Assembly: GCA_036265815.1 (NCBI GenBank)
Contig: DATAOI010000074.1
Location: 1-61,982 of the forward strand
Source: Gemmatimonadales bacterium
GTDB lineage: Bacteria > Gemmatimonadota > Gemmatimonadetes > Gemmatimonadales > GWC2-71-9
DNA length: 61,982 nucleotides
Reading direction: 5' to 3'
Shown: positions 1 to 61,982 of the stretch, piece after piece
How positions within the stretch are numbered: the stretch's first letter is position 1
Layout of the letters: every line of letters starts with the position of its first letter
The notes under the pieces: generated by a model
What the model saw: the letters and a program-made list of their open reading frames with translations, nothing else
The model's database searches: none
What the model was told of the DNA's origin: nothing
Position numbers and translations under genes: made by a program

Positions 1-588
1 CGTGGAGGTGAGCGTCACCGATACACCGGAGCCGTAGGTCGCAGAGCAGCCCGAGCTTCCCGCCGAGCCTCCGGTGATGGTGCAGTTGATCCCGGCCGGG
101 CTCGAGCTGACCATGCCGCTCCCGCCCGCGCCGCCTGCAACGGTCAGCGGGAATGAGCTCGCCGGCGGGGAGAACGTGATCTTCACCGTGCGAGCCACGT
201 TCATGGTGACCTGGCAGGCGAGAGGGTTCTCCGTCACGGCCTGATCGCACCCCGTCCAAGCGCCGGTAGCAGCCCCGGAGGGTGCGGCCGTCAGCGTCAA
301 CACCATTCCGGTCTTGTAGTCCTTGCCGCAGATACCGCTCTGTGTCGCGGTGGTGCCTCCCGAGTAAGTGACCGTGCAGCTGATTCCGCCGCGACTGGAA
401 GCGATGGTGCCGTTTGCCCTGCTGGCTGAGGCGTCGATGGTCAGATGCTTCCTATTGGCTGCATTGCTCGCATCGAACAGATCAGGCTCGGTAGGCTTTT
501 CCCGACACGCGTAGACCAGCGCCGCGCTGACGATGGCGAAAAGCGTGGCCGCAGCGGCAAGCGACCAGCGAGGACGCAGGCGTGTCAT
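1..588 (-). CDS. Secreted repeat protein, 5' part only (runs off left edge)
   Basis: This frame is open from an ATG at 588 to the window edge (196 codons), so the C-terminus is missing. A GAGG ribosome site lies just upstream of the start. The N-terminus is basic then hydrophobic (MTRLRPRWSLAAAATLFAIV), followed by a Cys at about residue 28, so it is a signal peptide or signal anchor, possibly a lipoprotein. The rest is built from glycine, serine and threonine-rich units of the type G-x-G-x-V-x-S-x-P-x-G-I-x-C...C...G-x-x-V-x-L-T-x, with paired cysteines and a G-A-W-T-G-C segment. This pattern resembles the divergent InlB B-repeat family of bacterial surface proteins. I infer an extracellular adhesin-like or structural role; no enzymatic motif is visible. 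Confidence 0.75.
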   Translation of the reverse strand, partial: MTRLRPRWSLAAAATLFAIVSAALVYACREKPTEPDLFDASNAANRKHLTIDASASRANGTIASSRGGISCTVTYSGGTTATQSGICGKDYKTGMVLTLTAAPSGAATGAWTGCDQAVTENPLACQVTMNVARTVKITFSPPASSFPLTVAGGAGGSGMVSSSPAGINCTITGGSAGSSGCSATYGSGVSVTLTST

Positions 589-786
589 AGCCTACCTCAA
601 CTGATAAAAAGAAGACCTCGGCGAGACCTGATTGTCCAAACTGAGCTACGGAATCGGTGAACATACCGTCGGGTGGGCGAGCGCGCACTCCCCCAAGACT
701 GCCCATATCGCGCTCGTCGCCCAGCCTGTTGTCCGTGTTGTGGTTACGGCACGTCCGGGGGGGGGTGTATCGCCGCTGGCGGACCG

Positions 787-1611
787 CTATGCCGGCCGCA
801 GCGTGAAGATCGGCAGCTCCGGAGGACAGCGGAACCGGGCAGGGAGGGTAGTGGTCCCGACGCCGCGGGAGACGTAGAGCGGCGCGAAGGTGTCGCGGTA
901 CCAGCCTGCCACGAACGGGCCCGACCCCGGCGGGGTGACGGCCGGTACCAGGGGCAGGCGGATCTGCCCGCCATGGGTGTGGCCGGCGAGGAGGAACGCC
1001 GGAGTGGTCTCGTCGTGCTGCAGTCTGTGCGAGACGATACCCGGCGCGTGCAGCAGCCAGATCTCGATCCCTCCGACCGGGAGGCCCGCCCGGGCGCGGT
1101 AGATGTCGGGGCGGCCCATGACCGGATCGTCCAGTCCGACCAGCACCAGGGAGGTGCCGCCGATCGCGATCTCCCGCCGTGCGTTGATCAGCAGCTCGAC
1201 CTTGGCGTCCCGGTAGATCTCGCCCAGCGGCGAGATGGCGCGGGAGTAGTACTCCCAGTTGCCCAGCGTGGCGACGGTAGCGAGGCTGCCCCGCGCGGCC
1301 CGGGAGAAGGCGGCGACCTCGGGCAGGGCCCGGCGATTTTCGATCATGTCGCCGGTGAACACGACGATTTCCGGCCGCTCTCGCTTCAGGTGCTCGAGCG
1401 CGGACTCGGCGGCCGCGACATTTCCCGGGAAGTGAACGTCGGTGATCTGCGCGATCCGGAGTCCCTGGAGACTTCGCGGCAGTCCCGGGACGCGCACGTC
1501 GTGCCGGCTGAGCAGCACATGCTCGGGCTCGATCAGCAAGGCATCGGCTCCGAGTGCGGCGCCCAGCGCCCCGCCGGCGAGGGCGATGAAGCGCCGTCTG
1601 GTCGTCTTCAT
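787..1611 (-). CDS. Tat-exported calcineurin-like metallophosphoesterase (YkuE/YaeI-like)
   Basis: The protein has 274 residues when started at ATG 1611. The in-frame extension upstream has shadow-like composition and was rejected. The N-terminus carries a twin-arginine signal (TTRRRFIALAGG, residues 3-14), so export in folded form is expected. Metallophosphoesterase motifs appear in the usual order: D58-x-H60 (ITDVHFPG), GD at 87-88 (VVFTGDM), GNWE at 117-120 where many relatives have GNHE, and GHTHGGQ at 210-216. Members of this group hydrolyse phosphoesters with a two-metal centre; the substrate cannot be told from sequence. It follows the efflux operon on the same strand after only 32 bases, so it may be read through from it. 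Confidence 0.88.
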   Translation of the reverse strand: MKTTRRRFIALAGGALGAALGADALLIEPEHVLLSRHDVRVPGLPRSLQGLRIAQITDVHFPGNVAAAESALEHLKRERPEIVVFTGDMIENRRALPEVAAFSRAARGSLATVATLGNWEYYSRAISPLGEIYRDAKVELLINARREIAIGGTSLVLVGLDDPVMGRPDIYRARAGLPVGGIEIWLLHAPGIVSHRLQHDETTPAFLLAGHTHGGQIRLPLVPAVTPPGSGPFVAGWYRDTFAPLYVSRGVGTTTLPARFRCPPELPIFTLRPA

Positions 1612-1643
1612 CCGACGGAATCTAGCCGGATGGGGGCTCGCCC

Positions 1644-3107
1644 TTATTCCAAGGGTCCCCCGCCCAATGCCTGGTACAGCGCCGCGTACGCCGTGGCGGC
1701 ATCGGTCCGGCTCTGGGCCAGTTGCTCCTCGGCCTCCAACTGAGTCCGCTCGGCGTCCAGCACCTGAAGGAAATCGGCCACGCCGCCGGTGAAGCGAAGC
1801 CGGGCGAGCTCCGCGGCCCGGGTGCTGGCCTCGGCGGCATCCTGGATGCGCGCCACCCGCTCGCGCGAGGACCGGTACCGCACCAGTCCGGTCTCCACCT
1901 CCTGCAGCGCTCGCAAGACAGTCTGGGTGTAGCGTGCCTTCGCCTCCGCCTCCAGTGCCCGGGACTGGTCCACCCGCGCCTTGATCCGACCCAGATTGAG
2001 GGCCGGCCACGAGAGGACCGGGCCCACCGCGTAGCGGAAGGTGCCCGCGTCACCCACCGAGCTCAGCGAGCCCGCCGAGTAGCCGGCGCTCCCGCCGACG
2101 GTGATGCGCGGCAGGTAGTCGGCCTTGGCCACCCCAACGAATGCGTGCTCGGCGGCCAGCTGGCGCTCGGCAGCCGCCACATCGGGCCGTCTCCGGACCA
2201 GTGAATCGGGGCTCGCCAGCGTAACGGCCGCAGGCAGCGCGGGGAGAGCCACAACGCTGTCCAGCTGACCAGCAACCGCTGCCGGCGGGCGGCCGATCAG
2301 CACGCCGATCTGGTACTGCGCTGCCGCCACCCTGGCTGCCAGATCGGGGATCGACGCCAGCGTGAAGCCGAGCTGCGCCCGAGCCCGCTCGGTGTCGAAT
2401 GCGGTGCCCCGGCCGGCGTCGAGTCGCTCCTGCGTCAGTTGCAGGGTGTTGCGCTGATTCTCCGCGTTCCGCCGCGCCACCGCGAGCTGATCCTGCGCCC
2501 CGCGCAGCTCGAAGTAGTTCCGGGCCAGCTCGGCGGTGAGCGCCACCTGGACCCCGCGGACATCTTCGCTGGCTGCGCCGACCAGCGCACCCTGCGCCTG
2601 GACTCCGCGCCGCACCCTGCCGAACAGGTCGAGCTCCCAGGACGCGTCGAAGCCCGCATCCCAGATGTCCTGGTCGGGAAAGCTCCCCACCCCGCCGATC
2701 GGAAAGGTGGCGTTGGACAGGCGCTGCCGGGTATACCCGGCCCCGGCAGTGACGGTCGGGGCCAGATCGAAGGCCGATTCCAGCCGGGCCGCCCTGGCGC
2801 CGCGAAGCCGAGCCTCGGCCGCGTGCACGTCCGGATTGGTGCGAAGCACCTCCGCGATCAGGCGGTCGAGCGTGGTGTCGCTCAGCGGGCGCCAGAACCG
2901 GGTCAGCCCGGCGCCTGTATCGGCCGGTCCAGCGGGCGGGGCCGCCTGTGGTACTGCCGGAGCCGGAGTGACCACGAGCGCGCTGTCGGTCTTCGCCTCC
3001 CGGAACGCCGGGGGCACCTGCACCTCGGGTGGCCGGTAGGCCGGTGAGGAGGCGCACCCGGCCAGCGCCAGCGCCAGCGCCGGAAGGAGCAGCGTGGAAT
3101 TACGCAT
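1644..3107 (-). CDS. RND efflux outer-membrane lipoprotein, NodT/OprM type
   Basis: The 487-residue product begins with a lipoprotein signal (LALALAGC, Cys about residue 18) and has the two alternating coiled-coil and strand repeats of the TolC/OprM fold, recognisable as LDRLIAEVLRTNPDVHAAEARLRGARAARL in the first half and RPDVAAAERQLAAEHAFVGVAKADYLP in the second. It would form the trimeric outer-membrane duct of the pump encoded just upstream. I chose ATG 3107 because it starts the lipoprotein signal and overlaps the RND pump stop by 8 bases, which points to translational coupling. An extended start at 3152 would bury the signal peptide. Confidence 0.93.
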   Translation of the reverse strand: MRNSTLLLPALALALAGCASSPAYRPPEVQVPPAFREAKTDSALVVTPAPAVPQAAPPAGPADTGAGLTRFWRPLSDTTLDRLIAEVLRTNPDVHAAEARLRGARAARLESAFDLAPTVTAGAGYTRQRLSNATFPIGGVGSFPDQDIWDAGFDASWELDLFGRVRRGVQAQGALVGAASEDVRGVQVALTAELARNYFELRGAQDQLAVARRNAENQRNTLQLTQERLDAGRGTAFDTERARAQLGFTLASIPDLAARVAAAQYQIGVLIGRPPAAVAGQLDSVVALPALPAAVTLASPDSLVRRRPDVAAAERQLAAEHAFVGVAKADYLPRITVGGSAGYSAGSLSSVGDAGTFRYAVGPVLSWPALNLGRIKARVDQSRALEAEAKARYTQTVLRALQEVETGLVRYRSSRERVARIQDAAEASTRAAELARLRFTGGVADFLQVLDAERTQLEAEEQLAQSRTDAATAYAALYQALGGGPLE

Positions 3108-6100
3108 GGATCGCCTCTCTCGCAGGGGCCGCCTCCGCCTCGGTGGGCTCATTTCGTCCCTGGTTCCGCTCGACGATCCGCTCGATCACTACGAAGAACA
3201 CCGGCGTCAGAATCAGGCCGAAGAAGGTGACGCCCAGCATGCCGGAGAACACCGCCACACCCATGGCATGCCGCATCTCCGCGCCGGCGCCGGACGACAG
3301 CACCAGCGGTACCACGCCCATGATGAATGCGAGCGAGGTCATGAGAATGGGCCGGAGCCGGATGCGACAGGCCTCGAGCGCCGCCTCCACCCGCGAGCGG
3401 CCGCGGAGATGGAGCTCGCGGGCGAACTCGACGATCAGGATCGCGTTCTTGCAGGCCAGACCGATCAGCACCAGAAATCCGATCTGGGTGAAGATGTTGT
3501 TCTCGCCCCGGGTCAACCACACGCCGGTGATGGCGCAGAGCAAGCACATGGGGACGATCAGGATCACCGCCAAGGGCAGCGACCAGCTCTCGTACTGCGC
3601 CGCGAGCACGAGGAAGGCCAGCAGCACGCAGAGCGGAAAGACGAACACCGCCGTGTTTCCCGCCAGTCGCTGCTGGTAGGTCAGGTCGGTCCACTCGAGA
3701 CCGATTCCGTTGGGCAGGGTCTCCTTAGCGAGCCGCTCCATGATGGCGGTCGCCTGGCCGGAGCTCACCCCGGGCGCGGGGCCGCCGTTGATGTCGGCCG
3801 CCGGATAGGCGTTGTAGCGGAGACCCCGGTCGGGTCCGTACGACTGCTTGACCCGGAGCACCGAGCCCAGCGGGACCATCGAGCCGCTGTCGTTCCGCAC
3901 CTTGAGCAGGGCGATGTTGTCAGCCGTGGCGCGATACGGCGCGTCCGCCTGCACGATCACCTGATAGGTCCGGCCGAAGCGGTTGAAGTCGTTCACGTAC
4001 ACCGAGCCGAGATAGACCTGCATGGTCTGGAACAGGTCGGTGAGCGAGATCCCCTCCTGTTTCACCTTTTCCCGGTCCACCTGGGCCTCGAGCTGGGGCA
4101 CGTTGATCTGGAAGCTGGAGAAGAGCCCGGCCAGCTGCGGCGTCTGATATCCCTTCCCGATCAACGCCTGGGTGGCCCGGTAGAGCTCCTCCTCGCCCAG
4201 CCCGGCGCGGTCTTCCAGCTGCAGCTTGAACCCGCCCACCGTGCCCAGGCCCGAGACCGGCGGGGGAGGGAAGACCGCGATGAAGGCGTCCTGGATGCTG
4301 CTGAGCTTCTGGTTGAGCGCGCCGGCGATGTTGAGACCGTACTCGGCCTTGCCCTTGCGCTCGTCGAACGGCTTGAGGGTGAAGAACACGATGCCCGCGT
4401 TGGGCGAATTGACGAAGCCGTTGATCGAGAGGCCGGGGAACGACACCGCCGACTGCACGCCCGGCTGCTTGAGGCCGATCTCGCTCATCCGGCGGATGAC
4501 GGCTTCGGTGCGATCGAGCGTGGCCGCGTCCGGCAGCTGCGCGAACGCCACCAGGTACTGCTTGTCCTGGGTGGGGACGAAGCCGTGCGGCACCCGGTTG
4601 AATCCGAGGATGGTGAGCCCGATCAGCCCGGCGTAGACCACCAGCGCGACGGCGCTCCGCCGGATCACGCTCGCGACCGTGTGGCCGTAGCGCGCCGACG
4701 CCCGGGCGAACCCCCGGTTGAACGGCCGGAACAGCCAGCCCAGCATCCGGTCGAGCACCCGGGTCAGCCGGTCCGGCTTGGCCCCGTGCGGCTTGAGCAG
4801 GATCGCGCTGAGTGCCGGCGACAGCGTCAGCGAGTTGAACGCCGAGATCACCGTGGAGAATGCGATGGTGAGCGCGAACTGGCGGTAGAACTCGCCGGTG
4901 AGGCCGCTCAGGAACGCGACCGGCACGAACACGGCGCAGAGCACCAGCGCGATCGCCACGATCGGGCCGCTCACCTCGTCCATCGCCTTGTAGGACGCGT
5001 CGCGGGGCGAGAGTCCGGCCTCGATGTTCCGCTCCACGTTCTCCACCACCACGATCGCGTCGTCCACCACGATGCCGATGGCCAGCACCAGGCCGAAGAG
5101 CGACAAGGTGTTGATCGAGAACCCGAAGCCCAGCAGGATGGCGAACGTGCCCACGATGGAGATCGGCACGGCCACCAGCGGGATGACCGAGGCGCGCCAG
5201 GTCTGGAGGAAGAGCACCACCACCAGCACCACCAGGAGGACCGCCTCGAACAGGGTCTTCACCACCTCATGGATGCCGTCGCGGACGTTGGTGGTCGGAT
5301 CGTACACGATCTTGTAGTCCACGCCCTGGGGGAAGTTCTTCTTGAGCTCCTCCATGGTCGAGCGCACGGTGCTGCTGAGCTGGAGCGCGTTGGAGCCCGG
5401 CGCCTGGAAGATGCCGATGCCCACGGCCTCCCGGTTGTCCAGCATGGAGCGGAGGGAGTAGCTCCCCGACGCGAGCTCGATCCGGGCCACGTCCCGGAGC
5501 CGGGTCATCTGCCCGCCGTCGCCGGTCTTGATGATGATGTCCCCGAACTCCTGCTCGTCGATCAACCGACCCCGGGCGTTCACGCTGAGCTGGTAGTCCA
5601 CCGGCACCGGCATCGGCGGCGCGCCGATCACACCGGCCGCCACCTGGACGTTCTGCTCCCGGATAGCCGCGACCACGTCCGAGGCGGTGAGGTCGCGCGC
5701 GGCCACCTTCTGGGGATCGACCCAGATGCGCATGGCGTAGTCTCCGCCCCCGAACACCTGCACCTGGCCGACGCCGGTGATCCGGCCGATCACGTCCTTG
5801 ATCTGGAGCAGGGCGTAGTTTCGGAGGTAGACGACGTTGTAGCGGTTATCCGGGGACACGATGTGCACCACCATCGTGAGATCGGGGGAGCTCTTGACGG
5901 TGGTCACGCCGAGGGTGCGCACCTCCTCCGGCAGCCGGGGGACGGCCTGCGCGACCCGGTTCTGCACCTGCACCTGCGCCAGGTCGACGTCGGTGCCGAT
6001 CCGGAAGGTCACCGTGGTGGTGAGCACCCCGTCGGAGGTGGCCTGCGACGACATGTACAGCATGTTCTCGACGCCGTTGATCTGCTCCTCCAGCGGCGTC

Positions 6101-6291
6101 GCCACCGCCTCGGAGAGCACCCGTGGATTGGCGCCGGGATAGACGGCGCGCACCACGATCGACGGCGGCACCACCTCCGGGTACTCGCTGATCGGGAGAC
6201 TGAACATGGCGATCGCGCCGGCCAGAAAGACCACGATCGAGAGCACGGCCGCGAAGATCGGGCGGTCGATGAAGAAACGGGAAAAACGCAT
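3100..6291 (-). CDS. RND multidrug efflux pump, HAE1 family (AcrB/MexB-like)
   Basis: This 1063-residue protein has the standard length for HAE1 transporters. It opens with the typical FFIDRPIFAAVLSIVVFLAG helix. The proton-relay segment is intact: GIVVDDAIVVVENVERN in TM4 and GLACKNAILIVEFARE in TM10, matching the Asp-Asp and Lys of AcrB. Two large periplasmic loops lie between TM1-2 and TM7-8. It should act as the proton/drug antiporter of a tripartite complex with the membrane fusion protein (3 bases upstream) and the outer-membrane factor (8-base overlap downstream). Substrates are probably hydrophobic or amphiphilic compounds, by family knowledge only. Confidence 0.96.
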   Translation of the reverse strand: MRFSRFFIDRPIFAAVLSIVVFLAGAIAMFSLPISEYPEVVPPSIVVRAVYPGANPRVLSEAVATPLEEQINGVENMLYMSSQATSDGVLTTTVTFRIGTDVDLAQVQVQNRVAQAVPRLPEEVRTLGVTTVKSSPDLTMVVHIVSPDNRYNVVYLRNYALLQIKDVIGRITGVGQVQVFGGGDYAMRIWVDPQKVAARDLTASDVVAAIREQNVQVAAGVIGAPPMPVPVDYQLSVNARGRLIDEQEFGDIIIKTGDGGQMTRLRDVARIELASGSYSLRSMLDNREAVGIGIFQAPGSNALQLSSTVRSTMEELKKNFPQGVDYKIVYDPTTNVRDGIHEVVKTLFEAVLLVVLVVVLFLQTWRASVIPLVAVPISIVGTFAILLGFGFSINTLSLFGLVLAIGIVVDDAIVVVENVERNIEAGLSPRDASYKAMDEVSGPIVAIALVLCAVFVPVAFLSGLTGEFYRQFALTIAFSTVISAFNSLTLSPALSAILLKPHGAKPDRLTRVLDRMLGWLFRPFNRGFARASARYGHTVASVIRRSAVALVVYAGLIGLTILGFNRVPHGFVPTQDKQYLVAFAQLPDAATLDRTEAVIRRMSEIGLKQPGVQSAVSFPGLSINGFVNSPNAGIVFFTLKPFDERKGKAEYGLNIAGALNQKLSSIQDAFIAVFPPPPVSGLGTVGGFKLQLEDRAGLGEEELYRATQALIGKGYQTPQLAGLFSSFQINVPQLEAQVDREKVKQEGISLTDLFQTMQVYLGSVYVNDFNRFGRTYQVIVQADAPYRATADNIALLKVRNDSGSMVPLGSVLRVKQSYGPDRGLRYNAYPAADINGGPAPGVSSGQATAIMERLAKETLPNGIGLEWTDLTYQQRLAGNTAVFVFPLCVLLAFLVLAAQYESWSLPLAVILIVPMCLLCAITGVWLTRGENNIFTQIGFLVLIGLACKNAILIVEFARELHLRGRSRVEAALEACRIRLRPILMTSLAFIMGVVPLVLSSGAGAEMRHAMGVAVFSGMLGVTFFGLILTPVFFVVIERIVERNQGRNEPTEAEAAPAREAIHA

Positions 6292-6294
6292 CGC

Positions 6295-7494
6295 TCAGGG
6301 TCCCTTGCTGGAGTCGGCGCGGGTAGCACCGCCGACGCTGGCCGTGGTGGTCGAGTCCGGCTCCATGGTGGCCACGGTCGGGGTGACCTTCATGCCCGGT
6401 CGAACCCGCTGGAGACCGTTGATCACGATCTGCTCGCCGCCCTTTACGCCGGAGCTGATCACCCGGAGCCCGTCCACCAGGCGGCCCGGCTGCACCGGCC
6501 GGTACTCCACCGTCTTATCCGGTTTGAGCACCAGGACGAACTTCTTGTCCTGGTCGGTGCCGATGGCGCGGTCGAGCACCAGCGCGGCACGGTACCGGCC
6601 GCTGCCCACCAGCTTCATCCGGGCGAACAGTCCCGGCGTGAACGCACGGTCCTTGTTGGAGAAGACGGCCCGTGCCCGGATGGTGCCGGTCTCCGGGTTG
6701 AGCCGGTTGTCGACGAAATCGACGTAGCCCTTGTGGGGAAACCCGTCCTCGTTGGCCAGGCCCATGTAGATCGGGTTCTTCACATCCCGCGAGCTGGGGC
6801 GGCTGCCGGCGCGAGCGAGCGTGGTGTACTTGAGATAGGTCTGCTCGTCGCCCTCGAAGTAGGCGTAGATCGGGTCGAGCGATACCACGGTGGTGAGCAG
6901 CGTGGCGGTCGGCGGGCCCGCCTGCACCAGGTTGCCCGCGGTGACCTCCGCGTAACTGACCCGGCCTGCGATGGGCGAGCGCACCTGGGTCCACCCCAGG
7001 TTCAGCCGGGCGGTCTCCAGCGCGGCTTCGGCGGCGCGCACCGAGGCAAGGCTATTCGACTGGGCGCTGGTCCGGCTGTCGAACTCCTCCTGGGAAATCG
7101 CCTTGACGCTCACCAGATTCTTGGCGCGGTCCACCTCGCGCCCCGCCAGCTCGGCGCTGGTCCGCGCTTGCGCGAGCTGAGCCTCGGCGCGGTCCAGGTC
7201 GGCCTGGTAGGGACGGGCATCGATCTCGAACAGGACCTCGCCTTTCCGCACTTCCTTCCCCTCGGGGAAGGTCACCCGCTTGATGTAGCCGGAGACGCGA
7301 GGACGGATCTCCACCTGGTCCACTGCCTGGAGCCGGCCGGTGAACTCGTCCCATTCGTTGATGTCCCGTTCCAGCACCGGCGCCACAGTAACGGCGGGAG
7401 CGGGCGGCGGCGGGTCGGCCGGCTTGGACCCGCACCCGGGGAGAGCGGTGGCGAGCCCGAGCGTAGCTATGAGTGTAAGACCAGCTTTCGACAT
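6295..7494 (-). CDS. RND efflux membrane fusion lipoprotein (HlyD/AcrA family)
   Basis: The 399-residue product starts at ATG 7494, preceded by a strong AGGAGG-type site. It has a lipoprotein signal ending LPGC (Cys about 21). The AcrA architecture follows: a first lipoyl half (VEIRPRVSGYIKRVTFPEGKEVRKG), an alpha-hairpin (residues about 100-170, rich in Ala/Gln/Arg/Glu), a second lipoyl half (TQVRSPIAGRVSYAEVTAGNLVQAG), a beta-barrel and a membrane-proximal domain. It bridges the pump and the outer-membrane duct in the periplasm. A 166-base gap separates it from the ArsR-type gene and holds a 13-base palindrome, so it may have its own promoter. Confidence 0.94.
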   Translation of the reverse strand: MSKAGLTLIATLGLATALPGCGSKPADPPPPAPAVTVAPVLERDINEWDEFTGRLQAVDQVEIRPRVSGYIKRVTFPEGKEVRKGEVLFEIDARPYQADLDRAEAQLAQARTSAELAGREVDRAKNLVSVKAISQEEFDSRTSAQSNSLASVRAAEAALETARLNLGWTQVRSPIAGRVSYAEVTAGNLVQAGPPTATLLTTVVSLDPIYAYFEGDEQTYLKYTTLARAGSRPSSRDVKNPIYMGLANEDGFPHKGYVDFVDNRLNPETGTIRARAVFSNKDRAFTPGLFARMKLVGSGRYRAALVLDRAIGTDQDKKFVLVLKPDKTVEYRPVQPGRLVDGLRVISSGVKGGEQIVINGLQRVRPGMKVTPTVATMEPDSTTTASVGGATRADSSKGP

Positions 7495-7597
7495 GCCTTC
7501 CTCCTGCACACCATGGATGTCTCTAGACGTTCGGGCCAGCTCGAAATCGACAACCCGACGACGCCCGCCTGCTGCCGGGACGGTAGTGTAACGCTTG

Positions 7598-7610
7598 TGA
7601 AACAGTTTCA
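7598..7610. promoter_or_regulatory. 13-base palindrome upstream of the efflux operon, possible operator
   Basis: TGAAACAGTTTCA is a perfect inverted repeat with a single central base, about 104 bases upstream of the membrane fusion protein start. Short, near-contiguous palindromes of this kind are typical of TetR- or MarR-type regulators, and it does not resemble the site at the start of the adjacent ArsR-type gene. It is a candidate operator; no regulator for it is identifiable in the window. Confidence 0.4.
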
Positions 7611-7660
7611 TGACTATTGTACCATTCCCGAGCCGCTCCGGCCCGACCAAGGCACCAGCC

Positions 7661-7987
7661 TCATCGTCCCTCCCCGCCCGCCGCCACCCCGGCACCCACC
7701 CGCCGCATCAGCTCACTGGTGTACGCCTCCAGCACATCGCGGCGTACCTCGCAGTGCAGGTACTGCCCTTCCCGCCACGACTCGACCAGGCCAGCTCGCA
7801 CTAACTCCTTGATATGATGCGAGATGGTTGCCTTGGAAATGGAGAACTGCCGCCGCAGCCGCTGGCAGGGACACTCCTCCACGCCGGCAATCGACTCGAG
7901 CAGCGCCATGCGGCGCGGATCGGCCAACGCCTTGGCGATCAGGTCGAACTGAGTGCCGCCGAGCGCGGGACGCAAACGGGTCATCAT
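7661..7987 (-). CDS. ArsR/SmtB-family winged-helix regulator
   Basis: The protein has 108 residues. The winged-helix core is clear: LADPRRMALLESIAG, then the recognition helix SISKATISHHIKELVRAGLV and the wing SWREGQYLHCEV. A Cys-x-Cys pair (C39 and C41, in EECPCQRL) sits where classical ArsR proteins carry the ELCVCDL metalloid-binding motif, so sensing of a thiophilic metal or redox state is possible but unproven. It is the first gene of the efflux cluster and is the likely local repressor. Two adjacent ATG codons (7987 and 7984) can serve as start, and a 22-base inverted repeat abuts them, suggesting autoregulation. Confidence 0.88.
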   Translation of the reverse strand: MMTRLRPALGGTQFDLIAKALADPRRMALLESIAGVEECPCQRLRRQFSISKATISHHIKELVRAGLVESWREGQYLHCEVRRDVLEAYTSELMRRVGAGVAAGGEGR

Positions 7988-8008
7988 AGTTCAATGATCG
8001 TCGAACTA
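7987..8008. promoter_or_regulatory. Candidate ArsR-type operator at the start of the regulator gene
   Basis: TAGTTC, ten bases, then GAACTA form a perfect 6-base inverted repeat of 22 bases total. Length and AT-rich arms fit ArsR/SmtB-family operators. It begins at the first base of the start codon, so bound protein would block transcription of its own gene. The position also hints at a very short or absent 5' untranslated region. Confidence 0.55.
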
Positions 8009-8214
8009 CTATCCGGAGTCAAGCCGCACCCACGCCACCGCGCTGCGGCCCCCCGGCCGCGCGACTTCCGAGGAGCAGCATCGCCGCAGACGGGCGAAGC
8101 GCGCAACCCCGTGCCGCCCCGCTGGTGATTACTCCTGGACGCGACAACGACCCGCCGGTGGATGCGCGGGCCGTTCCGTTAGGCAGCTATTGATCGACTT
8201 CCCGGCAGGCGGCG

Positions 8215-8460
8215 CTACTGATCGCTTTCCCGGCTCGATGGGCCGGACCAGCCGGCCTGGCGGGGTGGATCGCCGCGACGGAACTCGAAATGGGCCTCGG
8301 GGAGAGGCCGTCCGTCGAGACTCCAATGCGGCGGCGAGTGGCGGCGGTGGTACATGACGATCCGGGCGAGCGGAGCCGCCTGGTGCCAGAGACTCGGGTC
8401 GATCTTGGGGTACCAGGCGCGGTAGGCGTGCTTGACTCGAGCTTCCCGGTGACTCGCCAA
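8215..8460 (-). CDS. Small uncharacterised protein with TTG start
   Basis: The frame encodes 81 residues and starts at TTG 8460, with AGGAGG at 8465-8470 four bases upstream. The composition looks like a real soluble protein (HAYRAWYPKIDPSLWHQA, then PHWSLDGRPLPEAHFEFRRG) and unlike the Arg/Pro/Ser-rich shadows in the other frames. I do not recognise the family; short proteins ending in an H-F-E-F-R-G-G-like motif occur as hypotheticals elsewhere, from memory. There is no signal peptide or membrane segment. The C-terminal bases contain an imperfect direct repeat around 8189-8226. Confidence 0.6.
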   Translation of the reverse strand: MASHREARVKHAYRAWYPKIDPSLWHQAAPLARIVMYHRRHSPPHWSLDGRPLPEAHFEFRRGDPPRQAGWSGPSSRESDQ

Positions 8461-8583
8461 GCGACCTCCTGCTCACGCTCCGGCCATGACGGCGGTAGGC
8501 AACGGAAAGGGGCCGGTCCCATGAGGGGCGGCCCCGGGCCGCGGAGGCATATCAGTGCCTGCCGGGCGATTCCGCGCGAGGGG

Positions 8584-8730
8584 CTAAACCGTCCGCCGTC
8601 CGCTGATGAAGTTGATCAGAAAGACCACCACCGCAATGACAAGCAGCAGATGGATGAGGCCGCCGGCCACATGGAACACCGTGAATCCCAGAAGCCATGC
8701 GACGACGAGAAGAATCGCGAGCCAGAGCAT
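8584..8730 (-). CDS. Small membrane protein, lmo0937/DUF5670-like
   Basis: Starting at ATG 8730 the product is 48 residues: two hydrophobic helices (LWLAILLVVAWLLGFTVF and IHLLLVIAVVVFLINFI) around a Gly-Gly turn and a short basic tail, GRRTV. The size, the LWLLG-like first helix and the GG-x-I-H-x-L-L-V-I-A second helix match the lmo0937 family of tiny membrane proteins of unknown function, often stress-associated. A GAGG site lies about seven bases upstream. The longer in-frame start at 8820 adds a shadow-like Arg/Gly-rich region and was rejected. Confidence 0.8.
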   Translation of the reverse strand: MLWLAILLVVAWLLGFTVFHVAGGLIHLLLVIAVVVFLINFISGRRTV

Positions 8731-9016
8731 GAGTAACCTCTTCGTCTTAAGAGGAGTGCGCCCCGCGGAACGCCCTGCCGAGCCGCCCGTACCCCCAGCT
8801 CGCCAGCCCGCGGGCGACACGACGAGTATAGCGCATCGGTCGGGAGCTCTCTGTGACCGGACTTACAGGCCCCGCGGGAGTGATCTGGCGCACCATGCTG
8901 AGGCGCGTCTTCCCAGTTCGGGGCGGGCTTCGGGAGGACGCCGGCCGACGACGCATGACGAAACACGGGCCCCGGTCGGTGCAAGATCCTCCGCCGCTTC
9001 CGTCCTAATCTCTGCC

Positions 9017-9538
9017 ATGCGAGATCAACACCGACCCAAACAAGACCTGATCAATGAGGTCGCGGCCCTGCGAAAACAGGTGACCGATCTCAAGGACGCC
9101 ATGACAGCGCGACGGCGCGTGGAAGACGCGCTGCGCCAGACGGAGGAGCAGCTGCACGCATTGGCGGACGGCGCGCCGGTCGGCCTCTGTCTCTTCCGCA
9201 CGGACGGGACGCCGCTGGTGGCCAATCGGCCCTTCGCCCGTCTGCTGGGGTATGAATCTCCAGCCGAGCTGCTGCGGATGGCCATGGTGCTCGGCGTCTT
9301 CGCCGATCGGGAGGAGCAGGTGCGGGTCCTGGGGCTGGTCGTGCTCGGACAGGAGCAGGTGTCCGGTGCGGTCTTCCGGCGGAGAGATGGCAGCCGGCAC
9401 CCCTACGGTGTGATCGGCGCCGAGACGGAAGGGAGCGCAATCGTGCTCGCCATCCTCGAGCGGCAGCCCCAGCCGTGGCGAGCGCCTCCTCTGGCAGCGT
9501 TGAGCGGGGCCTGGTCCGCCGGCAGCCATCCGGGGTAG
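9017..9538 (+). CDS. Orphan PAS-domain protein with N-terminal coiled coil
   Basis: The 173-residue product begins with a heptad-like helix (LINEVAALRKQVTDLKDAM, residues about 11-30) followed by RRRVEDALRQTEEQLHALADGAPVGLCLF, a typical entry into a PAS domain. The domain continues with NRPFARLLGYESPAELL and the FRRRDGSRHP segment, ending with AIVLAILE. No kinase, cyclase or DNA-binding output follows; the tail after residue 150 is short and low in complexity. It may be a signalling adaptor or a remnant of a larger sensor. No partner gene is adjacent, and the ligand cannot be inferred. Confidence 0.8.
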   Translation: MRDQHRPKQDLINEVAALRKQVTDLKDAMTARRRVEDALRQTEEQLHALADGAPVGLCLFRTDGTPLVANRPFARLLGYESPAELLRMAMVLGVFADREEQVRVLGLVVLGQEQVSGAVFRRRDGSRHPYGVIGAETEGSAIVLAILERQPQPWRAPPLAALSGAWSAGSHPG

Positions 9539-9578
9539 GCCGAGACTATCTTAGGGGTCGCCTTGAGGAGACCCGATA

Positions 9579-10352
9579 CTGTTCGCCGCTCGAATTATCC
9601 TGCTCGCCAGGCTCGCGTGTATTCTGGGCTCTCTCGCTGCGTGCGGCGGAGGAGCAGTGCGGGCGGGCGCCCCACCGGCTTCGCCGACGGCCGCTCCAGC
9701 CGCGGGGGGAGTGCCCGACACGGCGGGAGCCACCCGCATCCGGTTCGCCCGGGGCACCACCTCGGGAATCCTGAACGACAGTCTCGGTGCCGGCCAGACC
9801 AAACGTTATCTGATCGAGGCGTTTCAGGGGCAGGTGATGCTGGCCCACGGCATCGTCTGGCCTGCGCCGGGCAGCAAGGCCACGCCCCCCGAGGCGTCGG
9901 TGCAGGTCCAACAGGTAGCCACCGGTCGCGAGCTCGCCGCCGGGGGAGGACCGGGGCCGCTCTGGTTCGGACGGCTGCCGAACTCGGGCGAATATCTCGT
10001 CCGGGTGACGGTGGTGGCGGCGACGGCCTACACAATGGCCGTCCAGATTCCCCGTCGTGTCCTTCTGCAGGACGATCGGCCCGCCACCTTCTCCGGAGTG
10101 GCGCCCTCCCGCGCGCCGATCGATTACCTCGTCCGCGGCGAGTCGGGCCGTACGCTCGAAGTCGGCCTGCAGGAATCCCGGCCCGCCACCTCTCTGCACA
10201 TTTATGGGTTGGATGACGGCGTCCAGCTGGCTCCGCTGCCGGAGCGGCTCCGTTTCTACGGCGGGCGGCTCGAGACCACCGAGGACTACATCGTCAGCGT
10301 GGTACCGTCGGAGCCCGCTGCGGCCTATCAGGTCACCATCACGCTCAAATGA
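9579..10352 (+). CDS. Secreted lipoprotein of unknown function, probable CTG start
   Basis: With a GTG start at 9657 the protein lacks a signal peptide, but the frame is open upstream to a TGA at 9564. This upstream part encodes a lipoprotein signal, FAARIILLARLACILGSL ending in the lipobox LAAC. No ATG, GTG or TTG occurs there. GAGGAG at 9565-9570 is spaced eight bases from a CTG at 9579, which I take as the start (257 residues). The mature part holds beta-rich stretches (TKRYLIEAFQGQVM, TTEDYIVSVVPSEPAAAYQVTITLK) resembling domains that bind or scaffold in the envelope. The function is unknown. Confidence 0.7.
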   Translation: MFAARIILLARLACILGSLAACGGGAVRAGAPPASPTAAPAAGGVPDTAGATRIRFARGTTSGILNDSLGAGQTKRYLIEAFQGQVMLAHGIVWPAPGSKATPPEASVQVQQVATGRELAAGGGPGPLWFGRLPNSGEYLVRVTVVAATAYTMAVQIPRRVLLQDDRPATFSGVAPSRAPIDYLVRGESGRTLEVGLQESRPATSLHIYGLDDGVQLAPLPERLRFYGGRLETTEDYIVSVVPSEPAAAYQVTITLK

Positions 10353-10361
10353 ATCAGGCGC

Positions 10362-11393
10362 TTACCCTACCGTGTTCCCACCCAGGATCGGCAGGACCTC
10401 ACCGGTGATGTAGCTGGAACAGGAAGGCGCGGCCAGGAACACGAAGGCCGGCGCGATCTCCTCCGGCTGGGCCGGCCGCTTCATCGGCACATCGGCGCCG
10501 AACTGGGCGACCTTCTCGCCTTTCTGGTCCGCCGGGTTGAGCGGGGTCCAGACCGGGCCCGGCGCTACACAGTTCACCCGGATCCCGCGCTCGACCAGAT
10601 TCTGCGCCAATGATTTGGTGAAGGCGTGAATGGCGCCCTTGGTGGCCGAATAGTCGAGCAGGTGCTTGCTGCCCTCGATACCGGTGACCGATCCGGTGTT
10701 CAGGATGGCACTCCCCTCGTCCAGATGGGGCAGCGCCGCGCGGGCCATGTGGAAATAGCCGTAGATGTTGGTCTTGAAGGTCCGGTCGAGCTGCTCCTCC
10801 GAGATGTCCTCGATCGACTCGGCGTGCTGCTGGAATGCCGCATTGTTCACCAGGACGTCGAGCTGGCCAAACTCCCGGACCGTCGCCTCCACCGCCTCCT
10901 GGCAGAACTCGGGGTCGATCACGTCGCCAGGGATGAGCAGCGCCCGCCGGCCTTCGGCCTCGACCGCCTTACGCGTCTCCTCCGCGTCCTCCTCTTCGCT
11001 CAGGTAGACGATCGCCACTTCGGCACCCTCGCGGGCGTAGAGCACCGCCACCGCCCGTCCGATGCCGGAATCGCCGCCGGTGACGAGCGCGACCTTGCCC
11101 TCGAGCTTGCCCGAACCGCGGTACCCCGGGGCCAGGTACTGGGGACGCGGCTCCAGCTCCGCCTCGGTTCCGGGCTTGGGCTGATGCTGCTTGGGGAGTG
11201 GTGGCGCTGGATGGCGGCGGGCGCCGGCCTGGACCGCGCCGCCTTTCTTCTGACTGGATTGCTGGCCGCGTCGCTGCTTGGATTCGGCTTCGCGCTGCAG
11301 CTCGCGATTGGACTCTGCCGTGGCGCGGCCGCCGGCTGCGCCTCCACTCTTCTTCCTGCCGGACCAGCGTCCGGCGTTCTTCTTGACTGCCAC
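10362..11393 (-). CDS. Short-chain dehydrogenase/reductase with basic N-terminal tail
   Basis: The SDR core starts near residue 95 of 343. It has the NAD(P)-binding LVTGGDSGIGRAVA, the NNAAF segment, the catalytic S (NTGSVTG) and Y-x-x-x-K (YSATKGA), and the PGPVWTPL loop. It is closest to the YhdF/YghA group of stress-linked SDRs. The N-terminal 85 or so residues are unusually rich in Lys, Arg, Gln and Gly, which could bind nucleic acid or the envelope. I chose GTG 11393 because AGGAGG lies about six bases upstream; an alternative start at 11423 lacks this site. Confidence 0.88.
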   Translation of the reverse strand: MAVKKNAGRWSGRKKSGGAAGGRATAESNRELQREAESKQRRGQQSSQKKGGAVQAGARRHPAPPLPKQHQPKPGTEAELEPRPQYLAPGYRGSGKLEGKVALVTGGDSGIGRAVAVLYAREGAEVAIVYLSEEEDAEETRKAVEAEGRRALLIPGDVIDPEFCQEAVEATVREFGQLDVLVNNAAFQQHAESIEDISEEQLDRTFKTNIYGYFHMARAALPHLDEGSAILNTGSVTGIEGSKHLLDYSATKGAIHAFTKSLAQNLVERGIRVNCVAPGPVWTPLNPADQKGEKVAQFGADVPMKRPAQPEEIAPAFVFLAAPSCSSYITGEVLPILGGNTVG

Positions 11394-11599
11394 GGTCCGC
11401 CTCCTGTGAAGTTCATCGATCACCCGACGCGTGATGGGTGATCATGCGGCGAACTTCGTCGCGGACGATGTGACAGCGCTCACCCCCCGGCGCCGGTCTA
11501 ATGCTCCCCTATATGACAACATGGCGACAGGCTCTCATGCCCGTCGCCATGCCGCCTTCGGTATCGTTGACCGCTACCGCTGGTGCCCCTACGGCAGGT

Positions 11600-13162
11600 T
11601 CACTCGCCCACCTTGATCCGCTCCACCCGGCGGCTCTGGATCCGGGCATTGTAGACCATGAGACTCACGATGCTGCCCGGCTTCTGCGCCGCGAGCACCT
11701 TCCGGAGGTCCGCCGGCGTCTTCACCGGCGTTCCCTCGACCGAGAGAATCACGTCCGGCCCGCCGTGGTCCGCGTCCACCAGCTCACCATACGAGGGGCC
11801 GCCGGCCACGACGTCGGTGACGACGACGCCACGCTGGTCGGCCCGAAGGTGGAGCTGCTGTATGTCGTCCTCATCCAGCGGAGCGACGGTGATGCCGAGC
11901 TTACCGAAGGACTTCGCGCCCTCGGCGGCGGCGGTGGCGCTGTCGGCGTCCTCGCCATCGTTCGAAGCCACCTGCTTGGGCGAAGAGAACGCCTGAAGCC
12001 GAACATCGAACATCTTGCGGACGCCGCCCTTTCGCGCGACCTCCACCTTGGCAACGTCGCCCGGGCTCCGGAACGCGATCTTCTGCTGGAGCTGACCGAC
12101 GTACTCGACCGGCTTGCCGTCGATGGAGACGATGATGTCACCGGGCTGGAGTCCGGCCCGCTTGGCGGGAGAATCCTCACCAGTGTAGTCCTGCACCACC
12201 ACGCCCCGGATGTCGGGCAAGCCGACGTAGGCGGCGTCGTTGGGGGACACGTTGCGCACGCTCACGCCCAGCGCCGCCCGTTCGACCCGGCCGTGCCGGA
12301 TGATCTGGTCCATCACATTGCGGGCGAGATCGATCGGAATGGCGAAGCCGTACCCCGAGTAGAAACCTGTCTGGCTCGCGATGGCGGAGTTCACCCCGAT
12401 GACCTGGCCCCGCACGCTCACCAGCGGGCCACCGGAATTACCGGGGTTGATCGCCGCGTCGGTCTGGATGAAATCCTGAATGCTCCGCTCGCTCGCGTTG
12501 GGCAATGCCAGGGTACGGCCCTTGGCGCTGATGATACCGGAGGTGACGGTGAAAGTGAGGTTGTCGCCGAGGGGGTTCCCCACCGCGAGAACCCACTCGC
12601 CGACCCGGGCGGCGTCGCTCTCGCCCAGCGGGGCGGGGGTCAGGTTGTCGGCGTCGATCTTGACTACGGCCAGATCGGTATTGGGATCGGTGCCGATGAC
12701 CTTCGCCTTGAACTCCCGCCGGTCGAGCAGCCGTACGGTGACCTGATCGGAGCCGGCCACCACGTGATCGTTGGTGAGGATGTAGCCGTCCCGGCTGACG
12801 ATGAAGCCCGAGCCGGCGCTCTCCTGGAACTGCGGGCCCTGCGGCATACGGGGGAAGAACTGCTCGAAGCCGGGGGGCAACTCCAGCTGGGGCCCATCGG
12901 GCGTCGTGGCCTTCTTGCCCGACTTGATGAACACCACGCTCGGCTTCACGTGTTCGGCCACGGAGGCGAAGGCCTCGCTCAGGTCGTTGAGTGCGGCAGC
13001 GCCCGGCGGCAGTGGCGTGGGGGTGGCCACCCCGGTGCTGGACCTGGCCGCCGGCTGCTGGGCGGAGGAGAAGTGGGGCAGGTGAAGCATGCCCGCAAAC
13101 AGCAGGCCTCCCAGAAATGCCGCCGCGATGCCGCCGGTCCGGCGTGTCCATCCTTCGTTCAT
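11600..13162 (-). CDS. Periplasmic Do/DegP-type serine protease with two PDZ domains
   Basis: Started at ATG 13162 the product is 520 residues, with an N-terminal signal peptide or anchor (IAAAFLGGLLFAGMLHL). The trypsin-like domain has an intact triad: H133 (TNDHVVA), D163 (NTDLAVVKI) and S243 (GNSGGPL). Two PDZ domains follow (about 290-390 with GLQPGDIIVSIDGKPV, and about 430-515 with DVILSVEGTPVKTPADL). It should degrade or refold misfolded envelope proteins. The longer in-frame frame up to 13711 lacks protein-like character. Transcription is independent of its neighbours as far as spacing shows. Confidence 0.95.
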   Translation of the reverse strand: MNEGWTRRTGGIAAAFLGGLLFAGMLHLPHFSSAQQPAARSSTGVATPTPLPPGAAALNDLSEAFASVAEHVKPSVVFIKSGKKATTPDGPQLELPPGFEQFFPRMPQGPQFQESAGSGFIVSRDGYILTNDHVVAGSDQVTVRLLDRREFKAKVIGTDPNTDLAVVKIDADNLTPAPLGESDAARVGEWVLAVGNPLGDNLTFTVTSGIISAKGRTLALPNASERSIQDFIQTDAAINPGNSGGPLVSVRGQVIGVNSAIASQTGFYSGYGFAIPIDLARNVMDQIIRHGRVERAALGVSVRNVSPNDAAYVGLPDIRGVVVQDYTGEDSPAKRAGLQPGDIIVSIDGKPVEYVGQLQQKIAFRSPGDVAKVEVARKGGVRKMFDVRLQAFSSPKQVASNDGEDADSATAAAEGAKSFGKLGITVAPLDEDDIQQLHLRADQRGVVVTDVVAGGPSYGELVDADHGGPDVILSVEGTPVKTPADLRKVLAAQKPGSIVSLMVYNARIQSRRVERIKVGE

Positions 13163-13254
13163 ACGCTCTCTTCCTCGAGCTGAGATCCGATACACGGGGG
13201 CCTCAGGGGGCCCGGACCCTTGGTTGATGCTCGATCCAGGGGATGCGTCGCAGT

Positions 13255-13860
13255 TCAGCCGGGTCGCTCGGTTGCCGGTCGAGCCCCCGCGCCTGGCAGC
13301 GGGCGCTTCCGGCCGCCGACGGCTTCCCCGTCGAGCAGGGCGCGCTCGTCGGTATAGGGATACACCGTCGGAGCCCGGTTCACCATGAGTCCGCCGGTAT
13401 CGGCCGTCGGGCCATAGGTGCTGTAGACCTCCCGGCCGAGCTGGCGCAGCAGGATCGTCTGCTGCCCGCGGTGATGCGCCGTATGGGCGATCCGCCGGAC
13501 CAGGACCCAGGCGCGGGAGCGGACCACCTCGAAGAAGGCGACCGGCGTCTCCCACCAGGACTCCTCCTGCCTCCGCAGGACCTCCAGCCGATGGGCCGAA
13601 TCCTCGGCGTAGCGCCGGAGGAACTCGAGCCGGAGCTCTGTGGCCGGGAGCGGGGCCGCCGCGACGTCCACCCCCAGCATGTCGCGAAACCAGAGGTTCT
13701 CGCTCACGCACTGGTGTACCATCTGCTCCCGCACACTGCGGCCGCGTGGATCGGTCGGGTGCGGGCGCACCGGCAGATCACTGTCCTGGAAGGAGCTCCA
13801 GACCGTGAGCACCTTGATCCGTTCGGTGGCGTAGGTCTCGGTCAGAAAGTCGTAACGCAT
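13255..13860 (-). CDS. DinB-like four-helix protein
   Basis: The 201-residue protein starts at ATG 13860 (MRYDFLTETYATERIKVLTVWSSF). It has the DinB fold signatures: a first metal-ligand His in the REQMVHQCVSENLWF helix and a last pair in RRIAHTAHHRGQQTILLRQLG. Family members are metal-dependent transferases or hydrolases, including bacillithiol- and mycothiol-linked enzymes, with stress-related expression in some. The precise reaction is not identifiable. The C-terminal 35 residues (after ERALLDGE) are low in complexity. It diverges from the M1 peptidase gene. Confidence 0.85.
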   Translation of the reverse strand: MRYDFLTETYATERIKVLTVWSSFQDSDLPVRPHPTDPRGRSVREQMVHQCVSENLWFRDMLGVDVAAAPLPATELRLEFLRRYAEDSAHRLEVLRRQEESWWETPVAFFEVVRSRAWVLVRRIAHTAHHRGQQTILLRQLGREVYSTYGPTADTGGLMVNRAPTVYPYTDERALLDGEAVGGRKRPLPGAGARPATERPG

Positions 13861-14006
13861 CGCTGTCTCGAAGCCGAGTGTCGTGGTTCCCCGGGTGCCA
13901 GGCAGCAACACCCGAAACCGAACCTTGCCTCCATCCCGTAGTCAGGGCATCATCCGGCCCGCGGGCCGACCCGATGCCCGACCCCCGACTCGCCGGAGAC
14001 CGCCTG

Positions 14007-16004
14007 ATGGCTCGTTTGGCAGCTTCCCGTCCGTGGCCCCTGTCAGTCCTCGTCCTGCTTTCCGCTCTCTCCGCCTGCAGCAGCGGGCGATCGGCACCCG
14101 TCTCGCCGGCCCCGGCGCCCGCGAGGGCCGGGGCCCCTGCCGCGAGTGCCCGCGCCATGCCGGTGCCCGTCCTGGAGTCGTTCGAGCAGGCCGTGGCGCG
14201 GGAAACCCGCACCCGGACGGGTGTGCCGGGGCCGCGGTACTGGCAGCAGTGGGCCGACTACAAGCTCGAAGCCGAGCTCAACCCGCTCTCCAAACGGTTG
14301 ACCGGGAAGGGCACGATCACCTACCGCAACCGCTCGCCCGACACCCTCAGGGTGGTGTATATCCAGCTGCTCCAGAACATCTATGCCCCGGGCGCCCGCC
14401 ACAACACCAATGTGCCCTGGTCCGTGGAGGGAATCGAGCTGGACCGGGTGGCGGCCCAGGGCAAGGACCTCACAGCCGCCGCGGGCGAGGGTCCCGGCTA
14501 CGAGGTGAACGGCACCATCATGCGGCTGCGCCTGCCCCAGCCGATCCTGCCGGGCGGCAGCGCGGATTTCGCCTTTGCCTGGAAGCTTCGCATTCCCCCC
14601 GACGGCGCGCCGCGGGGAGGCCAGGATGGCGAAGTGTACTATATCAACTACTGGTATCCCCAGATGGCCGTCTATGACGACATCAACGGGTGGCAGATCG
14701 ACCAGTACTTCGGCAACGCCGAGTTCTACATGGGCTACGGGAACTACGACGTGGCGCTCACGGTGCCGGCCGGTTGGCTGGTGGATGCGACCGGCACGCT
14801 GCAGAACTCCTCCGAAGTGCTGACGGCGCAGACCCGCGCCCGGCTGGACTCAGCCACGAGCGCCAAGGAGATCGTCCACGTGGTCACCGAGGCGGACCGG
14901 AAGCCGGGCACCTCCACCACCGGCGGGTCCGACGGAAAGCTCACCTGGCGCTTCCGCGCTCAGAACGTGCGCGATGTCGCCTGGGCCACCTCGGCCAAGT
15001 ACCTGTGGGATGCCACCAACGCGGCGGTGGGCGACCGGGACGGGGATGGCCGGCCCGACACCGCCGCCATCTACTCTCTCTGGCGTCCCGAGGCGCGAAC
15101 CAGCCACTGGGACCAGAGCGCGCGCTATTCGCGCCATTCGATCGAGTTCTTCTCCCACTACCTCTGGCCCTACCCCTATCCTCACATGACCGCGGTGGAC
15201 GGACCCACCTCGTGCGGCGGGATGGAGTACCCCATGATGACCTGCATCGGAGGCCAGTGGGACACCCTGGGCCTCTACGAGGTCACCACCCACGAGATCG
15301 GCCACATGTGGTTTCCCATGATCGTGGGCTCCGACGAGAAGCGCTTCGCCTGGATGGACGAGGGGCTCACCCAGTTCGACCAATCCCAGTCGATGGCCGA
15401 CTTCTTCAAGGGGTTCGACGACGAGGCCCGGAACCAGAAGGGCTACCTCGACCTGGTCGAGGCGGGCGGGGAGGTCGAGATGATGCACCACGGCGACCGC
15501 TTCCCCAACTACCCGGCGTACGGCGTGGCCGCCTACTACAAGCCGGCCAGCGTGCTGGTGGCGCTTCGTGGGGTGCTCGGCCGTGAGACCTTTCACAAGG
15601 CATATACCGAGTACATCCGCCGCTGGCAGTACAAGCATCCCTCGCCCTACGATTTCTTCGACACCTTCGACAACGTGTCCGGCCAGGACCTCTCCTGGTT
15701 CTGGCGGACCTGGTTCTTCGAGACCTGGAAGTTGGACCAGGCCATCGACACCGTGACCACGGTGGGCGACTCGCTCGAGATCGGGCTGCAGAACCGGGGT
15801 CGGGCACCGATGCCGGTCAAGCTGGTCGTCACTCGGACCAGCGGCCACGCCGACACCCTCACCGTCCCGGTGACGGTCTGGCTGGGGGGCGCCAAGCGCA
15901 CCACGGTCAGGGTTGCCAAGGCGCCGCCGGTCAAGAGCATCGAGATCGACCCCGGCCGGGAGTTCCCCGACGTCGACCGGGACAACCAGCGCTGGCCAAG
16001 GTGA
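14007..16004 (+). CDS. M1-family zinc aminopeptidase lipoprotein
   Basis: The product is 665 residues from ATG 14007 and begins with a lipoprotein signal (VLLSALSAC, Cys 24). The gluzincin site is complete: HEIGH at 429-433 and E452 in DEGLTQF, spaced HExxH-x18-E as in the M1 family, with GGMEYP in place of the GAMEN exopeptidase motif. The N-terminal beta domain (about 90-330) and C-terminal helical part fit the fold. It would act at the cell surface or periplasm, trimming peptides for nutrition. An ATG at 13974 is possible but would lengthen the signal's n-region without a better ribosome site. Confidence 0.92.
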   Translation: MARLAASRPWPLSVLVLLSALSACSSGRSAPVSPAPAPARAGAPAASARAMPVPVLESFEQAVARETRTRTGVPGPRYWQQWADYKLEAELNPLSKRLTGKGTITYRNRSPDTLRVVYIQLLQNIYAPGARHNTNVPWSVEGIELDRVAAQGKDLTAAAGEGPGYEVNGTIMRLRLPQPILPGGSADFAFAWKLRIPPDGAPRGGQDGEVYYINYWYPQMAVYDDINGWQIDQYFGNAEFYMGYGNYDVALTVPAGWLVDATGTLQNSSEVLTAQTRARLDSATSAKEIVHVVTEADRKPGTSTTGGSDGKLTWRFRAQNVRDVAWATSAKYLWDATNAAVGDRDGDGRPDTAAIYSLWRPEARTSHWDQSARYSRHSIEFFSHYLWPYPYPHMTAVDGPTSCGGMEYPMMTCIGGQWDTLGLYEVTTHEIGHMWFPMIVGSDEKRFAWMDEGLTQFDQSQSMADFFKGFDDEARNQKGYLDLVEAGGEVEMMHHGDRFPNYPAYGVAAYYKPASVLVALRGVLGRETFHKAYTEYIRRWQYKHPSPYDFFDTFDNVSGQDLSWFWRTWFFETWKLDQAIDTVTTVGDSLEIGLQNRGRAPMPVKLVVTRTSGHADTLTVPVTVWLGGAKRTTVRVAKAPPVKSIEIDPGREFPDVDRDNQRWPR

Positions 16005-16049
16005 CATAAAAGGGGGCCGGCAGACCAGGGCCCCGACTAGATTTCAGGG

Positions 16050-18260
16050 ATGCCCCGGCTCCTGATCGTCGCCAACCGGCTGCCCATCACCGTCAGCACC
16101 GCTGCTGGGGTGGTTGAGGTGCAGCGAAGCACCGGAGGGCTCGCCACCGGACTGGCCGTTCCCCACGAGCAGTCGGGCGGGCTCTGGATCGGCTGGTCCG
16201 GCGCGCCGGAAGGCCTTCCTCCGGAGCAGCAGGCCAAGCTGAACGAGCAGCTCGCCGCCATGCGCCTGGTGCCGGTTCCGCTCACCGCTGACCAGGTAAC
16301 TCGTTACTACGAACGCTTCTCCAACGGCGTGCTGTGGCCGTTGTTCCACTATCTGCTGGACCAGATCCCCCTCCACGTGGGCGACTGGGAAAGCTACGTG
16401 GAGGTCAACGAGGCCTTCGCCGACGTCGTGGCTGGCCAGTATCAGCCGGGTGACCTGATCTGGATTCACGACTACCAGCTCCTGCTCCTGCCCGGGATGT
16501 TGCGCCGCCGGCTGCCAGAGGCGCGGATCGGGTTCTTCCTCCACATCCCGTTCCCGTCGGAAGAGCTTTTTCGGACCCTCCCCGCCCGTGACAAGCTGCT
16601 CGAGGGGATGCTCGGCGCCGACCTGGTCGGCTTTCACACCCCGGCCTACCTGCGTCACTTCGCCACCTCGTTGGTGGACATCCTGGGCCACTCGCTGGAG
16701 ATCGACCGGGTCCAGTTGCCATCACGCGAGGTCCGCCTGGGCGTGTTCCCGATGGGAATCGACGCAGCCACGTTCCGGAGAATCGCGCGGGACCCGGCGG
16801 TGGACGGTGAGGCGAAGGCGATCCGGGGAGACGGAAGCGTCCGGATCCTGGTGGGGGTGGACCGGCTGGACTACACCAAGGGAATCCCCCGCCGGCTGAT
16901 GGCCTACGAGCGGATGCTGCAGACCCATCCCGAGCTGCGGGAGCGGGTGCGTCTGGTCCAGGTGGCCGTCCCCTCGCGCACGGGAGTCGAGGCCTATCAG
17001 GATTTCCGCGCCCTGGTGGATGGCCTGGTGGGCCGGATCAATGGATCGTTCGGCACCCCGCGCTGGGTGCCGGTGCACTACATCTTCCGGGCGCTCTCCG
17101 AGCCCGACCTGGTGGCGCTCTATCGCGCGGCCGATGTCATGCTGGTGACCCCGCTGCGCGACGGGATGAACCTAGTGGCCAAGGAGTTCATCGCCTCTCG
17201 AACCGACGGCGAAGGGGTCCTGGTGCTGAGCGAGTTTGCCGGCGCGTCGTGGGAGCTCCCCGAGGCGGTACCGGTCAACCCCTACGACGTGGACGGCGCC
17301 GCCGAGGTCTTTTATCGGGCGCTCACGATGAGCGCGGATGAGCGCCGGGCCCGGCTGGCGCCGCTCCGGGCCCGGGTGGAAACCTTCGACGTCCATCGCT
17401 GGGTCACCTCGTTCCTCGAGACCCTGGCAGAGGTGCCGGGGCCGACCGGGCCGACCGTCGGAACACCGGTCCTTGGCGGGGCCGCCACGCGGAAGGCGGT
17501 CCTCCGGCGGCTGACCGAGACCGATTCCCTGCTGCTGCTGCTGGATTACGACGGAACGCTGGTGCCCTACGCCCCCACCCCGGAGCTCGCCCGGCCCGAC
17601 GGCCGGCTGATCGAGCTGCTCCGCGCGCTGGCCAACCGGCCGGACACCGAGGTGCACCTGGTGAGCGGCCGGGCGCGGGAGTCGCTCCAGCATTGGCTCG
17701 GCGGGCTGCCGGTCTGGCTCCACGCGGAGCACGGGTTCTGGTCCCGCGACCCCGCCACCATGGAGTGGGTGGCGGCCGGGGAGGTGGGGGGAGCCTGGCG
17801 GGAGCCGGTGCTCGCGATTCTCCGCGACACGACGGCCCGGACGCCGGGCTCGCTCATCGAGGTCAAATCGGCCGCGCTGGCGTGGCACTATCGCTTGGCG
17901 GACCAGGAAACCGGCGCGCGGCGCGCCAACGAGCTCAGGCTTCACCTGAATCAGCTCCTCAGCAACCAGCCGGTGGAGATCCTGGCCGGTAACCGCGTCA
18001 TCGAGATCCGGCCCCACGGCATCCACAAGGGCCGGATCGTGCCGCCGCTGCCACCCGATCGGCTGGCGACCACCGCGGTGGTGGCCATCGGCGACGATCG
18101 GACGGACGAGGATCTCTTCGGCGCGCTACCGCCGGAGGCCATCACCATCCGTACGGGCCCCGGCCTCACCCATGCCCGCTACCGCCTCGACGGGATCGAG
18201 GCGGTGCGAAGCCTGTTGCAAATGATCGTGGATGCGGGGGTCGGCGCGGACCTCCGGTAA
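16050..18260 (+). CDS. otsAB-like: Fused trehalose-6-phosphate synthase/trehalose-phosphatase
   Basis: This 736-residue protein joins two enzymes. Residues 1 to about 470 form a GT20 synthase (ANRLPITV at the start, [12 protein letters not shown], and [13 protein letters not shown]), which makes trehalose 6-phosphate from a nucleotide-glucose and glucose 6-phosphate. Residues about 490-730 are a HAD-type OtsB phosphatase: DYDGT at 499-503, VSGR, and the [10 protein letters not shown] metal-binding loop. One polypeptide can thus make trehalose for osmotic or desiccation stress. The next gene starts only 14 bases downstream, so they are likely co-transcribed, though no pathway link is evident. 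Confidence 0.96.
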
Positions 18261-18274
18261 CCCCAGGAGCAGCG

Positions 18275-19393
18275 ATGCGCCTCGAGACACTCGCCGTCCA
18301 CGCCGGACAGGAGCCGGATCGGTCGACCGGCGCGGTCACCCCGCCGATTCACCTCTCCACCACCTTCGCCCGGCGCCCGGACGGCAGCCTGCCGGACCGG
18401 TTCCTCTACGCCCGGAGCGACAACCCGACCCGCCGCTCGCTGGAGACGGCGCTCGCCGCGCTGGAAGGCGGCGGCGTGGCGCTGGCGTTTGCCTCGGGCA
18501 TGGCGGCCACCGCCGCGGTGTTCCAGGCGCTGGCACCGGGCGACCATGTGATCGCTCCCGCGGACGCGTACTACGGCACGGCCAAGTTCCTCCGCGAGGT
18601 GCTCGGGCCGTGGGGACTGGCCAGCAGCTTCGTCGACATGACCGACCTGTCCGCCGTCGAACGTGCGATCACCCCCCACACCCGGCTCATCTGGACCGAG
18701 ACGCCCTCGAATCCCAGCCTCGCCGTCACCGACATCGCCCGGGTCTCGAAGCTGGCCCACGCCGCCGGTGCTCGATGCGTATGCGACAACACCTGGGCCA
18801 CGCCGGTGCTGCAGCGCCCGCTCGCGCTGGGAGCCGACCTGGTCATGCACGCGACGACCAAGTACCTGGGCGGCCATGGCGACGTGACCGGCGGCGCCCT
18901 GGTGGCGCCGGGTGAGGACGAGCTGGTCGCGCGGCTCCGGACCATCCAGACCGTGGGTGGCGCGGTTCCCTCGCCGTTCGATTGCTGGCTGGTTCTCCGA
19001 GGGCTCCGAAGCCTCCCATACCGTATGAGGGGTCACTGCGAGAACGCCGGCGTCGTGGCCACGTTCCTGGCCCAGCACCCGCTGGTGGAGGTGGTGCACT
19101 ATCCCGGGCTGGCCAGCGATCCGGGTCACGAGGTGGCCCGGTGCCAGATGGCGGGCTATGGAGGAATGGTGTCGTTCGAGATGCGCGGTGGGGCGGAGCC
19201 GGCGCTGGCGGTGGCCGGACGGGCCCGGCTCTTCATCCGGGCCACCAGCCTGGGGGGACCTGAGAGTCTGATCGAGCACCGCGCCTCGGTGGAGGGGCCG
19301 GACACTTGCTCTCCACCGGGCCTGCTCCGGCTCTCGGTCGGGCTGGAGCACCCGGACGACCTGGTCGCGGATCTCGACCAGGCGCTCGGGTGA
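18275..19393 (+). CDS. Cys/Met-metabolism PLP enzyme (cystathionine gamma-synthase/lyase type)
   Basis: The 372-residue protein is a full-length member of the trans-sulfuration family. Visible are T-x-A-V-H-A-G at the N-terminus, the YARSDNPTRRSLE segment, the SGMAATAAVFQAL cofactor loop, D-N-T-W-A-T-P, and the PLP-binding K196 in TTKYLGGHGDV. It would catalyse gamma-replacement or gamma-elimination on homoserine esters or cystathionine; synthase and lyase cannot be told apart by inspection. ATG 18275 has AGGAG about eight bases upstream. It follows the trehalose gene in the same transcript. Confidence 0.92.
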   Translation: MRLETLAVHAGQEPDRSTGAVTPPIHLSTTFARRPDGSLPDRFLYARSDNPTRRSLETALAALEGGGVALAFASGMAATAAVFQALAPGDHVIAPADAYYGTAKFLREVLGPWGLASSFVDMTDLSAVERAITPHTRLIWTETPSNPSLAVTDIARVSKLAHAAGARCVCDNTWATPVLQRPLALGADLVMHATTKYLGGHGDVTGGALVAPGEDELVARLRTIQTVGGAVPSPFDCWLVLRGLRSLPYRMRGHCENAGVVATFLAQHPLVEVVHYPGLASDPGHEVARCQMAGYGGMVSFEMRGGAEPALAVAGRARLFIRATSLGGPESLIEHRASVEGPDTCSPPGLLRLSVGLEHPDDLVADLDQALG

Positions 19394-19401
19394 GCCCCCT
19401 G

Positions 19402-19818
19402 CTACTTGTCGGTCAGGGCCTCGGGGGCGATCCGCCTGATGGCCCGGCGGGCCGCCGCGGCGATCTCGTCGTTGATCTCCTCGTCGACCATCGTCTTGAG
19501 CTTGGGCACGGCGGCCTTGGCCTTGGGTCCGATCTCGCCCAGGGCCACCGTGACGGGAAAGCGGACCGTGGGATCCGGGTCGTCAAGCGCCTCGATCAGC
19601 GCCGGAACCGCTGCGGCGGCCGCGGGACCCAGGCCTGAGATCTCATAGGCGGCGGCGTTCCTGGTCTGCGGGGCCGGGGCCTTGAGGTCGGCCACCCATT
19701 GGCTCAGCTTGCGGCCATCGGTGACGGGCTCCTTGTCGGCCGATTCAGTCTGGGCCGAGGCCACCGAGCTCAGCACCAACACCGCGGTGGCCAGCGACCC
19801 CAACGTGCGCTTCAGCAT
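19402..19818 (-). CDS. Exported HEAT-repeat protein
   Basis: From ATG 19818, with GGAGG upstream, the product is 138 residues. It starts with a Sec signal peptide (LKRTLGSLATAVLVLSSVASA). The mature part has about three HEAT-like helical repeats, seen as ALIEALDDPDPTVRFPVTVALGEIG and KAAVPKLKTMVDEEINDEIAAAARRAIRRI. Such repeats mediate protein contacts; no catalytic residues are present. It probably works in the periplasm as a scaffold or regulator. It diverges from the M28 peptidase across 79 bases. The longer frame to 20004 overlaps that gene and was rejected. Confidence 0.85.
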   Translation of the reverse strand: MLKRTLGSLATAVLVLSSVASAQTESADKEPVTDGRKLSQWVADLKAPAPQTRNAAAYEISGLGPAAAAAVPALIEALDDPDPTVRFPVTVALGEIGPKAKAAVPKLKTMVDEEINDEIAAAARRAIRRIAPEALTDK

Positions 19819-19897
19819 GCATCCTCCAGCGAGAATGTCCATCCGGGCGCCATCGCGCCCGATAGAAATATAGCCCCTGCGGGTCTCCACCTCTTCG

Positions 19898-21328
19898 ATG
19901 GTACCACGGATGAATCCATTTCGAGTCACTCGCCACCTTGTCGCCGGTTCGATGCTCCTGCTAGGCACGGCTCCGGCGCCGGCCCTGGCGCAGACGCCAT
20001 CCATCGCGGCGCGCTATCAGGCGATCGCCGACAGTCTGATCCACGCCGCCACCGCCGACAGCGCGGCCTACCTCCGGCTGGGCCGACTGGTCGACACCTT
20101 CGGTCATCGGCTGAGCGGGTCCGCCAGCCTGGAGGCGGCGATTGGCTGGGTGCTGCACGAGATGCAGAGCGACGGGCTGCAGAACGTGCGCGGCGAGCCG
20201 GTCATGGTGCCCCACTGGGTCCGCGGCGCCGAGTCCGCCGACCTGGTGAAGCCGCGCTCGATGGCGCTCAAGATGCTTGGGCTGGGCGGCAGCGTCGGCA
20301 CGCCCAAAGGCGGCATCACGGCGCCCGTCCTGCTCGTGACCAGCTTCGACGAGCTCACGCGTCGTGCCTCCGAGGCTCGGGGCAAGATCGTCCTCTTCGA
20401 CGAGCCGTTCACCGAGTACACTGCGGCCCGGAAATACCGCACCGATGGCCCGTCCGCCGCCGCGCGGGCCGGCGCAGTGGCCTGCCTCATCCGTTCGGTG
20501 GCCTCCGCCAGCATTCGCAGTCCGCACACCGGCGCCCTGGTGTACGACTCGACCGCGCGGAAGATTCCGGCGGCGGCGCTCAGCGTGGAAGACGCGATGA
20601 TGCTCCACCGATTTGCCGACCGGGGCGAGCCGGTGGTCGTGACCCTCCGGATGGGGGCCCGCACGCTCCCCGATTCACCCTCGCGCAACGCGGTGGCGGA
20701 AGTGGTGGGCCGGGAGAAACCGGAGGAGGTCGTCGTGCTCGGCGGCCACATCGACTCGTGGGATGTGGGACAGGGTGCAATGGACGACGGCGGCGGAGCG
20801 GTCAGCGCCTGGGAGGCGGTGCGGCTGATCCAGCGGCTCGGTCTGCGGCCCCGGCGCACCGTGCGGGTGGTGCTCTGGACCAACGAGGAGAACGGAGGCA
20901 GGGGCGGCCAGGCGTACCACGACGCGCATGCCGCCGAGGTGAGCCGCCACGTGCTGGCGATGGAGTCCGACAACGGCGTGTTCAATCCCAGCGGCTACGT
21001 CTTTGCCGGCTCGGATTCGGCCGCGGCGGTGGTCCAGCAGATCGCGGCGCTGCTGCAGCCGATCGGCGCCACCGCCGTGAAGCGGGAGCGGCAGAGCCCG
21101 GCCGCCGATATCACCACGCTGGTCGACGGGGGAGTGCCGGGGATGGAGATCCAGACCGACGACACCCGCTACTTCTGGTACCACCACAGCGAGGGCGATA
21201 CGCTCGACAAGCTCAACGCCGCGGAGGTGGCTCGCTGCGTCGCGACGCTGGCGGTGATGGCGTACGTGGTAGCGGATCTTCCGGAGCCGCTCGCGCGGAG
21301 CCCGATCTCGGATGCGGTGAGCCAGTAG
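19898..21328 (+). CDS. Secreted M28-family zinc peptidase (carboxypeptidase Q-like)
   Basis: The 476-residue product has a signal peptide (VAGSMLLLGTAPAPALAQ). A PA-like insertion (about 110-250) precedes the peptidase core: VVLGGHIDSWDVGQGAMDDGGGA with first His/Asp ligands, then WTNEENGGRGG carrying the catalytic Glu, and late WYHHSEGDTLDKL with the last His ligand. This matches M28 exopeptidases of the plasma glutamate carboxypeptidase type. It would act in the periplasm or outside the cell on peptides. A second in-frame ATG at 19910 is equally possible, since neither has a clear ribosome site. Confidence 0.92.
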   Translation: MVPRMNPFRVTRHLVAGSMLLLGTAPAPALAQTPSIAARYQAIADSLIHAATADSAAYLRLGRLVDTFGHRLSGSASLEAAIGWVLHEMQSDGLQNVRGEPVMVPHWVRGAESADLVKPRSMALKMLGLGGSVGTPKGGITAPVLLVTSFDELTRRASEARGKIVLFDEPFTEYTAARKYRTDGPSAAARAGAVACLIRSVASASIRSPHTGALVYDSTARKIPAAALSVEDAMMLHRFADRGEPVVVTLRMGARTLPDSPSRNAVAEVVGREKPEEVVVLGGHIDSWDVGQGAMDDGGGAVSAWEAVRLIQRLGLRPRRTVRVVLWTNEENGGRGGQAYHDAHAAEVSRHVLAMESDNGVFNPSGYVFAGSDSAAAVVQQIAALLQPIGATAVKRERQSPAADITTLVDGGVPGMEIQTDDTRYFWYHHSEGDTLDKLNAAEVARCVATLAVMAYVVADLPEPLARSPISDAVSQ

Positions 21329-21331
21329 CGC

Positions 21332-21964
21332 TCACAGCATGATGAGCCCGAGCCGGGCGCCGCTGGCTACCGCCTCCGCCCGAGTGGACACGCCGAGCTT
21401 GCCGAAGACCCCGGCGACATGGGTCTTGACGGTGTGATCCGAGATGCCCAGCCGCGCCGCGATCATCTTGTTGCCCAGCCCCTCGGCCAGCATGCCGAGC
21501 ACTTCGATCTCGCGCGGGGTGAGGGCCGGCGCGGGTGAGGGAGGACGCAGTACCGGCCGCGGGGCACCGCTCCCGGCAGGCTCGACCGGCAGCACCACCA
21601 GACCGGCCGCCGCGGCCGCCACCGCGGCGGCGATCTGCTCCCCCGTGACCGTCCTCGCCAGCGCGCCGCGGGCACCGGAGCGAAGCACGCGCTCAACCCA
21701 GCCATCAGCCGTCTCGTCTCCCAGCACCACCACGGCGGGTGCGCGTCCCAGACGATCCGGTACCAGGGAGAGCGGCAGCGGGAGCGGCTCGCCCGGCTCG
21801 AGGGCGAGGAGAACGACGTCGGCTTCCACCGTCTCCGCCAGATCCGCCAGGCCCGCTGGACGCGCCACCGTTTCCAGCAGCGTGAACCCGGAATGATTGG
21901 CGAGCAGCGCTGCCAGACCGGCCCGTACGGCGGGTGAGGCGGCGGCGATCACGACTCGGGTCAC
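21332..21964 (-). CDS. LuxR/NarL-type regulator with degenerate receiver domain
   Basis: The protein has 210 residues. The C-terminal helix-turn-helix is canonical (LTPREIEVLGMLAEGLGNKMIAARLGISDHTVKTHVAGVFGKLG). The N-terminal receiver has lost its phosphorylation site: the acidic pair near residue 8 is Ala-Ala, the acceptor Asp is A54 (VVLLALEPG), and the conserved Lys is absent from the GALART loop. It is therefore a pseudo-receiver regulator, probably controlled by another signal or by protein contact. Its ATG overlaps the stop of the upstream protease gene by four bases (ATGA), so it is the last gene of a coupled trio. Confidence 0.9.
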   Translation of the reverse strand: MTRVVIAAASPAVRAGLAALLANHSGFTLLETVARPAGLADLAETVEADVVLLALEPGEPLPLPLSLVPDRLGRAPAVVVLGDETADGWVERVLRSGARGALARTVTGEQIAAAVAAAAAGLVVLPVEPAGSGAPRPVLRPPSPAPALTPREIEVLGMLAEGLGNKMIAARLGISDHTVKTHVAGVFGKLGVSTRAEAVASGARLGLIML

Positions 21965-22557
21965 GCGGCGCGTCTTCCCGGAGCGGGTGGGCCGGCGCGC
22001 TGGAGAAAGCGCGAGATGACCGGCACCGGCACCGCGTAGCCGAGACCGCCGGCTACCAGCGTGTTGAGCCCGAGTACCCGGCCGTACACGTCTGCCAGGG
22101 GGCCACCGGAATTCCCCGGCGCCAATCGCACATCCGCCTGAATCCAGCGCGGCGCCCCGGCGTCATCCCGCAGGACCCGGTGAACCACGCCGAGGCTCAG
22201 CGCGTTGGGCACCCCAAGCGGATGGCCGAACCCCAGGATCAGCTCGCCCGGACGGAGCGCGGCCGCGTCCCCCCGCTCGGCCACCGGGTACTCGCCGGGC
22301 GGGAGCCGCAGGGCCGCGAGATCGCACTCCGGGTCGCGCGCCACCAGCCAGGCCTCGACGATTCGTCCGTCCGAGAGCCGGACCCGCGCGCCGTCCGCCG
22401 GCGCCACGTGGGCGTTGGTGAGCACCAGCCCATCTGCTCGCCAGAGCACACCCGAGCCTTCTCCGCGGGCACCGACCTGGACCTGCACCGTCGCCCGGCG
22501 AAGCAGGTCGGCCACTCCCGCGAGCGCGGCGCCCAGCTCGAGCGCGAGCACGCTCAC
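21961..22557 (-). CDS. Signal-less trypsin-like (S1C) serine protease, no PDZ
   Basis: At 198 residues this is a bare protease domain with an intact triad: H50 (TNAHVA), D79 (ECDLAALRL) and S150 (GNSGGPL). There is no signal peptide, transmembrane segment or PDZ domain, so it should act in the cytoplasm unless exported through a partner. Both ends overlap neighbours by ATGA (22554-22557 and 21961-21964), so all three genes are translationally coupled. It may process or regulate the LuxR-type protein encoded next; this is inference from context. Confidence 0.88.
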   Translation of the reverse strand: MSVLALELGAALAGVADLLRRATVQVQVGARGEGSGVLWRADGLVLTNAHVAPADGARVRLSDGRIVEAWLVARDPECDLAALRLPPGEYPVAERGDAAALRPGELILGFGHPLGVPNALSLGVVHRVLRDDAGAPRWIQADVRLAPGNSGGPLADVYGRVLGLNTLVAGGLGYAVPVPVISRFLQRAGPPAPGRRAA

Positions 22558-23489
22558 CGGCCCCGGCGGGCGGGGCGCTCGCCAACGGTGACGGTGACAG
22601 TGCGGGCCTCACCCCCGCGGACCAGTTGTACCGCGGCGCCTTGGCCGACCCGCTCCGGACCGAGGGCGGCCAGCAGATCCCCGGGGTCGCCCAGTTCGTG
22701 CCCGTCCAGGGTGACGATGATGTCTCCCAGCAGCAGCCCTCCCTGCTCGGCCGGACCTCCGGCCTCGAGGTTCACGATCACCAGCCCGATCCGGCCGGTG
22801 AGCCCTAGCCGCGACCGGAGCGGTTCGGGGAGCTGGACCGGCTGGGCGGCGAGTCCGAGAAATCCGCGGCGCACCCGTCCCGCCGTGAGGAGCTGTTCGG
22901 CCACGCGCTCGACGGTGCTCACGGGCAGCGCCAACGCCACGGCCCGGCTCAGGCCGGAGGTGTTGATGCCGAGGACCCGGCCGCCGACCTCGACCAGCGG
23001 TCCGCCGGAGAACCCGTCGTAGATGGAGAGATCGAGCCGGACGAAGCGATCGACCTTGCCTCCCTGCCAGGTGCGCCATTCGCCACCCACCGCGCTCACC
23101 AGTCCCAGGCTCGCGGTCAGCTGGGTGCCGGGGCGTCCGAGGGCGAGGACCAGCCGGCCGACCTGAAGGTCGGTCTCGTCGCCGCGCTCGACCGGTGGAA
23201 CGGCGGCATCCTCCAACCGGAGCACCGCGAGGTCGGTGGTTGGATCGCGCCCGGCGAGCGTGGCCGTCGCGGTCCGGCCGCTGGCCACGGTAACGCTGAG
23301 ATCTTCGTCCCGGCTTATCGTGTGGCTCGCGGCGATCACGGCGCCGGGCCGCCACACCACGCCCGAGGATGGAATGCGGCGGCGCCCATGGATGGCGACG
23401 ACCGAGCGGCCCACCTGCTCGACGGTGGCGGCTAGGTCGCGGGAGAGACCGGCCAGCAGGCTGGGCTGGCCGGAAGAAGATGCTGTCAT
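22554..23489 (-). CDS. HtrA-like serine protease with one PDZ domain, no signal peptide
   Basis: The 311-residue product has a protease domain with H56 (AASHTIS), D86 (TTDLAVLRL) and S161 (GFSGGPL, where Phe replaces the usual Asn), followed by a PDZ domain at about 205-305 (GGLLLGDIIVTLDGHELGDPGDLL). No N-terminal signal or membrane helix is visible. It heads the coupled cassette with the bare protease and the LuxR-like regulator. The variant residue before the active Ser may alter oxyanion-hole geometry. The likely role is regulated proteolysis or peptide sensing, inferred from context only. Confidence 0.88.
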   Translation of the reverse strand: MTASSSGQPSLLAGLSRDLAATVEQVGRSVVAIHGRRRIPSSGVVWRPGAVIAASHTISRDEDLSVTVASGRTATATLAGRDPTTDLAVLRLEDAAVPPVERGDETDLQVGRLVLALGRPGTQLTASLGLVSAVGGEWRTWQGGKVDRFVRLDLSIYDGFSGGPLVEVGGRVLGINTSGLSRAVALALPVSTVERVAEQLLTAGRVRRGFLGLAAQPVQLPEPLRSRLGLTGRIGLVIVNLEAGGPAEQGGLLLGDIIVTLDGHELGDPGDLLAALGPERVGQGAAVQLVRGGEARTVTVTVGERPARRGR

Positions 23490-23669
23490 GCGGTCCTCCG
23501 AGGGTCACGGCGAATGCGGGATGCATCCGCCGGCTGACCCAACGATGTCCCCCTCAGGGCTCCCAGGCATCGGCCGAACGGGGGACCCGGCGATCGGACG
23601 TTCGGCCGAGCCGAAACCAGGGCCCCGACCGCCGCGTAGGCCCAGGTACCAACCTCCGCGACCGGATCC

Positions 23670-26024
23670 ATGTTCCTGACCTTGCTGATGCTGCACCTGG
23701 GTGGAACCGATCCGGCCAGCGTGTACAACGGCCGGCAGGGCCGGCTCGACGTCACGCCGCCGCGAGTGGACGTCCAGGTGAAGGTGGACGGCGTGCTCGA
23801 CGAGGCGGTCTGGGGCGAGGCGGCCCTGCTCACCGGCTTCAGTCAGTTCTCGCCCTCGGACGGAATTCCCTCGGTGGATTCGACCGAGGTCCTGGTCTGG
23901 TATTCGCCGGGCGCGATCTACTTCGGCATCCGCGCGTTCGAGGCGCACGGCGCGGTTCACGCGACCCTGGCGGACCGCGACAAGATCGCCTCCGACGACT
24001 ACATCCAGATTTTGCTCAGCACCTTCAACGACGCGCGCCAGGCCACCGTGCTGGCGGTGAATCCGTTCGGGATCCAGTCGGACGGCGCGCTGATCGAGAC
24101 CGGATCGACCTCGGGAAACGGCTTCAACAACTCGGTGGTCAATCGGGAGAGCGCGGACCTGCGTCCGGACTTCGTCTACGAGTCGAAGGGGCGGCTTACC
24201 GGGGGCGGGTACGTGGTGGAGGTGCGGGTCCCTTTCAAGAGCCTCCGCTTTCAGCCGGCGCGGGAGCAGCGCTGGGGCATCAACGTCACCCGCCGGGTGC
24301 AGCACTCCGGTGTCGAAGACTCCTGGACCCCGGCCAAGCGCGCGAGCGCCTCGTTCCTGGCGCAGTCGGGTCACCTGCTCGGACTCACCGACCTTCGCCG
24401 TGGCCTGGTGCTGGAGCTCACGCCCTCGGTCACCTCCAAGACCACGGGAACACCGGGTGCCACCGGATGGGACTACAGCGGGGGGAGTCCCGAGCTGGGG
24501 GGCAGCCTCAGGTGGGGCATCACCAACAACCTGAATCTCAACGGCACGGCCAACCCGGACTTCTCCCAGGTGGAGTCCGACGCCGGCCAGTTCAACTTCG
24601 ATCCTCGGAACGAGATCTTGCTGTCCGAGAAGCGGCCGTTCTTCCTCGACGGTGTCGAGCAGTTCAACACCCCCAATAGCCTGATTTATACCCGGCGCAT
24701 CGTCCAGCCGGTGGCCGCGGTCAAGCTCACCGGTACGGGACTAGGCACCGACATCGCGCTCCTCTCGGCGGTGGACGAGCGGGAGGTGTCGCGGTCGGGG
24801 GAGGATCATCCGGTCTACAACCTGGTGCGACTTCAGCGCGGGATCGGCGGCCACTCCCGGGTGGGGCTGGCGTATACCGATCGGGTCGACGGCGGCGACT
24901 ACAACCGGGTGGGCGGCGTGGATGGCCGGCTGGTGTTCGGGGAGATCTACAGCGCGCTGTTCCAGGTGGCCGGGAGCCGGACGCGGACCAGCGGGATCAC
25001 CACGACGGCGCCGCTCTGGCTCGCCCGGGTGGACCGGAACGGCCACACCTTCGGCGGGCGGATCTCGATGAGCGGCAGCGACCCCGACTTCCGCGCGCGG
25101 AGCGGCTTCTTCTCCCGTCCCGGGCTGGTGCGTGGCAACGTCAATCCCCGAGTCACGTTGTACGGGAAGAGCGGGGGGCTGCTGGAGAACGTCACGGTCG
25201 ACCTCAACCTGGACGGCCTGTACCGTTACGGCCAGTTCGGCGAATCGGAGGGGATGCAGGAGGAGAAGGCGCACGTCAACACCAACGCCACGCTGCGCGG
25301 CGGCTGGCAGGTGGGCGCGTCGGTCCTCAACGAGGCGTTCGGCTATCCCGCCGAGGTGTACACCGGGTACCGGCTCGAGCGCCCGCGGGCCGACGGCAGC
25401 GGCGTCGACACGGTGCCGTTCGTGGGCCAGCGCCGGATCCCCAACCGCGACTACGTGCTCACGCTGAACACGCCGGAGTTCGCCCAATTCGGTGGCAGCG
25501 TCTTCGTGATCTGGGGCCACGACGAGAACTTTTACGAGTGGGCCTCCGGCTCGATCGCATGGCTGGACCTCAACCTGGACTGGCGACCCACCGACAAGCT
25601 CCGCTTCGAGGGCCGGTACCAGGTCCAGTGGGTGGGCCGGCGGACCGATGGGAGCACCGTGAATCTGCAGCGGATTCCCCGGCTCAAGATGGAGTATCAG
25701 CTGTCGCGACCGATCTTCCTCCGGGTCGTGGGTGAGTATCGGAGCGAGCGGCAGGACGCGCTCCGCGACGACAGCCGCACCGATGCGCCGATCCTGATTT
25801 ACGACCCGGTGGTGGGCGACTTCGTGCGGACCACGCCGTTCAACCACCGCTCGTTCCGTGGCGACCTGCTCTTCTCCTACCAGCCCACGCCCGGCACCGT
25901 CCTCTTCGCGGGGTACGGGAGCACCTTGCGGGATCCGGTCGACCCGGTCGATTCGTCGCGGACCGGCTTGCGCCGGGCGGACGACGGGTTCTTCCTCAAG
26001 ATGAGCTATCTCTTCCGGATGTAA
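23670..26024 (+). CDS. DUF5916-type outer-membrane protein with N-terminal carbohydrate-binding-like domain
   Basis: The 784-residue protein starts with a short hydrophobic segment (MFLTLLMLHLGG) that may be part of a signal peptide. Residues about 30-210 form a CBM9-like domain (VDGVLDEAVWGEAALLTGFSQ, then YFGIRAFE). The remainder has the DUF5916 signatures NPDFSQVESDAGQFNFDPRN and LSEKRPFFLDGVEQFN, then alternating strands ending in an aromatic C-terminus (MSYLFRM) as in beta-barrel proteins. It is probably an outer-membrane barrel for binding or uptake of polymers; the substrate is unknown. Its transcript stands alone. Confidence 0.85.
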   Translation: MFLTLLMLHLGGTDPASVYNGRQGRLDVTPPRVDVQVKVDGVLDEAVWGEAALLTGFSQFSPSDGIPSVDSTEVLVWYSPGAIYFGIRAFEAHGAVHATLADRDKIASDDYIQILLSTFNDARQATVLAVNPFGIQSDGALIETGSTSGNGFNNSVVNRESADLRPDFVYESKGRLTGGGYVVEVRVPFKSLRFQPAREQRWGINVTRRVQHSGVEDSWTPAKRASASFLAQSGHLLGLTDLRRGLVLELTPSVTSKTTGTPGATGWDYSGGSPELGGSLRWGITNNLNLNGTANPDFSQVESDAGQFNFDPRNEILLSEKRPFFLDGVEQFNTPNSLIYTRRIVQPVAAVKLTGTGLGTDIALLSAVDEREVSRSGEDHPVYNLVRLQRGIGGHSRVGLAYTDRVDGGDYNRVGGVDGRLVFGEIYSALFQVAGSRTRTSGITTTAPLWLARVDRNGHTFGGRISMSGSDPDFRARSGFFSRPGLVRGNVNPRVTLYGKSGGLLENVTVDLNLDGLYRYGQFGESEGMQEEKAHVNTNATLRGGWQVGASVLNEAFGYPAEVYTGYRLERPRADGSGVDTVPFVGQRRIPNRDYVLTLNTPEFAQFGGSVFVIWGHDENFYEWASGSIAWLDLNLDWRPTDKLRFEGRYQVQWVGRRTDGSTVNLQRIPRLKMEYQLSRPIFLRVVGEYRSERQDALRDDSRTDAPILIYDPVVGDFVRTTPFNHRSFRGDLLFSYQPTPGTVLFAGYGSTLRDPVDPVDSSRTGLRRADDGFFLKMSYLFRM

Positions 26025-26092
26025 CCTTCCGGGGCGTTGCCGCTCGCGCCGGACGTTACATTGGTTGGATAGAACGAGCCCGAGCGCCCATC

Positions 26093-26224
26093 GGTCATCC
26101 CGAGCCCATTCGCTGCGGTTAGGGCCAACTGGCGCGAAGGATCTTCTCCCCCGGAGCGGACCTCCACGGCGACGGTCCGGCACCGCGGGCAAGATCCTTC
26201 GTCGCTCCGCTCCTCGGGATGACC
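26093..26224. repeat. Palindromic intergenic repeat element, 132 bases
   Basis: The outer arms GGTCATCCCGAG (26093-26104) and CTCGGGATGACC (26213-26224) are perfect complements. An inner pair, CGAAGGATCTT (26135-26145) and AAGATCCTTCG (26191-26201), is also perfect. The transcript could fold into a long cruciform or hairpin. The arms resemble a repeat type seen dispersed in many bacterial genomes, from memory. It lies between the DUF5916 gene and the acetyltransferase, and only one copy is seen here. Confidence 0.75.
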
Positions 26225-26281
26225 GCGGGGATCCGATACCCATGTTGGCCTCCCAGAAACCACGACCATGACCGCCGCCTG

Positions 26282-26848
26282 ATGCAGCTCGATCTCCCCT
26301 CCAGCCGGATCCGGAGCTGGCGCCCTGGTGACGAGGAGAGCCTGGTGCGCGAGGCGGATAACCGGAACATCTGGCGCACCGTGCGCGATCGCTTCCCGCA
26401 CCCCTATACCCGAGCGCACGCCGACGCCTGGATTGTGCGGGCCACCTCCGACCTGCCGGAGACCCACTTCGCGATCGACGTGGCCGGCGAGGCCGTCGGC
26501 GGAATCGGACTCGATCTGCAGGAAGACGTGGCCCGCTATTCGGCGGAGCTGGGCTATTGGCTGGGTGAGGCGTACTGGGGCCGGGGGATCATGACCGCGG
26601 CGGTCTCCCGCTTCACCGAGTACGCGTTCCGGACCTTCGAGCTCTGTCGGATCTACGCCCTGGTGTTCGAGACCAATCCGGCCTCCTTCCGGGTGCTCGA
26701 GCGAGCCGGGTACGCGCTGGAGGGGCGGCTCCGGCGCGCCGTGTACAAGGACGGGCGAATCCTCGACCAGTACCTCTACGCGGTGTCACAGGACGCCCGG
26801 CTGCCGCATCCCCCGTCTTGCGGGGGCATGGACATTGCCCCATCCTGA
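26282..26848 (+). CDS. GNAT-family N-acetyltransferase (RimJ/RimL-like)
   Basis: The 188-residue protein from ATG 26282 has the RimJ/RimL type of GNAT fold: RIRSWRPGDEESLVREADNRNIWRTVRD at the start, ELGYWLGEAYWGRGIMTAAV for acetyl-CoA binding, and ETNPASFRVLERAGYALEG. It should transfer an acetyl group to a protein N-terminus or small amine; the substrate is not deducible. An in-frame ATG at 26219 lies inside the palindromic repeat and was rejected. Confidence 0.9.
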   Translation: MQLDLPSSRIRSWRPGDEESLVREADNRNIWRTVRDRFPHPYTRAHADAWIVRATSDLPETHFAIDVAGEAVGGIGLDLQEDVARYSAELGYWLGEAYWGRGIMTAAVSRFTEYAFRTFELCRIYALVFETNPASFRVLERAGYALEGRLRRAVYKDGRILDQYLYAVSQDARLPHPPSCGGMDIAPS

Positions 26849-26875
26849 GCCAAACCGTCCACATCGAGAGGGTCC

Positions 26876-27469
26876 ATGCATCGGGTACTCTACGCCGCCG
26901 GGTGGAGCTATGTGGCGCTTTGCGGCCTGGTCCTGGCAAAGTCCAGGGCCCCGGCGCGCCTGGTAGCGCCCGGAGGCGGAGAGCCGCACAACGCTGCCGC
27001 ACCATACGCTGGCGCGGCCGGCGAATGGTTCTCCCAGGTCAAGCCGTTCTGCAATTCGGTCGAGGTGGAAGTCCGACAGCAACAGCTCCCGGCCCCGAGC
27101 GGGGTGGAGGGGGCGGGGTACAGCGCGGCCTGCTATGCGCTGGCCGGCAAGATCGAGCGGGCCCAGGAGGTGATCGACCGCCTCTCATCGCGGGACCGCA
27201 GCCAGGCCGCGGGTATCGTGTTCGCGATCGGACATCCGGTGGCCGACGCGGGGGACGACCAGTCGGCCGGACCGATCATGCGGCTGGTGGTGAGCTATCA
27301 GCCGGGCAATTACATGGCGCTCTACCACGCGGGGATGTCGGAATACATTCTGGGCCAGCGGGACTTCGCCCGGACCCACCTGGAGCGTTTCCTCCAGCTG
27401 TACAGCAGCGAAGACGGCTGGCGCAAGAACGCTGAGGACGTGCTCGGCCGCATGAGCGGCTCGCGGTGA
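26876..27469 (+). CDS. Membrane-targeted TPR-like protein coupled to a kinase gene
   Basis: This 197-residue protein has an N-terminal hydrophobic segment (VLYAAGWSYVALCGLVLA), then helical hairpins of TPR character: GYSAACYALAGKIERAQEVIDRL and YMALYHAGMSEYILGQRDFARTHLERFLQLY. No enzyme motif is present. Its stop overlaps the start of the Ser/Thr kinase gene (GTGA at 27466-27469), so the two are translated together and may form a complex. The likely role is scaffolding or sensing on the periplasmic side, inferred from topology and context. Confidence 0.8.
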   Translation: MHRVLYAAGWSYVALCGLVLAKSRAPARLVAPGGGEPHNAAAPYAGAAGEWFSQVKPFCNSVEVEVRQQQLPAPSGVEGAGYSAACYALAGKIERAQEVIDRLSSRDRSQAAGIVFAIGHPVADAGDDQSAGPIMRLVVSYQPGNYMALYHAGMSEYILGQRDFARTHLERFLQLYSSEDGWRKNAEDVLGRMSGSR

Positions 27470-29331
27470 CCGAGTCGACCTACCTCGCGCCGGGCGCGGT
27501 CCTCTGCCGACGCTACGAGATCGTCCGCGAGATCGGCCGGGGCGGCTACTCGGTGGTGTATCTGGCGCGTGACCGCGAGCTGCAGGTCGAGGTTGCTCTC
27601 AAGCTCCTGGTGCCGCCGCCGGCGGCCGCGCAGGTGGCGCGCGAGCGGATGCGCCGCGAGGTCCAGGCGGTGCGGGCCCTGTCGCACGCCAACATCGTCG
27701 CGGTCTTCGATTTCCTCGAAGAAGGGCCGTGGAGCTTCATCGTCATGGAGTACGTCGCCGGGCCGGATCTCCAGGTGCGGGTACGGGAGCGCGGCGTACT
27801 GGACGGCGACGCCGCGGTCCGGGCCGGCCGGGACGTCGCCGCCGCGCTGACGGCGGCCCACCGGCGCGGGATTCTCCACCGCGACGTCAAGCCGCAGAAC
27901 ATCCTGCTCGATCCCGACGGGCGCGCCCGATTGACCGATTTCGGCTCGGCCAAGCTCGATGGCCAGCTCGGCGTCACCGGGACCGGCGCGCTGGCCGGCA
28001 CCCTGGCGTATACCGCGCCCGAGGTGCTCGCCGGGCGCCGGGGCGATGCGCGGGCGGACGTCTACGCGCTCGGCCTCACCCTCTATTACGCGCTCACGGG
28101 TGAGCTTCCCGAGCGGCCTTCCGGTTCGCTTCCGCCGACCTCCTCGGCCGACGGATACCATCCACGGACGGTCAAGCCCACCGTGCCGGAGTGGCTCGAC
28201 CAGGTGATCGCCCGCGCCACGTCGGCGGCCGTCGAGGACCGCTTCCCCACCGCGGCCGCGCTGGATCTGGCGCTGGCGCGGCCGGGCGCGGCGGGTCTGC
28301 TAGTCACCGGCGGGGGCGAGACCTGCATCCTGTGCAACGGTCCCGATCCGCTGGCCATCGGCTTGTGTCCTGCGTGCGGCGGCGGGTCGGCCGGGATGGC
28401 GGATACGCTGGTCTTCCTGCGGCGCCCCGCCAGCGCAAGCGAGCGGCGCGCCATGGCGCTCCGCCTGGCTCTGGTGCTCCCCGACCTGGAGGGCTCGGAG
28501 GCGGAGGCGGTGGCCTCGGGACAACGCCCGCTCTTTCGGGTCGCCGCGGTAAGCGCGCCACGCCTGGTCGACGAGCTCGAGCGCCGGGAGCTGGCCGCTC
28601 ACCCGCTGCCGGTGGCCCACGCATGGCGCGCGGTCCCGACGGGTCTCTACGCGCTCGTCTCCGCGGTGCTGCTGGGAGGGGCCGTCGCGGGCTCTCTGGC
28701 GGAGCCGGTGCTGCTCTGGACCAGCCCCTTCTTCGGCGTGCTGATGCTGGTAGGTGCCGAGAGGGGCGCGCGTACGCCTGCCGTCACACCGTCGCCGCGC
28801 CGGGACGACCTCCCCAGAACGGTCGAAGAGGAAGTCTTGCGTACGTTGGCCCAGGTGCCGCCCGGCACCGCGCGCGGCCTGCTGGCCGATCTGGTGCGCG
28901 CGGGTCGCGCGCTCTTTGCGCGGTTGGAGCGCACCGGCGACGATCGCGGATTGGCGGCCGCCCTCACCGACCTGCTCATCTCCGCGTGCTCCGCGGCGTC
29001 GGACCTGGCACAGCTGGACGAGAATCTGAGCCGATTCGAGCGCCAGCGTGAGCGGTTCGCCGTTTTCCCGCCCGGCTGGCTGGACGCGCTGGCGCGCTGC
29101 GAGCGAATCCGCGATGCTCTGGTCCAGCGGCTGCTCGAGGCGATGACGGTCCTTGGCAAGCTGCAGAGCCAGAGCGCCGAACTGGCGGACGCGAGCGATC
29201 CGACGCTGCCCGATCTCACCCGTGAGCTGCAGGAGGATGCACTGGCCCAGAGCGCGGCGGCCGAAGAGGTCGAGGCACTGCTGGCGCTGTCGCCGGGGCG
29301 CAACACGGAAATTCCACACCTGGCTGTGTAG
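27466..29331 (+). CDS. Ser/Thr protein kinase with zinc ribbon and membrane segment
   Basis: The 621-residue protein starts at GTG 27466. Residues about 17-270 form a Hanks-type kinase with all key residues: glycine loop IGRGGYSVVY, K46, HRDVKPQN (D140, N145), DFG (158-160) and APE. Four cysteines follow as C287-x2-C290-x10-C301-x2-C304, a probable zinc ribbon. A hydrophobic hairpin lies at about 395-430. The C-terminal 170 residues are helical and charged. Most bacterial kinases of this type have extracellular sensor domains; here the region after the membrane looks cytoplasmic, so sensing may be internal. Targets are unknown. Confidence 0.92.
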   Translation: MTESTYLAPGAVLCRRYEIVREIGRGGYSVVYLARDRELQVEVALKLLVPPPAAAQVARERMRREVQAVRALSHANIVAVFDFLEEGPWSFIVMEYVAGPDLQVRVRERGVLDGDAAVRAGRDVAAALTAAHRRGILHRDVKPQNILLDPDGRARLTDFGSAKLDGQLGVTGTGALAGTLAYTAPEVLAGRRGDARADVYALGLTLYYALTGELPERPSGSLPPTSSADGYHPRTVKPTVPEWLDQVIARATSAAVEDRFPTAAALDLALARPGAAGLLVTGGGETCILCNGPDPLAIGLCPACGGGSAGMADTLVFLRRPASASERRAMALRLALVLPDLEGSEAEAVASGQRPLFRVAAVSAPRLVDELERRELAAHPLPVAHAWRAVPTGLYALVSAVLLGGAVAGSLAEPVLLWTSPFFGVLMLVGAERGARTPAVTPSPRRDDLPRTVEEEVLRTLAQVPPGTARGLLADLVRAGRALFARLERTGDDRGLAAALTDLLISACSAASDLAQLDENLSRFERQRERFAVFPPGWLDALARCERIRDALVQRLLEAMTVLGKLQSQSAELADASDPTLPDLTRELQEDALAQSAAAEEVEALLALSPGRNTEIPHLAV

Positions 29332-29513
29332 GTCCAGTCCCGCCGGTTCGCGCCGCTCCATCTAAATCGTCCCCACTCAGCCGTTTGCCCCTCGGCTCAG
29401 GGATTCTACCCGGCGGTCGATGGCACCACACTGCCGGTGGCGTGTGTCTTGCCTTTGATCGAGGCACCATCAGAACCAATCTGTCTCGACCCGATCGCCC
29501 ACGGTGGCTCGCC

Positions 29514-30689
29514 ATGCGTGTGCTGTTGCTCGACTACGACTGCCCTCCGCGCCCGAGCGGCGCCGGCGCCATCAGTGAGGCGCTGGCGCGGGGCCTCGCC
29601 TCGCGCGGACTCATGGTGGACGTCGTGACCACCGGTGAGCGCAGCACCACCGAATCCCAGGTCTTGTGGAACGGCGGAGCATCGGAGGAAGGGCTGCTCA
29701 CGGTGCACCGGGTGAAGAGCGGCCCGGGTTACCTGCTTGCGGCGCTGCCGCTGCTCAGGCGGCTGACACGGGGCGCGCCGTACGACCTGGTCCATCTCTT
29801 CTTATCAGCCCCGACCGCGGCACTGCTCCCGCTGCTCAACCTGGGGGATGTACCGGTCATCGTCTCCCTGCATCGGGCGGATGATGTCGGTCCGCGCGGC
29901 CCGACTGAGCGGCTCGCCCGCGTGCTGCTGATCCCCTTTCACCGCTGGACCTGGCGTCGCGCCGACCGGCTGGTGGCGGCCTCCGAGAGCCTGGGGCATC
30001 TGGCGCTTCGCGGCTCGGCCAACCTGCGCTACTCGGTGGTGCAGGGCGGTGTCGATCTGGCCCGCTTCCATCCGGTGCGGACCTTTCGGCGGAGCCGCTC
30101 GACCCGGATCCGTTGTCTCGCCGTCGCCGGGCTCTCAGCGCACGGCGGGGTGGCCGATCTGCTTCACGCGCTGGCGCTGCTGGAACGGGATCGCTTCGAG
30201 CTCGAGATCGTGGGGACGGGCCCCGAGGAATCGAGGCTTCGTGCACTGGCGGCGAAGCTCGGCGTCGCCCAGGAGGTCATTTTCCGCGCCCCGGTCGGCT
30301 CGGCCGACCTGGCGGAGCGGTACCGGGCGGCGGACCTCTTCACCGTGGCGCCTGCGGCGGAGTTCACCGGCAGCGGCTTCGCAGAGGCGCTCGCTTCGGG
30401 TCTGCCGATCGTGGGGAGCTCGGTGGGTGCCATTCCGGAGCTGGTGGAGCACGGCAGCAACGGGCTGCTGGTCCGCCCCGGGGACGTCCGGGCGATTGCC
30501 GACGCGATCGCGCGTCTGGCCGCCGATCTGCAGCTGCGGCGCGAGATGGGTCGGCGCAATCGGCTCAAGGCCAAGGCCACCCTGGACTGGAGCCGAATCA
30601 CCGAGCGATGGCTCTCGCTCTACGCGGGGGTGCAGCGTCGCCGGCTGGCCCCCGCCCGGCCCGCGGAGATTCCCTCCGGGACCTGGTGA
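29514..30689 (+). CDS. GT4-family glycosyltransferase
   Basis: The 391-residue protein has a GT-B fold: MRVLLLDYDCPPRPSGAGAISEALARGL at the N-terminus, the linker VVQGGVDLARFHPV, and the donor-binding region EFTGSGFAEALASGLPIVGS with the E-x7-E-like pair. It should transfer a sugar from a nucleotide donor to a lipid or glycan acceptor in envelope or exopolysaccharide assembly. No other polysaccharide gene is adjacent. I chose ATG 29514 because the 43 residues encoded upstream do not fit the family. Confidence 0.9.
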   Translation: MRVLLLDYDCPPRPSGAGAISEALARGLASRGLMVDVVTTGERSTTESQVLWNGGASEEGLLTVHRVKSGPGYLLAALPLLRRLTRGAPYDLVHLFLSAPTAALLPLLNLGDVPVIVSLHRADDVGPRGPTERLARVLLIPFHRWTWRRADRLVAASESLGHLALRGSANLRYSVVQGGVDLARFHPVRTFRRSRSTRIRCLAVAGLSAHGGVADLLHALALLERDRFELEIVGTGPEESRLRALAAKLGVAQEVIFRAPVGSADLAERYRAADLFTVAPAAEFTGSGFAEALASGLPIVGSSVGAIPELVEHGSNGLLVRPGDVRAIADAIARLAADLQLRREMGRRNRLKAKATLDWSRITERWLSLYAGVQRRRLAPARPAEIPSGTW

Positions 30690-30714
30690 ACGTCCGGCCC
30701 CCGCCAGCGCCCGG

Positions 30715-30742
30715 TTGACAGTCCGCGCGGGCGGCCTGTAAG
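30715..30742 (+). promoter_or_regulatory. Strong sigma70-like promoter for the sulfurtransferase leader
   Basis: TTGACA at 30715-30720 is a perfect -35 element. After 16 bases, TGTAAG at 30737-30742 matches the -10 consensus at four of six positions. The predicted start of transcription is about 30749-30751, which coincides with the ATG of a short leader reading frame. The promoter lies 25 bases beyond the glycosyltransferase stop. Confidence 0.65.
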
Positions 30743-30750
30743 TTTTCCCC

Positions 30751-30825
30751 ATGCCTCGCCACCTGTGTACGCGGTCCATGCCGCGCATCCGCGGCTGTAC
30801 CGTCCGGTCCCGCACCGGAGGGTAG
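30751..30825 (+). CDS. Predicted leaderless 24-residue peptide with two Cys codons (attenuator peptide)
   Basis: ATG 30751 opens a 25-codon frame ending in TAG at 30823-30825. The peptide begins [16 protein letters not shown] and has TGT cysteine codons at positions 6 and 16 and seven arginines. The ATG lies at the predicted transcription start, so translation would be leaderless. Arg/Cys-rich leaderless peptides upstream of sulfur-metabolism operons are known in mycobacteria as cysteine-responsive attenuators, and putative leader peptides before actinobacterial sulfurtransferases start with similar MxRxL residues, from memory. Here the peptide is followed by complementary segments and a terminator, then a sulfurtransferase. 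That it is translated is inferred. Confidence 0.6.
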
Positions 30826-30870
30826 GCGCCGGCCTCACGCTGGAATCGCGCATCATCGAGTCTGGCCGGC
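30803..30870 (+). promoter_or_regulatory. Predicted leader hairpins and antiterminator pairing
   Basis: TCCGGT (30803-30808) pairs with ACCGGA (30814-30819) within the peptide frame. Just past its stop, GCCGGCC (30828-30834) is complementary to GGCCGGC (30864-30870). The latter shares 30867-30870 with the 5' base of the terminator stem, so the two structures exclude one another. A ribosome at the leader stop would cover 30828-30834 and favour termination; one stalled at the Cys codons would leave it free for antitermination. Confidence 0.5.
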
Positions 30871-30900
30871 CGCACTCCCTTCCGGGTGTGCGGCCGTTTT
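30867..30900 (+). terminator. Intrinsic terminator inside the sulfurtransferase leader
   Basis: A nine-base GC-rich stem (CGGCCGCAC at 30867-30875 with GTGCGGCCG at 30888-30896), one T-T mismatch, three more pairs and a TTCC loop are followed directly by TTTT at 30897-30900. It ends 16 bases before the gene start, with the AAGGAG site in between, so it can only serve as a conditional attenuator. The T-tract is short, so termination may be partial. Confidence 0.7.
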
Positions 30901-30916
30901 GCTCAAGGAGAAGATC

Positions 30917-31810
30917 ATGGCCACAGCACAGGCGGCGCCGCCGGTCACGCCGATCGAGCAGCGCGGCTACGCCCATCCCGAGGTCCTGGTGTCGGCCGAC
31001 TGGGTCGCGGCCCATCTCACCGACCCCAAAGTGCGTCTGGTGGAGTCGAACGAGGACATCCTGCTCTACGACACCGGTCACATTCCCGGAGCGGTGAAGA
31101 TCGACTGGACCACCGATCTCAACGATCCGGTCGTGCGCGACTACGTCGACCGCGACCGGCTCCAGAAGCTGCTCCGCTCCAAAGGGATCAACAACGACAC
31201 GACGATCGTCTTTTACGGCGACAAGAACAACTGGTGGGCCACCTACGCGCTGTGGGTGCTGCAGCTCTTCGGGGTGACCAACGTGAAGATCCTGGACGGC
31301 GGCCGGCTCCGCTGGGTGGACGAGGGGCGCAAGCTCACCACCGACGCTCCCAAGTATCCCGAGGGGAACATCACCATCGGCGAGCGGAGTGACAGCCGGA
31401 TCCGTGCCTTCCGGGACGAGGTGCTGCAGCACCTCAAGAGCAAGGGCCAACTGGTCGACGTGCGGAGCCCGGAGGAGTACCGGGGCGAGAAGACCCACAT
31501 GCCCGAGTATCCCCAGGAAGGCTGCCTGCGCGGGGGCCACATTCCGGGGGCCAAGAGCATTCCATGGGCAAAGGCGGTCGATCCGGAGACCCACGCCTTC
31601 CGCTCGGCAAGCGAGCTCAAGAAGCTCTATGAAGAGGACAACGGCCTCAAGAAGGACCAGGAGACGATCGCCTACTGCCGGATCGGCGAGCGCTCGTCGC
31701 ACACCTGGTTCGCGCTCACCTATCTGTTGGGGTTCGACAAGGTGCGCAACTACGACGGATCGTGGACCGAGTGGGGGAACGCGGTGCGGCTGCCGGTGGA
31801 GAAGCCGTAG
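30917..31810 (+). CDS. Two-domain thiosulfate/3-mercaptopyruvate sulfurtransferase (rhodanese)
   Basis: The 297-residue protein has two rhodanese domains. The N-terminal domain ([19 protein letters not shown]) is structural and the C-terminal one carries the catalytic C254 in the loop CRIGERS. The CRxGxR type of loop, with [17 protein letters not shown] upstream, resembles CysA/SseA-type thiosulfate sulfurtransferases. It moves sulfane sulfur from thiosulfate to acceptors such as cyanide or thiols, in the cytoplasm. ATG 30917 follows AAGGAG by six bases. Expression is probably set by the attenuator-like leader upstream. Confidence 0.94.
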
Positions 31811-32186
31811 CGACGGCCGCGCTCGATCGGTAAGGTGCGGCCGGCCCCGTTGAGCAGCGTGGGCCGGCTGTCTGTTATCGCCCGCACCTCGGCCACAGCG
31901 CGACGCCGTGCATTCATGTTGTGGTCTCGTTACCGCTGCCGGATCGGTGCTACACCAGCGTCACCCCGCTAGCTCTCGGCCCTGCACGTAGATGCAACGC
32001 CTGAAACAATTGGCATCACCCGTGCATTAGTCCCCACCGCTCAATCTCTAATCAACGCTCGACACGCGGTCCGTTCCCCGGGCAGGGGAGCGCCGCGTCG
32101 CACTGCCCGCAAGGCGTAGCCGGAGGCACGCTCGGCCCCCGCGCCCGCCCTGAGGGCGTCCTCGTCCGTCACTCAGGAGAATGGTC
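31811..32186. other. Intergenic stretch after the sulfurtransferase gene
   Basis: This 376-base gap holds a terminator-like hairpin near its start and an AGGAG site at its end for the next gene. I see no other reading frame of protein-like composition, tRNA or repeat. A promoter for the downstream lipoprotein must lie here, but no element stands out clearly. Confidence 0.5.
31840..31868 (+). terminator. Terminator-like hairpin after the sulfurtransferase gene
   Basis: GCCGGCCC (31840-31847) and GGGCCGGC (31861-31868) form a perfect eight-base stem with a 13-base loop, 30 bases past the stop codon. A run of T is not present (TGTCTGTTAT follows), so efficiency is uncertain. Confidence 0.5.
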
Positions 32187-32474
32187 ATGAACCGCGCCCG
32201 AGTCCTGGTCCTCGCCTTCGCCGCGCTCGCGGTCGGGGGCTGCGCCGACAACATCCTCAAGGAACGGCCGGTCACGCGGACCGTGAAGACGCCGGCCAAC
32301 AAGGCGGCGTTCTCGGTGAGCTCCAAGGGGCGGTCGACCGTGTGCGCGTCGTACCAGCGGCAGCTCGCGCAGGTCAAGCGGGCCGAGCTGGTGTGGAAGA
32401 CGGCGAAGGAGCTGGAAGGGCTCAAGTCGAGGGAGCTCTCGCTCAACGCCGTGATCGCCGACGCCTGCGAATAG
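32187..32474 (+). CDS. Small lipoprotein of unknown function
   Basis: The 95-residue product starts at ATG 32187, seven bases after AGGAG. Its signal ends in the lipobox AVGGC (Cys about 16). The mature part contains SSKGRSTVCASYQRQLAQVKRAELVWKTAKE, a charged helical region with two further cysteines that could pair. I do not recognise the family. It lies 24 bases before the giant repeat protein on the same strand and may help its export or anchor it, as inferred from context. An ATG at 32181 is also in frame but is closer to the ribosome site. Confidence 0.75.
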   Translation: MNRARVLVLAFAALAVGGCADNILKERPVTRTVKTPANKAAFSVSSKGRSTVCASYQRQLAQVKRAELVWKTAKELEGLKSRELSLNAVIADACE

Positions 32475-32498
32475 CCGCCTCCTTCCACCGGATCGACC

Positions 32499-35400
32499 AT
32501 GTCCAAAATCACCCGTGCCTGGGTTGCGGCACTCGCGCTCGCCGCTGGCCTCAGCCTTCCAGCATCGCTGGCCGCCCAGAAAGCGCTGGTCTATTGCCCG
32601 GTCTCGATCGATGCCGCCGGCTGCGGCGCGATCGTCGCCGCGCTTGGCGCCGACACGACCCTCTTTCCGGGCGGCATCGACGGCGCCTATGACGGTACTC
32701 AGGGCACGATGGATCTGGCGACGGTCGATCTCGCGGGCTACGCCGTCCTCCTGGTGCCGTCGCTGGCGGATGGCGCGGGCACCACACCCTACGCCCTGCT
32801 GCGCGATCCGACGATCGCCGCACGGATCAAGCAGGCGTTCATGGGGCGGGTGGCGGTCTGGTCGGGAACGCCGGACGTGGGCTCGACCAACCGGACGGCC
32901 AAGGACAACCTGATCCGGAATCTGGCGCGATGGGTGCGGCCCGACTCGGCGGGGAGCCATGGGCCGGGCGTCGTGGTGCTGCAAGACAACTCGGATGAGA
33001 TGTCGTTGAGGTATGGCTGGCTGGGCGCTATCTCCAGCGCATCGGTGGCCGCGGACAGCACGTTTACAGTCTACTCGAACGTCCAAGTACTCACGCAGGC
33101 GGGTTCGGCCATCCTGACCAGCGGGGGCGTGCAGATCGGTTACACCAACATGGCGACGTTTGCGCTCCTGCCCGCCGCCGGCACCAGCTCCGACGCGACC
33201 GGTGGCCGCACCAGCGCGGTCGTGCTCGCGACGATAGCCGGCGAGCCCAGCGATCCGAACATCGCCACGGTGCAGACCGACCGGGAAGACTACTTCCCCC
33301 CCGACACCGTGATCGTGACTGGCGCGGGATGGGAGCCCGGTGAGACGGTGCGGCTGGTGATCCAGGAAGACGCGAGTCCGTCGGTTCACCCCGAAGTCAG
33401 CCTGACCACCGTGGCCGATGACGCGGGGCACATTCTCGACCAGCAGTTCGCCATTGATTCGGCCGCCATCGGTGTTCGCTTCACGCTGACCGCCACCGGC
33501 CAGACGTCCGGCCGGACCGCGCAGGCGACGTTCACGGACAACACCGGGCTCAACAGCGTCACCATCCTAGGAACCCAGAGCCCGACCCCGCTCAACCCGC
33601 CAGGCTCGGCCACCTACGGGACCGTCGCCTCGAACTCGGTGCAGGTCCGATTCAACGGCAACGGGAGCTGCACGGTGGCGCTCTCGGTCTCAGGGCTCCC
33701 GTCAGGTGCCAGCTCGACGCTCGTGCCCAGCACCCTGACGGGTACCTCCAGCGGCAATCAGTTCAGCCTGTTGACCGTGAACACCACGGGAGCGGTTGCG
33801 ACCGGCACCAGCACGATCGTCGTGCGAGCCACTGGCACGGGCGGCAGCGGCAACGACTGCTCGACCAGCATCACCCAGACCGCCACGACGACCCTGGTGG
33901 TGAAGCGGGCGAGCACCACGACCGTGAGCGGCCCCGCGAGCTCCACCTTCGGCGCGTCGGTCACCTTCACAGCCACGGTGGCGGGCGGGCCCAGCCCTAC
34001 CGGCACGGTGCAGTTCAAAGATGGTGGGGTCAACCTGGGTGCTCCGCAGACCATTTCGGGTGGTACCGCCTCGGTGAGTACCTCCACGCTGACGGGCGGT
34101 GCCCACACCATCACGGCGGTCTATTCCGGCGACGCCAACTTCGACGTGAGCACCTCCCCGAACTTCAGCCACACGGTGGATCCGGCGAGTACGACCACCG
34201 TACTGTCGTCCTCGGTGAACCCGTCCAATTTCGGGCAGTCGATCTCGCTGAGCGCCTCGGTGAGCGGTCCGGCGGGAACCGGGACGCCGACCGGCTCCAT
34301 CCAGTTCAAGATCGACGGCTCGAACTTCGGCTCGCCGGTTACGCTGTCCGCTGGTGTGGCCGCCAGCGGCAGCACCAATTCGCTTGCGGTGGGCGCCCAT
34401 CCAGTGGCCGCCGTGTACACCCCCGACGCGCCATCGGCTCCCAAGTTCGCGAGCAGTACCAGCACGGTCATCGCGACCCAGACCGTGAACCAGGCCCTCT
34501 CCACCACGACGCTGACCTCCTCGGTCAACCCGTCGGTGTTCGGCCAGTCCATCACGCTTACCGCTACCGTGAAGAACGGCGCTACGCCCATCACGGTTGG
34601 CAGCATCAGCTTCATCGAGGGTGGCACCTGCACCACGCCTGGCACCAGCCTCCAGAGCAACCAGACGCCGAGCGCGGCTGGAGTGGTCACCTACACGGCC
34701 AACAATTTGTCAGTGGCAGCTCATAGCGTCCTCGCTTGCTACGACGGCAGCGGTTCGTTCGGCCCCAGCGAGGCCAGCTTCACCCAGACGGTCAACAAGG
34801 CCGCGACCAGCACGACGATCACCTCCGACACGCCCGATCCATCGGATGCCGGGCAGCCGGTCGCGGTCAACTTCGCCGTGACGGCCAGCCCGCCGGGCAG
34901 CGGGACGCCAGGCGGGAACGTGACGGTAAGCGCGAGCGGCGGGACGGAAACGTGCACCGGCACGGTGGCGGCCGGCACCTGCTCGATCACGCTCACCGGG
35001 AGCGGCCCGCGCACGTTGACTGCCGCCTACGCGGGCGATGCTAGCTTCGCGGCCAGCACCAGCGCCACGGCGGCGCACACGGTGAGGGCCCCGGCCACGG
35101 TGCTCACGGTGGCTCCGGCCTCCGGCATCTACGGTGCAACGGCCGCGCTGTCGGCTACGCTGACCTCGGGCGGCAATCCAGTGCCGGGCAAGTCGATCGG
35201 CTTCAGCCTGAACGGCTCGAGCGCGGGCTCCGCGACCACCAACGCCTCGGGCGTGGCCTCTATCGCGGCCGCGAGCCTCGCCGCGATCGACGCTGGCGTC
35301 TATTCCACCGGCGTGGCCGCCAGCTTCGCGGGAGACGCCGGCTTCACGGCCTCGAACGGGACCAATACGCTCACCGTGAGCACTGCGACCGTGACTCCGG

Positions 35401-38400
35401 TCATTACGGTCAGCAACAAGGCCTACGACGGCACCACCACGGCCACGATCGTCACCCGGAGCCTGACCGGCGTGGTGGGCACCGATGACGTCACTCTCAC
35501 GGGCGGGTCGGCAACTTTCGATAGCAAGACGGCCGGCAACGGCAAGACTGTCAGCGGAACCGGCTTCACGCTGGCGGGAACGGACGCCAGCAACTACGTG
35601 CTCTCCGCGACGTTCGCCATCACCACTGCGGATATCACCCCGCTGACGCTGACGGGTCATGTGACCGCCAACGACAAGGGCTATGATGGGACCACGGCAG
35701 CGGTCCTCGCGACTCGTACCCTCACGGGCGTGCTGCCAGGCGACGCAGTCACCCTCACGGGCGGCAACGCCACGTTCGATACCAAAGACATCGGGACGGG
35801 GAAGACGGTGACGGCAACCACCCTCGTTCTGTCCGGGGCCGACGCCGGGAACTACGTCCTCGCGTCCACGACCGTCACTACCACGGCTGACATCACCAGC
35901 GCCACGGTGACCGGCCACTTCACGGTCAGCGACAAGCTCTACGATGGCACGACGAGCGCTACCATCCTCACCCGCACCCTCACGGGGGTGGTGAGCGGCG
36001 AGGCCGTGTCACTCACCGGCGGCAGCGCCAGCTTCGGCAGCAAGAGCGTGGGCACTGGTAAGACCGTCACCGGAACCGGCTTCAGCCTGGCCGGTGCGGC
36101 TGCCGGGAACTACCTGCTGGCATCCAGTACGCTCACTACGACGGCCGGCATCACGCCTGCCACCGTGGCCGGGCACATCACCGCGAACGACAAAGTCTAC
36201 GACGGGACGGACCAGGCCACTCTGGCCACCCGCACGCTGACCGGCGTCATCGGGACCGACAACGTGTCGCTGACCGGCGGGACACCAACGTTCTCGGACA
36301 AGCAGGTGGGCTCTGGAAAAACGGTGACCGCGACGAGCCTGGGGCTCTCGGGTGGGGACGCAGGCAATTACGTCCTTGCCTCCTCGACGCTCACCACGAC
36401 CGCCGACATCACGGTGCGCACGCTCACAGCCACGGCCACGGCGCAGGACAAGGTTTACGACGGCACCGCGGCCGCGACCGTGACGCTGGGCGACGATCGG
36501 GTAGTCGGCGACGCGCTCACGCTCGGCTCTGGCACCCCCACCTTTGACGACAGGAACGTCGGTACGGGGAAGACCATCACCGTCTCGGGACTGACCCTGA
36601 GCGGCACCGACGCCGGAAACTATGTCCTGGCCTCGACGACCGTGGCCACCACGGCCGACATCATGCCGGCCACGGTGACCGGCCACTTCACGGCGGCCAG
36701 CAAGGTCTACAACGGCAGCCCGGCGGCGGCCATCGCGACCCGCACGCTCACCGGGGTGATCGGAACTGACGACGTGAGCCTGAGCGGCGGCAGCTCGAGC
36801 TTCGCCAACAAGCACGTGGGCGTGGGCAAGACGGTGGCCGGGACCGGCTTCAGCCTGGCCGGGACCGACGCCGGAAACTACGAGCTGGCCTCCAGCACAC
36901 TGACCGCCTCGGCCGACATTACTGCACGCACCCTCGCGGTGACCGCAACGGGGCATGATAAGGTCTACGACGCGACCACCGCGGCCACCGTCACGCTGCA
37001 AGATGATCGTGTAGCGGGTGACGTCTTCTCGGTTACCTATGGCAGCGCGACGTTCGTCAACAAGCAGGTCGGGAACGGCAAGCCGGTGAGCGTCATCGGC
37101 ATCGCGATCGGCAGCGGCGCGGACGCCGGCGATTATCAGCTCGGCAACACGACCACCGCCGCTGCGGCCGACATCACTCCGGCCTCCCTGGCGCCGCACA
37201 TCACGGCCAGCGACAAGGTGTATGACGGGACCAGCGCGGCGACCATCGCGACGCGAAGCCTCACCGGCATCCTGGCCAGTGACGTCGTGACGCTGACCGG
37301 TGGTGCGGCCAGCTTCGGGGACAAGAACGTCGGAACTGGCAAGAACGTGACGGGAACCGGTTTCACTCTGGCCAGCGCCGACGCGGGCAACTACGTCCTC
37401 GATCCGACGAGCGCCACAACTAGCGCCGACATCACGACGCGGCCGCTTGTGGCGACGGCGACCGGGCATGATCGGGTGTATGACGCCACCACCGCGGCTA
37501 CGGTCACGCTGGGTGACAACCGGGTCGCCGGCGACGACATCACGCTGAGCTACAGCAGCGCGAACTTCGATACCAAGAACGTGGGGAACGGGAAGCCGGT
37601 GAGCGTGAGTGGCATCGGGATCAGCGGGGCCGACGCCGGCAACTATGACCCGACCAACAGCACCGCTTCGACCACGGCGAGCATCACCCAGGCGGCCCTC
37701 GCGCCGCATATCACCGCGAGCGACAAGGTCTACGACGGCACCCCCGTCGCGGCGATCCTCACCCGCAGCCTCACCGGTGTGCTGCTGAGCGATGACGTGA
37801 GCCTGAGCGACGGCACGGCCAGCTTCGCGGACAAGAACGTCGGCACGACCAAGAGCGTGACGGCCAGCGGATTCGGCCTCTCGGGCGGCGACGCGGGCAA
37901 CTACGCGCTGGTCCCGGCAACGGCCACGACGACCGCCTCCATCAGCCAGCGGCCGATCGCGGTGGCGGCCGACGCCAAGACCAAGGTTTACGGGAATGCC
38001 GATCCGTCGCTCACCTATCATCTCACCAGCGGCTCGCTGGTCGGCGGCGATGCCTTCACCGGCGGCCTGTTCCGCCTGGCGGGTGAGACTGTCCCGGGTA
38101 GTCCGTATGCCATCAACCAGGGCACGCTGACGGCCGGCGGGAACTACGCGCTCGCCTTCACTCCAGCGAGCCTGGCGATCACTCAGGCCACGCTCACGGT
38201 GACGGCGAACAGCACCAGCAAGACGTTCGGGAATGCCGTCCCGGCCCCCCTGACCGGCAGCATCGTGGGCGTCAAGTTCAGCGATAACATCTCGGCGACG
38301 TACACCGCGTACATCGCGACCGGCGGGCTGGCCCTGGTGACGCCGACAACCGGAGTGTCCGGAAGCCCGTACCCGATTATTCCCGAGGTCTCGGGCTCGC

Positions 38401-39137
38401 CCAGCGGCGTGCTGAGCAATTACGAGGTGGTGCTGGTCAACGGGGGATTGACGGTGCAGAAGGCCACGCCTTCGTTCAACAGTCTGGCAATCCCGAACGT
38501 GGTCGTGGGCCAGGGCTCGAGCACCGTGAGCGGCAACCTCAAGTACCTGGGAACGGCCGCGACGGTATTCCCCTCGGGCGCGGCGTCCATCACGGTCAAT
38601 GGCCAGACCCAGCCGGCCACGATCCAGGCGAGCGGGAACTTCACCGCCACGTTCACTACGTCGGCGTTCCCGCCGAGCGGGACCGGTCTGACCGTCGCGC
38701 TCTCCTACAATGGGAGCGACCCGAACTTCACGACGGCGAGCGGTGCGGGGGCAATGAAGGTGCTCTACAACGTGGCGGCCGGACACTCGTTCCTGCAACC
38801 GATCAATCCGAACCTGACGACCGGTAACCGGAGCAGCTTCAAGATCGGCTCGACCATCCCGACCAAGTTCCAGCTCTTCAAGGCGGACGGCACTACGCCG
38901 ATCACCAGCGCCGTCGCGACCATCGCGGTGGTGAAGCTCGACAATACGGCCGAGACGCCAATCAACGAGGACTTGATCACCTCGCCGGCGGACGACGGGA
39001 TCAATTTCCGGCCGTCGTCGGGGCAGTTCATCTTCAATCTCAGCACCAAGAACTGGACGGCGGGTACTTACCGGATCATCGCGAATCTCGACGATGGCAG
39101 TCAGATCACGGCCGAGGTGGACGGTAGGTCGAAGTAG
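32499..39137 (+). CDS. Giant secreted Ig-like/YDG/MBG repeat surface protein
   Basis: The 2212-residue protein has a signal peptide ending SLAAQ (about residue 27). Residues about 28-250 form an alpha/beta domain (ALVYCPVSIDAAGCGAIVAAL) of unknown role. After a linker come about five bacterial Ig-like domains (about 460-960), with the VQFKDGG and AVYSGDANF signatures. Ten YDG repeats of about 85 residues follow (about 965-1818), then two MBG-like domains (about 1820-1990) and a C-terminal PxKF-type module (about 2090-2212; IPTKFQLFKADG). The composition is Thr/Ser/Ala/Gly-rich. It is probably an adhesin or biofilm fibre; no catalytic site is recognised. Confidence 0.9.
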   Translation: MSKITRAWVAALALAAGLSLPASLAAQKALVYCPVSIDAAGCGAIVAALGADTTLFPGGIDGAYDGTQGTMDLATVDLAGYAVLLVPSLADGAGTTPYALLRDPTIAARIKQAFMGRVAVWSGTPDVGSTNRTAKDNLIRNLARWVRPDSAGSHGPGVVVLQDNSDEMSLRYGWLGAISSASVAADSTFTVYSNVQVLTQAGSAILTSGGVQIGYTNMATFALLPAAGTSSDATGGRTSAVVLATIAGEPSDPNIATVQTDREDYFPPDTVIVTGAGWEPGETVRLVIQEDASPSVHPEVSLTTVADDAGHILDQQFAIDSAAIGVRFTLTATGQTSGRTAQATFTDNTGLNSVTILGTQSPTPLNPPGSATYGTVASNSVQVRFNGNGSCTVALSVSGLPSGASSTLVPSTLTGTSSGNQFSLLTVNTTGAVATGTSTIVVRATGTGGSGNDCSTSITQTATTTLVVKRASTTTVSGPASSTFGASVTFTATVAGGPSPTGTVQFKDGGVNLGAPQTISGGTASVSTSTLTGGAHTITAVYSGDANFDVSTSPNFSHTVDPASTTTVLSSSVNPSNFGQSISLSASVSGPAGTGTPTGSIQFKIDGSNFGSPVTLSAGVAASGSTNSLAVGAHPVAAVYTPDAPSAPKFASSTSTVIATQTVNQALSTTTLTSSVNPSVFGQSITLTATVKNGATPITVGSISFIEGGTCTTPGTSLQSNQTPSAAGVVTYTANNLSVAAHSVLACYDGSGSFGPSEASFTQTVNKAATSTTITSDTPDPSDAGQPVAVNFAVTASPPGSGTPGGNVTVSASGGTETCTGTVAAGTCSITLTGSGPRTLTAAYAGDASFAASTSATAAHTVRAPATVLTVAPASGIYGATAALSATLTSGGNPVPGKSIGFSLNGSSAGSATTNASGVASIAAASLAAIDAGVYSTGVAASFAGDAGFTASNGTNTLTVSTATVTPVITVSNKAYDGTTTATIVTRSLTGVVGTDDVTLTGGSATFDSKTAGNGKTVSGTGFTLAGTDASNYVLSATFAITTADITPLTLTGHVTANDKGYDGTTAAVLATRTLTGVLPGDAVTLTGGNATFDTKDIGTGKTVTATTLVLSGADAGNYVLASTTVTTTADITSATVTGHFTVSDKLYDGTTSATILTRTLTGVVSGEAVSLTGGSASFGSKSVGTGKTVTGTGFSLAGAAAGNYLLASSTLTTTAGITPATVAGHITANDKVYDGTDQATLATRTLTGVIGTDNVSLTGGTPTFSDKQVGSGKTVTATSLGLSGGDAGNYVLASSTLTTTADITVRTLTATATAQDKVYDGTAAATVTLGDDRVVGDALTLGSGTPTFDDRNVGTGKTITVSGLTLSGTDAGNYVLASTTVATTADIMPATVTGHFTAASKVYNGSPAAAIATRTLTGVIGTDDVSLSGGSSSFANKHVGVGKTVAGTGFSLAGTDAGNYELASSTLTASADITARTLAVTATGHDKVYDATTAATVTLQDDRVAGDVFSVTYGSATFVNKQVGNGKPVSVIGIAIGSGADAGDYQLGNTTTAAAADITPASLAPHITASDKVYDGTSAATIATRSLTGILASDVVTLTGGAASFGDKNVGTGKNVTGTGFTLASADAGNYVLDPTSATTSADITTRPLVATATGHDRVYDATTAATVTLGDNRVAGDDITLSYSSANFDTKNVGNGKPVSVSGIGISGADAGNYDPTNSTASTTASITQAALAPHITASDKVYDGTPVAAILTRSLTGVLLSDDVSLSDGTASFADKNVGTTKSVTASGFGLSGGDAGNYALVPATATTTASISQRPIAVAADAKTKVYGNADPSLTYHLTSGSLVGGDAFTGGLFRLAGETVPGSPYAINQGTLTAGGNYALAFTPASLAITQATLTVTANSTSKTFGNAVPAPLTGSIVGVKFSDNISATYTAYIATGGLALVTPTTGVSGSPYPIIPEVSGSPSGVLSNYEVVLVNGGLTVQKATPSFNSLAIPNVVVGQGSSTVSGNLKYLGTAATVFPSGAASITVNGQTQPATIQASGNFTATFTTSAFPPSGTGLTVALSYNGSDPNFTTASGAGAMKVLYNVAAGHSFLQPINPNLTTGNRSSFKIGSTIPTKFQLFKADGTTPITSAVATIAVVKLDNTAETPINEDLITSPADDGINFRPSSGQFIFNLSTKNWTAGTYRIIANLDDGSQITAEVDGRSK
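35391..37956 (+). repeat. Ten tandem YDG repeats inside the giant surface protein
   Basis: Each unit is about 85 codons and contains K-x-Y-D-G-T, then G-x-V or DDRV, a middle G-S-A-x-F-x-x-K-x-V-G-x-G-K motif, and G-x-D-A-G-N-Y near the end. Units 1-4, 6, 8 and 10 share the R-T/S-L-T-G-V/I segment; units 5, 7 and 9 carry a V-T-L-x-D-D/N-R-V version instead, so after unit 4 the two subtypes alternate. DNA identity between units is partial, so the array is old or diversified. Confidence 0.85.
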
Positions 39138-39140
39138 CCG

Positions 39141-39911
39141 CTAGGGGCGCCCGTCCAGCACGAGCTCCGGCAGGTTGGTCACGATCCCCGCCACCCCCCG
39201 CGCCCACAGGCGCCGGGCGGTGGCTGCGTCGTTGATGGTCCACACATGCACCGGCGAGCCGAGCGATCGTGCGGCTGCGACGAAGCGGGAGGTGGGGACC
39301 GGCAGGCCACGGTGCCGATGGGGAACCGACAGGAACCGGTACCCGGCCTGGGGCAGGCGGCGGCGGAACATGACTGCCCAATAGAGCTGCGCGATGTCGC
39401 TGCCGCACCCGCCGCAGGCAAACGGAGGCTCGCGGAAGGCCTGAAGCGCCGCGCCATGCTCCGACGCGGGCACGCACCGGGCGGCCGCATCTTCCTGCAG
39501 AAGGACCCGGCGCACGGCCTCCTGCACTTCGGGCTCCTTCACCTCCACCAGCACCGGTACCTTGGGAAACGCCCACAGCACCTCGGCCAGCGTCGGAATG
39601 CGGACACCGGTGCTGCGGAAGGGGAAGGTCCGCCCGCGGTCGAGGGTGAACCGCGCGCCGGCATCCGCCATTCGCAGCTCGGCCAGCGTCTGGGCGAGCA
39701 CCGGCCCGGCGCGGTCGGTGGTCCGATCGAGCGTGGCATCGTGGATGACGACCGCCGCCCCGTCCCGAGTGAGCCGCACGTCCAGCTCCAGGGCATCCGC
39801 GCCCTGACGGATGGCAAGCTCGAACGCGGCGAGGGTGTTCTCCGGCGCCAGCCCCGAGGCGCCACGGTGGGCGATGACCGGCCGAGCGGAGAGGTCGAGC
39901 AGCGGGTTCAC
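39141..39911 (-). CDS. Glycerophosphodiester phosphodiesterase
   Basis: The 256-residue enzyme begins at GTG 39911 (VNPLLDLSARPVIAHRGASG). GDPD motifs are intact: HRGASGLAPENTLAAFELAIRQGADALELDVRLTRDG with the catalytic His and metal-binding Glu/Asp, then VVIHDATLDRTTD with the second His, and later VEVKEP. It hydrolyses glycerophosphodiesters to glycerol 3-phosphate and an alcohol. The start overlaps the stop of the acyl-CoA ligase gene (GTGA), so they are coupled. Its stop lies three bases from the end of the giant surface protein gene, which is convergent. Confidence 0.93.
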   Translation of the reverse strand: MNPLLDLSARPVIAHRGASGLAPENTLAAFELAIRQGADALELDVRLTRDGAAVVIHDATLDRTTDRAGPVLAQTLAELRMADAGARFTLDRGRTFPFRSTGVRIPTLAEVLWAFPKVPVLVEVKEPEVQEAVRRVLLQEDAAARCVPASEHGAALQAFREPPFACGGCGSDIAQLYWAVMFRRRLPQAGYRFLSVPHRHRGLPVPTSRFVAAARSLGSPVHVWTINDAATARRLWARGVAGIVTNLPELVLDGRP

Positions 39912-41512
39912 TGGACCCCATAGTGGCCGCGCAGCGATTCCCGGAGCGCGGACTTGAGGAACTTGCCGGTGGAGGTTCGGGGGATCTCCGGGACGAAGAC
40001 GATGTCGTCCGGCAGCCACCAGCGTGGGAAGCGGCCATCGAGATGGTCCCGCAGCTCCGCCGCCGTGGCGGCCCGGCCCTCCCGCAGCACCACGGCGGCG
40101 AGCGGCCGCTCCAGCCACTTGGGATGGGCCACGCCCACCACCGCGGCCTCAGCGACGGCGGGGTGCCCCATCAGCGCGCCCTCCAGCGCCACCGAGCTGA
40201 TCCATTCGCCACCCGACTTGATGAGGTCCTTGCTGCGGTCGCGGATCTCGATGTATCCCAACGGGTCGATCGTGGCGATGTCGCCGGTACGGAACCAGCC
40301 GTCCTCGGTGAAACAGCCGGTGTCCCCGTCGGGCCGGTAGTAGGCCGAGGCAACGTAGGCGCCGCGGGCCTCGAGCTCGCCCATGGAGGTCCCGTCCCAG
40401 GGCACGTTGCCGGTCTCGTTCCGGACCCGCAGCTCGAGCAGGGCGCCAGGCTGCCCCGGCTTCATCCGTAGCAGGTGGCGGGCGGCTGGGGGCAGCGCCT
40501 CGCCCTCGGTGGTGAGCCGGCCGATCGTGCCGATCGGCGCGAGCTCGGTCATCCCCCAGGAGGTGACCGGACGAAGGCCGTGCCGCTCCTCCAGGCCTCG
40601 CACGAGCGATTCGGGCGCGGCCGCGCCGCCGATCACGATGGTCCTCAGCGCCGAAAGGTCGTATGCGGCGGGTGCCGCATCCAGCAGCTCGAGCACGCCG
40701 AGCCAGACGGTGGGGACACCGGCGCTGAAGGTGACGCGCTCGGTCTGGCAGAGCTCGAGCAGCGAGCGGGGGTCGAGCTGCTCGCCCGGCAGCACCAGCC
40801 CGGCACCGGTGAGCGCCGCGGTGAACGGCAGCCCCCAGGCGTTGACGTGAAACATGGGAATCAGGGCCAGGATGGTATCCGACTCCTGGATGGCGCAGCT
40901 TCCGGCCATGGCGGTGGCCATCGAGTGGAGCACCAGGGCGCGATGGGAATAGAGCACGCCTTTCGGGCGGCCGGTGGTGCCGGAGGTATAGCACATGGCG
41001 GCGGCGGTACGCTCGTCGAGCTCGAGCGGCTGGAACCCGGCGGGATCGGCGTCCGCAACCAGTGCCTCATAGCTCAGCATCCCGGGCGGGACCTCACCGC
41101 CATCGGTGACCACGATGATCTCCTGGAGCCCGGCTCGGCTGCGGAACCGCTCGAGCAGCGGCAGCAGCGATGCGTCCACGATGAGGATCCGGTCCTCCGC
41201 GTGTCGCGCGATGTAGGCGAGCTCGTCGGGATGCAGCCGGAGGTTCAGCGTGTGCAGCACCGCGCCGAGGAAGGGGACGGCGAAGTACGCCTCGAAGTGC
41301 CGGTGGTGGTTCCAGCAGAGGGTGGCGACCCGGTCACCGGGACGGACGCCAAGCCTCGCCAGGGCCACGGCCAGGCGGCGGGCGCGCTCGAGGCACTCGG
41401 CGTAGCAGGTGCGATGCAGCGAGCGGTCGGGCCGGCGGCTGACCACCTGCTTCCGTCCGTAGAGACACTCCGCCCGCCGGGCGATGGCGGAGAGCGTGAG
41501 CTGGAAGTCCAT
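39908..41512 (-). CDS. Acyl-CoA ligase (AMP-dependent, fatty-acid type)
   Basis: The 534-residue protein starts at ATG 41512; a GTG at 41527 is also in frame. The adenylate-forming signature YTSGTTGRPKGVLYSH, the TSWGMTELAP motif, GWFRTGDIATID, and the catalytic Lys region RTSTGKFLK are all present. The length and the ALIPMFHVNAWGLPF region match medium- to long-chain fatty acid ligases. It would activate a fatty acid to its CoA ester in the cytoplasm, feeding beta-oxidation or lipid synthesis. With the phosphodiesterase downstream and an esterase upstream it forms a lipid-degradation-like operon. Confidence 0.93.
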   Translation of the reverse strand: MDFQLTLSAIARRAECLYGRKQVVSRRPDRSLHRTCYAECLERARRLAVALARLGVRPGDRVATLCWNHHRHFEAYFAVPFLGAVLHTLNLRLHPDELAYIARHAEDRILIVDASLLPLLERFRSRAGLQEIIVVTDGGEVPPGMLSYEALVADADPAGFQPLELDERTAAAMCYTSGTTGRPKGVLYSHRALVLHSMATAMAGSCAIQESDTILALIPMFHVNAWGLPFTAALTGAGLVLPGEQLDPRSLLELCQTERVTFSAGVPTVWLGVLELLDAAPAAYDLSALRTIVIGGAAAPESLVRGLEERHGLRPVTSWGMTELAPIGTIGRLTTEGEALPPAARHLLRMKPGQPGALLELRVRNETGNVPWDGTSMGELEARGAYVASAYYRPDGDTGCFTEDGWFRTGDIATIDPLGYIEIRDRSKDLIKSGGEWISSVALEGALMGHPAVAEAAVVGVAHPKWLERPLAAVVLREGRAATAAELRDHLDGRFPRWWLPDDIVFVPEIPRTSTGKFLKSALRESLRGHYGVQ

Positions 41513-41540
41513 CGTCAGTCCCAGCACGCGACCGTCCCGT

Positions 41541-42464
41541 TCACCGGGCCCTCGTCTGCGTCGCGAAGAACGCCCAGATCACCTCCGTCGCATCCAGCTC
41601 CCGCGTCACCCGTCCGACGATCCGCCCCGCCGCCGGCCCGCCCGGCCAGGTGTGTCCCCCGCCTTCGATGGCATAGAGCACCACCGACCGCCCCTCCCGG
41701 CAGCCGGTGAACTCCCTCCGCCGGACCCGAGTGCCATCGTGGACCCGATCCGGCTCGAGCGTCGTGCCCGGCGGACCGGTGCACCCGTCAACCTCGGCCC
41801 AGAAGGCGATGCTGCGCTCCGCGGCAAGGACGCTGCCTCGTGTCCCGGCCACCCCAGCTCCGGCATACGGCACCAGCGGATCGGCCGTGCCCTGGAAGGC
41901 CAGGACCGACACCGGACTCGTGTGAGCACAGCCGGCTTCGAGCTGGGCGGGCAAGGCACCGGCCACCGGGGCGACGGCGGCGAGCACGCCAGGCAGATCG
42001 CAGGCAAGACGGTACGAGAACATGGCGCCGTTGGAGATGCCGGTGGCGTAGATCCGGCGGGGATCGAGGCTCAGCCCGCGTTGGAGCGTGTCGAGCAGCG
42101 CGCGGACGAACCCCACGTCGTCGTGGCTTGCGGCGAAGCCCCGGCCGTCGTTCCAGCGGCGGCCGAGCCCATCGGGATACACCGCGACGAACCCCTCGCG
42201 CTCGGCGAGTCGGGAGAACCCGGTATGGGTCGCCATCCCGCGGCCCCGGCCGCCGCCCCCGTGGAACACCAGCACCAGCGGCGCGGGCTGGTCGCTCCGA
42301 TGCCCGCTGGGAACGTACAGGAGGTAGCTGCGCTCCTGTCCGTTCACCCGAAGGGTGCGCCGCTCCTCTACGCGAGGGACCTGGGCCGGCAGGATCGGAG
42401 CGACACCGCCGAGCAGCAGGAGGGCGGCGGTCAGCTCACCGAGTAGTGGCACGTGCCGGGGCAT
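41541..42464 (-). CDS. Secreted PHB-depolymerase-type/feruloyl esterase-like hydrolase
   Basis: The 307-residue protein has a signal peptide ([19 protein letters not shown]). The alpha/beta-hydrolase core has [14 protein letters not shown] for the oxyanion hole, the nucleophile in GISNGAMFS, the Asp in GTADPLVPY, and the His in GGGHTWPGG. This set is typical of LpqC/PHB depolymerase esterases, which cleave polyesters or aromatic esters outside the cytoplasm. It lies 28 bases upstream of the acyl-CoA ligase start, so the liberated acids could be activated by its neighbour, by inference. Confidence 0.9.
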
Positions 42465-42512
42465 GTGCCAAAGTTAGCCACGTGGGCGCCATCATCGGAT
42501 TACCTTAGGGCC

Positions 42513-43154
42513 ATGTCCATCGCCGATCTTCGCCGGGAGTACGCGCGCGCCCGGCTCGATGAAGCCGACGTAAGCCACGATCCGATGGTCGAGTTCGCCC
42601 GCTGGTTCGCGGAGGCGCAGGACGCGCAGGTGCCCGATCCCACCGCCATGACCCTGGCCACCGCTACCCCGGACGGCGCGCCGTCTGCCCGCATCGTGCT
42701 GCTCAAGGCGTTCGACGAGCGCGGCTTCGTCTTCTTCACCGACTACCGAAGCCGGAAGGGTGCCGAGCTGGCCGCCAATCCGCGAGCGGCCCTGGTGTTC
42801 TACTGGGGGGAGCTGGAGCGGCAGGTCCGGATCACCGGCCGCGTGGCCGCGACGTCGCGCGAGGAGTCGGAGCGCTACTTCAGGAGCCGGCCGCTCGGCA
42901 GCCGGCTGGGCGCATGGGCGTCGCACCAGAGCCGGGTGATCCCGGGACGGTCGGTGCTGGAGGCGGATCTGCATGAGGTCGAGGCGCGCTTCCGGGAGGG
43001 CGATGTGCCGCTGCCGGAGTACTGGGGCGGGTACCGGGTGGTGCCGGATGCGATCGAGTTCTGGCAGGGAAGGGAGAGCCGCCTGCACGATCGGATTCAG
43101 TATGTGCGAGCGGATCAGGGAAAGGAGTGGAGAAGGGAGCGGTTGTCGCCGTGA
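42513..43154 (+). CDS. pdxH: Pyridoxamine/pyridoxine 5'-phosphate oxidase
   Basis: The 213-residue product has the usual length and signatures: [62 protein letters not shown] binding [19 protein letters not shown], and the C-terminal [10 protein letters not shown] with terminal ERLSP. It oxidises PNP or PMP to PLP using FMN and oxygen. ATG 42513 gives the canonical N-terminus. It diverges from the esterase gene across 48 bases. Confidence 0.97.
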
Positions 43155-43351
43155 GTGACGGGCTCTCCCCTGGGCTGGGGCGCGGCATGCAGCGCCTCAC
43201 TTGGGTCGCGGTAATCGGGGCGACGCAGCGGCTTGGTGCTCCATGCTCGTGTCCCCTGCCGCTGTGGCTGCTCCTGGACGATCGGATGTGGCACGCCAGC
43301 GTGCCCTGTCCTCCCCGGCGCCCCGGCGTGCCTGTCCGCATCGGATTGAAG

Positions 43352-43373
43352 GACGGCGGCTGCCACCGCCGTC
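43352..43373 (-). terminator. Hairpin beyond the small lipoprotein gene
   Basis: GACGGCGG and CCGCCGTC make a perfect eight-base stem around a six-base loop, nine bases past the stop of the minus-strand gene. A strong T-run is lacking on either side. It may terminate the two convergent transcripts of this gap. Confidence 0.45.
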
Positions 43374-43382
43374 TAAGCAGTG

Positions 43383-43643
43383 TTACCGAGCCCTAGTGGT
43401 ATCCGAGGTACTCGGCTGCGTACCACTCGTCTTCTTCACGGTGTCCGCACGCAAGGTCCGATCACCGTGCTTGGTAGTCGTGTCCACCTTTACGGTCGTG
43501 TCGTGGGTCACGATGGTGGTGTCCTGTGTCTGCTTGTTCGTGATCAGTGTGTCTCGGGATTCTCCGACGCGCCCGGTTTCAGCCCCGCGTTTGCACCCGG
43601 CCAGGCTTATGACCAGCAGGGCAGCTGCCAATGGATATCGCAT
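43383..43643 (-). CDS. Small Thr/Asp-rich lipoprotein
   Basis: Starting at ATG 43643, with GAGG upstream, the product is 86 residues. The signal ends in ISLAGC (Cys about 17). The mature region is hydrophilic and rich in Thr, Asp and Lys, with DTT or DTTI motifs repeated (QTQDTTIVTHDTTVKVDTTT). No conserved domain is recognised. It resembles the lipoprotein encoded at 44727-45059 in style. It is probably an anchored, disordered periplasmic tether. A longer start at 43739 adds no signal and was rejected. Confidence 0.7.
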   Translation of the reverse strand: MRYPLAAALLVISLAGCKRGAETGRVGESRDTLITNKQTQDTTIVTHDTTVKVDTTTKHGDRTLRADTVKKTSGTQPSTSDTTRAR

Positions 43644-43961
43644 CTCTGACCTCCTCGACTTCGTCCAGATCGTCTCCGCCATCAGGCGAGCCCCGATAAG
43701 CTGACCGCGCGCAACCACAAGGGCAGTGATCGACCTCACTCAGCCGCCAGCCGGGCGGGCGTGTCACCTTGTCCGGGCGCGAATTCCGGAGGCCAAACTG
43801 TCCCTCCCGACGGCACTCAAACCTGCAAATCGCCAGGTGTGGACTGGTCTAGGATTTGCCCGGCCGACCTACGTCCTGGCCGCGCTGACTCTTCAGCGCC
43901 GACTTGGTCAGGAGACGGACCACATATTTGAGACAGAGAACGCAGGAAAGGAAGGAAGCAT
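43644..43961. other. Divergent intergenic region between two envelope-protein genes
   Basis: This 318-base gap separates the minus-strand lipoprotein from the plus-strand DUF4142 gene and must hold both promoters. I see no clear consensus promoter, no tRNA or hairpin of note, and no frame that looks like protein. The AGGAAGGAAG site at its right end belongs to the DUF4142 gene. Confidence 0.5.
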
Positions 43962-44573
43962 ATGTCAGGACGACATCACGCGATCACAGCCGCCGGATTG
44001 CTGCTCGCAGTGGCGTCATTCGCCTCGTTGCAGGCGCAAGCGACACCAGGTACCCAGAAGAGCACAAGCTCCACGGCGGCCGCAAGCACCGATAGCATCC
44101 GGCGCGACAGTAAGTTCATTCACGAGGCGGCTGCCGACAACCTGTTGGAGGTCCGGCTCGGCGAGGCCGCCCAACGCAAGGCGGGCAATCCCGCCGTCAA
44201 GCAGTTTGCGCAGCAGATGGTCGCTGATCACCAGAAGCTTCAAGATCAATGGACTGTCATGGCGTCGAAGCACGGCGTGTCCTTCACGCCCGGCTTGGGC
44301 CCGCTGCACCAGCGGAAGCTAGACCGGCTGCAGCAGGCCGATCCCAAGACATTCGATCGGGAGTACGTGGCCACCGTGATCCGGAACCACATGGACGCGG
44401 TGAGTTATCTCAAGAATGAGGGTGAATCCGCCCGCTCCGCGCCGGTGAGAAAGCTGGTCGCGTACGAGTTGCCAATGCTGCAGGACCACCTGAAATCGGC
44501 GTGGCGGCTCGGAAAGGATGTCGGGGTAGATAGCACGGTAGTGGCGCGGGCCCGGGTCACGGCCAGGAGCTAG
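43962..44573 (+). CDS. DUF4142-family exported protein
   Basis: The 203-residue protein has a signal peptide (AITAAGLLLAVASFASLQAQ). The mature part has the DUF4142 four-helix signature: DSKFIHEAAADNLLEVRLGEAAQRKAGNPAVKQFAQQMVADHQKL, then FDREYVATVIRNHMDAVSYLKNE and the final LPMLQDHLKSAWRLG. Family members are ferritin-like periplasmic proteins of unknown function, often found with stress genes. ATG 43962 has a strong AGGAAGGAAG site. Confidence 0.93.
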   Translation: MSGRHHAITAAGLLLAVASFASLQAQATPGTQKSTSSTAAASTDSIRRDSKFIHEAAADNLLEVRLGEAAQRKAGNPAVKQFAQQMVADHQKLQDQWTVMASKHGVSFTPGLGPLHQRKLDRLQQADPKTFDREYVATVIRNHMDAVSYLKNEGESARSAPVRKLVAYELPMLQDHLKSAWRLGKDVGVDSTVVARARVTARS

Positions 44574-44726
44574 GATCTCTCGGCAGCACGACGTGATTCG
44601 GCTCACGGAAGCGCGGCCTCCGGGCGACTATAAGCAAGTGCCGAGGCCGCGTTGTCCAAACTAGAAGATAGGGAGGCGCCGGCGCACACCAGGGCGCATT
44701 TTTACATGACCTTAGCCAGAGTCCAA

Positions 44727-45059
44727 ATGCGAATTCCATCACCAATGCGCTTCGCCGCCCTCGTCTTGTTGGTTGGAGGCCTGGCCTGCGCGAAGAACCG
44801 CACCGACGAGCAGGTCGGGACGGCACGCGATACGACCGCTGCAGGAATGTCCGATTCCGCCAAAGCCAACCAGACGAAGTCCGGCGTCACCGACTCGTCC
44901 GGTAAATCAACCCTGGGGCCGAATGTGACCAAGACTCGCCCCGACCAGGGGCAGCCGGTCACCTCCAAGGGTGACACAATCAACAAGGGCGTCGATAGTT
45001 CTAGAACGGGCGCCGATAGTTCGCGCATGGGCGCCGATAGTTCGAGCGCTCCTCGCTAG
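44727..45059 (+). CDS. Small lipoprotein with Ser/Thr/Asp-rich tail
   Basis: From ATG 44727 the protein has 110 residues, with a lipoprotein signal ending GGLAC (Cys about 20). Other in-frame starts lie at 44652, 44706 and 44745. The rest is hydrophilic and probably disordered, ending in a short tandem repeat (RTGADSS, RMGADSS). It resembles the lipoprotein at 43383-43643 and follows the DUF4142 gene by 150 bases. The function is unknown. Confidence 0.65.
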   Translation: MRIPSPMRFAALVLLVGGLACAKNRTDEQVGTARDTTAAGMSDSAKANQTKSGVTDSSGKSTLGPNVTKTRPDQGQPVTSKGDTINKGVDSSRTGADSSRMGADSSSAPR

Positions 45060-45168
45060 CAGACGCAACCGCATACGAATGGGGCGTGGAGAGATCCGCG
45101 CCCCGTTCCGCTTCGCGCACGGCCGCCGCTCCATGAAACGCAACCAGCAAGCAGCTCCGTTCTGACGA

Positions 45169-45795
45169 CTAACTGGTCGGCGACGCGCCCTCGAAGAACG
45201 TCACGATGCCCGATTCCAGCGAGTATTCCGCTCCGACTACCAGGAGCCCGTCTTTCCTGATCAACTCCTCCAGCAGCTCGGACCCGTGCCGCAAGTGATC
45301 CACCGAGGCCCGGACGTTGGCCCGAACGGCTTCCGCCATCAACGCGGCGGGGTCGGCCACATCCCGGCCTGACAGCAAGGTTTCCAGCGGTGGACGGACC
45401 CGATCAACGATGGAGCGCAGGTTACGGGACTGCGCCGTCTCGCCGCCGAGGAGCTCCTCGAGCGTCGCCGAGACCGCGCCGCACTGCGAGTGGCCCATCA
45501 CGACGACCAGCGGGGTGCCGTAGCGCGACGCGGCGAACTCGACGCTGCCGACCTGGGAGGGCGCCACGACGTTCCCGGCCACGCGGATGACGAAGAGATC
45601 ACCGAAGCCCTGGTCGAACACCAGCTCCGCGGGGACGCGGGAGTCGGAGCAGCCCAACACGATGGCGAATGGCTCCTGGCCCGCCAGCAGCGCCACCCGG
45701 CGCTCGGGAGTGGACGCCCCGGTCCCCAACTGATTGGCGACGAATCGGCGATTGCCCTCCCGAAGGCGCGCCAGGGCGTCAGCGGCGGAGATCAC
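45169..45795 (-). CDS. Beta-class carbonic anhydrase
   Basis: The 208-residue protein has the zinc ligands C49, H102 and C105 in GCSDSR and GHSQCG, with the catalytic Asp-Arg pair at D51 and R53. It interconverts carbon dioxide and bicarbonate in the cytoplasm. The length and order of motifs match canonical beta-CAs. No signal peptide is present. Its nearest co-directional gene (DUF2378-like) ends 70 bases upstream, so joint transcription is possible. Confidence 0.96.
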   Translation of the reverse strand: MISAADALARLREGNRRFVANQLGTGASTPERRVALLAGQEPFAIVLGCSDSRVPAELVFDQGFGDLFVIRVAGNVVAPSQVGSVEFAASRYGTPLVVVMGHSQCGAVSATLEELLGGETAQSRNLRSIVDRVRPPLETLLSGRDVADPAALMAEAVRANVRASVDHLRHGSELLEELIRKDGLLVVGAEYSLESGIVTFFEGASPTS

Positions 45796-45865
45796 TCCAG
45801 CCCCATCCTTCGGAGCAGGACGACGAGGGTGCGCAGGCGGGCGCCGCCGAGCAGCTGGACGCGGA

Positions 45866-46420
45866 TCAGGTCCAAGTCACCCGGTAGCGGCAGACGAGTC
45901 CGCCCCGTGCTCGACATTCCTCCTCCAGGATCCGCACGCCTGACACCCCGCACATCTCCAGGGCCTTCCGATACCAGCCGATCACGGTCAGGCAATCGGG
46001 CGCGCTGAAGGTCTCGGCGTCATAGGTGGTGAACACCCCTTCGCGAGGCCCGATGGGCTGGTACTCCCGGTGGCCGCTCTCATAGTAGAGGGAGTAGAAC
46101 GAGGGCGATTTGGCCAGGAACCCGTGGGCATCACCCTGGGTGAGATAACCGCTGTGGATACTGCCGAGGTTCTTGACGGCGGACGCCTCGCCGAGCCGCT
46201 CGAAGAACTCAGCCTTGCCGCCGCCCAGCTCGCGGACGATGGTGTCGTCGAGGGTCTTGCCCAGCTCGAACGGATACCAGTTGGAAGTGAAGACGATGCG
46301 GAGGGTGCGCTGATCGCCCTCAGGCAGGGCGGCGAGCACGCGCCGGAGTCCGTCCGCGCCGAAGTGCTCCTGCACGAACGCGAGCCGCGATTTGAGTACC
46401 GCCCCCTTGATCTGCTGCAC
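45866..46420 (-). CDS. DUF2378/TIGR02265-like protein
   Basis: Starting at GTG 46420 the protein has 184 residues. The N-terminus QIKGAVLKSRLAFVQEHFGADG, then RVLAALPEGDQRTL and SNWYPFEL, resembles the myxobacterial TIGR02265/DUF2378 family. The end, CGVSGVRILEEECRARGGLVCRYRV, resembles 4-vinyl-reductase-type small-molecule-binding folds. No signal peptide or enzyme motif is present. It may be a ligand-binding sensor; this is inference from a fold analogy. The longer in-frame start at 46585 overlaps the pncB gene and was rejected. Confidence 0.6.
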   Translation of the reverse strand: MQQIKGAVLKSRLAFVQEHFGADGLRRVLAALPEGDQRTLRIVFTSNWYPFELGKTLDDTIVRELGGGKAEFFERLGEASAVKNLGSIHSGYLTQGDAHGFLAKSPSFYSLYYESGHREYQPIGPREGVFTTYDAETFSAPDCLTVIGWYRKALEMCGVSGVRILEEECRARGGLVCRYRVTWT

Positions 46421-46514
46421 GGCTAAGGTTGGAGGGGGCAGGCGGAGAGCGCAAGCTCGCCACCGCTCCCGGCGGACAGTAGCTTTCGGCCGTCTCGATA
46501 GGGAGAGGATCGCG

Positions 46515-47903
46515 ATGGCCATCCGCGACGCCGAGGGCGGGTTCGACGCGGGGCCGCTGCGCCTCGGGGACGCGGCGCTCTTCACCGACCTCTACGAGCT
46601 CACCATGGCGGCCGCCTTCTTCCGCCATGGCATTCGTGGCCCCGCCAGCTTCAGCCTGTTCGTTCGCCGGCTGCCCGAGACGCGTGCGTTCCTGGTAGCG
46701 GCGGGGCTGGAGGACGCGCTCGACTTCCTCCACGCCCTACGCTTCTCGTCCTCGGCCCTGGCACATCTCCGCACGCTCGGACTCTTCGACGAGGCGTTCC
46801 TCGAATGGCTGGTGGGCTTCCGCTTTACCGGCGAGGTCCGCGCGGTGCCGGAGGGCACGGTGGTGTTCGCCGACGAGCCGATCCTGGAGGTGAGCGGCCC
46901 CATCCTCGAGGCGCAGATGGTGGAGTCGGCGCTGCTCAATTTCTGCCATCTGCAGACGCTGCTCGCCAGCAAGGCCGCCCGCGTCGTGCTGGCCGCAGGA
47001 GGGCGATCCGTGGCGGAGTTCGGGCTCAGGCGCACGCCCGGCATCGATGCCGCCATGAAAGCGGCGCGGTCGGCCTATATCGCCGGGTGCGAGCTCACCA
47101 GCAACGTGCTCGCCGGGATGGAGTACGCCATTCCGGTCACCGGCACCATGGCGCATTCGTTCGTCACCGCATTTACGAGCGAGATGGCAGCGTTCCGGGC
47201 CTTCGCGGAGACCTTTCCCGCGGGCGCGGTCCTCCTGCTCGACAGCTACGATACCGTCGCCGCCGCCCACAAGGCGGTGGAAGTGGCCGGCCTGCTTGCG
47301 CAGCAGGGCCGCCGCTTGGCCGGGGTGCGGCTGGACAGCGGCGACATCGTCGGGCTCAGCAGACAGGTGCGCGCCATTCTGGACGCGGCCGGACTGGCGG
47401 GCGTGCCGATCCTGGTGAGCGGCGGCCTGGACGAGCACGCCGTCGAGGCGTACCTGGCCGCTGGCGCGCCGATCGACGCGTTCGGGATCGGGACCCGGAT
47501 GAACGTCTCCGCCGACGCGCCCTCGCTCGACATGGTGTACAAGCTGGTGCGCTTCGATGGCCGCGACATCCTCAAGCTGAGCCAGGACAAGGAGACCTGG
47601 GTGGGGGAGAAGCAGATCCTGCGCACGCGCCGGGCCGACGGCCGCTTCGCGGCCGATGTGCTGGCCCTTGAGGACGAGCCGGTGCCGGCCGGCGCCGAGC
47701 CGCTGCTCCAACCGGTGATGGCCAGGGGCGAGCTGCTCCGGCCCCATCCCGCTCTCGATGAGGTCCGCGCGCACTGCGCCGCGCAGCTCGCCTCGCTGCC
47801 GGAGGAGCTGCGACGGCTGCGAGACGCCGGCGTGTATCCGGTGAGCTACAGTCGCGCGCTTCGCGCGCGGCAGGCTTCGGCCATAGCGGCTGTGGCAGAC
47901 TAA
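46515..47903 (+). CDS. pncB: Nicotinate phosphoribosyltransferase
   Basis: The 462-residue enzyme has the family signatures: LFTDLYELTMAAAFFRHG, GVRLDSGDIVGLSRQVR, and the GTMAHSF motif whose H214 corresponds to the autophosphorylated His of known enzymes. It joins nicotinate and PRPP to make nicotinate mononucleotide in the NAD salvage route, with ATP hydrolysis stimulating the reaction. ATG 46515 follows GGGAGAGG by six bases. It diverges from the DUF2378-like gene. Confidence 0.95.
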   Translation: MAIRDAEGGFDAGPLRLGDAALFTDLYELTMAAAFFRHGIRGPASFSLFVRRLPETRAFLVAAGLEDALDFLHALRFSSSALAHLRTLGLFDEAFLEWLVGFRFTGEVRAVPEGTVVFADEPILEVSGPILEAQMVESALLNFCHLQTLLASKAARVVLAAGGRSVAEFGLRRTPGIDAAMKAARSAYIAGCELTSNVLAGMEYAIPVTGTMAHSFVTAFTSEMAAFRAFAETFPAGAVLLLDSYDTVAAAHKAVEVAGLLAQQGRRLAGVRLDSGDIVGLSRQVRAILDAAGLAGVPILVSGGLDEHAVEAYLAAGAPIDAFGIGTRMNVSADAPSLDMVYKLVRFDGRDILKLSQDKETWVGEKQILRTRRADGRFAADVLALEDEPVPAGAEPLLQPVMARGELLRPHPALDEVRAHCAAQLASLPEELRRLRDAGVYPVSYSRALRARQASAIAAVAD

Positions 47904-47966
47904 ATCGACGGGAGGCGGGAATCCAGCAGCGGCCGGAGGCCGCGCATCACATCGGAGGAATCACTC

Positions 47967-48149
47967 ATGACGTCCAGTGAGAGCCCGCGCGAGGAGCACA
48001 AGGTGAGTGGAGAGCGGCTCGTCGCCCGGGCAAAGGACCTGATCCAGGAAGGCAATGTCCGGCGGATCATCGTCAAGAACGAGGAGGGGCAGACCATCAT
48101 GGAGCTACCGCTCAACCGAGGGACCTCCCTGGAGACGAGAGGCCCGTGA
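47967..48149 (+). CDS. Short DUF4342-like protein
   Basis: The 60-residue product has the DUF4342 core: VSGERLVARAKDLIQEGNVRRIIVKNEEGQTIMELPL. Typical members continue with a hydrophobic helix and a short charged tail; here the frame ends with NRGTSLETRGP instead, so the protein lacks the membrane part. AGGAATC at about 47957-47963 could act as ribosome site. It may be a soluble variant or a truncated relic. The function of the family is unknown. Confidence 0.75.
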   Translation: MTSSESPREEHKVSGERLVARAKDLIQEGNVRRIIVKNEEGQTIMELPLNRGTSLETRGP

Positions 48150-48261
48150 AGCTTGGGGGGCCTCGGCGGAACCCCGACAGGTCCACGGCGACTCGGAGCC
48201 GAACAGCAAGACTGCGGTTCTTTCCTGCATCTCTGCCGTCCGTGCCGTCGCCGCCGTCCTT

Positions 48262-49119
48262 CTAAAAGTCCCGTCGCCCGTAGAGCCACGCCGCCAGCGC
48301 GACCGGCAGGACGCACCAGGCACCGAGCGAGCCCAGGATCAAGACGGCACCGCCTCCGGGACCGAGCGCCTGCTGCATGGCGGCCCCGGTGGGCCCCAGC
48401 AGTACGTCGGCGCCGAGCGTCACCAGCCCCAGCGCACGGATGCCGTCCACCGGGTTCATGGCCAGGAGGGTCACCAGGTAGGCGCCTGGCTCGCCTGAGC
48501 CGGTGAACTGCAGCAGCGCGATCGCCAACAGATCGTAGAGCACCGCGGCGCAGAGCCAGGCGGCCAGAGCCGCCCCGATCGCCGCCGGCCGCCGACGGGC
48601 CACCACGCCGATCAGGATGCCCGCCGCGAGTGCCGCCCATCCCACCGCCGTCGTCCCCAGAGCCACGGTGAGATAGGCCGCCAGCCCATCCCGTCCCGCG
48701 AACCCGCCGACGACTCCACCCGCGATCCCGAAGCCCACCACCGCCACGCCACCCAGCGCCGCGGCGAGCCCGAGTGCGCGCCCCAGCAGAACGGTGAGGC
48801 GGCTCACCGGCTGGACCAGGAGCATCTCGGTCCCGCCATCCTCCGAGCCGAAGGTGTACGCACCCACCACCAGCCCGAGCAGCGGCAGCAGGTAGAGGGA
48901 GAGCGTCAGCAACGAGGTAGCGGTCCGCACGAATCCCTGCACCAGCACCTGCCCGCTGGCGCCGAGCCCAGCCAGGGAGATGCCGATAGCCAACACCGCG
49001 AAGAGGGCCGCGAAGCCCTGGAGCAGACGACCACGCAGCGCGGCTCGGAGCTCCGCGCCGGCGATCACGAGCACGGCGTCCGCCGCGCGCCGCCGGCTGC
49101 TGCGGGCCGGCGACCTCAT
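48262..49119 (-). CDS. nosY: NosY-like ABC permease
   Basis: The 285-residue protein has about six transmembrane segments, including LLQGFAALFAVLAIGISLAGLG, TSLLTLSLYLLPLLGLVVGAY and the C-terminal VLILGSLGAWCVLPVALAAWLYGRRDF. The GSEDGGTEMLLVQPVSRLTVLLGRALG loop is typical of ABC-2/NosY permeases that couple to NosF. It transports an unknown (probably sulfur-containing) factor for NosZ copper-centre assembly. ATG 49119 overlaps the NosF stop by ATGA; the longer start at 49191 was rejected. Confidence 0.88.
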   Translation of the reverse strand: MRSPARSSRRRAADAVLVIAGAELRAALRGRLLQGFAALFAVLAIGISLAGLGASGQVLVQGFVRTATSLLTLSLYLLPLLGLVVGAYTFGSEDGGTEMLLVQPVSRLTVLLGRALGLAAALGGVAVVGFGIAGGVVGGFAGRDGLAAYLTVALGTTAVGWAALAAGILIGVVARRRPAAIGAALAAWLCAAVLYDLLAIALLQFTGSGEPGAYLVTLLAMNPVDGIRALGLVTLGADVLLGPTGAAMQQALGPGGGAVLILGSLGAWCVLPVALAAWLYGRRDF

Positions 49120-49841
49120 GCCACGCGCCTGAGCGGCAGCGCGCCTGTGAGGTGGCGATAGACCTCTTCGATGCCACGCACGCTGGCCCACAGCTCGAGC
49201 TCGTCGAGTGTTCCCACGGCGCTGACCCGCCCGGCGGTGAAGATGGCGATGCGATCGGCGAGGCTGGCTACCTCAGCGAGGTCATGGGAGGAGAGCAGCA
49301 CGGTGATGCCGTCGCGGCGGATTTCGGCGAGCAGGTCCCGGACCAGCAGCGCGCCGGTGGGATCGAGCGCTGCGGTTGGCTCGTCCAGCACGAGTACGGG
49401 TGGCTCGCCAATCAGCGCGGCCGCGAGCCCGAGGCGCTGCCGCATGCCACCCGAGAACCCATCGACGACGCGATCCGCCGCGTCGCCAAGGCTCACCCGC
49501 TCGAGCAGCATGTCCGCCTGGCCCGACGGCACGCTCCGCAGGCGGGCATAGAGCCGCAGCGCAGTGCGAGCGGTGATGCCCTCGGGGAAGGCGAGCCGCT
49601 GCGGGAGATAGCCGACCGCACTGCGCGCGGTGGCACCGCCGCTGGTGGCGTCGAGGCGGTTGACGAGGACCCGGCCGGAGGTGGGCCGGATGAGGCCGAC
49701 CAGCGCCTTGAGGGTCGTGGTCTTGCCCGATCCGTTCGGACCGATGACCGCGAGGGTCTCGCCGGGAGCGACGGAGAATGTCACGTCTCGCGCCGCGGCA
49801 ATGCTGCCGTACCGTTTGGTGAACTGCTCGTAGCGGATCAT
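49116..49841 (-). CDS. nosF: NosF-like ABC ATPase
   Basis: The 241-residue protein has a full ATPase set: Walker A GPNGSGKTT, Q-loop YLPQRLAFPEG, signature FSGGMRQRLGLA, Walker B VLVLDEP, and H-loop SSHDLAE. The position between nosD and nosY, with four-base overlaps on both sides, makes it the ATPase of the NosDFY complex for copper-centre maturation. Confidence 0.92.
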   Translation of the reverse strand: MIRYEQFTKRYGSIAAARDVTFSVAPGETLAVIGPNGSGKTTTLKALVGLIRPTSGRVLVNRLDATSGGATARSAVGYLPQRLAFPEGITARTALRLYARLRSVPSGQADMLLERVSLGDAADRVVDGFSGGMRQRLGLAAALIGEPPVLVLDEPTAALDPTGALLVRDLLAEIRRDGITVLLSSHDLAEVASLADRIAIFTAGRVSAVGTLDELELWASVRGIEEVYRHLTGALPLRRVA

Positions 49842-51097
49842 CGGCCGGTGCTCCTGGGGGCAACGAAAGGACGTCGGACCAGCGGCCGCGGGTCTTCGAC
49901 CCGCGGCACGTCGAACACGGGAAACGCGTCCTCCGCCCAGGCGAGGGCGCGCGCAGCGAGCGTCCCGGTGAACAGGTCGAGCGCGGGACGGGTCGCGGCC
50001 AGGGTCGCGAAGGCGTCGCCCACGCGATAGGGCCGGTCGCCGATGCCATCCCGATCGAGGTCGAACACGGCGGGATCACCCCAGTAGTTGCCGCGGCCAG
50101 CCTCGGCCCAGGCATTCTCGCTCGAGCCGAGCACCTTGCGGACCGGGACCCGATTGTCGGTAATCACGTTCTCGGTGAACGTGTTCGCCTCGGCGCTGGC
50201 GAGGAGGTCGATCCCGACACCGTTTCCGATGATCAGGTTGCGGCGAAACACGTCGCCGATAGCGCCGTCCAGAAAGAGCCCGGTCAGGTTGCCCTCGATC
50301 CGGTTGCGCTCGGCCACCACCTGCTCGGCGGTCTGCAGCAGAATGCCATAGGCCCGGTAGCCGACGTGCTGCGCGAACACGTTCTCCCGGAAGGTGATGC
50401 GCTTGGAGAACATGATCGCCGCGCCGGCGGCGTTTCGGGTGAAGATGTTGCGCTCGAACAGATTGTCATCCGAGTACATGTAATGCAGGCCGTAGCGCAC
50501 GCCGGAGACGGTGTTGCCGAGCACCGTGTTGCCGCTGGCGAAGGAGAAGTAGAGACCGTCGCGCGTGCCGCGGACCATGTTCTGCTCGATCCGGTTCCCG
50601 GTCGAACCGTAGAGGTGGATGCCGTTACCACGCCGGGGCTCGATCAGCTCCGCCGCACCGGTGATGCGGTTCCCCCGGATGGTGGCGTCGTGGGCTTCCA
50701 GCAGATAGATGCCGTGCAGCGGGTCTTCGATGGTGTTGCCGAGCACCCGGACGCCTCGGACGCGAACCAGCTTGATCGCCGCCTCATCGGCATTGAGCGA
50801 ACGCCCGCTGGAGCGGATCACCAGACCGGCGATGGTCACCGAGTCGGCCGTGATGGTGACCACGGTGCCGCGATGCTCGCCGTCGAGCTCCGCGCCCGCA
50901 TCTCCCAGCAGGGTGACCCGACGATCCACCACGAGCCGCTCGGCGTAGGTGCCGGGTCGGACCCGGATCGTGTCGCCCGGCCGAGCCGCCGCCAGTGCGG
51001 CCCCGATGGTCACGTATTGCGCGTCCACCCCGCGACTCACCACCAGCGTCCGAGCCGGGGCAGCCACCTGCACGAGCAGGAGCGAGATGACCAGCAT
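49838..51097 (-). CDS. nosD: NosD, periplasmic beta-helix copper-centre assembly protein
   Basis: The 419-residue protein has a signal peptide (MLVISLLLVQVAAPA). The body is a right-handed beta-helix, with repeated N-x-I/V-x-x-N/G-x-x-G-I units (HGIYLLEAHDATIRGNRIT, DGLYFSFASGNTVLGNTVS). The C-terminal ENAWAEAGRGNYWGD resembles conserved NosD ends. NosD helps mature the CuZ centre together with NosF and NosY. It starts at ATG 51097, sharing one base with the preceding stop (TGATG), and its stop overlaps the NosF start. Confidence 0.93.
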   Translation of the reverse strand: MLVISLLLVQVAAPARTLVVSRGVDAQYVTIGAALAAARPGDTIRVRPGTYAERLVVDRRVTLLGDAGAELDGEHRGTVVTITADSVTIAGLVIRSSGRSLNADEAAIKLVRVRGVRVLGNTIEDPLHGIYLLEAHDATIRGNRITGAAELIEPRRGNGIHLYGSTGNRIEQNMVRGTRDGLYFSFASGNTVLGNTVSGVRYGLHYMYSDDNLFERNIFTRNAAGAAIMFSKRITFRENVFAQHVGYRAYGILLQTAEQVVAERNRIEGNLTGLFLDGAIGDVFRRNLIIGNGVGIDLLASAEANTFTENVITDNRVPVRKVLGSSENAWAEAGRGNYWGDPAVFDLDRDGIGDRPYRVGDAFATLAATRPALDLFTGTLAARALAWAEDAFPVFDVPRVEDPRPLVRRPFVAPRSTGR

Positions 51098-51720
51098 CAG
51101 GCCGGCACACCCGACGGCGTAGGGCTCACGGCGCCCACTGGCCGCCTGGACGGACGCCGGCGGGTCGCCAGATCCGCGACCAGCGCCAGCGTCACGAGCC
51201 CGCCCGCTCCGAGGGCCAGGAAGGTGCCCCAGGAGAAGTACGAATAGGTAGCGAACTGGGCGATCTGATTCTGACCCAGCATCGGCGGAGTGAAGGGAGC
51301 GATGCGGATCGCCGCCGTCGGATCGAGATCGTGGCCGAACTGGTACAGCCGGTGAGCCATCGACCAGAGGCCGTAGCCCGCGATCGCGATCATCAACGTC
51401 AACGGGAGCAGGTCCGCCCAGATTCGCCGAACGAGGGCCGCGAAGAGACAGCCCACGGCCACCAGGCCGAGCCCGAGCGGGAGCAGACGAAGTTCGGGAA
51501 AGAAGCCGTCCCGGATTCGAGTCATCCCGATGTAGTGGTTGAGGGCGTTGATTTCGTCGATGTCGCCCCGGATGTGATTGGAATACACCACCATCCGGAG
51601 CCCTTCGGGATACTGGGTGCTGACCAGCGTCATGCCCCAAAGCGGCAGGACCATCGCGAGCCCGGCCAGGATGCCGGCTCCAATGAGGAGCCGGCGGCGG
51701 TTGACGATGAGGTATCTCAT
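51097..51720 (-). CDS. NosB-like four-helix membrane protein of the nos cluster
   Basis: The 207-residue protein has four transmembrane helices: near residues 9-32 (LLIGAGILAGLAMVLPLWGM), 78-98, 104-128 and 164-185. A periplasmic loop with STQYPEGLRMVVYSNHIRGDIDEINALNHYIGM follows the first. Clade II nos clusters carry a membrane protein directly after nosZ (nosB in Wolinella); position, size and topology agree. Its role is not established. It starts four bases after the NosZ stop and overlaps NosD. Confidence 0.75.
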   Translation of the reverse strand: MRYLIVNRRRLLIGAGILAGLAMVLPLWGMTLVSTQYPEGLRMVVYSNHIRGDIDEINALNHYIGMTRIRDGFFPELRLLPLGLGLVAVGCLFAALVRRIWADLLPLTLMIAIAGYGLWSMAHRLYQFGHDLDPTAAIRIAPFTPPMLGQNQIAQFATYSYFSWGTFLALGAGGLVTLALVADLATRRRPSRRPVGAVSPTPSGVPA

Positions 51721-51724
51721 GCGA

Positions 51725-53695
51725 TCACCGTTGCGCGACGTCGCGCTTCGCCACGGCGGCCTTTTGCTGGCTCGTCGCGAACATCTCGCCCTGGTTATTG
51801 CGATAGAGTCCCATCACCTGCCCCAGCGGCACCACTTCGAGGTAACCCTGCATCTCCTGATGCAACGCCGAGCAGAAGTTCGTGCAGTAATAGGGATAGA
51901 CTCCCGACTTCCGGGCCACCAGCTTCACCGTCTTGGTTTCCCCCGGGTCGATCACGATGTTCTTGTCGTACGCCGTGATGCCGAACCCGTGGATCTCGTC
52001 TCTCGACTGTTCGGCGTTGGTTACATGGAGCACCAGCGTGTCCCCTTCCTGAACCTGGATGCGGCCGGGCTCGAAGTAGCTGCGGATGGCGTAGACCTTG
52101 CCTTCCACGGTACGGGTGGCCGCGTGGCGCACCACCTTGGCGTCCTGAGGGTTCCACACCGCATCCGGATCCTTGTTCTCCTCCTTGGGGTAGAACTCAA
52201 TCGGCTTGATCAGCTCCCGGCGCACCAGCTGCGCGAAGTGCGGCTCGGGCTCGGTGAAGCTCTCGTAGGTCATCTTCATCTTGGCCCCGGTGATGTCGAT
52301 AAGCTGCGAGCTCTCCGGAATCGACGGTCCGACGTTCAGGTGCCGACCCTTGGACATCTTGTTCATCGCCACCAGGTAGGTGCCCTGCGGGTGGCGGGTG
52401 TCGCCCTCGGCCACGACCAGGTGGCCGACGTTGAACTGCACCGGGATCTTGTCCAGCACGACCGACTTGGGATCGGTACCGGGCGCGTAGGGCGGCAGCT
52501 TCCACTTGGCGATGGCGCTCTCCACGTACAGCGACGTGTACGCATTGCCCTTGCCGTCGAACTGGGTGTGCAGCGGGCCCAGGCCCACCGGCACTTCCAT
52601 CACCACCGCCGCCTCATACCGGATCACGGGGATGCCGTCCTCGTTCCCGGTGAAGTCCTGCTTGGCGATCGCCTCCTGGATCTTCTTGAAAGAGAAGACG
52701 GTCGAGGTCGGCTGCAGCTTGCCGGAGCAGATCACGTACTCACCGTTGGGCTCGACGTCCACTCCGTGCGGGCTCTTGCCGCAGGGCAGGAGATACATGA
52801 CGCCGGGCACCTTGGCCGGGTCGACCATCTTCACGCCGCCCGACTCGAAGGTCTTGCCGGCGTTCACCGCCTGCTCGGCCGCCTTCCAGTTCACCACGGC
52901 GACGTAGTCCCGGTCGCGCTGGCTGGCTGTCTGTTCCAGCTTGCCGGTGGCGCGCTCGCTATTGTACGAGGTCCAGAACGCCCAGCCGTCGCTGGGGCCC
53001 TTGCCGGTGGCGCCCAGATCCCAGTCGAAGGGCGGCGTCATGATCTGCCAGCCGACCGACATGGTACCGTCCTTCGGGTCCACCTTGATCCCGGTGAAGG
53101 CGCCGTGGTACTTGGTGGCGTAGTCGTCGAGCGATTCGTACTTCGAGCCGAGCGGCACGGAGAACCGGGTCGCCACCAGGGCGTACTCGGTATTGTTGGT
53201 GACCATCGACGAGCCATGATTGCCCATCGTATTCGGGATGGGGCCCAGGATCTGGGCGGTCTTGAAGTCGCGCAGGTTGATCCGCGCGATCCGGTTGTTG
53301 GCATTGTCGTTGACGAACAACCAGCGACCGTCGTAGTCGCCGTTGGTCTTGGAGAGAGCCGGGTGATGGACGTCGCCCCAGGTGTAGTCGCCCATCATCT
53401 TCCTGCTGGCTTCGTCGAAGCCGTAGCCGGTCCCCGGATACGGAGCGAACACCGGGATGGTGGCGATGTGGCGCATCGACGGCACGCCGGCGACGAACAC
53501 CTGACCGGAGTGGCCGCCGGAGTAGAACAGATAGTAGGTGTCGAGATCGCCGGGCTTCACGTAGGTGGCGAGCGCCGCGCTCTGGACGTCGCCGGTCGCC
53601 ATGGCGCGCTGCCCCGGCGCCACGGGCTTGGTGCCGCCGCATGCGGCCACGCCGAGCATGGACAGGGGAGCGGCCCACTGCATCAGGCGGGACAT
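51725..53695 (-). CDS. nosZ: Nitrous oxide reductase, clade II type, predicted lipoprotein
   Basis: The 656-residue enzyme reduces N2O to N2 in the periplasm. The seven-His CuZ site is visible (GDVHHPALS with H110/H111, NHGSS, SPHGVDV, GPLHTQF, NVGHLVVAEGD, PEPHFAQ). The CuA site is in the C-terminal cupredoxin domain: C604, C608, H612, M615 (CTNFCSALHQEM). The N-terminus is a lipoprotein signal (LGVAAC, Cys 19) and not a Tat signal, as expected for clade II export. ATG 53695 has AAGGAG eight bases upstream. The cupredoxin gene ends 23 bases before it. Confidence 0.97.
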   Translation of the reverse strand: MSRLMQWAAPLSMLGVAACGGTKPVAPGQRAMATGDVQSAALATYVKPGDLDTYYLFYSGGHSGQVFVAGVPSMRHIATIPVFAPYPGTGYGFDEASRKMMGDYTWGDVHHPALSKTNGDYDGRWLFVNDNANNRIARINLRDFKTAQILGPIPNTMGNHGSSMVTNNTEYALVATRFSVPLGSKYESLDDYATKYHGAFTGIKVDPKDGTMSVGWQIMTPPFDWDLGATGKGPSDGWAFWTSYNSERATGKLEQTASQRDRDYVAVVNWKAAEQAVNAGKTFESGGVKMVDPAKVPGVMYLLPCGKSPHGVDVEPNGEYVICSGKLQPTSTVFSFKKIQEAIAKQDFTGNEDGIPVIRYEAAVVMEVPVGLGPLHTQFDGKGNAYTSLYVESAIAKWKLPPYAPGTDPKSVVLDKIPVQFNVGHLVVAEGDTRHPQGTYLVAMNKMSKGRHLNVGPSIPESSQLIDITGAKMKMTYESFTEPEPHFAQLVRRELIKPIEFYPKEENKDPDAVWNPQDAKVVRHAATRTVEGKVYAIRSYFEPGRIQVQEGDTLVLHVTNAEQSRDEIHGFGITAYDKNIVIDPGETKTVKLVARKSGVYPYYCTNFCSALHQEMQGYLEVVPLGQVMGLYRNNQGEMFATSQQKAAVAKRDVAQR

Positions 53696-53718
53696 GATGT
53701 GGTCTCCTTGGGTTCGCA

Positions 53719-54150
53719 TTATTCGACCTCGAGCTCCCCGGTCATGCCCAGGGCCGCGTGGGGGTCGCACTGGAAGTGGTACTCACCCGGCTTGAACGAG
53801 ACCGGCACCTCGAGCGTCTGGCCGGGGAGCTGCAGCAGGTCGCTCGGCTCCGGGAGGCCGGTGGCTCCGGGGTTCTTGTCGGCGGGGAAGCTCACGTTGT
53901 GGACCCCGCTCACCAGGGTGAACTTGAGGACATCCCCGGGGTGCGCCTCGAGCTTGTTCGGCACGAAGTGGTTGCCGGTCTCGTCGCTGATGGCCTTCAC
54001 TTCGATCACGGTGCCCGTCGCGGCGGGGGCGGGGGGCGCCGCATCGGCAGCGGCGGCGGACGTGCCGCTCGCCGCTTTGGACTGCTCTCCACCACACCCG
54101 GGGAGCAGCGCGAGGACAACGAGAGCGAGGATCGACAGCTTCGACGACAT
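53719..54150 (-). CDS. Cupredoxin lipoprotein, likely electron carrier to NosZ
   Basis: The 143-residue protein has a lipoprotein signal (LPGC, Cys 19), a flexible Ala/Pro/Ser-rich linker, and a plastocyanin-like domain. The type 1 copper ligands are H84 (GVHNVSF), C128, H131 and M136 (QCDPHAALGM). It is the first gene of the nos unit, 23 bases ahead of nosZ. By position and type it should deliver electrons to NosZ or store copper. The longer start at 54231 has no signal peptide and was rejected. Confidence 0.92.
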   Translation of the reverse strand: MSSKLSILALVVLALLPGCGGEQSKAASGTSAAAADAAPPAPAATGTVIEVKAISDETGNHFVPNKLEAHPGDVLKFTLVSGVHNVSFPADKNPGATGLPEPSDLLQLPGQTLEVPVSFKPGEYHFQCDPHAALGMTGELEVE

Positions 54151-54281
54151 TGGAGCGCACCTTTCGATGGAGGCGTTTGGGGTTCTGGGAAACATCGTCC
54201 GCCGAGCAGCGGCAGACCGTGAAGGCTCCATGAGCTTTTCTTTACCCTCCTGGCGTCGACGCCCCTTGGTCTGGCGTCAGC

Positions 54282-54318
54282 TTGACGATGGGTAATATCG
54301 GACTTTATCATGATGATA
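54282..54318 (+). promoter_or_regulatory. Promoter and overlapping operator of the Rrf2-type regulator
   Basis: TTGACG (54282-54287) and TATCAT (54306-54311, five of six matches to TATAAT) are spaced by 18 bases. The inverted repeat TATCATGATGATA (54306-54318) covers the -10 element, so binding of a dimer there would block transcription. AT-rich palindromes of this kind suit Rrf2/NsrR-type regulators. The 207-base divergent gap also serves the nos genes. Confidence 0.6.
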
Positions 54319-54357
54319 TGATGAAATACACCTGAAACCCGCTCTCTTCGACCCACT

Positions 54358-54798
54358 GTGCTCTCCCAAACCGCCGAATACGCCCTGCGCACCGTCGTCT
54401 TCCTCGCCCAGCGGTCGGGGGAGTCGGCCACCCGCGTGGACGAGATCGCCGCGGCGCTGGCGGTGCCGCGCAACTATCTGTCCAAGACGCTGCACCGCCT
54501 CGCGCAGGAGGGGATCCTGAGCTCGACGCGAGGGAAGGGCGGCGGCTTCCGGCTTGCCGTCCCGCCGGAGGACCTCACCCTCCTCACGGTGATCCAATTG
54601 TTCGATCGGATCGGTGACGGCCGGCAATGCCTGCTCGGCCGCCCGGTGTGCAGCGACGCCCAGGCCTGCGAGGCGCACGCGAGCTGGAAGGCGGTTGCCG
54701 CACAGGTGGCGGGCTTCTTCGCTGACACGTCGGTGGCCGACCTGCTCGCCGGCCGACGTACCGGCCCGACTCGGCCGGTGAGGGGGATGCATCCGTGA
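54358..54798 (+). CDS. Rrf2-family Fe-S regulator (NsrR/IscR-like)
   Basis: The 146-residue protein starts at GTG 54358 with the canonical Rrf2 N-terminus, SQTAEYALRTVVFLAQ. The winged helix (RVDEIAAALAVPRNYLSKTLHRL, then STRGKGGGFRLA) is standard. Three cysteines at C91, C98 and C104 (C-x6-C-x5-C) can ligate a [Fe-S] cluster. In NsrR such a cluster senses NO; in IscR it senses Fe-S status. The adjacent divergent nos genes favour an NO-responsive role. Its stop overlaps the next start by GTGA. Confidence 0.92.
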   Translation: MLSQTAEYALRTVVFLAQRSGESATRVDEIAAALAVPRNYLSKTLHRLAQEGILSSTRGKGGGFRLAVPPEDLTLLTVIQLFDRIGDGRQCLLGRPVCSDAQACEAHASWKAVAAQVAGFFADTSVADLLAGRRTGPTRPVRGMHP

Positions 54799-55226
54799 GC
54801 CCACTGGTCCGGCGCTACCTGCGCACCGCGATCGGCTTTCTGCTCGCCGGTCTGGGGCTCGGGATCTGGATGCTGATCCGGCGGGAGCTCGCGGGGGAGT
54901 ATCCGACGCCCAGGCTCATCAGCGCGCACACGCACGTCATCCTGGTGGGGTTCGTGATGATGATGATCCTCGGCGTCGCGCTCTGGATGTTTCCTCGTCC
55001 CGAGCGGACCGATGTGCAGTACCGTCCCGCGGCGGCGGAGCTGGCCTACTGGCTGCTCACGGTGTCCACCACCGCTCGCTTCATCGGCGAGGTGGTGCGG
55101 CCGAGTGCGCCCCCGCTGCCGCAGCGCTGGGTGGTCGTGCTCGCGGGAGTCGGGCAAGTCGTCGGGCTGGTGCTCTTCTTTTACAATCTCCTGCCCCGCA
55201 TCCGATCGACCCGGAAACCCGGATGA
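54795..55226 (+). CDS. Small heme-copper-oxidase subunit I-like membrane protein
   Basis: The 143-residue protein has four transmembrane helices. The second starts with SAHTHVILVGFVMMMILGVALWMFPR, with H45 and H47, like the low-spin heme helix of cytochrome oxidase and NO reductase subunit I. It is far too short (family usual size about 450-550 residues) to hold a complete catalytic site. It is translationally coupled to the Rrf2-like regulator, so a role in NO or redox sensing or in heme-dependent electron flow is plausible. The function is unknown. Confidence 0.75.
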   Translation: MSPLVRRYLRTAIGFLLAGLGLGIWMLIRRELAGEYPTPRLISAHTHVILVGFVMMMILGVALWMFPRPERTDVQYRPAAAELAYWLLTVSTTARFIGEVVRPSAPPLPQRWVVVLAGVGQVVGLVLFFYNLLPRIRSTRKPG

Positions 55227-55236
55227 CGAGCGGTCG

Positions 55237-56916
55237 ATGAGGCGCAACCCAGCGGCCCTCGCCGATCGCGAGCTCGACGTCGTGGTCGTGGGCGGAGGGA
55301 TCTGTGGCGCGGCCATTCTCCGGGACGCGGTCCAGCGAGGTCTCTCGGCCGCCCTGCTCGAGCGGGGCGACTTCGCCGGCGCCACCTCGGCGCACTCGCT
55401 CAAGGTGGTACACGGTGGCATCCGGTACCTGCAGCACCTCGACGTCGCCCGGGTTCGTGAGTCCTCCCGCGAGCGCTCGGCACTGCTTCGGATCGCGCCG
55501 CATCTGGTGCACCCGATGCCCGTCGTCGTGCCGACCTTCGGCCACGGCATCCGAGGCGGTGAGGCACTCGCTGCGGCGTTCCTGCTGCTCGAGGCGCTCA
55601 CCGCCACCCGGAACCGAGGGCTGGTTGACCCCGAGCGCCGGGTGCCTCGGACCCGCCTGATCTCCCGCCGGCAGGTCGTGGCCTGGTATCCGGAGCTCGA
55701 GCACCGGGAGCTCACTGGGGCCGGAATGTTCTGGGATGGCCAGGTCTACAATCCGCCGCGCCTGGTATGGGAGTTTATCCGGACCGCCGGGGAGAGCGGT
55801 GGAGAGGCAGCCAATTACTGCGAGGTGACGGACCTGCTTCGCCGGAACGGCAGGGTCACGGGAGTAGCGGTGGGGGACCGGCTGAGCGGCGAGCGCTTTC
55901 AGGTCCGTGCGAAGGTGGTGGTGAACGCCGCGGGGCCGTTCGCGGAACAGCTCTTTGTCCGATGCGGCATCCGCCAGACCGCACGGATCGCACTCTCCCG
56001 CGACATGGCATTCGTCATCCGGAGGCGGCTCGACGGTGGGCGGGCTCTGGCGCTGCAGACGAGATACCGCGATCCCGATGCCATCCTGAGCCGCGGCCCA
56101 CGCCATCTCTTCCTGGCGCCCTGGCGTGGCGTGACCCTCGTGGGAGTGAGCAGCGCGGTCTTTCGGGGCGATCCCGATGCGCTATCGGTCACGGAGGACG
56201 AGATCGCGGGCTTTCTGGCCGAGATCCAGGAGGCCGTGCCGCACCTCGATCTCGCGAGAGGCGACATCGCTCGCGTTCACGCCGGCCTGCTGCCGATCGC
56301 GGAGAGCGGCCTGGTGCGCGGCAACGTCAGCTTCGGTAAGCGCTCGCACGTGGTCGACAACGCGGAGGCGGACGGACTCGAGGGACTAGTGACCGTCGTC
56401 ACCAACCGACTCACCACGGCAAGGGGAGTGGCCGAACGGGCGGTCGACCTCACCTTCCGGAAGCTCGGAGCAGTGCCGCCGAGATGCCGAACGGCCGAGA
56501 CGCCCTTGCATGGCGGCGCCTTCTCCGGGTTCGCGGAGCTTCTGTCCGAGGTTGGGGAGAGCGTCCGTGACCTGATGCCGGCGAGCGTGGCGGGGCCTGT
56601 GCCCGAGCGTCTGGCCCGAAACTATGGCTCGTCTCACCGGGAGGTGCTCCGGCTCGCCGAGGCCGACCGATCGCTCGCCGAGCCGATCGGGACGTCCGGA
56701 GCATTGAGGGCGGAAATCGTACACGCGATCAGGGAAGAGATGGCCCAGTCCCTCGCCGACTGCGTCTTTCGACGAACCGATCTCGGTACAGCGGGACCCC
56801 CGGCAGACAGCGAGCTCGGCGTTGTCGCCGAGCTCGCGGCCGAGGAGCTGGGGTGGAGCGCCGGCCGGAAAGCAACCGAGCTGGCCGAGGTTCGCTCGGC
56901 CAGCTCGAAGGCCTAG
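55237..56916 (+). CDS. FAD-dependent glycerol-3-phosphate dehydrogenase-like enzyme
   Basis: From ATG 55237 the product has 559 residues. It has the GlpD signatures: ELDVVVVGGGICGAAILRDAVQRGLSAALLERGDFAGATSAHSLKVVHGG for FAD binding and the RYL segment, then NAAGPFAEQL and the C-terminal IREEMAQSLADCVFRRT. It should oxidise glycerol 3-phosphate to DHAP with electrons to quinone, at the inner membrane. The gene ends in a four-base overlap with the convergent multicopper oxidase (56913-56916). An upstream extension in frame lies over the preceding membrane protein and was rejected. Confidence 0.9.
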   Translation: MRRNPAALADRELDVVVVGGGICGAAILRDAVQRGLSAALLERGDFAGATSAHSLKVVHGGIRYLQHLDVARVRESSRERSALLRIAPHLVHPMPVVVPTFGHGIRGGEALAAAFLLLEALTATRNRGLVDPERRVPRTRLISRRQVVAWYPELEHRELTGAGMFWDGQVYNPPRLVWEFIRTAGESGGEAANYCEVTDLLRRNGRVTGVAVGDRLSGERFQVRAKVVVNAAGPFAEQLFVRCGIRQTARIALSRDMAFVIRRRLDGGRALALQTRYRDPDAILSRGPRHLFLAPWRGVTLVGVSSAVFRGDPDALSVTEDEIAGFLAEIQEAVPHLDLARGDIARVHAGLLPIAESGLVRGNVSFGKRSHVVDNAEADGLEGLVTVVTNRLTTARGVAERAVDLTFRKLGAVPPRCRTAETPLHGGAFSGFAELLSEVGESVRDLMPASVAGPVPERLARNYGSSHREVLRLAEADRSLAEPIGTSGALRAEIVHAIREEMAQSLADCVFRRTDLGTAGPPADSELGVVAELAAEELGWSAGRKATELAEVRSASSKA

Positions 56917-58016
56917 GCCACGCCGGGCTGCACCACCAGCGCGGTCACCATCCCGAACATCCCATGCTCCGACTCCGCGTGCGGCAGGATGTGGCAGTGG
57001 AAGGCCCAGGTGCCGGGATTGGTGGCCCGCACCAGGACGTCCCACCGCTCGCCCGGCGCGACGTTGAGGGTGTCGCACTTCCACGGCGCGGGCTGATCCC
57101 AGCCGTCCTTGGCGATGACGGTCATGTGCATCCCGTGGAGGTGCATGGGGTGGATCATCATGCCCTCGTTCATGAAGCGGATACGCACGGTCTGTCCCTG
57201 CTTGCAGACCAGCGGCTCGGTGGCGGGAAAGCCCTTGCCATTGAGGGTGAAGCCATGGGAGCCGTCGTTGAGCACCAGCACGTAATCCAGGTCGGCGCGG
57301 TGCGCCTTCAGCACCGTCTTGGGCTCGACGATGATGGCCCCCAGCAAGCCATTGCCGACCTGCACGGCCGCGTTGTGATGCGAGTGGTACATGTGCGATC
57401 CGGCGTTCGGCACCGTGAACTCATAGGTGAAGCTTTCGCCGGGCTTGACCGGCGGCTGAGTGATGAACGGAACGCCGTCCTGATCGTTCGGCAGCTCCAG
57501 TCCATGAAAGTGAATCGCGGTGGACTGGGGCAGCTTGTTGGTGAGGTTGACCCGCATCCGGTCGCCCTCGCGCACCCGGATCTGGGGACCGGGCACCTGG
57601 CCGTTGTAGGTCCACGCTTTGACCGTGCGCCCCGGCTCCACTTCCCAGTCTATCACTTCGGCAGTGAGGTCGAAGACCTTGACGCCCTTGTCCATGCGCG
57701 GCTGGAGGACCTGGTTCCCCTTGCCGGCCGTCTTGGCCGGGAACGCCTTGATCCCCTTCTCGTGCATGGCGTCCATCTCGTCGGCCTTGGCGCGGTCGGA
57801 CAGGACTGGAGCCGGGGCCGGCGTGGGAGTCTTGGGCGGGCTGGCCACGGCGGCGCTGGCGGGCTTGGTGTCACCGCAGGCGCTCAGGCCGCTGACGACC
57901 GCCGGCAACGCGATGGCGGCCACGGTGCCTTTCCGCAGAAAGTCACGGCGCGAGTTGATGCTGGTGGATGCGTTAGTGTCGGACACAGAGGCCTCTCGAG
58001 ACGTTAGCGGGCGCAT
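56913..58016 (-). CDS. Tat-exported two-domain multicopper oxidase
   Basis: The 367-residue protein has a twin-arginine signal (SRRDFLRKG, residues 22-30) followed by a Cys near residue 47. Two cupredoxin domains hold all four copper motifs: HFHG and HSHH in the first, HPMHLHGMH and HCHILPH in the second. This is a laccase-like layout with trinuclear and type 1 sites. The type 1 axial Met is displaced: HCH-x3-H is followed by AESEHGM, two residues longer than the usual spacing. It could oxidise Cu(I), phenols or other donors in the periplasm. It is not a NirK; see rejected notes. Confidence 0.88.
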   Translation of the reverse strand: MRPLTSREASVSDTNASTSINSRRDFLRKGTVAAIALPAVVSGLSACGDTKPASAAVASPPKTPTPAPAPVLSDRAKADEMDAMHEKGIKAFPAKTAGKGNQVLQPRMDKGVKVFDLTAEVIDWEVEPGRTVKAWTYNGQVPGPQIRVREGDRMRVNLTNKLPQSTAIHFHGLELPNDQDGVPFITQPPVKPGESFTYEFTVPNAGSHMYHSHHNAAVQVGNGLLGAIIVEPKTVLKAHRADLDYVLVLNDGSHGFTLNGKGFPATEPLVCKQGQTVRIRFMNEGMMIHPMHLHGMHMTVIAKDGWDQPAPWKCDTLNVAPGERWDVLVRATNPGTWAFHCHILPHAESEHGMFGMVTALVVQPGVA

Positions 58017-58101
58017 GTCGGGGGTCGCGGAAGTGAACCTATCCGCCCGACCATGAAGCGGCCGTGGGCCCTCTGTGAAGGTCTCTTTATCGTATGACGG
58101 G

Positions 58102-59115
58102 TCACGCCTCGCCGGGGCGCGGGTTGGACACCAGCACGGCAGCCCCGCGGAGCCGTCCTTCGCGCAGCCGGGTCAGCGCCTCGTTCGCCCCGCTCACTGG
58201 GAGCGGTTCCACCGCCACCTTCAACGGAACGTCGGCAGCTATGTGGAAGAAGGCCTCGCCGTCCCGCCGGGTGAGGTTGGCCACCGATCGGAGCACCCGC
58301 TCACCCCACAGGATGTCGTAGGGGAAACTCGGGATCGGGCTCATGTGGATGCCGCCACAGGCCACCACCCCTCCCTTGCCCACGGCCCCCAAGGCGACTG
58401 GGACCAGCGCACCGACCGGCGCGAAGATGATCGCGCCGTCCAGCGCCTCCGGCGGCCGGTCCTCCGATGCACCGGCCCATTCCGCGCCCATCTCCAACGC
58501 GAACCGCTGCCCTTCGGCGTCGCCCGCTCTCGTAAACGCAAAGACACGGCGCCCCTGGGCCCGGGCCACCTGGGTGATCAGATGCGCCGCGGCGCCGAAA
58601 CCGTAGATGCCGAGCCGCTCCGCCTCGCCGACGGCCGCGAGCGAGCGGTAGCCGATGAGACCCGCGCACAAGAGGGGCGCGGCGTGCACGTCGTCGTACC
58701 CGGCCGGAATGGGAAAGCAGAAGCGGGCGTCGGCCAGGCTGTACTCGGCGTAGCCGCCATCGATGGTGTAGCCGGTGAAGCGGGCGCGGTCACACAGGTT
58801 CTCGCGGCCGGAACGGCAGAACCGGCAGACGCCACAGGTCCAGCCGAGCCAGGGCACGCCCACCCGATCGCCGGGAGCGAATCGCGGCACGTCGCCGCCG
58901 ACGGCGGCGACGGTCCCCACGATCTCGTGACCGAGCACCAGCGGCAGCTTGGGCTCGGGCAGCTCGCCGTCGGCGACATGGAGATCGGTGCGGCACACTC
59001 CGCAGGCCCGGACCTTGAGGAGCAGCTGTCCCGGCCCAGGCGTGGGGCGAGGCACCTCCGCCGGGCGAAGAGGCCGCCCCGGCGCGTCGAGCAGCATGGC
59101 GGACATCGAAGCCAT
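58102..59115 (-). CDS. Zinc-dependent alcohol dehydrogenase (MDR superfamily)
   Basis: The 337-residue protein has the catalytic zinc motifs CGVCRTDLH and GHEIVGTV, and the structural zinc lobe CGVCRFCRSGRENLC. The Rossmann part reads LGIYGFGAAAHLITQVARAQG. It is an NAD(P)-linked dehydrogenase of the AdhP/Zn-MDR type, oxidising alcohols or reducing aldehydes; the exact substrate is unclear. ATG 59115 fits the family N-terminus; a GTG at 59130 is in frame. It diverges from the trehalose-synthase-like gene over about 60 bases. Confidence 0.9.
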   Translation of the reverse strand: MASMSAMLLDAPGRPLRPAEVPRPTPGPGQLLLKVRACGVCRTDLHVADGELPEPKLPLVLGHEIVGTVAAVGGDVPRFAPGDRVGVPWLGWTCGVCRFCRSGRENLCDRARFTGYTIDGGYAEYSLADARFCFPIPAGYDDVHAAPLLCAGLIGYRSLAAVGEAERLGIYGFGAAAHLITQVARAQGRRVFAFTRAGDAEGQRFALEMGAEWAGASEDRPPEALDGAIIFAPVGALVPVALGAVGKGGVVACGGIHMSPIPSFPYDILWGERVLRSVANLTRRDGEAFFHIAADVPLKVAVEPLPVSGANEALTRLREGRLRGAAVLVSNPRPGEA

Positions 59116-59174
59116 GGCGGGAAGATACACAACGGTTGCTTGACCGTTCGGACCCGGGAGGTAGAGAATGGATC

Positions 59175-60692
59175 ATGAATCCCGCGCCGCCGCTGGTACG
59201 CGTAGAGGTACGACCGCAGCACACGCTCGACGATTACGCCGCCGTGATTCACCTCGCGGCAGCCGTGAACGAGCTCAAGGCCGAGGCGGCCCGGATCGTC
59301 CCGCGCCTGGCGGGGCGAACCATCTGGCTGGTGAACTCGACCGCGACGGGCGGCGGGGTGGCCGAAATGCTTCCCCCGATCGTCCGGCTGCTTCGGGATC
59401 TGGGCGTGAGCGTCGAGTGGCTGGCCATCGGCAGCGGTGACCCCGCCTTCTTCGCGCTGACCAAGCGACTCCACAATCTCATCCACGGCTCGGGCGACCC
59501 GCGGCTCGGCCCGGCGGAGCGCGATGTGTTCGAGCGCGCGGGCCGGGAGAACGCCGCCAGCCTGCGGCCGCTCCTCCGGCCGGGCGATGTTCTGATCGTG
59601 CACGATCCGCAGCCACTCGCTCTAGCCGGTTTCCTGCGCGCGACGGTGCCTCTGGTGACCGTATGGCGCTGCCATATCGGCCTGGACGAGAGCAACGCCG
59701 CCACCCGCGCCGCCTGGGAGTTCCTGGCGCCCTACCTCGAGCACTACGATCACGCGGTCTTCTCGGCACCAGAGTACATCCCGGAGCGGCTTGCCGGCCG
59801 GGCCACAGTCATCGCCCCCGGCATCGATCCGCTCGACGCCAAGAACCGGGAGCTCTCACTGCACGAGACCATCGAGGTCCTCTGCCGCGGCGCCCTCGTG
59901 TCCTGTCCCGGCCCGATCGTCGACGGCCCCTATCAGGCGCCGGCCCGCCGGGCACTGGCGGACGGGACGTTCGCCCCGGTGAATGTCGCCGAGGATGTCG
60001 GCCTGATCAGCCGGCCGATCCTTACCCAGGTCTCGCGATGGGACCGCTTGAAGGGCTTTCTCCCTCTCATGCGTGCCTTCGCCAGCCTCAAGCAGTCGCT
60101 GTACGCCAGCGATGGCGCCGCAAACCCGCTGCACCGCCGGCGCCTCGATCTCGTCCGTCTGGTGCTGGCCGGCCCCGACCCCGCTGGTGTGGCCGACGAT
60201 CCCGAGGCCGCCGATGTGCTGCATGAGCTCCGTGCCGTTTATTCGGGCCTCCACCCCGCGGTCCAGGATGACATCGCCCTGGTCGTGCTGCCGATGCGAT
60301 CGGTGGAGGAGAACGCTCTCATGGTCAACGCGCTCCAGCGGGCCTCCATCCTCGTGGTACAGAACTCACTGCGCGAGGGATTCGGGCTCACCATCGCCGA
60401 GGCGATGTGGAAACGGGTCCCGGTGCTCAGCAACTCGCGGGCATGCGGCCCGAGACAGCAGATCCGGGACGGCGTGGATGGGCGGCTCATCCGGGATCCC
60501 GAGGATGAGACGGAGCTGCGGCTCGCCATCGATGACCTGCTCGCCTCGCCCGACCGGCTGCGGCGCATGGGACGGATGGCACAACGGCGGGTCCACGACC
60601 GGTTCCTGGTGCTCGATCAACTCCGGAACTGGGGCCGGCTTCTCGGGTCTGCTGTCGAGCCGCGTGCCGCCGAGGGATCAGCTGCCTCCTGA
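59175..60692 (+). CDS. Trehalose synthase-like GT4 glycosyltransferase (TreT type)
   Basis: The 505-residue protein has a GT-B fold. NSTATGGGVAEMLPPIVRLLRDLG near the N-terminus, VWRCHIGLDESN, and NSLREGFGLTIAEAMWKRVPVL match trehalose synthase/trehalose phosphorylase-type enzymes. TreT couples a nucleotide-glucose to glucose to give trehalose. It would offer a second route besides the fused OtsA/OtsB enzyme. ATG 59175 was chosen; GGGAGG lies about 14 bases upstream, rather far. Trehalose phosphorylase activity is an alternative. Confidence 0.85.
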   Translation: MNPAPPLVRVEVRPQHTLDDYAAVIHLAAAVNELKAEAARIVPRLAGRTIWLVNSTATGGGVAEMLPPIVRLLRDLGVSVEWLAIGSGDPAFFALTKRLHNLIHGSGDPRLGPAERDVFERAGRENAASLRPLLRPGDVLIVHDPQPLALAGFLRATVPLVTVWRCHIGLDESNAATRAAWEFLAPYLEHYDHAVFSAPEYIPERLAGRATVIAPGIDPLDAKNRELSLHETIEVLCRGALVSCPGPIVDGPYQAPARRALADGTFAPVNVAEDVGLISRPILTQVSRWDRLKGFLPLMRAFASLKQSLYASDGAANPLHRRRLDLVRLVLAGPDPAGVADDPEAADVLHELRAVYSGLHPAVQDDIALVVLPMRSVEENALMVNALQRASILVVQNSLREGFGLTIAEAMWKRVPVLSNSRACGPRQQIRDGVDGRLIRDPEDETELRLAIDDLLASPDRLRRMGRMAQRRVHDRFLVLDQLRNWGRLLGSAVEPRAAEGSAAS

Positions 60693-60954
60693 AACACGGC
60701 TCGGTACGATTCCGCCCCTGGCGCCTCAGGGAAGGATGGTGCCGCGATAAACACCTCGTCGCCGAACTCCCATTCGTCCAGAATCCGATCTCGCTCGGGA
60801 ACGAAGCGATAGAATTGCAGTGCGCGGAAGATGGGGACGTCGGCTCCGCTCCGGGCCCAGCCCGCAGGAAATCGACGTAGCGTGGAAAGCGCGCCGCGTA
60901 GGGGTCGTCGAGCCGCACCTGCGGAAGACACGCGACTATCCGCTCATGAGCCAT
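60617..60954 (-). pseudogene. Small gene broken by a frameshift (or sequencing error)
   Basis: Two overlapping minus-strand frames each look genuine over half of their length. The first starts at ATG 60954 (MAHERIVACLPQVRLDDPYA, then RFPRYVDFLRA) and degenerates after about 60840. The second continues from about 60865 with RSGADVPIFRALQFYRFVPERDRILDEWEFGDEVF and ends at 60617. A one-base shift in the GC-rich run near 60845-60862 would join them into about 112 residues. I do not know the family. Its 3' end overlaps the glycosyltransferase gene in antisense by 76 bases. Confidence 0.5.
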
Positions 60955-61005
60955 GCCTTCGCTGACGCCACCTGGGAGTGGCCCCAGTGCTGCGCGCGGC
61001 CACGC

Positions 61006-61440
61006 TCAGGCGGCCGCTTGAGGCTCTCCGTAGATCCACCCGGTCAGGCCGCCGTAGACCAGGTGGCCGAGCAGACTGCCGATGAGTAGGTCCACGGCGC
61101 CGCGGGAAAAGACGCCGCCGCCGATCAGCGGCATGAAGACCAGCTGCGCGACCATGAAGACCAACGCACCGTAGACCATTCCCCGGCCGAGCGGTGACCC
61201 CGGCAGCCGGTGGGCAAAGGCGGCCGCGTAGATCAAGGCCAGCAGCATCCCGATCAGAAAGTGAATGAGCCAACCGAGGGCTGGTCCGGTCGCGAGGTGG
61301 GCCGAGGCGAGCCCGAGCGACGTGCTGAGCACCTGCCCCATCGCGATCCTGGGCAGGCCAACCGAGGGCTCGACCAAAAGCAGTGCGGTCATGACCCCAG
61401 TCGCAATGAAGCCAGCGGCAGCCGCGCGTGTGGCGTTCAT
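61006..61440 (-). CDS. DUF6789-like four-helix membrane protein
   Basis: The 144-residue protein has four transmembrane helices (AAAAGFIATGVMTALLLV, PALGWLIHFLIGMLLALIYAAAF, GMVYGALVFMVAQLVFMPL, and AVDLLIGSLLGHLVYGGLTGWIYG). The GFIATGVMT and HFLIGMLLALIYA segments resemble the DUF6789 family, whose function is unknown. It follows the c-type cytochrome gene by 15 bases on the same strand, so they are probably co-transcribed and may share a membrane redox role, by inference. Confidence 0.75.
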   Translation of the reverse strand: MNATRAAAAGFIATGVMTALLLVEPSVGLPRIAMGQVLSTSLGLASAHLATGPALGWLIHFLIGMLLALIYAAAFAHRLPGSPLGRGMVYGALVFMVAQLVFMPLIGGGVFSRGAVDLLIGSLLGHLVYGGLTGWIYGEPQAAA

Positions 61441-61455
61441 CGGCCTCCTGACTGG

Positions 61456-61854
61456 TCAAGGCTTGGTGATCTTGTGACTCACGGCGTAGACATAGCTCGC
61501 CACCAGGAACACCTGCGACTCCGTGATCCCACCCGGATGAGGCACCATAAGCGTGCCCGGCAGCCCGTTGTCTACCCGGTCCACGATCGCGTCGAATGTG
61601 CCGGTGATGTGGCGCCAAGTCTGGCCGGACAGCGCCGGCGCGACCGGACCACCCTGCAGCTTGTCCCCATGGCAGGCAGAGCAGGTACCCTTGCCGTGAA
61701 AGACCTTTCGTCCGGCGTCGACCATGGCCGGACTCAGCAGGGTGGAATCGGGCGCGGCACCCTTCGAGGTGGTATCCACCACCTGGCAGTTGGCCCGGCG
61801 GGCGCCAAGGGCAAGCACTCCACACAGCAGAACCCACGGGGGGGTTCGTCTCAT
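61456..61854 (-). CDS. Small monoheme c-type cytochrome
   Basis: The 132-residue protein has a signal peptide (WVLLCGVLALGARRANC or similar) and one heme c site, CSACHGDKLQGG, with a candidate axial Met in GTLMVPH. The arrangement AGRKVFHGKGTCSACHGD is typical of class I cytochromes c. It carries electrons in the periplasm, perhaps to a terminal oxidase or reductase. ATG 61854 was chosen because the longer frame to 61971 starts with a shadow-like segment before the signal. Confidence 0.9.
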   Translation of the reverse strand: MRRTPPWVLLCGVLALGARRANCQVVDTTSKGAAPDSTLLSPAMVDAGRKVFHGKGTCSACHGDKLQGGPVAPALSGQTWRHITGTFDAIVDRVDNGLPGTLMVPHPGGITESQVFLVASYVYAVSHKITKP

Positions 61855-61982
61855 GTTCGCACCGTGAGGAGAGAGATCTGGTAGTCGACCTACATAGTTG
61901 TGCCGCCGCTCATCGGAGACAAGAGGTCGCACTCTGACAAAATGTCCCACCGCTCGGCAAAGAACATTCAAGGGTTCTTCAT

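Follow-up and report, generated by a model that had tools for sequence, protein, structure and literature searches.

What decides whether the thiosulfate sulfurtransferase gene at this locus is read? In the window, the whole stretch of 61,982 nucleotides that we analysed, the gene is preceded by a promoter-like sequence, a short open reading frame (ORF) with two Cys codons and a terminator-like hairpin. We asked whether these elements form a switch that responds to cysteine. Based on the sequence elements, their recurrence in relatives and modelled folds, a cysteine-sensing leader-peptide transcription attenuator very probably controls the gene.

The source genome (4.6 Mb in 119 contigs) has metagenome-assembled genomes (MAGs) of the Gemmatimonadales as its nearest named relatives. 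The product of the regulated gene matches Pfam Rhodanese (E 1.6e-37), and its best relatives in the PDB are the rhodanese 1uar, the thiosulfate sulfurtransferase sseA (3hzu) and the putative thiosulfate sulfurtransferase 3aax. Upstream, a glycosyltransferase gene read in the same direction has its stop codon at 30687-30689. Further downstream, positions 32499-39137 encode a 2212-residue protein of Ig-like, YDG and MBG repeats (Pfam PF16640, PF18657 and PF18676), which is probably a surface protein; a small lipoprotein-like ORF at 32181 lies 5′ of its gene.

The elements of the leader are collected in Table 1. The promoter TTGACA-N16-TGTAAG lies where the original prediction had placed it, and TAAGTT, with a spacer of 18, is an alternative −10. 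The relatives favour this second choice, as in the leader of the same genus that reads TTGACA-18-TAAGTT-7-ATG (L006). The leader ATG at 30751 is 6 nt past the −10, and the sequence predicts a transcription start at about 30749-30752, at or no more than 1-2 nt from this ATG. We also found the proposed 24-residue ORF with its two TGT codons, and the terminator, the AAGGAG and the gene start at 30917 had all been placed correctly. The pairing that excludes the terminator had been put at 30828-30834 with 30864-30870. These segments, GCCGGCC and GGCCGGC, are complementary, but the predicted pairing is longer, about 30810-30834 with 30864-30886, with a duplex energy of −31.0 kcal/mol. Across seven same-genus leaders, the terminator GCCGRCCGC...GCGGCCG is nearly invariant.

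Table 1. Features of the sulfurtransferase gene and its leader (positions in the window)
Feature	Position	Strand	Basis or remark
−35 element TTGACA	30715..30720	+	Sequence; same distance to leader ATG in most relatives
−10 region, TGTAAG 30737-30742 (spacer 16) or TAAGTT 30739-30744 (spacer 18)	30737..30744	+	Sequence
Leader ORF, 24 codons, predicted leaderless	30751..30825	+	Stop codon 30823-30825; analogous ORFs in relatives
Cys codon 6 (TGT)	30766..30768	+	Stall here keeps P(terminator) 0.97
Cys codon 16 (TGT), predicted control codon	30796..30798	+	27 nt 5′ of stop; stall folding
Antiterminator 5′ strand	~30810..30834	+	End of leader ORF, stop codon and GCCGGCC
Antiterminator 3′ strand	30864..30886	+	Overlaps terminator 5′ arm and loop; duplex energy, fold
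Intrinsic terminator	30867..30900	+	Stem CGGCCGCACTCCCTTCCGGGTGTGCGGCCG 30867-30896, −25.0 kcal/mol; T-tract TTTT 30897-30900
Shine-Dalgarno AAGGAG of sulfurtransferase gene	30905..30910	+	Sequence; outside terminator stem
Regulated gene, thiosulfate sulfurtransferase	30917..31810	+	Two rhodanese domains, active-site loop CRIGERSS

Taken alone, the window is weak evidence. By themselves, two Cys codons among 24 are nothing unusual, nor does the fold of the whole leader stand out (z −1.3). A simple consensus scanner reported neither a promoter nor a terminator at the leader, the leader had no family match in Rfam, and its peptide had no family in NCBIfam or Pfam. The layout appeared in 0 of 2000 dinucleotide shuffles of the 500-nt upstream region. 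The decisive evidence is comparative.

The mechanism that we infer from the elements, their conservation, the in silico switch and the other loci is as follows. Transcription would begin at the leader ATG or 1-2 nt away from it, and a ribosome would load on the 5′ AUG. When Cys-tRNA is plentiful, this ribosome would reach the stop codon and cover 30810-30834; the terminator could then form, and the sulfurtransferase gene would be off. When Cys-tRNA is scarce, the ribosome would pause at Cys codon 16 and leave 30810-30834 free to pair with 30864-30886, which would prevent the terminator and allow the gene to be read.

To see how widely the leader is shared, we compared orthologues across the order. 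The sulfurtransferase gene was present in 146 of 270 genomes, and 129 upstream regions were of useful length; nearly all of the compared sequences are MAGs. A short Cys-codon ORF followed by a GC-rich terminator was found in 29 of about 130 orthologues, and one further Cys leader came from another Gemmatimonadota MAG (L046). Carriers include seven of the eight same-genus orthologues, seven leaders in genus g27, one member of family f3 and, within family f2, all sampled genomes of g70 (five) and g38 (three). The element is absent from one same-genus orthologue (L008) and from about three quarters of the orthologues in the order, which makes it seem, from this distribution, that the attenuator is readily gained or lost.

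The leader peptides, for example MSPMMRMQCCCSTGPSTLGRAAAAVR, MIYTICAACPCSMPHLPGKRP, MSFRDRMCCCACTAARRPGRSALAA and MVMMQSRKDQSMCACCRAAHRWPGGSARRRC, cannot be aligned and have their Cys codons in common, in patterns such as CC, CCC and MCACC. The scattered Cys codons of the window are not typical: most relatives and the cysH leader of the same genome (see below) carry CC or CCC. Spacing is more regular: the last Cys codon lies 42-51 nt 5′ of the stop codon in 22 of 30 leaders, within a range of 27-54 nt over all. Nearly all leaders have a strong GC stem followed by a T-tract, and in many relatives this stem ends tens of nucleotides 5′ of the start codon. Comparison of orthologous leaders, which had been suggested as a check, thus bore out the Cys codons, the terminator and the excluding pairing; the peptide sequence was not conserved, and covariation was uninformative.

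The leader ORFs of most relatives start 6-11 nt past a −10 that is paired with TTGACA. We scored this arrangement with a detector that used geometry only (TTGAC, a start codon 27-35 nt after the hexamer, 18-45 codons and a terminator past the stop). The strict leaderless layout with at least two Cys codons was present in 17 of the 129 real upstream regions, compared with 0.06 per dinucleotide-shuffled set. Dropping the Cys requirement added no regions; that is, every short ORF in the strict layout has at least two Cys codons. An earlier, stricter detector that demanded a good −10 picked up only 7 of 129, since the −10 hexamer is weak in many leaders. As judged from promoter geometry, leaderless initiation, part of the original prediction, is common in this set but not obligatory: five of the seven same-genus sulfurtransferase leaders start about 15-35 nt past the predicted −10 and do not look leaderless.

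We then folded each leader RNA for two ribosome positions, one paused on the final Cys codon of the cluster and one on the stop codon. For the window leader, pausing at Cys codon 16 lowered the probability of the terminator to 0.03 and sequestered its 5′ arm (0.81), whereas a ribosome at the stop codon gave a terminator probability of 0.99. The terminator also persisted when the ribosome stalled at Cys codon 6 (0.97) or when the leader was left untranslated (0.98). These models therefore predict that Cys codon 16 is the sensor, that Cys codon 6 is probably not the main one and that the default state of the leader is off.

Over 30 leaders, the nascent terminator 5′ arm was sequestered at 0.78 with the ribosome stalled at Cys and at 0.31 with the ribosome at the stop codon. 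This difference exceeded that of dinucleotide-shuffled spacers (Fisher p 2e-9 for the 30 leaders and 5e-6 for 15 representatives). The switch was robust to the placement of the ribosome edge between +10 and +16 nt, with a difference >0.2 in 22 to 27 of the 30 leaders. At an edge of +16, the full-length fold of the window leader favours the terminator, yet sequestration of the nascent 5′ arm stays at 0.81. In some leaders, such as L006 and L004, the full-length equilibrium fold favours the terminator even when the ribosome is stalled, and the switch there must therefore be kinetic.

Antiterminator duplexes across the leaders range from about −20 to −39 kcal/mol. Pairings between segments of the same species were stronger than swapped pairings over the whole set, a difference that was not significant within groups (p ~0.1-0.2). 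In family f2, a copy of the terminator 3′ arm, GCGGCCGG, stands at the end of the leader ORF, so that copy and original compete for one 5′ arm. The Gemmatimonadaceae antiterminator alignment showed mostly invariant positions or one-sided changes. Covariation is uninformative here, since the same strand has two pairing partners to satisfy. The modelled folds are supportive of a switch, short of proof.

The element is not confined to sulfurtransferase genes. In the window's own genome, a second Cys leader of leaderless geometry, MSLRCTLVPELASPAATRAGAMACCCMATLHTYGTT (MACCCM), lies about 200 nt upstream of a cysH-type PAPS reductase gene (C24:52675; L271, G000:C24). It reads TTGACA-17-TAACCT-6-ATG, is followed by a terminator and shows the fold switch too. 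This cysH element is found in seven genomes of the genus (the window's own and six others); CCC lies 33 nt before the stop codon in all seven, and the ATG is always 6-7 nt past the −10. As a negative control within the genus, we looked upstream of other genes and found the element in 0 of 24 cysK-family regions and 0 of 9 second-type PF01507 regions.

A covariance model built from the family f2 leaders (R1) gave further strong matches away from the sulfurtransferase; its weaker matches include chance ones inside genes. In the Gemmatimonadaceae, R1 matched before a sulfite reductase gene (leader with GECCTPVCCCMTMC), a PALP enzyme gene of cysK type (leader MTSPRVYTLGRFATPCCCGDACCCARCFRCPTRPEAKIRC), a PAPS reductase gene and three OsmC-like genes (L255, L257 and L270). 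The attenuator before these OsmC-like genes suggests a role for this OsmC family in cysteine or sulfur metabolism. One weak R1 match (L266) consists of a short Cys-containing ORF (MCMGMCRYWHPSGRAGRARARVQR) and a terminator before an uncharacterised gene of ~350 codons, possibly a further member of the regulon. As in the mycobacterial class, the element precedes cysteine or sulfur genes at several loci, the sulfurtransferase and cysH genes in this genome and the others in relatives. For translation-dependent cysteine attenuation as first proposed, the Cys codons, the terminator, the excluding pairing and the sulfur-gene loci all hold up, with the amendment that only Cys codon 16 is placed as a sensor.

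Other readings of the locus can be weighed against this evidence. A stall at Cys could free a masked ribosome-binding site with no transcription termination, as in mycobacteria. The leader shares with that group the gene family (mycobacterial cysA2) and, by its predicted start, the logic of a leaderless Cys ORF, and translation attenuation has been reported for cysteine genes of M. smegmatis (PMC4633059; PMC13236596). We nonetheless regard this reading as unlikely: almost every leader has a strong GC stem and T-tract, in many relatives this stem stops tens of nucleotides short of the start codon, and in the window the Shine-Dalgarno sequence (30905-30910) lies beyond the stem, which ends at 30896. 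It is more improbable still that the terminator just ends transcription of the glycosyltransferase gene and that the short ORF is coincidental. That gene is co-directional and ends ~180 nt 5′ of the terminator, but a promoter lies between the two; moreover, promoter, Cys ORF and terminator recur jointly in many genomes, with a second copy before cysH in the same genome.

SAM riboswitches often govern sulfur genes, and a Kineococcus orthologue of the sulfurtransferase gene has one, so a metabolite riboswitch or T-box might control the terminator while the ORF goes unread. Against this very improbable reading, neither the window nor ten other Gemmatimonadota and Chloroflexota loci had an Rfam match (T-box and SAM riboswitch included), and there is no conserved aptamer-like core, with the Cys codons and switch segments alone being kept. 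Least probable of all, to the point of being negligible, is that the small peptide itself acts, for instance by binding a metal or a thiol. Such a role would fit the Cys-rich motifs of relatives, MCACC for example, but the peptides are unrelated except for Cys, the Cys-to-stop and terminator spacing is constrained, and fold switching depends on the position of the ribosome. We therefore retain transcription attenuation by translation of the leader as the preferred reading.

Reading by eye, we found similar leaders beyond the Gemmatimonadota. In Anaerolineae (Chloroflexota), several orthologues have leaderless-looking Cys ORFs 5′ of the sulfurtransferase gene. One leader, MMTMPLYPPAVCCPTCCCTQRFMLPARGGMSVI, reads TTGACA-18-TATATT-7-ATG, followed by a terminator-like hairpin and a T-tract; MMNKTQAFYTNQRCICIRRGR and MTDFASRQACWCCRRERSPR are others. 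Chloroflexota Cys leaders before sulfurtransferase genes, mostly from Anaerolineae and many of them leaderless, include L045/L233, L228, L229, L216, L221, L238, L041, L073 and L079. Several Chloroflexota leaders share RCICIRRGR, followed by the long-range complementary segments GGGGGCGTTAGCC and GGCTAACGCTCCCGC and a terminator. In the Kineococcus orthologue (L107:2054-2145), a Cys leader ORF (with RRRRHIDLCRSVTTACPR) comes directly after a SAM riboswitch (Rfam RF00162) and upstream of the sulfurtransferase gene, apparently two sulfur sensors in series.

On balance, we lean towards the view that Gemmatimonadota and Anaerolineae run a multi-locus cysteine regulon through leaderless Cys leader peptides and intrinsic terminators. 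Counting the mycobacteria, three phyla would control the sulfurtransferase family through Cys codons in leaderless ORFs, with two output mechanisms. If so, initiation at a 5′ AUG would be a recurrent part of a cysteine sensor. The element would also offer a direct, sequence-based route to cysteine-regulated genes in phyla that are hard to culture. At this locus, it is predicted to tie the sulfurtransferase to the cysteine supply, with leaderless initiation feeding a transcription terminator and not a Shine-Dalgarno switch.

Leader-peptide attenuation has long been known chiefly from Proteobacteria and Actinobacteria. According to a 2010 survey, none had been shown elsewhere before the Firmicutes case described there (PMC2965389). 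Our literature search found no report for Gemmatimonadota, nor any of cysteine attenuators with terminators. The arrangement, first claimed as new outside actinobacteria, also occurs beyond the window's group, and Anaerolineae have analogous leaders.

Among known systems, the trp, his and ilv attenuators likewise place control codons in a short ORF and let ribosome position choose between an antiterminator and a terminator that exclude each other. The window leader has the short Cys-codon ORF, the intermediate terminator and, in silico, the exclusive antiterminator of this class; its Cys codons are only two and stand apart (6 and 16), fewer than in most relatives and without a contiguous run. 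The Gemmatimonadota element differs from these attenuators in sensing cysteine, in its mostly leaderless ORF without a Shine-Dalgarno sequence and in the antiterminator strand at the end of the ORF. Actinobacterial cys operons also have Cys-codon leader peptides, but a survey of them reported no conserved terminator hairpins (Seliverstov et al., 2005; PMC1262725). Upstream of mycobacterial cysA2, a sulfurtransferase gene, lies a leaderless ORF that contains a Cys cluster (PMC4633059), and leaderless polycysteine ORFs are cysteine-responsive according to Canestrari et al. (2020), as cited in PMC9031893. The mechanism there is described as translation attenuation by unmasking of the Shine-Dalgarno sequence (PMC13236596). 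Our element resembles these polycysteine attenuators in its short Cys ORF, which promoter geometry predicts to be leaderless in the window and at cysH, in the cysteine-metabolism genes that it precedes, including the same sulfurtransferase family, and in occupying several loci per genome. It differs in its phylum, in its unrelated peptides and in having an intrinsic terminator with an antiterminator, where the mycobacterial leaders reportedly unmask a Shine-Dalgarno sequence without terminators. Since no such masking is seen here, we set the element outside the mycobacterial class. We class it as a form of leader-peptide attenuation that combines a mycobacterial-like sensor with a trp-like output, and this predicted coupling of leaderless cysteine sensing to an intrinsic terminator is new.
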